DNA from: an uncultured Oscillospiraceae bacterium
GTDB lineage: Bacteria > Bacillota > Clostridia > Oscillospirales > Oscillospiraceae
NCBI GenBank assembly: GCA_947623875.1
Contig: CANQII010000005.1
Location: forward strand, 1 to 42,806
Reading direction: 5' to 3'
DNA length: 42,806 bases
Below the pieces are notes generated by a model, which saw only the letters and a program-made list of their open reading frames with translations, was not told the origin of the DNA and made no database searches. Below, in pieces: positions 1 to 42,806 of this stretch. Each line of letters opens with the position of its first letter. Position 1 is the stretch's first letter. Both the position numbers and the translations under genes were made by a program.

Positions 1-64
1 TCGGTTTTATTGTTGTAAAACCAACCGTCCAAACTTTACCAAATAATCGTTGTTAAGGTGTTGC

Positions 65-1846
65 CTACGGCACGCCGTTGGCGAAGAGCTCCACCTCCGG
101 CAGGTTGGAGTATACCGTTACCTTCGTAACAGCTTCCACCCGGTCCACGTAGCGCTTGCCGCAGATGTGGACGAAGGGATCGTCCGAGAGCCACGCCTTG
201 TACGCATAGAAGGCGTCCTTCTTGTACTTCCGGTCTATTGTAACGAGGCCTTTGTGGTTCTGGCCGTTCTCCCCGCCCTCCATCCGCTGGTCTGCGGCGA
301 AGTCGAACATGTTCCAGACGTGGGTGGCCCAGAGATAGGGGCGAGCGAAGAGCTGTTTGATATACTCCTCGTGGAAGTGGGCCTGGTACTCCTCGGAATA
401 GTCCCAGACCTTGGGGTCCGAGTTGTGCCAGTTCAGCGCCTCTGCCCCGTACTCCGAGCAGCCCACCGGGATGTCCGGGTGCCGGGCGTGGAAGTCGTCC
501 AGAGCCGGGCCCACCTGGTCTGTGGTGCCCACATACCAGCCGAAGTAGTGGTTCCAGGACACCACGTCCGGAATCTGGAGGTATTTCGCATCGGGATTGC
601 AGGCCTGGAGCAAGGCCATGGTGGTGCGGCGGGTGGGGTCCAACTGATGGGCCAGATCGTTGAGGAGACGGTGGTTCTCCATCATGTCCTCGTCATCCTC
701 CGGGGTGAACATGGTGATCTCGTTGGAGAGACCCCAAACCACAATGGAGGGGTGGTTGTAGCTCTGGGTGATAAGCTCCCGCATCATGGAGAGGGTGTTG
801 GCCCGGCCGCCTGGCATGTGCCGGGAGATGTACGGGATCTCCGCCCAGACGATCATGCCCTTCTCATCGGCGAGGTCGTAGAAGTACTGAGACTGCTGAT
901 AGTGGGCGAGACGGATGGTGTTGGCCCCCACCTCGCAGATCAGCTCCATATCCTCCCGGTGGTGCTCCGGAAGCAAGGCATTGCCGATGCCCCAGCGATC
1001 CTGGTGCCGGCAGACGCCGTGGAGGGGATAGGACTCGCCGTTGAGGAAGAAGCCCTTTTCCGGGTGGATCTCGAAGGTGCGGCAGCCGAACCGGGTGGAG
1101 ATGCGGTCCAGAACCGTGCCGTCTCCGTCCAGCAGCTCGGCCGTGGCGGTATAAAGGTACGGATCCTTCCGGCCGTGCCAGCGGTGAACCTTGGGAATGG
1201 TGAGGACGGCGGTGCCGGCGCAGATCGTCTCTGCCACGGGGCAGCCGCAGAGGTCTGTGAGGGCGATGCGTACCTGCTGTCCCGGCTGAAGGGGTGTGGT
1301 CCAGGTTTCCACCTTCACTTCGGCGTCTTCCCCTTGGATCGTTGGCGTGACGTGGATGCCGGGGCCGTCGTATGTGAGGAGGTCGAAATGGGACGCCGGC
1401 ACGCAGATCAGGTTCACATCCCGGTAGAGACCGCCGTAGAAGGTGAAGTCTGCGTTCTGGGGATACACTGTCTCGCTGATCCCGTTGTCTACTGTGATCA
1501 CCAGGAGATTCTCCTCCGTCATGGCCTCGGAGACGTCCACCCGCCAGGTGGAGTATCCGCCGTCGTGGTGGGCGAGATGGGTGCCGTTCCAGTACACATC
1601 TGCAGAGGCATTGGCGCCGTTCAGCTCCAGAAAGTACCGGGGACTGTCTGGGAGATCCCGTTTGGAGATGTGCTTGGCGTAGGTGCCGACGCCGCGGTAG
1701 TAGTCGTTATTGCCGTCCTGGCCGTCTATGCCGTTCCAGGTGTGGGGAAGGTTTACGAAGTTCCACCGGGGATTCACTTCGGTGGGAATGGTGTCTGCCT
1801 CCTTGGTGAAGGCCCATTTGGCGTTCAGGCTGACGATGGCTCGCAA
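65..1846 (-). CDS. Glycoside hydrolase family 2 (beta-galactosidase/beta-glucuronidase-like), apparently 3'-truncated
   Basis: 593-aa ORF with GH2 features (FFLNGESYPLHGVCRHQDR, GANTIRLAHYQQS, NHPSIVVWGLSNE, GCSEYGAE, ATHVWNMFDFAADQR). It stops abruptly at VELFANGVP*, where GH2 proteins normally continue. Confidence 0.85.
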   Translation of the reverse strand: MRAIVSLNAKWAFTKEADTIPTEVNPRWNFVNLPHTWNGIDGQDGNNDYYRGVGTYAKHISKRDLPDSPRYFLELNGANASADVYWNGTHLAHHDGGYSTWRVDVSEAMTEENLLVITVDNGISETVYPQNADFTFYGGLYRDVNLICVPASHFDLLTYDGPGIHVTPTIQGEDAEVKVETWTTPLQPGQQVRIALTDLCGCPVAETICAGTAVLTIPKVHRWHGRKDPYLYTATAELLDGDGTVLDRISTRFGCRTFEIHPEKGFFLNGESYPLHGVCRHQDRWGIGNALLPEHHREDMELICEVGANTIRLAHYQQSQYFYDLADEKGMIVWAEIPYISRHMPGGRANTLSMMRELITQSYNHPSIVVWGLSNEITMFTPEDDEDMMENHRLLNDLAHQLDPTRRTTMALLQACNPDAKYLQIPDVVSWNHYFGWYVGTTDQVGPALDDFHARHPDIPVGCSEYGAEALNWHNSDPKVWDYSEEYQAHFHEEYIKQLFARPYLWATHVWNMFDFAADQRMEGGENGQNHKGLVTIDRKYKKDAFYAYKAWLSDDPFVHICGKRYVDRVEAVTKVTVYSNLPEVELFANGVP

Positions 1847-1882
1847 GGGAATAGCCTCCTTCTATGGGGTGGGAAGCTGATA

Positions 1883-2197
1883 TCAGAGGATGAGCAGTTC
1901 TGTGAGGAAGACGGTGAGGCAGCAGAGCACGGCCACCGGGAAGAGGCCGGACCCTAGCCAGGAGGCGATGATGCCCACGATCAGGGCAGCGGCCCCGGAG
2001 ATGGGGCTGCGGGTGGCGGTGATCATGGCGGGGACCGTCATGAGAGCGAGAGTGACGTAGGGCACGTAGTACAGGAAAGAGCGGAGAAAGCGGCTCTTGA
2101 TCTGTTTGCGCAGCAGGGTGATGGGCGTCACCCGAATGGCGAAGGAGACCAGCGCCATCACGATGAGGTAGATATAGATGTTGTGGGTCTGATTCAA
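1883..2197 (-). CDS. azlD: AzlD-family branched-chain amino acid transport protein
   Basis: Small hydrophobic protein (IYIYLIVMALVSFAIRVTPITLLRK...LRSFLYYVPYVTLALMTVPAM...). TTG start overlaps the azlC stop. Confidence 0.8.
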   Translation of the reverse strand: MNQTHNIYIYLIVMALVSFAIRVTPITLLRKQIKSRFLRSFLYYVPYVTLALMTVPAMITATRSPISGAAALIVGIIASWLGSGLFPVAVLCCLTVFLTELLIL

Positions 2198-2958
2198 GAG
2201 GTGGTCGCCTCCGTTTCTCCCTCTGCGTTCTCTTGGATGGGGAAGAGGATTGCGCCGGCAGCGGCGATAAGGACGGTGAGAAGGATGGTCTGGGTGCCCT
2301 TGGGGATGGCATTGAGAATCGGCAGGGCAGAGCAGATGGCGCTGGCGGCAAAGGAGACCAGTACCAGAAGGGCCACCGCCCGGTCTCCCCGGGCGGCGGG
2401 GATGATGATGGCGAGAAACATCCCGTAGATGGCCACGCTGAAGGCGGAGGCCAGTGCCGGCGGCAGGGAGTTGCCTGCGATGACGCCCAGGGCGGTGCCG
2501 ATGGCCCAACAGGGGGCGGCCACCGAGATGGCGCCATAGGAGTAGAAAGGATCCAGGTTGCCAGGCCTTGCGATGGCGATGGCAAAGAGCTCGTCCGTGA
2601 TGTAGAAGCCCACCAACAGACGGTGTCGCAGCGGCAGGTCCGGCGCCATTCGCTGACTCAGAGCGCAGCTCATGAGGAGGTAGCGGGCGTTGGCGATGAG
2701 GGTCATGAGGGCGAGCTCCAGATAGGTGGCATTGGCTGCAATGAGGGTGAGCACAGCGTACTCACCGGCAGAGGCATTGCCTAAGGCGCTGAGCAGAAAA
2801 CCCTGCAGCGGTGAGAGACCCACATCTTTGGCTGCGATGCCCAGAGAAAAGGACACGGCAAAGTATCCGAGCCCGATGGGGATGCCCGCCTGGATGCCGG
2901 AGCGAAAGACGGCCCGCCGGCTGCTGGGGAGGGTATTGTTGGGAGGCATGGTACACAT
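2194..2958 (-). CDS. azlC: AzlC-family branched-chain amino acid permease
   Basis: 254-aa membrane protein with the AzlC pattern (GIPIGLGYFAVSFSLGIAAKDVGLSPLQGFLLSALGNASAGEYA; NARYLLMSCALSQR; FYITDELFAIA). Confidence 0.85.
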   Translation of the reverse strand: MCTMPPNNTLPSSRRAVFRSGIQAGIPIGLGYFAVSFSLGIAAKDVGLSPLQGFLLSALGNASAGEYAVLTLIAANATYLELALMTLIANARYLLMSCALSQRMAPDLPLRHRLLVGFYITDELFAIAIARPGNLDPFYSYGAISVAAPCWAIGTALGVIAGNSLPPALASAFSVAIYGMFLAIIIPAARGDRAVALLVLVSFAASAICSALPILNAIPKGTQTILLTVLIAAAGAILFPIQENAEGETEATTS

Positions 2959-3141
2959 CCTTTGTTTGATATGAGAGATGGCTAAAGTATAGCGAAGTCT
3001 GGGGGAAAAGGAAAGAGGAAATTTTGCAGGTGAAGGGCTGCAAGAGACTGGGTGCTGGCCTCTGGGCAGCTCTTTTTTTGTGGCTTTACAGGGAAGCTGT
3101 GCGGCGGAATTTGTTTGACAGATGTATGCAAAGTAGCGGAA

Positions 3142-3173
3142 TTTGTATTACAAATGCTATCTATTGTATTACA
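3142..3173. promoter_or_regulatory. Possible operator: palindrome TTTGTATTACAAA plus second half-like copy ATTGTATTACA
   Basis: TTTGTA-T-TACAAA at 3142-3154; TTGTATTACA recurs at 3164-3173, upstream of the 3226 promoter. Confidence 0.35.
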
Positions 3174-3225
3174 CTAAATGAGTTAAAACATGCAGATGTG
3201 AGATGTATCGGCGAGGAAAAATGTA

Positions 3226-3254
3226 TTGACTGTTGCGCTGCGATAAGCTATAAT
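3226..3254 (+). promoter_or_regulatory. Sigma-A promoter for the small Rpn-tail genes
   Basis: TTGACT - 17 nt - TATAAT. Confidence 0.7.
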
Positions 3255-3401
3255 ACGGGGTGAAAACTCGCCTATGTTGTTTGAAATGATTGCAGCATGG
3301 ATAGGCGTGGAAGAGGAAACATGCCGGGATGAGGCACTGCTATCAGCGGCACGCATTCAGTAATATGAGGTGACAGCGCAGTGAGACGAAAAGAGGAAGC
3401 C

Positions 3402-3752
3402 ATGTGTGGATCCATTCAATTGATCATTGAGGATGAGGTAAAGAAGGAATTGGAGCGGCGCAGAAAGGAACGGCAAAAGGCGGCAAAGAAGGCAGCGCAG
3501 CAGGCTGTGGCTGCGGCAAAGAAGGCAGAGCGGCAGGCTGCAGCTGCGGCAAAGAAGCGGGTTGCAGCTGCAGTAAAGAAGGCGTATGAAGATCGCATGG
3601 TTTCCTGCCTTCTGAAAGTGATGAAGAATTATCCCTGCAGTCTGAAAGGCGCCATGGATCTATTGGGAGTCCCAAAGAACATGCGGCCCAAGTACGGGAA
3701 ATTGGTGAAGAAGGCACGCGCTGTGCAAACGGACGAGACAGCAGCATCGTGA
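3402..3752 (+). CDS. Small Lys/Ala-rich coiled-coil protein; stand-alone Rpn C-terminal-like domain
   Basis: RBS AGAGGAAG before ATG 3402 (MCGSIQLIIEDEVKKELERRRK...). Ends GAMDLLGVPKNMRPKYGKLVKKARAVQTDETAAS, resembling the tail of the ORF ending at 5717. Confidence 0.55.
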   Translation: MCGSIQLIIEDEVKKELERRRKERQKAAKKAAQQAVAAAKKAERQAAAAAKKRVAAAVKKAYEDRMVSCLLKVMKNYPCSLKGAMDLLGVPKNMRPKYGKLVKKARAVQTDETAAS

Positions 3753-3766
3753 AAGGACGTGTACTC

Positions 3767-3982
3767 ATGTGTGACTCAATGCGGGCACTGATCGAAAAGA
3801 AGAACCGTGAGCATGATGAAAAGAACAATGTCAGCTATATCATCCGGCTGGTAGATGAGATAGGCTTGACGGAGTCTCGGGCCATGGACATCTTCAAAAT
3901 CCCGGAGGAAGAGCGGCCCAGGTATGCAGCGCTGGTAGCAGCAGCACGCGCCGCGCAGACAGACGAGATGACAGCACCGTGA
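3767..3982 (+). CDS. Stand-alone homologue of the C-terminal domain of the downstream Rpn-family nuclease
   Basis: MCDSMRALIEKKNREHDEKNNVSYIIRLVDEIGLTESRAMDIFKIPEEERPRYAALVAAARAAQTDEMTAP is nearly identical to the last ~70 aa of the 4701-5717 ORF. SD-like AAAGGA lies upstream of ATG; GTG 3749 is an alternative start. Confidence 0.7.
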   Translation: MCDSMRALIEKKNREHDEKNNVSYIIRLVDEIGLTESRAMDIFKIPEEERPRYAALVAAARAAQTDEMTAP

Positions 3983-4497
3983 GAAGATGAAAAAGAACGC
4001 CCAGGCTCAACTATCCACAAACAACACTAAACGAAATGAAAATTGAGTTTTTAGTGCAAGCATGGATACATGGTTGAAACTCAGATGGAAGCCCGTGACA
4101 TTACTGAAAGTGGCACGGGGTGATTAAGTAGATAGGAGAGTCTTGCAAATACGAATATAAGATATGTCGTTGAAACGATGACAACATTTGAATGGGCAGC
4201 CAGAGGTCTGAGACTGCGGCTGGCAGGCTTCTTCAACCGCAGCTGGGCGTAGACAGCCATCTGAAATCTGCTAACACCTTACTGAAGACATAATGAAAAG
4301 ATGGGAACTAAACAATACAAATGGACTCTATTGATCAAAAAACGAGGTGCTTGATGTAAAAGCAAAAGAAAATTAGACTAACTTTGCGAGAAAAGAACGA
4401 TATGTTGTTTTACTTGATTAAAATAGGAAATGAGCGCACATGTGCTGCACACTGAAAAAGTTTTTCTTTGGAGACGGAGGAGCCCAGACGAAGAAGA

Positions 4498-4513
4498 GTC
4501 CCGTTTATGGGAC
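4498..4513. promoter_or_regulatory. Palindrome GTCCCGTTTATGGGAC, one mismatch to the DUF5688 promoter palindrome
   Basis: Read directly; 15/16 identical to the motif at 38584, 39937, 40468 and 41567. Confidence 0.6.
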
Positions 4514-4629
4514 TATTGTCTGAAAAGGTTTGCAAAACGAAACGTTCTATCCCAAAACGGCAGAGATAAAGCAACAAAAAGTAGGAATTTACGTTTCCAA
4601 TATCCTTGGAAAAACTTTTATGAAGCTGC

Positions 4630-4658
4630 TTGACAGCCACCCCGCTCTGTTGTATAAT
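4630..4658 (+). promoter_or_regulatory. Consensus sigma-A promoter of the Rpn nuclease gene
   Basis: TTGACA - 17 nt - TATAAT, perfect match to consensus. Confidence 0.8.
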
Positions 4659-4700
4659 ACCGCCGGAAGCCAAAAGAGAGCAGAGAAGAGGGTGAGTACC

Positions 4701-5717
4701 ATGGGTATGATTGACGACCTGGCGAAGAACTACTTTGACGATGACGCTGTGGTCGCAGACACATTCAACTACTTTCTTCGGAAGATGGGATGCACCACCT
4801 TGATTGATCCGAAACAGCTTTCCAAAATAAGCACAGAGCTGGAAGTCAGCATTCGAGTGAATCGCACTGTGAGAACGATGAACCGAATTAGGGATATCGC
4901 TCGGGAGTGGACAAGGCCCGATGGCACGAAACAGATACTGGTTCTTGGCTTGGAACTGCAGTCGTTCATTCACTACGCACTGCCTCTGAAAATCTTGACC
5001 TACGATGTGTTCACCCATATCGCGCAAGCCGAGATAATCGCAGCTCCTTTGAAGGATCCTGTCAAGATTGAGAAAGGAAGCGATGGCAAACCGAAGCTGC
5101 AATTCACGGAGGACGAATTCCTCTCTAAGTTCCCGAAAGGTGCAAAGCTGGATGACGTCCTGACACTCACAGTGTACCTCGGGGAGAAGCCTTGGGACGC
5201 ACCGCTGACGTATTTCGAATCGCTCAACATGAGCGAGGACGCGAAGAAGTACAAAAGCGATATCAGGTTCTACCTCATCGACCCCAGGGAAATCGATGAG
5301 GCCGATTTCGAGGGCTTCGAGACCGAGATCGGTGATGTGTACCGCTTTCTCAAATATCGGGACGAACAATTCGTTGATTCCCTGGATGACTTCCTGCAAA
5401 CCCACATAGGGATGACTCTCAGTGAGAAAGGCGCTAAGCTACTTCTCGCTTGCGGAGTTGAAGCGAACATAACGAAACCGACTTACACAGTGAAAGGGGG
5501 ACGTGTACTCATGTGTGACTCAATGCGGGCACTGATCGAAAAGAAGAACCGTGAGCATGATGTCAACCATATCATCCGGTCAGTGGATGTGCTGGGCTGG
5601 ACGGAGTCTCAGGCCATGGACTTCTACGAGATTCCGGAGGAAGAGCGGCCCAAGTATGCAGCGCTGATAGCAGCGGCACGCGCTGCGCAGACGAGCGCCG
5701 CAACGGCTGCTTCCTGA
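4701..5717 (+). CDS. Rpn-family recombination-promoting nuclease/putative transposase (PD-(D/E)XK)
   Basis: ATG 4701 (MGMIDDLAKNYFDDDAVVADTFNYFL...). Rpn-like block RDIAREW...KQILVLGLELQSFIHYALPLKILTYDVFTHIAQ and C-terminal block DSLDDFLQTHIGMTLSEKGAKLLLACGVE. Confidence 0.7.
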   Translation: MGMIDDLAKNYFDDDAVVADTFNYFLRKMGCTTLIDPKQLSKISTELEVSIRVNRTVRTMNRIRDIAREWTRPDGTKQILVLGLELQSFIHYALPLKILTYDVFTHIAQAEIIAAPLKDPVKIEKGSDGKPKLQFTEDEFLSKFPKGAKLDDVLTLTVYLGEKPWDAPLTYFESLNMSEDAKKYKSDIRFYLIDPREIDEADFEGFETEIGDVYRFLKYRDEQFVDSLDDFLQTHIGMTLSEKGAKLLLACGVEANITKPTYTVKGGRVLMCDSMRALIEKKNREHDVNHIIRSVDVLGWTESQAMDFYEIPEEERPKYAALIAAARAAQTSAATAAS

Positions 5718-5760
5718 CCGGCCACGATCTTCGGTTCCTGCACAATACCCATACTATCGC

Positions 5761-5790
5761 TGTGCGGGGAGGAGAAATCCTCCCCGCACA
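5761..5790 (+). terminator. Perfect hairpin downstream of rpn
   Basis: TGTGCGGGGAGGA-GAAA-TCCTCCCCGCACA: 13-bp perfect stem with GAAA tetraloop. No U-tract follows. Confidence 0.5.
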
Positions 5791-5895
5791 TGTCATGTCT
5801 TGGACAGAATGGGAGATCATTGTACCGGATACGGGAAAACCACCAAACGCCAGGTGGCCTTGTGAAGAAATTCGGCAAAATCACAAATTTGTTGT

Positions 5896-5925
5896 TGACA
5901 GCACCCGGCTTCATCCCATATAATA
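5896..5925 (+). promoter_or_regulatory. Promoter of the glycine cleavage operon
   Basis: TTGACA - 18 nt - TATAAT, about 75 nt before the riboswitch. Confidence 0.7.
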
Positions 5926-5994
5926 TTCTCTGGCAAACCTCCCTCCCAGGCAAAAGGAGAGGGGGAGAGGCACAGGGAATTGAATATGGTTCGG

Positions 5995-6165
5995 GTGATG
6001 AAACCGAGAGAGACCGTGCAGAACGGCGCCGAAGGGGAATGCAGAAACTCTCAGGTACAAGGATCGGTTTCGGACGAAACTCCGGAAAGCATTGCGCACC
6101 GACGAGGCAATCTGTCCCCAGGGACGGAGAATCTTTCAGGTTTTGGTACGGAGGCACAGATCCTG
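5995..6165 (+). ncRNA. Tandem glycine riboswitch (gcvT motif, two aptamers)
   Basis: Aptamer 1: GAGAGACCGTG...GCGCCGAAGGGG...AAACTCTCAGGTACAAGGATCGG. Aptamer 2: CTCCGGAAAGC...GCACCGACGAGGCAATC...GGAGAATCTTTCAGGTTTTGGTACGGAGG. Directly upstream of gcvT. Confidence 0.88.
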
Positions 6166-6285
6166 CTTATTTTATAGGCGGGAACCTGTGTCTCCATGTT
6201 TTTTTGCTGTGCTGTCTTCTGAGAACGCAGCAGCTGGCAAGCGCAGAAACAGAGCACTGAAAACTTGAAAGGAAGTGTTTGTACC

Positions 6286-7374
6286 ATGGAACGGAAGACC
6301 CCGCTGTACGACATCCATGTGGAGGAGGGCGGCAAGATTGTCCCCTTCGCCGGCTACCTGCTGCCGGTGCAGTACGGCACCGGCGTGATCAAGGAGCACA
6401 TGGCCGTGAGACAGGCCTGCGGCCTCTTTGATGTCTCTCACATGGGAGAGATCCTCTTCACCGGTCCCACGGCTCTGGCCACCCTGAATCACCTCATCAC
6501 CAACGATTATTCCACCATGCCGCTGTACAAAGTCCGCTATGGCGTGATGTGCAACGAGAACGGCGGTACCATAGACGATCTCGTGGTATACAAGTTCGGG
6601 GAGGAGTGCTACCTGGTGGTGGTGAACGCCTCCAACCGGGAGAAGGACTACGCCCATATGTGCGCCAATCTGCTGCCCGGCACCACCGCAGAGGACATCT
6701 CTGCCGGCGTGGCGCAGCTGGCCCTTCAGGGACCCAAGGCACCGGCCATTCTGCAGAAGCTGCTGCCGGAGGACCAGATCCCCAAGGGGTACTACACCGC
6801 TATCCCCAACGTGGAGATCGGTGGGATGCGCTGCATGATCTCCCGCACCGGATACACCGGAGAGCTGGGGTATGAGATCTACACCGCGGCGGAGAACGGG
6901 GTGGCGCTCTGGAAGCTGCTGCGGGAGGCCGGAGTGGAGTACGGACTCATTCCCGCAGGCCTGGGGGCCCGGGACACCCTGCGCCTGGAGGCCGCCATGC
7001 CCCTATATGGCCACGAGATGGATGAGACCATTACCCCGCTGGAGGCCGGACTGGACTTCGGCGTGAAGCTGGGCAAGGCGGAGTTCATCGGCCGGGACTC
7101 CCTCATCGCCGCCGGCAAGCCCCAACGGGTGCGGGTAGGACTGGAAGTGGTGGGCCGGGGCATCGTCCGGGAGCACCAGGACCTGTATCTAGGCGAGGAG
7201 AAGATCGGCCACAGCACCTCCGGTACCCACTGCCCCTATCTGGGCAAAGCCGTGGCCATGGGCCTTATCGATGCCGCCCACGCTGCAGTAGGTACCGAGC
7301 TGGAGGCAGACGTCCGGGGCCGCCGGGTGGCTGTGAAGGTTGTCCCGCTGCCCTTCTACACCAGGGCAAAGTAA
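6286..7374 (+). CDS. gcvT: Glycine cleavage system T protein (aminomethyltransferase)
   Basis: TPLYDIHVEEGGKIVPFAGYLLPVQY...CGLFDVSHMGEI...ISRTGYTGELGYEIY. RBS GAAAGGAAG. Confidence 0.95.
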   Translation: MERKTPLYDIHVEEGGKIVPFAGYLLPVQYGTGVIKEHMAVRQACGLFDVSHMGEILFTGPTALATLNHLITNDYSTMPLYKVRYGVMCNENGGTIDDLVVYKFGEECYLVVVNASNREKDYAHMCANLLPGTTAEDISAGVAQLALQGPKAPAILQKLLPEDQIPKGYYTAIPNVEIGGMRCMISRTGYTGELGYEIYTAAENGVALWKLLREAGVEYGLIPAGLGARDTLRLEAAMPLYGHEMDETITPLEAGLDFGVKLGKAEFIGRDSLIAAGKPQRVRVGLEVVGRGIVREHQDLYLGEEKIGHSTSGTHCPYLGKAVAMGLIDAAHAAVGTELEADVRGRRVAVKVVPLPFYTRAK

Positions 7375-7439
7375 ATCATACAGGCTCTTTCTTTTGCCGG
7401 GGCACGGCAGAAGCATCATTATTATAGGAGGAAACTATC

Positions 7440-7823
7440 ATGTATGTCACACCCGTTGATCTGAAGTATACCAAGTCCCACGAGTGGGTGAGCGAGGAGA
7501 ACGGCCTCACCGTCATCGGCCTCACTGACTATGCCCAGAGCGCTCTGGGCGACATCGTGTTCATCAACCTGCCCGAGGTGGGCGATGAGGTCACAGCAGG
7601 AGAGCCCTTCTCAGACACCGAGTCTGTCAAGGCCGTGTCCGATGTCTTCAGCCCGGTCACCGGCACGGTGGCAGAGGTGAACGAGGACCTGCTGGACAAC
7701 CCCGCCCTGGTGAATGAGTCCCCCTATGAGGCCTGGCTCATCAAGGTGGAGAACGTCACCGAAACCGAGGATCTCCTGAACGCGGAGGAGTACGAAGCCG
7801 TGGTGGCCGCCGAGGAGGGCTGA
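7440..7823 (+). CDS. gcvH: Glycine cleavage system H protein
   Basis: [14 protein letters not shown]...[17 protein letters not shown]...[18 protein letters not shown] (lipoyl-lysine region). Confidence 0.95.
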
Positions 7824-7824
7824 T

Positions 7825-9141
7825 ATGGGAAAGTACATTCCCGCCACACCGGAAGAGCGGCAGGGCATGCTGGAGGCCATCGGCCTCACCAGCACCGAGC
7901 AGCTCTACGATGTGGTCCCCGCCTCCGTGCGGGTGCAGGAACTGCACCTGCCCTCCGGGCTGAGTGAGCTGGAGGTATCCCAGAAGGTCTCCGCCCTGGC
8001 GGAGGCCAATGAGACCTTCCGGAGCATCTTCCTGGGCGCCGGCGCATACCACCACTATATCCCCGCCATCGTGAAGAGCATTACCAGCAAGGAGGAGTTT
8101 CTCACCGCCTACACCCCCTATCAGGCGGAGATCAGCCAGGGCGTCCTCCAGTCTATCTTCGAGTACCAGACCCAGATGTGCGAGCTCACCGGCATGGATG
8201 TGTCCAATGCCTCCGTCTACGATGGCGCCACCGCCGCTGCGGAAGCGGTTCTGATGTGCCAGGAGCGGAAGCGGAAAAGCGTCATCGTGTCCGGCGCGGC
8301 GGATCCCCAGGTGATCACCGTGATCCGCACGTACTGCGAGAGCCGGGATGTGCCGGTTACCGTGGTGCCCGCAGAGGGCTGCGCCACCGATCCCGCCGCC
8401 ATTCGGGCCCTGCTCACCAAAGAGACCGCTGCAGTCTACGTGCAGAACCCCAACTACTACGGTGTCATCGAGGACGTGGCCGCCATCACCAATGCGGCAC
8501 ACGAGGCCGGCGCCAAGATGATCGTGGGGGTGAACCCCATCTCCCTGGGCATCCTCAAAACCCCGGGCGAGTACGGCGCGGACATCGCCGTGGGCGAGGG
8601 CCAGCCGCTGGGGTTGCCCCTCTCCTTTGGCGGCCCCTATCTCGGTTTCATGACCTGCAAGTCCGCCATGATGCGCAAGCTCCCCGGCCGCATCGTGGGC
8701 CAAACCACAGACCACCAGGGGAGACGGGCCTTTGTGCTCACCCTTCAGGCCAGAGAGCAGCACATCCGCCGGGAGAAGGCGTCCTCCAACATCTGCTCCA
8801 ATGAGGCCCTCTGTGCCATGACTGCCTCCGTGTACCTCGCCGCCATGGGACCCAAGGGTCTCCGCCAGGTGGCGGAGAGCTCCCTGTCTCACGCCCACTA
8901 CCTGGCGGCGGAGCTGGGCAAGCGCGGCTTTACCCTTCGCAGCGGAGACAAGCCCTTCTTCCATGAATTTCTCACAGATTGCCCCGTGGATCCGGTGGTT
9001 CTCAACGCCAAATTGGCGGAGAAGGGGATTCTGGGCGGACTGCCCGTGGACGGCGGCATCCTCTGGTGCTGCACCGAACTGAACAGCAAGGCTGAGATAG
9101 ACCGCCTGGTATCCATCGTGGAGGAGGTGTGTGCCCAATGA
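7825..9141 (+). CDS. gcvPA: Glycine dehydrogenase (decarboxylating) subunit 1
   Basis: 438 aa; FLGAGAYHHYIPAIVKSI...YTPYQAEISQGVLQSIFEYQTQMCELTGMDVSNASVYDGATAAAEA. Confidence 0.95.
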   Translation: MGKYIPATPEERQGMLEAIGLTSTEQLYDVVPASVRVQELHLPSGLSELEVSQKVSALAEANETFRSIFLGAGAYHHYIPAIVKSITSKEEFLTAYTPYQAEISQGVLQSIFEYQTQMCELTGMDVSNASVYDGATAAAEAVLMCQERKRKSVIVSGAADPQVITVIRTYCESRDVPVTVVPAEGCATDPAAIRALLTKETAAVYVQNPNYYGVIEDVAAITNAAHEAGAKMIVGVNPISLGILKTPGEYGADIAVGEGQPLGLPLSFGGPYLGFMTCKSAMMRKLPGRIVGQTTDHQGRRAFVLTLQAREQHIRREKASSNICSNEALCAMTASVYLAAMGPKGLRQVAESSLSHAHYLAAELGKRGFTLRSGDKPFFHEFLTDCPVDPVVLNAKLAEKGILGGLPVDGGILWCCTELNSKAEIDRLVSIVEEVCAQ

Positions 9142-10571
9142 AACTGCTCTTTGAACGCAGCTGTCCCGGACGGGGCAGCGATCTGCTGCCGCCCTGCGAT
9201 GTGCCTGTAACTCAGCTGCCTGCAGACCTCTGCCGGGAGAGCGCACCCCAACTCCCGGAGATCTCGGAGGTGGACCTCAGCCGGCACTACACGGAGCTGG
9301 CCAAGCAGACCCACGGCGTGAACGATGGCTTCTATCCCCTGGGCTCCTGCACCATGAAATACAACCCCCGCATTGATGAGGAGATGGCGGCCCTGCCCGG
9401 CTTCACCAATCTCCACCCCCTGCAGAGTCTGGATACGGTACAGGGCGCCCTGGAGGTGCTCCACACCGCCGAGCAGTATCTCTGTGAGATCACCGGCATG
9501 CATGCCATGACCTTCCAGCCCGCCGCCGGCGCCCACGGCGAGTACACCGGCCTGCTCCTCATCCGGAAGTACCACCAGTCCCGGGGGGACGCCGCCCGGA
9601 CCAAGATCCTGGTGCCGGACTCCGCCCACGGCACCAACCCGGCCTCCGCCACCATGGCGGGGTTCACCGTGGTCCATGTGCCCTCCAATGCCCAGGGCGG
9701 GGTGGATCTGGACGCCCTGAGAGAAGTGGCGGGCCCGGACACCGCCGGCCTCATGCTCACCAATCCCAACACCGTGGGCCTCTTCGATCCCAACATCCTG
9801 GAGATCACCCAGATCGTCCACGATGCCGGCGGCCTCTGCTATTATGACGGCGCCAACCTGAACGCCGTCATGGGCCACGTCCGCCCCGGGGACATGGGCT
9901 TCGACTGCGTCCACATCAATCTCCACAAGACCTTCGCCACGCCTCACGGCGGCGGCGGTCCCGGCAGCGGCCCGGTGGGCTGCAAGGCCTTCCTGGCGGA
10001 CTTCCTGCCGGCCCCTCGGGTGGTGGAGAAGGACGGGGTATATGCCCTGGAGACCCCCGCCCACACCATGGGACAGGTGCGCAGCTTCTACGGCAACTTC
10101 CTCGTGGTGGTGAAGGCCCTCACCTATATCCTCACCCTAGGCAAAGAGGGCATCCCCGAGGCCTCCGCCGGTGCTGTGCTCAACGCCAACTACCTGATGA
10201 AAAAGCTTGCAGACCGGTACACCATGTCTTATAATACCCTCTGCATGCACGAGTTTGTCATGAGCCTGGAGCCCCAGAGCCACGCCATCGGGGTAACCGC
10301 CATGGACATCGCCAAGCGCCTGCTGGACTTCGGCATCCATCCGCCCACGATGTACTTCCCCCTCATCGTCCACGAGGCCCTGATGGTGGAGCCCACCGAG
10401 ACGGAGAGCCGGGAAACCCTGGATGAGGCAGCTGAGATCTTCCTCAAGATCCTGGATGAGGCGGAGAAAGACCCGGAGGGCCTGCACGCGGCGCCCCACA
10501 ACACCGCCATCGGCCGGCCGGACGAGGTGGCGGCGGCACGCAATCCCATCCTCCGCTATACCGCACCCTGA
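9138..10571 (+). CDS. gcvPB: Glycine dehydrogenase (decarboxylating) subunit 2
   Basis: ATGA overlap with gcvPA; GVNDGFYPLGSCTMKYNPRI...DSAHGTNPASATMAGF...HINLHKTFATPHGGGGPGSGPVG. Confidence 0.95.
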   Translation: MKLLFERSCPGRGSDLLPPCDVPVTQLPADLCRESAPQLPEISEVDLSRHYTELAKQTHGVNDGFYPLGSCTMKYNPRIDEEMAALPGFTNLHPLQSLDTVQGALEVLHTAEQYLCEITGMHAMTFQPAAGAHGEYTGLLLIRKYHQSRGDAARTKILVPDSAHGTNPASATMAGFTVVHVPSNAQGGVDLDALREVAGPDTAGLMLTNPNTVGLFDPNILEITQIVHDAGGLCYYDGANLNAVMGHVRPGDMGFDCVHINLHKTFATPHGGGGPGSGPVGCKAFLADFLPAPRVVEKDGVYALETPAHTMGQVRSFYGNFLVVVKALTYILTLGKEGIPEASAGAVLNANYLMKKLADRYTMSYNTLCMHEFVMSLEPQSHAIGVTAMDIAKRLLDFGIHPPTMYFPLIVHEALMVEPTETESRETLDEAAEIFLKILDEAEKDPEGLHAAPHNTAIGRPDEVAAARNPILRYTAP

Positions 10572-10574
10572 TCT

Positions 10575-11567
10575 ATGGGAGATACCGCTATCCAAAAACT
10601 CTATACCATTGAGACCGCATCCACGGACCCCTGCCGGAATCTGGCCGTGGAGGAGTATCTCCTCCATGCGGTACAACCGGGAGAGTGTATCCTGTACCTC
10701 TGGCAGAACCAGCACACCGTGGTGATCGGACGAAATCAAAACGCAGCGGCAGAGTGCCGCTACGAGGCCCTGGAGGCAGACGGCGGACATCTGGTCCGCC
10801 GTCTCTCTGGGGGCGGGGCGGTGTACCACGATCTGGGCAACCTGAACTTCACCTTCCTGGTGCAGCGCAGCGGCTACGATCTCGAAAAGCAGACGGAGAC
10901 CATCCTGCAGGCGGTTCAGAGCGTGGGGATCCACGCCGAGCGCAACGGCCGCAATGACCTCACCGTGGACGGGGGCAAGTTCTCCGGTCATGCCTATTAC
11001 CGCACCGGAGAGCAGTGCTATCACCACGGCACCATCATGCTGGACGTATCCGTGGCTGCTCTGGAGAAGTATCTGCAGGTCTCGCCCCTGAAGCTGGAGG
11101 CCAAAGGGGTGAAGTCTGTCCGCTCCCGGGTGACCAACCTCCGCCAATACCGGACGGACCTTACCGTCCAGGAGATGAAAGCGGCGCTGATTGCCGCCTT
11201 CCAGAAGGTCTATGGGCTGCCGGCCCAGCGGCTGGATGAGAGAGACCTGCCCCAGGACGCCATCGCAGCGGGAACAGCCCGGTTTGCAGACCCCGCCTGG
11301 CGGTATGGAGACGCCGCCCCACTGCCCAATTCCCGGGAGGCCCGCCTGGACTGGGGCCTCCTCCGGATCGACTATGCCCTGGAAGACAACATCATCCGCA
11401 AGGCCGCTGTCTACTCAGACGGCCTGGACGCGGATTACCTCAGCGCTGTTCCCGGCCTTCTTCAGGGGTGTCCCCTGGAGGAGACCGCCCTGCGGCGTGC
11501 CCTCACCCGCCTGGAGGCGCCGGACCCGGTGCTCCAGGGTGTTCTGAATCTTCTCACGAGGAAGTGA
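10575..11567 (+). CDS. lplA: Lipoate-protein ligase A
   Basis: NLAVEEYLL...LYLWQNQHTVVIGRNQNA..., LVRRLSGGGAVYHDLGNLNFTF, NGRNDLTVDGGKFSGHAYY. Confidence 0.9.
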   Translation: MGDTAIQKLYTIETASTDPCRNLAVEEYLLHAVQPGECILYLWQNQHTVVIGRNQNAAAECRYEALEADGGHLVRRLSGGGAVYHDLGNLNFTFLVQRSGYDLEKQTETILQAVQSVGIHAERNGRNDLTVDGGKFSGHAYYRTGEQCYHHGTIMLDVSVAALEKYLQVSPLKLEAKGVKSVRSRVTNLRQYRTDLTVQEMKAALIAAFQKVYGLPAQRLDERDLPQDAIAAGTARFADPAWRYGDAAPLPNSREARLDWGLLRIDYALEDNIIRKAAVYSDGLDADYLSAVPGLLQGCPLEETALRRALTRLEAPDPVLQGVLNLLTRK

Positions 11568-11572
11568 TCCCC

Positions 11573-12934
11573 ATGACGTTTGATATCGCCATCATCGGCG
11601 GCGGCCCCGGCGGATACACCGCAGCGGAAAAGGCGGCCAAAGAGGGACTTTCTGTGGTGCTCTTTGAGCAGGACCTCATCGGCGGCACCTGCCTGAACCG
11701 GGGCTGTATCCTCACTAAGGCGCTGCTCCACGCAGCAGAGGCCTATGCCGCCCTGGCAGACGCCGAGTCGCTGGGCATCCATGTGGAAAACGTCTCCATG
11801 GACTTTGCAGCCATGCACCGGCGCAAGGACAGCGTGGTGACCACCCTGCGGCAAGGGGTGGAGAAGCTGATGAAGGCCAACAAGGTTACGGTTGTTACCG
11901 GCACTGCCTGCATCCAGGCCCCCGGCATGGTCTCCTGCAACGGCGAGACCTACGAGGTACGGGACATCATCATCGCCACCGGCTCCAAGGTCTTCTACCC
12001 GCCCATCCCTGGTATTCACGGGCCTGGGGTCTATAACAGCAATGATCTCCTGGAGGGCGAGGGCAAAGCACTCCACTCCCTCGTGATCATCGGCGGCGGG
12101 GTAGTGGGCGTGGAGTGCGCCTGCCTTTACCGGGATCTGGGCTGTGAGGTTACCATACTGGAAGTGGCAGATCACATCCTGCCGCCTATGGACCGGGAGA
12201 TCGCCCAGCGGCTCACCATGTTCCTGAAGAAGCAGGGGATCACCGTGGCCACCAAGGTCTCTGTGGAGAAGATCGAGGGAGAGCCCGGCGCCATGTCCGT
12301 CACCTACCAGGACAAGAAGGGCACTTCCTATACCGTGCAGGCGGAAGGTGTGCTGGCTGCCACCGGCAGACGGGCCAATCTGGAGGGCCTGCTCTCTGAT
12401 GGGCTGGACCTGCAGCTGGAGCGGGGCGCCGTGGTGGGAGACGAGGCCGGATGTACCAGCATCCCCCACATCTATGTGATCGGAGACGCCAAGGCCGGCA
12501 ACATCCAGCTGGCCCATGTGGCCTCCGCCCAAGGCGAGAATGCGGTGGCCCACATCGTTGGCAAGCCGATGCCCTTGGACACCTCTGTGATCCCCAGCTG
12601 CGTGTACACCAACCCGGAGATCGCCTCCGTGGGCCTCACCGAGGACGAGGCGAAGGCTATCGGCATCAAGCCCAAGTGCGGCAAGGTGCTCACTGGCGCC
12701 AACGGCAAGTGCCTCATCGAAGGGGCGGAGAGCGGCTATGTGAAAGTGATCTCAGACAGCGAGACCGGCCGCATTCTGGGCGCCCAACTGGTGTGCCCCC
12801 GGGCAACCGACATGATCGGGGAACTGGCGGTGGCGGTACAGAAGAAGCTCACGGCCGCTGAACTGGCAGCGGTTGTCCACGCCCATCCCACCTTCGGTGA
12901 GATGGTGTACGGCGCGGTGGAAGGGCTGCGCTGA
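11573..12934 (+). CDS. lpdA: Dihydrolipoyl dehydrogenase
   Basis: DIAIIGGGPGGYTAAEKAAKEGLSVVLFEQDLIGGTCLNRGCILTK; dimerization domain ending VVHAHPTFGEMVYGAVEGL. Confidence 0.93.
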   Translation: MTFDIAIIGGGPGGYTAAEKAAKEGLSVVLFEQDLIGGTCLNRGCILTKALLHAAEAYAALADAESLGIHVENVSMDFAAMHRRKDSVVTTLRQGVEKLMKANKVTVVTGTACIQAPGMVSCNGETYEVRDIIIATGSKVFYPPIPGIHGPGVYNSNDLLEGEGKALHSLVIIGGGVVGVECACLYRDLGCEVTILEVADHILPPMDREIAQRLTMFLKKQGITVATKVSVEKIEGEPGAMSVTYQDKKGTSYTVQAEGVLAATGRRANLEGLLSDGLDLQLERGAVVGDEAGCTSIPHIYVIGDAKAGNIQLAHVASAQGENAVAHIVGKPMPLDTSVIPSCVYTNPEIASVGLTEDEAKAIGIKPKCGKVLTGANGKCLIEGAESGYVKVISDSETGRILGAQLVCPRATDMIGELAVAVQKKLTAAELAAVVHAHPTFGEMVYGAVEGLR

Positions 12935-12953
12935 GGACCGAAATAAGCGAAAA

Positions 12954-12995
12954 CGCCCAGCAGATGGGGGAACCTCATCTGCTGGGCGATGTTTC
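12954..12995 (+). terminator. Terminator of the gcv operon
   Basis: CGCCCAGCAGATG-GGGGAACCT-CATCTGCTGGGCG followed by a T-rich stretch (ATGTTTCTATTT). Confidence 0.8.
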
Positions 12996-13102
12996 TATTT
13001 GTCTTCTGAATCATGTAAAAGAATGGTGCACAATTGAACCTTGCATCTTGACACTTTTGGGCCTGCGCTGTGTTCTGGCAGAGCAGCGGCACAGCCTGTG
13101 GC

Positions 13103-13786
13103 TCACTCTGCAGCGAAGACGGCATCCAGGTCTATTTCCAGGGGCGGGAAGCTGGATACAGGCACAGTTCCAAAGCGATAGATCTGCTGCCGATAGCTCC
13201 CGTGTTCCATAAGGCAGACGGTGAGCTTTTGCTGGTATGAATCTACGATCCAGCACTCCTGGACCCCGGCGGCCTGGTACAGGTCCAGCTTCTCGCCGAA
13301 GGCCATGTCTTCCTCCCCCTGGGATAAAACCTCCACCACCAGATCTGGAGCACCCAGGCAGCCCACCTCTCCGATTTTGGATCGGTCTTCGATCGCAAAG
13401 AAGTCTGGCTGCAGTACGGTGCCGATCTTCGTGTACGGCGTCTCTGATGTGGCAAACGGCATCACCAGATAAGGAACTGCCCGAACGAGAGGGACTTTCC
13501 CGCGCAGGAAAGAGACAAATGAACAGAGAAGCTCGCCGAGGACGGCCTGGTGACGGTCTGTTGGGTGGGGCAGTTTCCAGAGCTTGCCCTGGTGCAGCTC
13601 GAAGAGGCCGTTTTCCGGCATGGCCCAGAGGTCTTCCAACGTATACCGGACGCCATCTGGAAGCTCCAGGAGATGGCCATCGCTCATGCGGCGGGGGATG
13701 CCGTCAATGAGTTCATACAGGTCCAGTTCCGGCATGGCCAGCAGATCTGCCAGGGTGTATCGCCGATCTGAGGCGAAGAGGTCCAT
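13103..13786 (-). CDS. Uma2 family endonuclease (DUF820)
   Basis: YELIDGIPRRMS..., QPDFFAIEDRSKIGEVGCLGAPDLVVEVLSQGEE...EKLDLYQAAGVQECWIVD. Confidence 0.85.
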   Translation of the reverse strand: MDLFASDRRYTLADLLAMPELDLYELIDGIPRRMSDGHLLELPDGVRYTLEDLWAMPENGLFELHQGKLWKLPHPTDRHQAVLGELLCSFVSFLRGKVPLVRAVPYLVMPFATSETPYTKIGTVLQPDFFAIEDRSKIGEVGCLGAPDLVVEVLSQGEEDMAFGEKLDLYQAAGVQECWIVDSYQQKLTVCLMEHGSYRQQIYRFGTVPVSSFPPLEIDLDAVFAAE

Positions 13787-13796
13787 GGTGCCCACC

Positions 13797-14486
13797 TCAC
13801 GCGTTCTGGCAGCGGCGGAAGACACGGTCTAGATCGATCTCCAGGGGCGGGAAGACGGTAACCGGGACTGTGCGGTCCCGATAGACCTGCCTCCGGTATC
13901 TCCCGTGTTCCAGGAGACAGACGGTGAGCTCCTTTCGATGCGGATCGGCGATCCAGTACTCCCGAACCCCGGCGGCCTCATAGAGATCCAACTTCTCGCC
14001 GAAATCGAAGTCCTCCGCCCCCGAGGTCAGGACCTCCACCACCAGTTCCGGCGCCCCAAAGCAGCCATCGTCTGAGACCCTGGACCGGTCTCGGATGGCG
14101 CAGAAGTCCGGCTCCAGGACGGTGTCTATCTCGTCATAGGGGGTCTCCGGAGTTGCAAACGGCATGACGAATACCGGGAAAGACAGCCAGTACACGCCCA
14201 TCTTGTCCAGGGGATCCATCAGCGGATAGCAGAGATCTTGAAGCACTCTGATGTGGGTGAGGGTGGGGCGCGGCAGCTTGCGCAGTTTCCCATGGAGCAC
14301 TTCGAAATAGCCGTTCTCTGGTATGGCGAGGAATTCGTCAATGGTGTACTGTACGCCCTCCGGCAGTTGGATGGCCTTGCCACCGTACTTGGGGTACAGA
14401 AGGCCGTCTATGAACTCATAGGGTCCCAACGGCGAGGCGATGAGGTCCGCCATGGTACAGTGGTGATCTGGGGCGAAGATGTCCAT
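13797..14486 (-). CDS. Uma2 family endonuclease (DUF820), tandem paralogue
   Basis: LEPDFCAIRDRSRVSDDGCFGAPELVVEVLTSGAEDFDFGEKLDLYEAAGVREYWIADP. SD GGAGG 8 nt before ATG 14486. Confidence 0.85.
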   Translation of the reverse strand: MDIFAPDHHCTMADLIASPLGPYEFIDGLLYPKYGGKAIQLPEGVQYTIDEFLAIPENGYFEVLHGKLRKLPRPTLTHIRVLQDLCYPLMDPLDKMGVYWLSFPVFVMPFATPETPYDEIDTVLEPDFCAIRDRSRVSDDGCFGAPELVVEVLTSGAEDFDFGEKLDLYEAAGVREYWIADPHRKELTVCLLEHGRYRRQVYRDRTVPVTVFPPLEIDLDRVFRRCQNA

Positions 14487-14506
14487 GATGCAGTCCTCCA
14501 CTTGAC

Positions 14507-14524
14507 AATTAAATATACTTAATT
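14507..14524. promoter_or_regulatory. Palindromic operator candidate in the Uma2 leader
   Basis: AATTAA-ATATAC-TTAATT, between the promoter and the Uma2 start codon. Confidence 0.4.
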
Positions 14525-14538
14525 ACATTACTAGCTCT

Positions 14539-14568
14539 ATTATACAACAAAGGAAAGGGCCGTGTCAA
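14539..14568 (-). promoter_or_regulatory. Promoter of the Uma2 pair
   Basis: On the minus strand: TTGACA - 18 nt - TATAAT. Confidence 0.7.
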
Positions 14569-14607
14569 GGAGGGAGGACTGGGGCAAACTCCAAAAAAGG
14601 AAAAGCT

Positions 14608-14636
14608 TGCACAATTTCGGCTGGCGTACTATACTC
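14608..14636 (+). promoter_or_regulatory. Promoter upstream of the ISKra4-like transposase gene
   Basis: TTGCAC - 17 nt - TATACT about 25 nt before the GGAGG SD. Confidence 0.5.
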
Positions 14637-14659
14637 CAAGATATCGGGAGGCGAGATGT

Positions 14660-16156
14660 ATGGCAGACATGGATGCGGAGAAGCTGCAGCGTGCGGTGGA
14701 CCGGGCGAAAATGGACCTCGATGAGACCTTGGAGCGCTATCGCGAGGCGGTGCACAATGCGGTCCAAAGTGCAGACGGCGTATCGGTGATCTGCCAGATC
14801 CAACCTCTCTGGAGTGCTCTGGACGGGGAACTCCGGGAGATCACTGCCCAGCTGATCGGCGGCACCATTGGCTCTATCCGGGAACGCAGCTTCATAGCGG
14901 ACCGGCGGAGGGAATACGAGGAGAAAGGCGTGCTGCTCAAAAACATCGGCGCATCCCAGCGGGAGATTATTGGTGTCTTTGGAAAGGTCCCATACAGCAG
15001 GACTGCGCTGTACCCGGCGGATCCGGAGAGCGCCATGAGATTTCAGGAGATGGCTGGTGCCAAAAGCGTCTATCCCTTGGATGGGGTGCTTGGTCTGGAC
15101 AGACTGCCATACAGGATCACCTGCGACATGATGTGTAGGTTGGCGCGAGAGGCTGTTCGGGCTGTGTCCTATGAATGTGCCGCAGAGCAGATCCAGCATG
15201 TGTACCAGGTCTCGATCAGTTCAACGCAGGTGAAGTCTGTTACGGAATTTGTGGGGAGCTGCGTGCTGGAAGAGCAGGCAAAGCTGGTTGCAGCGGCGGA
15301 ACAGAATGGGTGCAAGAAACCCGATCAGGGGAGGCGCCACAGGCGCCCCAACGACATCCTCTACCTGGAGATCGGCGCCGGTCCGGTGTGCCTTCGGGAC
15401 CTGCCTGGGAAAGAGGTCTGGGGAACCTGCCAGGGGGCTATGGCCTTCCACAGCTCCCGGGTGCAGACCGGTCCAGTCCGGCATGGGAAGACCATCTGCA
15501 GGGTGATGGAGCGAGACTGCATCGGATATGTGGGCTCTCCCGAGGAGTTCCGGTCCCATTTGTTGGCCCTGACGCAGAGAAACGCCTGGGATCAGTGCTC
15601 GGAGGTCGTGGTGCTCAGTGATGGCTCTCCCTGGGCCCGGGAGATGGCAGCCCAGTGGCTGCCGGGGAGCCGGATCATCGTAGACCTCCATGCCCTCCGG
15701 GGGACGGTGGGGAAGTACGCCGCCGCCATGGTGGACGAGACAGAGAACGAGGCCGTTGCCGCTGAGATCTGCGGCCTGGTGGAAACGGGCAGTTTGGACG
15801 AAGCTTTGCAGCGGCTGGAGACGTATCGAAAGAAGCGGCTGGCCAAGGGAATCCCAGATGCAGTTGCTTTCCTTACGGAGAACCGGAATGCTATGGATTA
15901 TCCCCGATACCGGGCGAAGGGGTATCTCGTAGACAGTGATGCCTTGGAGGGCGGCAGTGTCCGCACCGTGCTGGACCGCCTGAGCCTCCACGGCAGCCGT
16001 TGGACCACAGAGGGAGCCCGGCGGATGCTGGCGCTGCAGGCCCGGTATGTGTCCGGGAATTGGGACAGCGTGTGCCGCCTGGTGCGGCGAAAGCTGTATG
16101 GAGAGGGGACTCCAAAACAGAGACAGGGAGGGAAACAGTGTGGCAGCCATGGATGA
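14660..16156 (+). CDS. ISKra4-like transposase
   Basis: 498 aa. C-terminus DALEGGSVRTVLDRLSLHGSRWTTEGARRMLALQARYVSGNWDSVCRLVRRKLYG fits the ISKra4 C-terminal signature; VVVLSDGSPWAREMAAQWLPGSRIIVDLHA fits a DDE-type core. Confidence 0.65.
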   Translation: MADMDAEKLQRAVDRAKMDLDETLERYREAVHNAVQSADGVSVICQIQPLWSALDGELREITAQLIGGTIGSIRERSFIADRRREYEEKGVLLKNIGASQREIIGVFGKVPYSRTALYPADPESAMRFQEMAGAKSVYPLDGVLGLDRLPYRITCDMMCRLAREAVRAVSYECAAEQIQHVYQVSISSTQVKSVTEFVGSCVLEEQAKLVAAAEQNGCKKPDQGRRHRRPNDILYLEIGAGPVCLRDLPGKEVWGTCQGAMAFHSSRVQTGPVRHGKTICRVMERDCIGYVGSPEEFRSHLLALTQRNAWDQCSEVVVLSDGSPWAREMAAQWLPGSRIIVDLHALRGTVGKYAAAMVDETENEAVAAEICGLVETGSLDEALQRLETYRKKRLAKGIPDAVAFLTENRNAMDYPRYRAKGYLVDSDALEGGSVRTVLDRLSLHGSRWTTEGARRMLALQARYVSGNWDSVCRLVRRKLYGEGTPKQRQGGKQCGSHG

Positions 16157-16400
16157 AAAGAAACTGGATGAGGCCCTGGACCGGGCAAAAGCGGACGTTG
16201 AGGAGGCGGTCCAGCGGTATGGCGAGGCGCTGAGACAGGCGAAGTTCGGCGAAGGTGTGCCGGGGATCTATGTGTTTGAAAAGCTCTGGAGCGAGCTGGA
16301 CGGGGAGCTCCGGAGGATCCATGCCCAGCTGATCCGCAGCACCATCGGTTTCATCCGGGAGGATGAGGACAATGCGGCCATAGAAGAGAGTACCGAATAG
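16149..16400 (+). pseudogene. Internally deleted paralogue of the ISKra4-like gene (N-terminal part)
   Basis: MDEKKLDEALDRAKADVEEAVQRYGEALRQ...LWSELDGELRRIHAQLIRSTIGFIRE aligns to the first ~75 aa of the 14660 ORF. GTG 16140 is an alternative start. Sequence at 16401-16490 resembles the C-terminal region, out of frame. Confidence 0.6.
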
Positions 16401-16503
16401 GCGGCGATGCCCTGGAGGGGCGGAGACGTCCATACCGTGCTGGGATGGCTGAACCTGCACGGCGGGCAGTACAGCCAACTGCGATGGAAAGGGGAGTTCA
16501 GAT

Positions 16504-17136
16504 ATGGCATTGGAAAGCGCAGTGAAACGCCTCTTTGCAAAGCTGTCCCCCCAGGGGAGCAAGCCAGACAGTGCGGAGAAGAAAGTGACGGAAGGGCCGC
16601 CCATTCCCCATGGCTGGGACAGCGACATGATCCCCGCGTCCAATGGCAAGGGACAGAGGGTGGAGCACTCCGGGGGCGGCGGGTACTCCAGCTCCGGCTC
16701 TGTCCGGATTCAGTGGGTGAGCCGGGAGACAGACGCTGAGGGCAAGCCGCTTCGGGAGCGGAGGCCGTCCCCCGCAGAGGTGAAGCAGCTGGATGTGGGG
16801 TTTCGGGCGGCTGGCAAGATCTACCCGGACCTCTCCAAGCTCACGGTGCAGGAGGAGAAGAACGGTCCCTGGGCCCTGGACATGTACGGCCGCACCGTGC
16901 TGGCCCTCCGGGAGCGCTTCCCTTGTTTCGATAGCGAGGACTTCCTCTACGAGCACCGCTACTTCCGCTGGTTCTACCTCTTCCAAGACGGCAAGCTCAC
17001 CTGCGTGTACCACACGGACGAGAGCCATACGGTAACCGTCACGGAGGACGTGCTGGACATCGAGGATCAGTGCTGGCGGGAGATGCAGGAGCTGGACTGC
17101 TTCCGGGAGAGGCGGGACCAGAACAAGGAGACCTGA
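16504..17136 (+). CDS. Hypothetical protein
   Basis: 210-aa ORF with coding-like composition and orientation consistent with upstream genes; no family recognised. Confidence 0.55.
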   Translation: MALESAVKRLFAKLSPQGSKPDSAEKKVTEGPPIPHGWDSDMIPASNGKGQRVEHSGGGGYSSSGSVRIQWVSRETDAEGKPLRERRPSPAEVKQLDVGFRAAGKIYPDLSKLTVQEEKNGPWALDMYGRTVLALRERFPCFDSEDFLYEHRYFRWFYLFQDGKLTCVYHTDESHTVTVTEDVLDIEDQCWREMQELDCFRERRDQNKET

Positions 17137-17147
17137 GTGCATGGAAA

Positions 17148-17178
17148 ACGGGCCTTTCGTGGATGGCGAAAGGCCCGT
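17148..17178 (+). terminator. Intrinsic terminator-like hairpin
   Basis: ACGGGCCTTTCG-TGGATGG-CGAAAGGCCCGT. Confidence 0.65.
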
Positions 17179-17202
17179 CTGTTGTTGCTGATTTTCACTG
17201 AA

Positions 17203-19797
17203 ATATTGACGGTTTTTTAAATCGCGCATTTTAGCTCGTCTGCACGGCGCGATTGTATCGCTAGCTCTCATCCGGACGATTCTCTTGCTGTCCAGTGGTC
17301 TTTCTGCTGGGCCTTTTGTAGGAATCTTTGCTTCCTAGAGGGCGTCCTCTTTTGGAAGAGCCAGTTTTGGGAGGGCTTTTCTTTGGAGGATATTTCGTTG
17401 GCTTCCCCAACTCCGCATTCGTCCTTCTTGTTCGCGGCTGTGAATCCTTAGAACCCGTTGGGCGCCCGCGTTTCCGTGAACTCTCCTGAGGAGAGACTGG
17501 TACGGTGTTGGTCTGCACGCGTTCTTCACGAATTGTATCACGCACAATGGAATCAAGCTCAGGTTCTGTAGTCTCTTCATTGGCGAGCAATCCCTCAGCA
17601 CTCTCATCAGGTTCGCGATCCGATTCTTCTGGGATGATTGAACCACTGTCCTGCAATGGACTCGGAGTATTTTGAACGTCAGCATTGTAGCAGGAAACAC
17701 AATTGCCTTGAGGGCTGCCTTTTCCTGCATCGATAGCACAACAGCCATTCTGTTCTTCCTGATCCGAAGGGCAAATGAGAAAATCCCACACGTCCTGGTT
17801 TGAAGGATCTGGAATTTCAGGAATGCTGAGCACGGGGGTTTTCACTAGTATGAGACATTCTTCCAATGTAGTACACGAGCTGCTCCGTTGATCTAAATTT
17901 AAGTATCGTTTATTCACTATGGGTTCATATTCTCTGAGCGTGTCTTCGCTGATGCCAAACTCTTGTAACAGAACCCTCACTTTCGGACTCAAATTGTTGG
18001 AAAACACATATACATTGTTCGATAGCAGGTAAAATATTGTATCAAGCTCTAGAACGGCATCTGAAGGATCCATGCCAAGAGAGATACAGGTATTTGCTAG
18101 CTCGGTATAAATACTCGCAGCAATTTCATCAACAAAAATCTTTGCTCTGGAGCCAACACTGGTGTGCGTTCTAACGCTCTTTTCTCCCTGTGGTGCTTTA
18201 AAGTACTTGCGTGCAAGTTCCGATGCTTTTCTTAGGTCATAAATGTCGCTGATCTCCTTAGCGCTCTTATCCTCGGAAGATGCTATGGCGGAAAAACCAA
18301 TTGCATTCATTGCTTTATAAAGCTTTTTATAGTGAATGGTAACCTCTGCTGGCTTGCTGTTTTCTTCAATTTCTTTGCCTATTATGCCGTTCTTGCCATC
18401 TTTACCTATCATCAAATACTGCGCATATTTCTTTGGTATTTCATACTTTGTATCATTGGCAAGGGCTTTTTCAACTGCCAGCTTTGCTTGATATGTTCCA
18501 CTCATGAGATCCGTTCTCTGGAAGGCCGCAGCGATCGGATCACAAATCAGCGCAACATGCGCTGTAATATCATCATTTTGGAATACTTTAACATGACCTA
18601 CCGTTCCATACCGGTTTCTATCGATACAATACGCAGGATTCTCACGGATCTCTTCGCCGTGTTCCTGAACCATCTGAGTATGGCCATCTACCTGATCGGC
18701 CATCATAATCGTAAAGGGCAATCCTGTATTCGGAAGTTCTCTCATCATAGTTGCTGTGCAATAGCCCTGATCAAGGAGGGAACCTTTCGTTTCTAACGCG
18801 TAGGTTTTCAACTTGGCAGCTACTTGCTGTATTGCTGTGCAATCGGGTTGAGAACCTTGATAAGCAACGTGCGCAATCGGAATCCCCTTATACGCCCCGC
18901 TGGCAATAACAACCCACAGGAACGAGAGGATGGGATTGTGCTTGCCCGTCTTGTCTGGTCCTTGCTGCGCATCTTCCCTCTCTTCAGATGCGCAGGCGAT
19001 GTCAGCACGGTCAACAATTACGTAAGCATCCTCTACGCCCTTGCTGCGCCACAACCGAATCCAAGCATCCTGAAACAAGTTGTTCTTTGCGATCCATGCC
19101 TTGTCTCGAGACAACGCAGAATACCAGGAGTCGCGATTAACTGGCGATGCGAATAATACATGATCATGCCCTTCGAAAGTCAATCGGCTCGCGGAATTGA
19201 CGGAACATGCAATCAAAAAGCATGCATAATCTAAAATGGCACATGCAGCATTGATGCCATGGGTCTGTACCAATATTGGAAGGATTCCAAGTTTCATTGC
19301 AATGGCACATACAATCGCAAAGATCCCTGCTTTTCGCACAGGGCAATTCGGTTTCACGCTTTCCTTTGCTATGACCTTGCCCTCTTGCAGCTGGTCCGTA
19401 TGCTCACGGCCAAAGAGGGCAAAGTACTTCTGGTTTGGATGCATCATCCCGGGGGTATCGGATTTCACGCCCACACGTTGGAACTGTCTCTCTTTACCGG
19501 AACCGCTGACGTAGACGAGGTTGATCCGTCCAGTACCACGCACGCTGGGATTGCTGTCCTTGTGTTCTTTCACACAGGCTGGAATGGGTACCAGAACATC
19601 GTGCATGATCTTGGACATACAATCCCTCCTTTAAAATCCTATTTTGGCACAGCTGCGATACAGCAACCGCAACACCCCAACAACTACGCTATGTTCTTTG
19701 AAGGCCACGCCTCCTCCGAACTTCTCCTGCAAAGTGCGGACGGGATTTTCAGCCACACAGATCACCAAGACAAGCGGGATTGAAAAACCGTCAATAT
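17203..19797 (-). mobile_element. IS1634/IS4-like insertion sequence
   Basis: Terminal inverted repeats ATATTGACGGTTTTT (17203-17217) and AAAAACCGTCAATAT (19783-19797), with imperfect extension inward, flanking one DDE transposase gene. Confidence 0.75.
17261..19618 (-). CDS. IS1634/IS4-like DDE transposase with C-terminal AT-hook-like tail
   Basis: 785 aa; SLLDQGYCTATMMRELPNTGLPFTIMM and an IYDLRKASELARKYFKAPQGEKSVRTHTS block. C-terminus has SRKRGRPTGSKDS and SKRGRPLGSKDS. Confidence 0.7.
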   Translation of the reverse strand: MSKIMHDVLVPIPACVKEHKDSNPSVRGTGRINLVYVSGSGKERQFQRVGVKSDTPGMMHPNQKYFALFGREHTDQLQEGKVIAKESVKPNCPVRKAGIFAIVCAIAMKLGILPILVQTHGINAACAILDYACFLIACSVNSASRLTFEGHDHVLFASPVNRDSWYSALSRDKAWIAKNNLFQDAWIRLWRSKGVEDAYVIVDRADIACASEEREDAQQGPDKTGKHNPILSFLWVVIASGAYKGIPIAHVAYQGSQPDCTAIQQVAAKLKTYALETKGSLLDQGYCTATMMRELPNTGLPFTIMMADQVDGHTQMVQEHGEEIRENPAYCIDRNRYGTVGHVKVFQNDDITAHVALICDPIAAAFQRTDLMSGTYQAKLAVEKALANDTKYEIPKKYAQYLMIGKDGKNGIIGKEIEENSKPAEVTIHYKKLYKAMNAIGFSAIASSEDKSAKEISDIYDLRKASELARKYFKAPQGEKSVRTHTSVGSRAKIFVDEIAASIYTELANTCISLGMDPSDAVLELDTIFYLLSNNVYVFSNNLSPKVRVLLQEFGISEDTLREYEPIVNKRYLNLDQRSSSCTTLEECLILVKTPVLSIPEIPDPSNQDVWDFLICPSDQEEQNGCCAIDAGKGSPQGNCVSCYNADVQNTPSPLQDSGSIIPEESDREPDESAEGLLANEETTEPELDSIVRDTIREERVQTNTVPVSPQESSRKRGRPTGSKDSQPRTRRTNAELGKPTKYPPKKSPPKTGSSKRGRPLGSKDSYKRPSRKTTGQQENRPDES

Positions 19798-19827
19798 CGT
19801 ATTGGAAGTCTTGGGATGTATGGGGGG

Positions 19828-20037
19828 TCAGAGGGTGAAGTCCTCGTTGTCAAACTTGGAGAAGGAGGCCGCCAAGGGCTTGGGGGGCACCCGCTTGAGA
19901 GGGTCGTAGCGGAAGCGGCGGCAGGAGCCGGCGGCGGAGACGATGCCCTTTTTCACGCAGATCACCTGTTCCTCGTCCAGCCGCTCCCCGCGGGTGCAAT
20001 AGGCACATCTGGGTTCAATGTCCTTGTTAAACAGCAT
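19828..20037 (-). CDS. Small Cys-containing hypothetical protein
   Basis: MLFNKDIEPRCAYCTRGERLDEEQVICVKKGIVSAAGSCRRFRYDPLKRVPP..., a compact CxxC-containing ORF. Confidence 0.55.
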   Translation of the reverse strand: MLFNKDIEPRCAYCTRGERLDEEQVICVKKGIVSAAGSCRRFRYDPLKRVPPKPLAASFSKFDNEDFTL

Positions 20038-20068
20038 GGGGCATCCCTCTCTCCCTGAGATGGGCCCA

Positions 20069-21247
20069 TTATACACGAGTCCTGCCCCGTTTTCCACACC
20101 TTTTTGAGAGCGCCACCCCACAAAATATGGTAAAGAGCAGCCAGACCCCGCAGGCGGACACTGTGGAGATGGCGAGGGCGGAGGAGAAGTCCAGGGTGGC
20201 AATCTGCTCCGTCTGGTCTGCCAGATATTCAGACACCGGCGCGGTGAGATTCCAAAACCGAGCCAGTACCGCCGTGAGTCCCGCTGCAATGAGACCATGG
20301 CACAGTTTGCCTGCAAGATATACCCTTGGCGAGAGCCCGCTGTCCACCAGAAAAGCCAGCACCTGGCAGTGGACGGAGAGCCCCGCCCACCCCAGCATAA
20401 AGGCGGCCATAGAGATCCGGCCTGTCAGGTCCGCCTCACCCCGGAGGGAGGACACGCCGGAGGAGAGCTCCAGTAAGCCGGATACCAGGCGCTTTGCCCA
20501 CTGAGGCTGGAATCCCAGAAGAGACAAGCCTTTCGCGGCGAGACTGAGCACCCCGTATTTGGAGAGCAGCCGCAGCACCACGGCGAAGAACACCACAAAG
20601 CCGCAGATGCTGAGGGTGCTCTGTACCGCCCGGGACACCGCCCCGGTAAAGGCCGCCGGGACGGTAACCGCCTCGATGGGTTTCGGCTTGGACACCGGCT
20701 TCTGGGTGTGTTCTTCTCTACGGGGCTCATAGAAGCGAAAGAGCAGCCCGGTGAGAAGAGAGGCGGCTGCGTGGGTGAGATAGAGGAGCAGGCCCACTCT
20801 GCCGTCCCCGAAGACCCCGGCCCCCACCACACCCAGAATGAACGCCGGGCCAGAGTTGTTGCAGAAGGCCAAGAGCCGCTCCGCCTCGGTGCGGGTGCAT
20901 AGCCCCTGCTGATAGACTTGCAATGCAGTCCTGGCCCCCACTGGATATCCGCCCACAAACCCTAACGCCACCGCCGTGGCGCAGCTGCCGCTCACCCGGA
21001 AGAGGGGGCGCATGATCCCCTCCATAGCCCGGCCCAGGTAGGCGGCGAGGCCCAGATCCACCACCAGGGCGGAGAGGACGAAGAAGGGGAAGAGGGAGGG
21101 GACGATCACGTTGAAGCAGAGCTCCAGCCCGTCTCTCGCTCCGGCGGCGGCCTCTTGCGGTGCCGCCACCAGGGCCGCCGCGGCGAGAAGCAGCGCCAGC
21201 CCCAAGGCCCCGTCCCGAAATCCCTTTGCCCGTACCAATGCCAGCAT
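20069..21247 (-). CDS. YlbJ-like sporulation/nucleoside-recognition domain membrane protein
   Basis: VIVPSLFPFFVLSALVV..., GFVGGYPVGARTALQVYQQGLCTRTEAERLLAFCNNSGPAFILG. SD GGAGGCGAGG before ATG 21247. Confidence 0.75.
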   Translation of the reverse strand: MLALVRAKGFRDGALGLALLLAAAALVAAPQEAAAGARDGLELCFNVIVPSLFPFFVLSALVVDLGLAAYLGRAMEGIMRPLFRVSGSCATAVALGFVGGYPVGARTALQVYQQGLCTRTEAERLLAFCNNSGPAFILGVVGAGVFGDGRVGLLLYLTHAAASLLTGLLFRFYEPRREEHTQKPVSKPKPIEAVTVPAAFTGAVSRAVQSTLSICGFVVFFAVVLRLLSKYGVLSLAAKGLSLLGFQPQWAKRLVSGLLELSSGVSSLRGEADLTGRISMAAFMLGWAGLSVHCQVLAFLVDSGLSPRVYLAGKLCHGLIAAGLTAVLARFWNLTAPVSEYLADQTEQIATLDFSSALAISTVSACGVWLLFTIFCGVALSKRCGKRGRTRV

Positions 21248-21388
21248 AGCCTCGCCTCCTGAAGGGGAGTCTATGCGGAGAAGTGGAAAAACTTGCCTGT
21301 CCCAATCTGGCCGGGAAAACAGCAAGGGCAGCGCCGTGGCGGCGCTGCCCTTGGATTTTGGATTGTTGGGTTGTGCAGTCCGCCGTGC

Positions 21389-23377
21389 TCAGCGGAGGAG
21401 CAGGATGAGGATCATATACCCCATGGCCACGCAGAAGCCCACGCCGAAGAGCAGCAGGCTGTAGCTGATGGAGCTCACGATCCGCTGGGACACAAAGTCC
21501 TGCCGCTCCCGGGGCAGGAAGTTGCCGGGCTTGTAGTCCTCCTCGTTCCGGGGCGGAATGGGACGCTTGCGGAGGACGGAGTGGTTCAATAGGGAGACGC
21601 CCCAATCGGTGAGGTGGTCCAGGATCCGACACACCAGTGCGGTTACAAACGGGATGATGTACTGCACCAGAGGCCGGTACACCAGCATCTCCAGATCCAG
21701 CCAGGCGGGCCAGCGGTTCACGTAGATCTTCCGGCCGCTCTCCTGGTCCTTGGCCATGAGCAGGGTGCGGATGATGAGCAGATACACCGCCGCGCCGATG
21801 CCGAGAGAGATGGCGGCGCCTTTCAAGTTGGTGAGGCTGAACCAGGCGATGGCGTGCTCCGGGCTCTCCCCGCCGGTGAAGCCCTGAGCCATCTTGGCGA
21901 TACCGCCCATGATCTGGGTGGGCAGCATGCCCATCAGGGGCAGGAGCAGGGCGGGAATGGCGATGCAGAGGGCGGAGTGCAGGTGCATGTAGGGCTTTTT
22001 GTGTTCCTCGAAGGGATGCATGGGTTTCTCCCAGAAGATACAGATGTAGAGCTTGGTCATATAAGCTGCGGTGAGGCCGCCGCTGATGAGAAAGATCCAC
22101 TCCACACAGTGGAAGAGAGCGGTGCCGGCTCCAGCGGCCTCCAGCAGCTCGATGTACTCCACAATGGACTCGTGGAGCAGGGTCTTGCTGATATAGCCGT
22201 TCCAGAGGGGCACGCCGGTGATGCCGAGAACCCCCATCAGGAAGCAAATGTGCAGCAGGGGCTTGTTGCGGCCCCAGCCCCGGAGCTTGTTGAGGTCCAG
22301 GACGTGGAGGTTCATGAAGATGGCGCCGGCGCAGAGAAACAGCACCAGCTTCAGCATGGAGTGGTTCACCATGTGCAGTACCGTGCCCCACACCGCCAGG
22401 CTGTTGTGGTGTCCCAAGAGGCCCTGCATGCCGATGCCCACCAGGATGAACCCGATCTGGGACATGGAGGAGCAGGCCAGGGTGCGCTTGAGATCGATGG
22501 AGAACACCGCCAGAAGGGCCCCCAGGAACATGGTGATCACCCCAAGAGTGAGGATCAGGGAACCCCATGTGCCATCGTGGAAGAAGAGCCGGCCGGAGAG
22601 CACCAGCACGCCGAAGATGCCGGCTTTCGTGAGGATGCCGGAGAGCAGGGCTGATGCCGGCGCCGGTGCCACTGGGTGTGCCTTGGGCAGCCAGATGTGC
22701 AGGGGGAACATGCCGGCCTTGGCCCCGAAGCCGAAGAGGATCAGGATGCCGGCGGTGTATAGAAGCATCTGGTTGGTGCACTGTTCCGCTGCGGCCTGAA
22801 TCTCATCAAAGCTGAGGGTGCCCAGGGCACTCTGGAGCAGGAACAGGCCCATCAGCATCACCATGCCGCCGATCACGGCCACGGCGATGTAGGTCTCGCC
22901 GGCCCGCATGGCGCCGGGCTTCTCGTCGTGGATCACCAGCACGTAGGAGGTGAAGGACATGATCTCAAAGAAGACGAAGGTGGTGAAGAAGTCGTTGGAG
23001 AGGAACACCCCCACCGTGGCCCCGCAGGTGAGCAGGGTGAAGAGGTAGTAGCGGTTCCGGTTGCGGTAGTGCTCGAGATACTCCCCGGAGAAGACAGTGG
23101 TGGACATCCACATCAGCGCTGCCACTGCGGCGTAGAGGGCCCGGAAGCCGTCCAGTTTGAAGGTGAGGCCGTTGGCGCAGATGTAGGGGATGGCGAAGGT
23201 GTATGTGTGGCCCGTGGCCGCCATTGCAAAGAGAATCGCGGCGGAGACAAAGGTGGCGATGCCGAAGAGACTGGCTACAATGTCCCGGGCGGGCTTGCTC
23301 TTCCGGCCCACCAGGTACGAGACCAGAGCGCCCGCCATGGGGCAGAAAATCGGCACCAGCAGAAATGGATTGCTCAT
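21389..23377 (-). CDS. Proton-conducting antiporter-like membrane subunit (NuoL/HyfB-like)
   Basis: 662 aa; FVFFEIMSFTSYVLV, GFGAKAGMFPLHIWLPKAHPVAPAPASALLSGILTKAGIFG. Confidence 0.8.
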   Translation of the reverse strand: MSNPFLLVPIFCPMAGALVSYLVGRKSKPARDIVASLFGIATFVSAAILFAMAATGHTYTFAIPYICANGLTFKLDGFRALYAAVAALMWMSTTVFSGEYLEHYRNRNRYYLFTLLTCGATVGVFLSNDFFTTFVFFEIMSFTSYVLVIHDEKPGAMRAGETYIAVAVIGGMVMLMGLFLLQSALGTLSFDEIQAAAEQCTNQMLLYTAGILILFGFGAKAGMFPLHIWLPKAHPVAPAPASALLSGILTKAGIFGVLVLSGRLFFHDGTWGSLILTLGVITMFLGALLAVFSIDLKRTLACSSMSQIGFILVGIGMQGLLGHHNSLAVWGTVLHMVNHSMLKLVLFLCAGAIFMNLHVLDLNKLRGWGRNKPLLHICFLMGVLGITGVPLWNGYISKTLLHESIVEYIELLEAAGAGTALFHCVEWIFLISGGLTAAYMTKLYICIFWEKPMHPFEEHKKPYMHLHSALCIAIPALLLPLMGMLPTQIMGGIAKMAQGFTGGESPEHAIAWFSLTNLKGAAISLGIGAAVYLLIIRTLLMAKDQESGRKIYVNRWPAWLDLEMLVYRPLVQYIIPFVTALVCRILDHLTDWGVSLLNHSVLRKRPIPPRNEEDYKPGNFLPRERQDFVSQRIVSSISYSLLLFGVGFCVAMGYMILILLLR

Positions 23378-23389
23378 ATGCGGGCCTCC

Positions 23390-24862
23390 TTAAAAGGTCC
23401 CCGCTGCAATGCGCCCGAGGACGTCCACCAGAGAGGCGGAGCCCATCCCCAGCGCCAGCATGGAGAGGATGAGAATCACAAAGGGAACGGTCATGTAAAG
23501 GTTGGGGTCCGAGATGTGCCGTCCCTTGGGGGGCACGCTGTCCCGGGCGGGGAAGAAGGCGTTGCACACCGGGATGAAGAGGTAGGCTGCGGTGAGGACA
23601 GCGGAGATCAGAAGGGCGATCACCCCGATGAGAGGCAGCACCCCGCCGGCGTCCATGGCGGCGGTGGCAAGGCCGAACTTGCTGAGAAAGCCTGGCAGCA
23701 GGGGCACGCCCACGAGGGCCATGGAGCCCACGGTGAAGGCGGCAAAGGTGATGGGCATCTTCCTGCCGAGACCGTCCAGCTCCGGCACCCACTCTCTGTG
23801 GGTCCGGTACATCACCGCACCGGCGCAGAAGAACAATGTAATCTTCATGACCCCGTGGAACAGCATGTGGCTGAGACCGGCCGCCAGCCCCGCCGGTGTC
23901 ATGAGGGTGACGCCAAAGACAATATAGCTCAAATTGCTCACCGTGGAGTACGCCAGGCGGCGCTTCAAGTGCTGCTCCCGTAGGGCGGTGGCAGAGCCGA
24001 AGACGATGGTGAACATGGCAAAACACATGGCCACGGTCTGGGCCCAGGTGCCGGAAAGAAGGGCGGGGCCAAAGCAGTAGAAGGTGACCCGCATGATGGC
24101 GAAGACGCCGGCCTTTACCACCGCCACCGCGTGGAGCAGGGCGGTAACCGGAGTGGGGGCCACGCCGGCGGCGGGAAGCCAGCCGTGGAAGGGGAAGATG
24201 GCCGCCTTTACCCCGAAGCCGAAGAAGCAGAGCAGATACGCGCCACGGAGCAGGTTGGCCCGGGGGTCGTCCGGAGACAGGAACCCGCCGTACTCGAACC
24301 GCAGGGAGGTGTTGCCCAGCACGTACAGCACCATCATGCCCACGAAAGCCATGGCGGCGCCGCCGATGGAGTAGGTCAGGTACTTCTTGCCCGCCTTGAT
24401 GGACCGGACATCGCCGGTGTGCATCACCAGGGGCAGGGTGATCAGGGTGAGCATCTCATAGAAGAGGTAGAAGGTCATGAGATTGGAGCTCATGGCGATG
24501 CCTAAGGTGACGCCGTAGGTGCCGGTGTAGTAGGTGAAGAAGCGGTTGTGTCCGTCCTCGTGCTTGATGTACTCCAGGGCGTAGAGACTGGCCAGCGGCC
24601 AGAGGAAGGCCACGAGACCGGCGAAGACGCAGGCCAGTCCGTCCAGACGGAGGGAGATGGAGAGGTCCTCTGTGAGGCGGAGCAGCCGCAGGGTGCCCTC
24701 TGGCCGGTGGATCAGCATTGCCAGCACCAGCAGAGAGGTGGCGCACACGGAGACCATCACGATCCGCTGCCGCACTTTTGCACTTCTGGGACGGAGAAAG
24801 ACGATGAGCAGGGCGGCTGCCAGAGGCAGCAGCACAGCCACCAGCATGAAAATCCGGCTCAT
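23390..24862 (-). CDS. Proton-conducting antiporter-like membrane subunit (NuoM/N-like)
   Basis: FGFGVKAAIFPFHGWLPAAGVAPTPVTALLHAVAVVKAGVFAIMRV; RRLAYSTVSNLSYIVFG. Confidence 0.8.
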   Translation of the reverse strand: MSRIFMLVAVLLPLAAALLIVFLRPRSAKVRQRIVMVSVCATSLLVLAMLIHRPEGTLRLLRLTEDLSISLRLDGLACVFAGLVAFLWPLASLYALEYIKHEDGHNRFFTYYTGTYGVTLGIAMSSNLMTFYLFYEMLTLITLPLVMHTGDVRSIKAGKKYLTYSIGGAAMAFVGMMVLYVLGNTSLRFEYGGFLSPDDPRANLLRGAYLLCFFGFGVKAAIFPFHGWLPAAGVAPTPVTALLHAVAVVKAGVFAIMRVTFYCFGPALLSGTWAQTVAMCFAMFTIVFGSATALREQHLKRRLAYSTVSNLSYIVFGVTLMTPAGLAAGLSHMLFHGVMKITLFFCAGAVMYRTHREWVPELDGLGRKMPITFAAFTVGSMALVGVPLLPGFLSKFGLATAAMDAGGVLPLIGVIALLISAVLTAAYLFIPVCNAFFPARDSVPPKGRHISDPNLYMTVPFVILILSMLALGMGSASLVDVLGRIAAGTF

Positions 24863-26349
24863 GGGATCACCTCCCCAAAGAGGGTGCCGGAGATGGACGT
24901 TGCGGCCTCCAGAATGGGCTGGGGCAGCAGACCGAGAAGCAGGGTGCCGGCTGCCAGCACCACCAGGGGAAGCACCATCCACACGGTGGGCTCATGTTTC
25001 TGTACCGTGTCGTAGTGGAAGCTGGCCCCGGGGAAGAAGGCCTGAATGGTGATGGAGAAGAGATAGCCCGCGGTGAGCAGGGCACTGGCCAGAAGGATCA
25101 CCGGGCCCAGCCAGCTTACTACCTGCAGTCCGGAGTCCAGAGCGCCCATGGCGAGATACCACTTGCTCACAAAGCCGCCGAGAGGCGGAATGCCTACGAG
25201 ACCCAGGGAGCAGATGGTGAAGCACCACATGGTGATGGGCATCTCCTTGCCGATGCCCCGATACTGGTCCACCGCCTTGCGTCCGGTGCGGCAGATGATG
25301 GCGCCGGCGGTGAAGAAGAGGCCGTCCTTGATCACGGAGTGGTACACCACATGGAGCAGGGCGCCGATAAAGGCGGTCTTCTGCATGAGGGCCAGGCCGA
25401 AGAGCACGTAGGACACCTGGCTCACCGTGGAATAGGCCAGGCGCTTTTTGAAGAGGTTCTCCTTGTAGGCCAGCATGGAGCCCATGAGCACGGTGCAGAG
25501 GGCCAGCGCCAGCCAGGCGTACTGCACCCACGTATTGCGGAGAAAGTCCGTGCCGAACTGGTAGTACACCACCCGGATGATGCTGAGCACGCCGGCTTTT
25601 GTGATCACGCCGGAGAGCAGCGCCGATGCCGGCGCCGGGGCCTCCGGGTGGGCGGTGGGCAGCCAGGCCTGAAGGGGGAACATGCCCGCCTTGGCCCCGA
25701 AGCCCATGATGGAGAGAAATGCCACGATCTGCAGCAAGGTCTCGTTGCCGGCGATCTTGGCCGGGTCCAGCACGCCGCCGGGGGTGAACACCGTGGTGGT
25801 GCCGTAGGTGTAGATGGTGAAGAAGCCGGCGAGGCCGAGACAGGCCCCGAACACCGAGTACAGCAGGTACTTGAAAGACGCCTGCCGGGCGGCCTCCGTC
25901 TGGGTGTGGAGCACCAGGGGGACGGAGAGTATGGTCATGAACTCAAAGCCCAGATACAGGGTGACGTAGTTGCCGGCAAAACAGAGGGTGAGTAAGGCGC
26001 CCTCGGTGAGCAGCAGAAAGCCGTAGTACCGGCGCTGGTCCTCCTCGTGGGCCATGTACTCCTGGGCGAAGAGCCCGGAGAGCAGCCACATCACAGAGGC
26101 CAGAACGGCGAAGAACAGGCCCAGCCCGTCTGCCCGGAAGTACACCGTGAGGGCGGGACTGCTGCCCAAGTGAATGAGAGAGAGCTCCCCCCGGGGGCCC
26201 ACTGCGCCGGCGATCACCAGGACCAGTACCAGCGCCAGCACGCCCAGAACAGCGGGGCGGAGGGAAGAACCGTCGAAGAACTTCAGGGCCAGCAGCAGAA
26301 CGCCGCAGACCACCGGCAGCAGGGCGGCCACAAGCAGAATGATTTCCAT
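24859..26349 (-). CDS. Proton-conducting antiporter-like membrane subunit (NuoL/M/N-like)
   Basis: MGFGAKAGMFPLQAWLPTAHPEAPAPASALLSGVITKAGVLSIIRV; KRLAYSTVSQVSYVLFG. Confidence 0.8.
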   Translation of the reverse strand: MEIILLVAALLPVVCGVLLLALKFFDGSSLRPAVLGVLALVLVLVIAGAVGPRGELSLIHLGSSPALTVYFRADGLGLFFAVLASVMWLLSGLFAQEYMAHEEDQRRYYGFLLLTEGALLTLCFAGNYVTLYLGFEFMTILSVPLVLHTQTEAARQASFKYLLYSVFGACLGLAGFFTIYTYGTTTVFTPGGVLDPAKIAGNETLLQIVAFLSIMGFGAKAGMFPLQAWLPTAHPEAPAPASALLSGVITKAGVLSIIRVVYYQFGTDFLRNTWVQYAWLALALCTVLMGSMLAYKENLFKKRLAYSTVSQVSYVLFGLALMQKTAFIGALLHVVYHSVIKDGLFFTAGAIICRTGRKAVDQYRGIGKEMPITMWCFTICSLGLVGIPPLGGFVSKWYLAMGALDSGLQVVSWLGPVILLASALLTAGYLFSITIQAFFPGASFHYDTVQKHEPTVWMVLPLVVLAAGTLLLGLLPQPILEAATSISGTLFGEVIP

Positions 26350-26362
26350 GTTGTCCGCCCCC

Positions 26363-27862
26363 TTACATGCCAAACATGGCGAGGCCGTCGTTGATGGCCC
26401 CTACCACATGCTGAGGGAAGGAGCCGAAGCTCAGATTCAGCGCGATGAAGATCACCACGGCCAGCACATACTCCCAGTGATAGTGGGCTTTCACGTCTTT
26501 GAACTTGTCGTCCTGGCGGTTGGTGAAGATGTTATAGAGGGTGGGGATGTAGTAGAGGGCGTTCAGCAGGGTGCTGAGGGCGATGGCGATGAGGGCGATC
26601 ACCATCCGGGGCGTGCTGGACTCCACCGCCGCCGAGGTGAGCTGCAGCTTCATGATAAAGCCGGCGAAGAAGGGGATGCCCACCGTGGAGAGGGCGCCCA
26701 CGGAGAAGGCAATGCCGCCGAGAGGATCCCGCTTTCCAGCCCCAGTGATGTCCGGCATGGCCTTGCTGCCCCCGGAGACCTCCATGAAGCCGCCGGCGGA
26801 GATAAAGAGCATGGGCTTTGTCACGGCGTGGGCTATAATCTGCACGATGGCGGCCAGCATGCCGGCCCGGCTGTTGAGGCCGATGCCCACATAGATGTAG
26901 CCCACCTGGGCCACGGAGGAGTATGCCAGAAGCCGCTTCACGTCCTTCTGGCGCAGAGCGCCCAGAGAGCCGAAGATCATGGCCACGATGCCGAAGACGA
27001 AGAGGAAGTTGGACACCTTCTCCTCCATGATGATCTCCAGGCCGAAGATGCGGTAGAAGATCTTGATGAGCACGATGATGTAGCCCTTCAGAACGAGACC
27101 GGAGAGAATGGCGCTGGAGGAGGACGTGGCGCTGCCGTGGGCCTCCGGCAGCCAGCTGTGGAAGGGGAAGAGGGCGCTCTTTACCGCGAGACCCACAGAG
27201 AAGAGGCCGATGATCACGGTGAGGGGCAGAGAGTATGTGCCCTCCGCCCAGATCCGCTGCACCTCGGCGGCGATGGGCTCCATCAGCAGCTGGCCGGTGA
27301 TGCTGTACAGGGTGACAATGCCCAGCAGGAACAGACCGGAGCCCAGAAGGCTCATCACCAGATACCGGGTGGTGGCCACCAGGGTCTTGCCGGAGTACTT
27401 CAGCATCACCAGGGCACAGGAGGCGATGGTGTTGATCTCCACGAAGACGTAGGCGGTGAAGAGGTCGTTGGTGTAGATCAGGGCGAAGAGGGAGCTCATG
27501 AGAAGGCTCGCCATGGTAAAGTAGAGGTTGATCTTCTGGCTGGGGCAGTCCTGGAAGATGTGCTCCATGCCTCCCAGAAGGGACAGGATCATCACGCCGG
27601 AGAACACGGTGGCCAGCATGGCCTCCAGAATCCCCACCCGGATCTCATTGCCCCAGGGGGCGCTCCACTTGCCCATCATATAGACGTAGGATTCCCCTGT
27701 CCTGAGGGTGTATAGGAGTGTGAGCAGCGACATCACAAAGGCTGCGGAGAGCCAGAGAAGGCACAGGCGTTTTGCCGCCTTAGGCTTCAGCACCGCGCAG
27801 AAGACGCCGCAGGTGAGACTCAACACGATGGTCAGGAAAGGAAAGTTCTGAACGAGTTCCAT
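26363..27862 (-). CDS. MrpD/NuoN-like antiporter subunit
   Basis: VGLAVKSALFPFHSWLPEAHGSATSSSSAILSGLVLKGYIIVLIKI; KRLLAYSSVAQVGYIYVG. Directly downstream of the MrpC/NuoK-like gene. Confidence 0.8.
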   Translation of the reverse strand: MELVQNFPFLTIVLSLTCGVFCAVLKPKAAKRLCLLWLSAAFVMSLLTLLYTLRTGESYVYMMGKWSAPWGNEIRVGILEAMLATVFSGVMILSLLGGMEHIFQDCPSQKINLYFTMASLLMSSLFALIYTNDLFTAYVFVEINTIASCALVMLKYSGKTLVATTRYLVMSLLGSGLFLLGIVTLYSITGQLLMEPIAAEVQRIWAEGTYSLPLTVIIGLFSVGLAVKSALFPFHSWLPEAHGSATSSSSAILSGLVLKGYIIVLIKIFYRIFGLEIIMEEKVSNFLFVFGIVAMIFGSLGALRQKDVKRLLAYSSVAQVGYIYVGIGLNSRAGMLAAIVQIIAHAVTKPMLFISAGGFMEVSGGSKAMPDITGAGKRDPLGGIAFSVGALSTVGIPFFAGFIMKLQLTSAAVESSTPRMVIALIAIALSTLLNALYYIPTLYNIFTNRQDDKFKDVKAHYHWEYVLAVVIFIALNLSFGSFPQHVVGAINDGLAMFGM

Positions 27863-27868
27863 AGGGTA

Positions 27869-28252
27869 TCAGTCCTGTTCCTTTCGTGCGATGTTCGTGA
27901 TCTCATCGATATCCAGGGTGTGATACCGATCGTAGAGGCGGCAGGTGAGGGCCAGCAGGAATGCGGTCACGGAGACGGACACCACGATGCCGGTGAGCAC
28001 GAGACCTGTGGGGATGGGGTTCACATACAGGGACGGGTCTGTGCCGCTGGTTACCACCGGGGCCAGGCGGCCCTGGATATAGCCCTGGGAGGCCAGAAAC
28101 AGGTAGATGCCGGAGTCCATCAGGTTGAAGCCGATGATCTTCTTGATGATGTTGCGGTGCATCAGCAGAGATGTGAAGCCGATGCCGAAGAGGATCATGG
28201 CGGTGGTCTCATAGTAGTTGGTAAGCAGATGCTGTACGATTTCAGCGATCAT
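27869..28252 (-). CDS. mrpC: MrpC/MnhC (NuoK-like) subunit
   Basis: Short NuoK-like protein: ILFGIGFTSLLMHRNIIKKIIGFNLMDSGIYLF...DPIPTGLVLTGIVVSVSVTAFLLALTCRLY-type region. Confidence 0.85.
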   Translation of the reverse strand: MIAEIVQHLLTNYYETTAMILFGIGFTSLLMHRNIIKKIIGFNLMDSGIYLFLASQGYIQGRLAPVVTSGTDPSLYVNPIPTGLVLTGIVVSVSVTAFLLALTCRLYDRYHTLDIDEITNIARKEQD

Positions 28253-28256
28253 GGGG

Positions 28257-29225
28257 TTATAGCCCTCCTTTCCGGAACAGGGCGTAGAAGCAATACATGG
28301 TGCAGGCCACTTCCAGCCCGACGACAAAGTTGATGGGCAGAATCAGACCGCCGCTGAAGATGGTGCCGGGGATGCCCAGCCAGACGTGGTCCGGCAGCTG
28401 GTTGGCGCCCATGAAGATGAAGTAGGCCATCATGGCGGCATAGGCGGTGAGGCATGCGGTCTTTACCAGGTGGTACATCTCGTCTCCGAAGAACCGCTCT
28501 GTCCGGTGGAACCCGAAGGCCACGGAATTCAGGATCAGACCGGCGCCGATGAGGGAGCCGCCAGAGAAGCCGCCGCCGGGGGACGAGGCGCCGTTCAGAA
28601 TGACGTACATGCCGAAAATGAAGGACAGGGGCACCAGAAGCTTGGCGGACTTCCGGAGGATCTCGTCGCCGTTGGGCTCAAAGTCCATGTCCTCGCCGGT
28701 CTCCGGGATGTCCAGGAGGACGCCGTGCTTCCGCTCCTCCGGGTCCACCCGCAGCAGCACGATGACGCTGCAGGCGGCCACAAAGAGCACATGGGCCTCG
28801 CCCAGGGTGTCGAATCCACGGTAGGCGGAGATCATGCCCGCCACCGCATTCACAGCGCCGGTCTCCTCCGTGCCCTTGGACACATACCGTTCCACCACCT
28901 CATTCACATCGGGGTTGGTGGGGTTGCCGAAGGGCGGCAGGGCGGCGATCACGGACAGCAGCACCGACACCAGGGTGACGCAGATGATCACGCTCATAAA
29001 GCGGTACAGGGTGGTGAAGATGTCCAGGCCCCGGGCATCGAACCAGTGGTACACCCGGGAGCGGACGGACTGCTCTTTGCCCTGATTGGCGGCCAGCCAC
29101 TTGTTGGCCGGGTTGTCTTCGGAGATGGGGGTCTTGGCCTTGTCTCCCAGGGTGTAGTTCTCCGCCCGAAACTCATCCATCTCCACGAAGTTTACGAGCT
29201 TCGCCAAAAATCCATTAGGTTTCAT
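28257..29225 (-). CDS. Fused MbhE-like plus MnhB/MrpB-domain protein
   Basis: LPPFGNPTNPDVNEVVERYVSKGTEETGAVNAVAGMISAYRGFDTLGEAHVLFVAACSVIVLLR (MbhE-like) followed by LLVPLSFIFGMYVILNGASSPGGGFSGGSLIGAGLIL (MnhB). Confidence 0.8.
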   Translation of the reverse strand: MKPNGFLAKLVNFVEMDEFRAENYTLGDKAKTPISEDNPANKWLAANQGKEQSVRSRVYHWFDARGLDIFTTLYRFMSVIICVTLVSVLLSVIAALPPFGNPTNPDVNEVVERYVSKGTEETGAVNAVAGMISAYRGFDTLGEAHVLFVAACSVIVLLRVDPEERKHGVLLDIPETGEDMDFEPNGDEILRKSAKLLVPLSFIFGMYVILNGASSPGGGFSGGSLIGAGLILNSVAFGFHRTERFFGDEMYHLVKTACLTAYAAMMAYFIFMGANQLPDHVWLGIPGTIFSGGLILPINFVVGLEVACTMYCFYALFRKGGL

Positions 29226-29523
29226 CGTGGGCCTCCTCTGCCGCTGCGGGGACTGCGGGCTCCTCGTCCGGGTTCTCATCGTCCTCTGCCTTGATGGCGT
29301 GGATCTTCTTCAGGGTGGCGAAGAAGAGAAGGCTGGTGACGCCGGCACCCACAGCGGCCTCTGTGATGGCCAGATCCGGGGCCTCCAGCGTGAGCCACAG
29401 CACACTCATGATCAGGCTGAAGCTCATGAAGATGATGATGGAGGCCAGAAGGTTTCGGTTGACGCTGACGGACACCGCACAGACGATGAGGAAGATCAGC
29501 AGAATGCCTTCGATAACAGTCAT
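29215..29523 (-). CDS. DUF4040/MbhD-like subunit (equivalent to part of the MrpA C-terminus)
   Basis: RNLLASIIIFMSFSLIMSVLWLTLEAPDLAITEAAVGAGVTSLLFFATL. Confidence 0.8.
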   Translation of the reverse strand: MTVIEGILLIFLIVCAVSVSVNRNLLASIIIFMSFSLIMSVLWLTLEAPDLAITEAAVGAGVTSLLFFATLKKIHAIKAEDDENPDEEPAVPAAAEEAHDET

Positions 29524-29966
29524 GATTTCGGCTCCTCCTTTGACGGTTTGCCGCCCTTGCCGTGGTGGGCGTGCTCGTCGTGGAAGGCACGGCGCCGCAC
29601 GGCCACGCTGGAGCGCTCCAGGCCCTGTTCGTCTGTGGCGTCCTCGTAGCGCTCCTCCTCCACCTCCGCCGCGGCGGTGCCGTTGGAGAGCTCCATCAGC
29701 ATGATGAGGTGGCTGGATACCGGGCTGGTGATCCAGACCAGAGCCACGATCAGCAGAAGCTTTAGGCTAGTGGCGTCCAGACCGTGGAAGAGGGTGATGC
29801 CCACCACCACGCCCAGAAGGCCCAAAGTGTCTCCCAGAGCCGCCGCGTGCATCCGGTTCAGGGCGAAGCGGAACTTGAAGTTGCCCACCACGGAGGAGAC
29901 GATGAAAAAGACGCCGAAGCCCAGGCAGAAGGTGCCCAGAAGAAAACGAATCCAGTGCAGTATCAT
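29520..29966 (-). CDS. mrpG: MrpG/MnhG subunit
   Basis: FRFALNRMHAAALGDTLGLLGVVVGITLFHG...LIVALVWITSPVSSHLIM. Confidence 0.85.
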   Translation of the reverse strand: MILHWIRFLLGTFCLGFGVFFIVSSVVGNFKFRFALNRMHAAALGDTLGLLGVVVGITLFHGLDATSLKLLLIVALVWITSPVSSHLIMLMELSNGTAAAEVEEERYEDATDEQGLERSSVAVRRRAFHDEHAHHGKGGKPSKEEPKS

Positions 29967-30343
29967 TTCGACTTCCTCCGCTTCGGAAGGTCCGGCTCCA
30001 CAATAGGCTTGCGGCCAGAGCGCACTTCCCGCTCCCGGCCCTTCTTCTGGTCTACCCGCCACTGCTGATACACGCCGATGTCCATCTTGGTGAGCACCGT
30101 GACCGCCAGGAAGCTGAACATGGCGTAGATGATGGCGATGTCCACCAGCCAATTCTCATGAAGCCGCACCACCAGGCACACGATGAGGCAGATGGCCTGG
30201 GTGCCGATCATGTTGACCCCCACGATCCGGTCCGACTTCCGCGGGCCGATGAAGGTGCGCACCAGGGTGATGAGGGCCGCCACCGCCAGAATGTCCAGGG
30301 CGATGGTGACCACTATCGGCGTTAGCTCTTTCAATGGGTCCAT
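29963..30343 (-). CDS. mrpF: MrpF/MnhF subunit
   Basis: LITLVRTFIGPRKSDRIVGVNMIGTQAICLIVCL...WLVDIAIIYAMFSFLAVTVLTK. Confidence 0.85.
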   Translation of the reverse strand: MDPLKELTPIVVTIALDILAVAALITLVRTFIGPRKSDRIVGVNMIGTQAICLIVCLVVRLHENWLVDIAIIYAMFSFLAVTVLTKMDIGVYQQWRVDQKKGREREVRSGRKPIVEPDLPKRRKSK

Positions 30344-30804
30344 AGTCCGGCCTCCCAACGTTCCAGTTTGTCTACAAATGCGCTGTCTCCCAGATCCTCA
30401 GACATGCTGCGGTCCAGACAGTGCACCAGGAACTCCCCGTTGTGGAGGTTCCCGGTGATGGTGCCGGGGGTCATGGTGATGCAGTCTGCCAGCAGCACCT
30501 GGCCCATGGTGGTCTTCACCCGCTCCGGCTTGAACTGGACCACCACCGGGTCCGGCTTCTTGCCGCCGTAGATGTAGGGCAGCAGGGCAAAGCAGGATTT
30601 GACCACTTCCCGGAGCAGTACCGCCAGCAGCACCAGCAGCCGGGGCAGGCGCTTCAGGGAATTCCAGCCTCTGCGGGGATGGTAATAGAGAAAACGCCAG
30701 CTGAAGAGATAGAGCAGAACTGAGAGGATGGCCCCTACCGCCAGCACATCCCAGTCCAGCCTGCCGTTGAGCAGCACCCAGACGGCAAAGAACAGTACTA
30801 TCAT
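30331..30804 (-). CDS. mrpE: MrpE/MnhE subunit
   Basis: VWVLLNGRLDWDVLAVGAILSVLLYLFSWRF...VLLADCITMTPGTITGNLHNGEFLVHCLDR. Confidence 0.85.
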   Translation of the reverse strand: MIVLFFAVWVLLNGRLDWDVLAVGAILSVLLYLFSWRFLYYHPRRGWNSLKRLPRLLVLLAVLLREVVKSCFALLPYIYGGKKPDPVVVQFKPERVKTTMGQVLLADCITMTPGTITGNLHNGEFLVHCLDRSMSEDLGDSAFVDKLERWEAGLWTH

Positions 30805-30852
30805 GAATTCGCCCCCATAATCGGGTTGTATGGCATGCCGCTTGGGCCGCCC

Positions 30853-31266
30853 TCACCCATCGTTGATATTTCTGGCCCGAGAGACCATGTGCAGCAGCAC
30901 GTCGTGAAACACGGCGGCGTCCACCGGCGGCAGCTCCTGGTGCATGGCGGTCTGCCACTTGTCCTGGATCTCCTGCTGCAGGTGCTGGTACTGGTACGCC
31001 TTTGGGGTGAGCCAGACCTGTTTGGCCCGCCGGTCTCCCGCATCCTGCCGGCGCTCCACGAGACCGCTTTGCTCCATATGCTGGAGGGTGCGGGCCGTGG
31101 CCGCCTTGTCAATGCAGTGCTCCCGCGCCAGTTCGTCCTGGGTGATGCCGTCCTGTTCGTACAGAGTCCCCAGGTAGAGAAACTCGGCAGGAGAGAGACC
31201 GCTGTCCTGCAGTTCCCGCTTGAGAAATACCATGAACTGGCGGTGTAGAATGCTGATGTTCTTCAT
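30853..31266 (-). CDS. MarR family transcriptional regulator
   Basis: YLGTLYEQDGITQDELAREHCIDKAATARTLQHMEQSGLVERRQDAGDRRAKQVWLT; first gene upstream of mrpE, same strand. Confidence 0.85.
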   Translation of the reverse strand: MKNISILHRQFMVFLKRELQDSGLSPAEFLYLGTLYEQDGITQDELAREHCIDKAATARTLQHMEQSGLVERRQDAGDRRAKQVWLTPKAYQYQHLQQEIQDKWQTAMHQELPPVDAAVFHDVLLHMVSRARNINDG

Positions 31267-31287
31267 AAACCGAGTCACCTCCCTTTC

Positions 31288-31331
31288 GTTGACGCGGCAA
31301 CCGTTATACCAGAGAAAGGGAGGACTGTCAA
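31288..31331 (-). promoter_or_regulatory. Promoter and candidate MarR operator
   Basis: Minus strand: TTGACA - 17 nt - TATAAC. The 14-nt palindrome GTTGACGCGGCAAC (6/7 symmetric) at 31288-31301 lies just downstream of the -10. Confidence 0.6.
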
Positions 31332-31465
31332 CGGCAAAGAACGGGGATATCCGGGCCGTCAAAACGAAAAAAGCTGTGCAAAATGGCTGTATTTTTGGGG
31401 GCTGACAGCGAATAGGAAAATGTTGGATTGCATCGTTTGGGCGCTTCCGGGGCAGAAAACAATCG

Positions 31466-31494
31466 TTGCATGGAGAGCCAATCTGTGGTACAAT
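31466..31494 (+). promoter_or_regulatory. Promoter of the DUF2804 gene
   Basis: TTGCAT - 17 nt - TACAAT. Confidence 0.55.
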
Positions 31495-31558
31495 TCAGTG
31501 GAAGAAAACGGCACCGCCAGCGTGCGGCATATCTGCAGGATGAGGGAGAGAGAAATGC

Positions 31559-32590
31559 ATGCAGCATGAGATCACCAGAGTGATTCCCCTGTTGGATGAC
31601 AAGGGGAACCTGACCGAGCCGGGATTCGCCCGGAAGTTGCTGCCCGTCTATGACCGCAATGCCGTAAAAGGCGGGCCTGCCAGGCTGAAGGAGTGGGACT
31701 ACTACTACATCGGCAACGACCGCTTCGGCGTTGCCCTCACCATCGCGGACAACAGCTACATGGGGCTGGACTCCATCTCCTTCCTGTCCTTTACCGGCAC
31801 CCCCTGGCAGATCACCAAGAGCCCCATGCGGGCCTTCCCTATGGGCGGCACCTGTCTGCCCTCTACTTCCGCAGAGGGCGTAACCGCGGTGTCCGGCAAG
31901 GGCTACGGCCTGGTGTTCATCGTAGAGGGCGGCAAGCGGGTGCTCACCGCCCACATGGACAGCTACCGGGGCACAGACCCCATCGATGTCCATGTGGTCC
32001 TCTCAGACGAGCCGGAGGAGTCCATGGTGATCTGCACCCCCTTCGACAAGCCCGGCCACTTCTACTTCAACCAGAAGATCAACTGCATGCGGGCCAGGGG
32101 CAACGTGCAGATCGGCGCCGAGCGCTACGACTTCCACCCGGAGGACTCCTTCGGGGTGCTGGACTGGGGCAGAGGGGTCTGGACGTACCACAACACCTGG
32201 TATTGGGGCTCCGCCTCGGGGCTTCTGGACGGGGTGCCCTTCGGGTTCAACATCGGCTACGGCTTCGGCAACACCCGGGCCGCCACAGAGAACATGCTCT
32301 TCTACAACGGCAAGGCCCACAAGCTCTCTGAGGTGGTCTTCCACATCCCTATGAAAGACAAGAAGGAGGACTACCTGAAGCCCTGGACCTTCTCCAGCGA
32401 TGACGGCAAGTTCGAGATGGACTTTCTCCCCATCCTGGACCGGGCCTCCAACACGGACTTCAAGGTGCTCAAAAGCGACCAGCACCAGGTGTTCGGCCGG
32501 TTCACCGGCACGGCGGTGCTGGAGGACAGCACGCGCCTCAGTGTGAAGGACCTGCTGGGCTTTGCAGAGAAAGTGGAGAACAAGTGGTGA
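31559..32590 (+). CDS. DUF2804 domain-containing protein
   Basis: 343 aa; LKEWDYYYIGNDRFGVALTIADNSYMG..., DSFGVLDWGRGVWTYHNTWYWGSASGLLDGVPFGFNIGYGFG. Confidence 0.8.
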   Translation: MQHEITRVIPLLDDKGNLTEPGFARKLLPVYDRNAVKGGPARLKEWDYYYIGNDRFGVALTIADNSYMGLDSISFLSFTGTPWQITKSPMRAFPMGGTCLPSTSAEGVTAVSGKGYGLVFIVEGGKRVLTAHMDSYRGTDPIDVHVVLSDEPEESMVICTPFDKPGHFYFNQKINCMRARGNVQIGAERYDFHPEDSFGVLDWGRGVWTYHNTWYWGSASGLLDGVPFGFNIGYGFGNTRAATENMLFYNGKAHKLSEVVFHIPMKDKKEDYLKPWTFSSDDGKFEMDFLPILDRASNTDFKVLKSDQHQVFGRFTGTAVLEDSTRLSVKDLLGFAEKVENKW

Positions 32591-32595
32591 GGCAG

Positions 32596-32628
32596 GCGGC
32601 AGCCCCGGAGACGGGGGCTGCCGCTTTC
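32596..32628 (+). terminator. Terminator after the DUF2804 gene
   Basis: GCGGCAGCCCC-GGAGAC-GGGGGCTGCCGC then TTTCC. Confidence 0.65.
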
Positions 32629-32710
32629 CGAGAAGCCGTATTCCGGCCGCACTGCGGCTGGTGATAAACTATGGGAGGGGAGGGGCTCTGCCGCGGCAGA
32701 GCCCGCACAC

Positions 32711-33676
32711 ATGAAGAAGTTTGACCTGGAAAAGCAGATGCAGACTGCGAGACAGATCAAGGCTCTGCTGGAGCCGCAATTTGATGATCTGACCTTCGCG
32801 ATCGTGGAAAGCGAAGAGGACAAGTACGTGGAGCTCTGCGCCGATCGGCCGGGGGACGGGGTAGTCGCCTCCATCACCATGGACGAATTCCCCAAGAGAG
32901 CGTCTTTGGAAGAGAAGGCGGAGATCTTCAAAGGAATCATTGAGGAGTTGCTCTCCGATGACGATGAGGAAGAAGACGAGAAAGACGCGGACGATGGGGA
33001 CTCGGCGATAGAAGACAGGGTTTTGAACATTGTGGAGCAGTATCGCAACTGCAGCCGGGACTATATGCTGCGGCATGTGCTATTGGAGGCGGTGGACGAG
33101 AGGCAGAACGCCGAGATGCTCCAGCGTTGCACCCATGTGAAGCAGCTGGACCTGGCCGGGCTGTTTGTCTTCCCTGTGCGAGTGGACCATCATACCACAG
33201 GGGCGATGCAGCTGTCCTGGGACCAGGTGAAGGCCCTGGGCATCACGGCGGACGAGCTTTACGCCGCGGCCCGGAAGAACATGGTGCGGTATCTCCGGGT
33301 GCGGGTCTGCCCGCTGTTGAGACTGGGACATCAGGTGACGCGGCATGGCATATGGTATGGGAGAGGCCTGGAGAATGCCGACATGGACGAGGACGGCTGG
33401 TACGCCATCGGCAGCCACAGGAAGATCCTGTCCTCCGGATTCCTGTTTGTGCCGGAGGTGCTGGATGCGCTGGGAGAGAAGCTGGAGAGCAACTACTATA
33501 TCACCGCGCCCAACGTCCACGAGATGATGATTTGCCGGGAGAGCGGGGACAGGAGTATCCTGCAGGCCTATGTGGACTGGCTGAAGCAGACAAGGCAGGA
33601 CGACAAGTTCGCCCTCCCCGATCACCTCTATTTCTACGACCGCGCCAAAGGCCTGCAGAGCGTGAACCGCCTCTGA
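32711..33676 (+). CDS. DUF5688 family protein (paralogue 1, isolated)
   Basis: CTHVKQLDLAGLFVFPVRV...LGITADELYAAARKNMVR...SGFLFVPEVLDALGEKLESNYYI matches the other copies in this window. Confidence 0.75.
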   Translation: MKKFDLEKQMQTARQIKALLEPQFDDLTFAIVESEEDKYVELCADRPGDGVVASITMDEFPKRASLEEKAEIFKGIIEELLSDDDEEEDEKDADDGDSAIEDRVLNIVEQYRNCSRDYMLRHVLLEAVDERQNAEMLQRCTHVKQLDLAGLFVFPVRVDHHTTGAMQLSWDQVKALGITADELYAAARKNMVRYLRVRVCPLLRLGHQVTRHGIWYGRGLENADMDEDGWYAIGSHRKILSSGFLFVPEVLDALGEKLESNYYITAPNVHEMMICRESGDRSILQAYVDWLKQTRQDDKFALPDHLYFYDRAKGLQSVNRL

Positions 33677-33704
33677 GCCGGTTAGATCGTTTCGGGTACA
33701 AGAG

Positions 33705-33740
33705 AGCCCAATCAGGTTTCATAAAACTGATTGGGCTTTT
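33705..33740 (+). terminator. Terminator after DUF5688 paralogue 1
   Basis: AGCCCAATCAG...CTGATTGGGCTTTT. Confidence 0.8.
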
Positions 33741-33804
33741 CCCATACAGGGCATGCGGATGCCCAGAACCACGGAAATTCGATGGACAGCGGGGGAAAAC
33801 TTAG

Positions 33805-34476
33805 ATGGCAGCATACAAGATCATGATCCTGGAGGACGACCCTGTGATCCGCACGGAACTGCGCAATCTGCTCCGGGGGAACGGCTACGATGCCATGGCG
33901 GTATCGGATTTCTCCAGAGCGATCCAGAAAGTCCGGGAGCAGTCGCCCCATCTCATCCTGCTGGATATCAAGCTGCCCCGGCGGGACGGCTTATCCCTGT
34001 GCGCTGAGATCCGCACCTTCTCCAATGCCCCCATTGTCTTTGTGACGGGCGCCAACACGGACATGGACGAGCTCAACAGCATCCTGCTGGGCGGCGACGC
34101 CTACATCACCAAGCCGTACAACACCGCCATTCTGCTGGCAAAGATCGCCTCCCTGCTCAAGCGGGCCTATCCCACCGGGGAACAGGCGGTGATTCCGTAT
34201 CGAAACACCATTTTGCACATGGAGAGCGGTAAACTGGAGCATGACGGACAGCAGATCGACCTCACCAAGAACGAACTGAAGATCCTCTACTACCTCTATA
34301 AACATGCGGGGAAGATCTGCTCCCGAGGCGACCTGATCGACTTTCTCTGGGACAACCAGCTCTATGTGGACGACAACACGCTCAGCGTGAACATCAACCG
34401 GATCCGGGACAAGCTGGCCTCCATCGGCCTGCACGACTTCATCCAGACCAAGCACCGGCAGGGGTACTTAATATGA
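33805..34476 (+). CDS. Response regulator, OmpR/BceR-like
   Basis: Receiver domain (IMILEDDPVIRTELRNLL...HLILLDIKLPRRDG...AYITKPYN) plus winged-helix output domain (DLTKNELKILYYLYKHAG...VNINRIRDKL). Confidence 0.9.
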   Translation: MAAYKIMILEDDPVIRTELRNLLRGNGYDAMAVSDFSRAIQKVREQSPHLILLDIKLPRRDGLSLCAEIRTFSNAPIVFVTGANTDMDELNSILLGGDAYITKPYNTAILLAKIASLLKRAYPTGEQAVIPYRNTILHMESGKLEHDGQQIDLTKNELKILYYLYKHAGKICSRGDLIDFLWDNQLYVDDNTLSVNINRIRDKLASIGLHDFIQTKHRQGYLI

Positions 34477-35485
34477 ACGGAAAGCAGTACTGGAAAGAGA
34501 GAATCCCGCTGCTTCTGCTGCACGGCATCGGCATGGGGGCGCTCACCGCCTTTCTCCTGCTGAATGGGGTCAATCGGGATAGCATCCTCCTAATTTTGGC
34601 AGTCTGGGGCACGGTTTTGGCCGGCTATCTGATCTGGGTGTACTGCGCGAGGAAAGCGGAGATGGACAAGCTCCTCCGATTGGCAGAGCAGCTGGAAGAG
34701 CGCTATCTGCTCCCGGAGGTGATGGAGCGCCCTGTCCGGGCGGACGATGCGGTGTTTCCCAGCTTCTGAAGCGGTCTGGAAAGTCCATGCTGGAGCAGGT
34801 CTCGGCGGCAAAGCGGGAGCAGGCGGAATACCGGGAGTACATCGAACAGTGGGTCCACGAGATCAAGATGCCTATCACCGCCATGAAGCTGCTCTGCGAA
34901 AACCACAGAACGGAGTTTACGAAAGAGCTGCTGGTGGAACTGGAACAGACAAACCGCTATATCGAGCAGGCCCTGTTCTACGCCAGAAGCGAGCACCCGG
35001 AAAAGGACTATCTGGTGCGGGAAGTCCGCCTTTTTGATGTGGTCCATCAGGCCATTGTGGAAAACCGATATCTGCTCCGCCAGCACAGCGTGCAGGTTGA
35101 CCTGGCGGAGACCGATGTGAGCGTGTACTCCGATGAAAAGTGGCTGTGCTTTATTCTGAACCAGATCATTGTGAATGCGGTACAATATCGGACGGAGAAG
35201 CCGGTGATCCGGTTCTCTGCAGAGCTGAGCGGGAATACGGTGTCTCTCAGCATCGCGGACAACGGCATCGGCATTCCGGACAGCGACCTCCCCCGGATCT
35301 TTGAGAAGGGCTTCACCGGGGAAAACGGGCGAAGCGCCTCACAGACTGCCACAGGGATTGGGCTCTATCTCTGCAAACGCCTGTGTGAGAAACTGGACAT
35401 CGGCCTTACCGCTACCTCCGATGCCGAGACGGTGTTCCGGCTTTCGTTCTACTGCAATGATCTCATCCATCCGGTGCAGGGCTGA
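34473..35485 (+). pseudogene. BceS-like sensor histidine kinase split by a frameshift (34473-34769 and 34787-35485)
   Basis: N-terminal two-TM part ends ...ADDAVFPSF*. The other frame continues QLLKRSGKSMLEQVSAAKREQAEYREYIEQWVHEIKMPITAM... with HATPase features NAVQYR and IADNGIGIPDSDLPRIFEKGFTG. One nucleotide missing near 34755-34761. Confidence 0.75.

Positions 35486-42806: not shown

Follow-up and report, generated by a model that had tools for sequence, protein, structure and literature searches.

A candidate nested antitoxin start in a clostridial Rpn-type nuclease gene and the free copies of its tail

Introduction

Does the gene at 4701-5717 encode one protein, a nuclease, or two, the nuclease and a small inhibitor made from a start inside the same reading frame? 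The gene lies in a stretch of 42,806 nucleotides (the window) from a metagenome-assembled genome that is 75% complete. In the E. coli RpnL/RpnS systems (RpnA-E and RpnP2), the small protein RpnS inhibits cleavage, SOS induction and growth arrest (PMC10327210). For a C. difficile rpn gene cloned in E. coli, the published description reports that RpnS was made from an internal start and was lost upon mutation of the ribosome-binding site or the start codon (PMC10327210). The nested principle in E. coli and the expression of RpnS from the C. difficile gene, as described there, were thus already known. A sequence-only reading of the window had suggested that the same logic operates in this Firmicutes locus, a suggestion that is not new in kind because the C. 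difficile case had been published. Added here are codon evidence across a clade, a pair of tails predicted to be matched and mismatched, free copies located upstream, a nuclease-less sister locus and a cysteine motif. The features are collected in Table 1.

Table 1. Features of the candidate rpn locus, in window coordinates
Feature	Position	Strand	Basis or remark
rpnL, full-length Rpn nuclease, PD-(D/E)XK-type, 338 aa (putative toxin)	4701..5717	+	ORF, catalytic residues, PF04754 in relatives, model
Nested rpnS, 68-aa C-terminal protein from internal ATG (putative antitoxin); three predicted helices, the first long	5511..5717	+	
Shine-Dalgarno AAAGGGGGA of nested start, 9-nt spacer to ATG	5493..5501	+	-11.0 kcal/mol, best of 20
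Freestanding rpnS, 71 aa, 76% identical to nested tail	3767..3982	+	
Shine-Dalgarno AAAGGA of the 3767 copy; shares the last base of the preceding gene's stop codon	3752..3757	+	
Extra 12 nt (4 aa) in helix 1 compared with the nested tail; precise register ambiguous	3818..3829	+	repeat spacing, anchor distance
Second freestanding rpnS-like gene, more diverged, 116 aa, MCGSI...	3402..3752	+	tail match, 33-nt repeats
Promoter-like TTGACT-17-TATAAT before the free rpnS pair, 11/12	3226..3254	+	
Promoter-like TTGACA-17-TATAAT before rpnL, 12/12	4630..4658	+	

Assignment of the nuclease

The gene was filed as a putative Rpn gene, with the window protein itself scoring 13.5 bits against PF04754 (Rpn, YhgA-like, Transposase_31), below the cutoff of 21. 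Three of the four relatives scanned passed this profile with 23.6-31.2 bits, and the same scan of the paralog encoded elsewhere in the genome gave no match. Residues D5, D65, E85 and Q87 were invariant in a 32-row alignment of relatives. They aligned with D11, D63, E82 and Q84 of E. coli RpnA, in an alignment that was itself weak (E 0.0036, probability 9%); mutation of these four RpnA residues abolished or altered RpnA activity (PMC5350276). The predicted model of the 338-aa protein had a pLDDT of 82, and the structural matches of residues 1-216 were mostly nucleases of the PD-(D/E)XK fold (EndoMS/NucS, PaqCI, McrC, Card1 and SduA), with a moderate best Z of 6.8. A Foldseek search with the same residues returned no match with E below 0.001.

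Other collections gave little. No match was found in NCBIfam, no useful model match in PADLOC, no relative in the PDB by sequence search with the window protein or the 32-row profile, and no match when genome contigs were scanned once with a single protein and viral contigs twice. Plasmid and phage records yielded two remote tblastn matches each, and a relative on a Selenomonas plasmid carries the NCBI name Rpn family nuclease. The clostridial Rpn clade is largely missed by current profile libraries. Shorter Rpn-like reading frames (approximately 250-265 aa, reverse strand, loci L004 and L017) were also observed, in the window genome and in the sister genome; they end before any RpnS-like tail.

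An internal start behind a Shine-Dalgarno sequence

The stretch AAAGGGGGACGTGTACTCATG occupies 5493-5513, and its ATG at 5511 is codon 271 of the long reading frame. The proposal that an in-frame ATG behind a Shine-Dalgarno (SD) sequence inside the rpn gene opens a 68-aa tail was borne out by the sequence and the reading frame. Among the in-frame start codons of the gene, the one at 5511 had the strongest SD pairing, the next reaching -6.1 kcal/mol. When the single gene was shuffled synonymously, the SD at 5511 was not significant (P=0.37). Taken by itself, the nested site is modest sequence evidence; its significance comes from the comparison with the family. An equally good ATG or GTG in the last 110 codons was found in 108 of 210 rpn genes, as against 1 of 30 other genes of the window and 2 of 294 genes flanking the loci of relatives, these two groups serving as the background. 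An internal promoter upstream of 5511, which the E. coli data would lead one to expect, was not detected beyond chance, and single RNA folds around the starts showed neither clear sequestration nor clear exposure.

Selection on the internal start among related genes

The family set was composed of Rpn genes from the searched genomes and from named genome contigs, the latter mostly of Lachnospiraceae and other clostridia. Of 203 related Rpn genes, 182 had their best internal in-frame SD and start 3' of the nuclease domain, compared with approximately 37% expected. The two partly overlapping sets, which have a few genomes in common, gave 110/124 (37% expected) and 72/79 (36% expected). Position 2 of the tail was Cys in 179 of the 203 genes (TGT in 127, TGC in 52), an amino acid that makes up about 1% of these proteins overall.

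To avoid choosing the site by its start codon, 147 non-redundant genes were anchored on this downstream Cys motif, with success in 125. The residue preceding the conserved Cys was Met encoded by ATG in 96 genes and Val encoded by GTG in 23, so that ATG or GTG stood there in 119 of the 125. Where Val occupied the anchored position it was written GTG in 23 of 24 cases, compared with 33% of the Val codons in the rest of these genes (p=1e-10). The mean SD energy of the anchored genes was -10.2, compared with -7.1 +/- 0.19 for synonymous shuffles (z=-16), and the SD core was found in all three codon registers (70/42/8 genes), encoding Glu-Glu, Gly-Gly or other residues according to the register. 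The encoded amino acids therefore vary while the RNA signal stays. An earlier run of the anchored codon analysis with 87 genes had the same outcome. Judged from these codon statistics, the nested start signal is under selection at the RNA level.

The purine-rich run could instead be kept for reasons of the protein, or for ribosome pausing at the domain junction, with a separate small protein being unimportant. Its purine-rich codons for Lys-Gly-Gly/Glu and the single-gene shuffle would agree with such a constraint. We consider it highly improbable, since the SD register and the encoded residues vary and the synonymous shuffles are far weaker. Moreover, the codon after the SD is ATG or GTG, with the marked preference for GTG at Val, and the same block provides the only good start of the free copies described below. 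The internal starts of E. coli and C. difficile are also reported, in the published descriptions, to be used. The codon statistics point to selection on a nested antitoxin start across a large clostridial clade, beyond the few genes tested so far.

The tail as an RpnS-like protein

The tail formed helices at residues 271-298, 302-308 and 313-337 in the full-length model and at 3-28, 32-38 and 46-67 in a model of the tail alone. RpnAS was published as a three-helix protein with a long first helix (PMC10327210), and the RpnS fold is a three-helix bundle that dimerises via helix 1 (PDB 7TH0); the modelled tail resembles RpnAS in having three helices, the first of them long. A fold search with the tail did not have 7TH0 among its matches. 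Helix-turn-helix-like folds did match the tail with Z up to 5.2; these matches prove nothing.

In E. coli, helix 1 of RpnS changes length in steps of four residues, which have been linked to pairing specificity (PMC10327210). Among close tails here, 30 of 31 pairs differed in length by a multiple of four residues, and the exceptions to the four-residue step were the 3402 copy and L115. From the Met to an anchor in helix 2, the window contains 20 residues in the nested tail and 24 in the free 3767 copy; the sister species (G029) has 16 and 20, and the second rpn locus of the window genome has 16, 16 and 20. Together with the codon conservation in about 200 genes and the catalytic residues, the length rule argues strongly for the earlier proposal of an RpnS-like antitoxin start nested in a Firmicute Rpn nuclease.

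The domain DUF4351 (PF14261) has been used as a name for free RpnS, but in some species only (PMC10327210), and RpnS is therefore not defined by it. The domain had no match at E up to 1 in the small proteins (P0002, P0003 and P0004).

Free copies of the tail upstream of the nuclease gene

The block that opens the nested tail recurs upstream as GTGAAAGGACGTGTACTCATG...GATG at 3749-3818. Sixty-four nucleotides were 100% identical between the two sites (3755-3818 and 5499-5562); a further 133 nt downstream (3828-3960 and 5560-5692) shared 85% identity. The claim that the same block begins the free gene at 3767 therefore stood in respect of this identity, but the GGG that had been bracketed within the block is absent from the free gene. 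The start-to-start spacing shifted from 1744 to 1732, and the free gene therefore carries a 12-nt insertion. As a counterpart of the nested gene, the 3767 copy supports the start signal, whereas its product is four residues longer in helix 1. A nuclease remnant in the frame upstream of 3767 was considered but dropped, since the part that aligned belongs to the 3' end of the 3402 gene, read in a different frame.

The last 60 or so residues of the 3402 product matched the nested tail weakly (30% identity, E 5e-6). At 3480-3545 this gene contains 33-nt (11-residue) tandem repeats, which form an Ala/Lys-rich extension of helix 1 that is off the four-residue step.

In the E. coli RpnC system, RpnS with one more repeat no longer neutralised RpnL, except when RpnL had that repeat too (PMC10327210). 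The 3767 product is predicted to be mismatched to the RpnL of the window because its four-residue insertion in helix 1 is of the kind that abolished neutralisation of RpnC. By this analogy, the cognate antitoxin would be the nested 5511 protein and not the 3767 product. With a tail predicted to match (5511) and one that is a step longer (3767), 76% identical to each other, the locus lends itself to testing the four-residue specificity rule.

It is quite conceivable, though we lean against it, that the two free copies are inactive debris of duplication and that the nested RpnS alone matters. Truncated rpn remnants and a frameshifted ortholog of the 3402 gene lie at the same site in the sister species, the tail evolves fast (dN/dS 0.4-1.0 between copies, compared with 0.06 for gcvT), and the 3402 gene has diverged and encodes an Ala/Lys-rich product. 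On the other hand, both copies in the window retain an open frame, an SD, a start and Cys2, with the 11/12 promoter match upstream; dN/dS between 3767 and the nested tail was 0.44; and the second rpn locus, too, has a pair of free copies upstream, each with a perfect SD. At the other extreme, the upstream copies might be deliberately off-register, serving not against their own RpnL but as immunity to different RpnL variants, or as regulators by titrating the nested RpnS. Nuclease-less arrays, such as the one in the sister species, would then be immunity-only loci. Cys2, which would be N-terminal after removal of Met, could act as a redox or thiol switch that governs the release of the toxin. 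We hold this elaborate reading to be unlikely.

The second rpn locus, the sister species and more distant relatives

A second rpn locus in this genome (G000:C34, L022) encodes a protein 29-31% identical to the window Rpn. It carries AAAGGAGGTACCGAT-GTG-TGC inside the rpn gene, and the identical block precedes two free rpnS copies upstream, one of which matches the nested tail in length while the other is longer by four residues. Across L022:707-898, 949-1152 and 2116-2304, the AAAGGAGGTACCGAT-GTG start block is present three times. Elsewhere, about a dozen of the 194 loci contained free rpnS copies, most of them downstream.

In a sister species of the same genus (G029:C65), the same chromosomal site was recovered, its flanks showing 90% and 89% identity. 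There rpnL lacks codons 1-200, the tail is kept with its SD and start, a second tail copy is present, and the ortholog of the 3402 gene is frameshifted. This nuclease-less site was seen on the reverse strand (L015, G029:C65:5000-12000), its two tail copies having 16 and 20 residues from Met to anchor. The dN/dS of the tail region, which evolves fast, was 0.53 between the species.

That the sister species lost the nuclease and retained the tails suits an antitoxin. The nested protein could also be made and yet be a helper subunit that RpnL requires, much as Cas10d requires Cas11d, instead of an inhibitor. Helper subunits can arise from internal starts (Cas11d, cited in PMC10327210), a helper would be indistinguishable from an inhibitor by sequence alone, and strong conservation of the start fits both. 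This possibility seems improbable to us because the E. coli small protein is an inhibitor and because the free copies in the window and the sister species, with the nuclease lost and the tails retained in the latter, fit an inhibitor better than a helper. The sister locus is a natural case in which to ask whether RpnS proteins on their own give protection from foreign Rpn nucleases.

Directly downstream of the window rpn gene, tandem glycine riboswitch aptamers (5995-6153) precede the gcvT/glycine cleavage operon; a TTGACA-18-TATAAT match at 5895-5924 belongs to this operon.

Proposed mechanism and comparison with known systems

With high confidence, we propose that the 4701-5717 gene is a two-in-one rpn toxin-antitoxin gene encoding RpnL and RpnS. 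Initiation at 4701 would give RpnL, a PD-(D/E)XK endonuclease bearing the catalytic residues aligned above and, at its C terminus, an oligomerisation tail; initiation at the ATG behind AAAGGGGGA, the start signal with its RNA-level selection, would give the tail alone. The long first helix of RpnS would pair with the tail of RpnL, its length being set by the four-residue quantum seen among close tails. RpnS may then block the nuclease, with RpnL being freed under some condition, probably phage infection. DNA cutting, toxicity, binding, inhibition, release and phage defence are expected here by analogy with the E. coli work. The copying visible upstream duplicated the start signal and the tail as free cassettes with their own putative promoter, 3402 being the older one; the 3767 copy gained one four-residue step, which would put it off-register for the RpnL of the window.

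The similarity of sequence between the E. coli Rpn proteins and the window protein is weak. In common they have three predicted tail helices with a long helix 1, the four-residue steps and the catalytic D/D/E-x-Q, and in E. coli RpnA, too, the domain junction carries an internal in-frame start, AAGGAGAGTTTA-ATG. Free rpnS copies occur near some rpn genes in both, those described in E. coli lying downstream of rpnC and rpnE and the two of the window upstream. The C. difficile gene, compared by its published description, likewise comes from a Gram-positive class of host and has an internal-start RpnS. A literature search of incomplete coverage returned no later work extending the nested RpnS principle.

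The Rpn-type genes of Lachnospiraceae and other clostridia (L033-L250) belong to the same clade and have the same junction, xx-SD-xx-M/V-C-x-A. They differ from the window gene in that their products are 23-30% identical to the window protein and that their free copies, if present, are mostly downstream. A near-invariant Cys follows the internal start directly in the window (5514-5516), in the nested tails of these genes and also in free copies. At this position, near-invariant in clostridial tails, E. coli RpnA has Thr, and the main text of Zhong et al. 2023 does not mention the residue.
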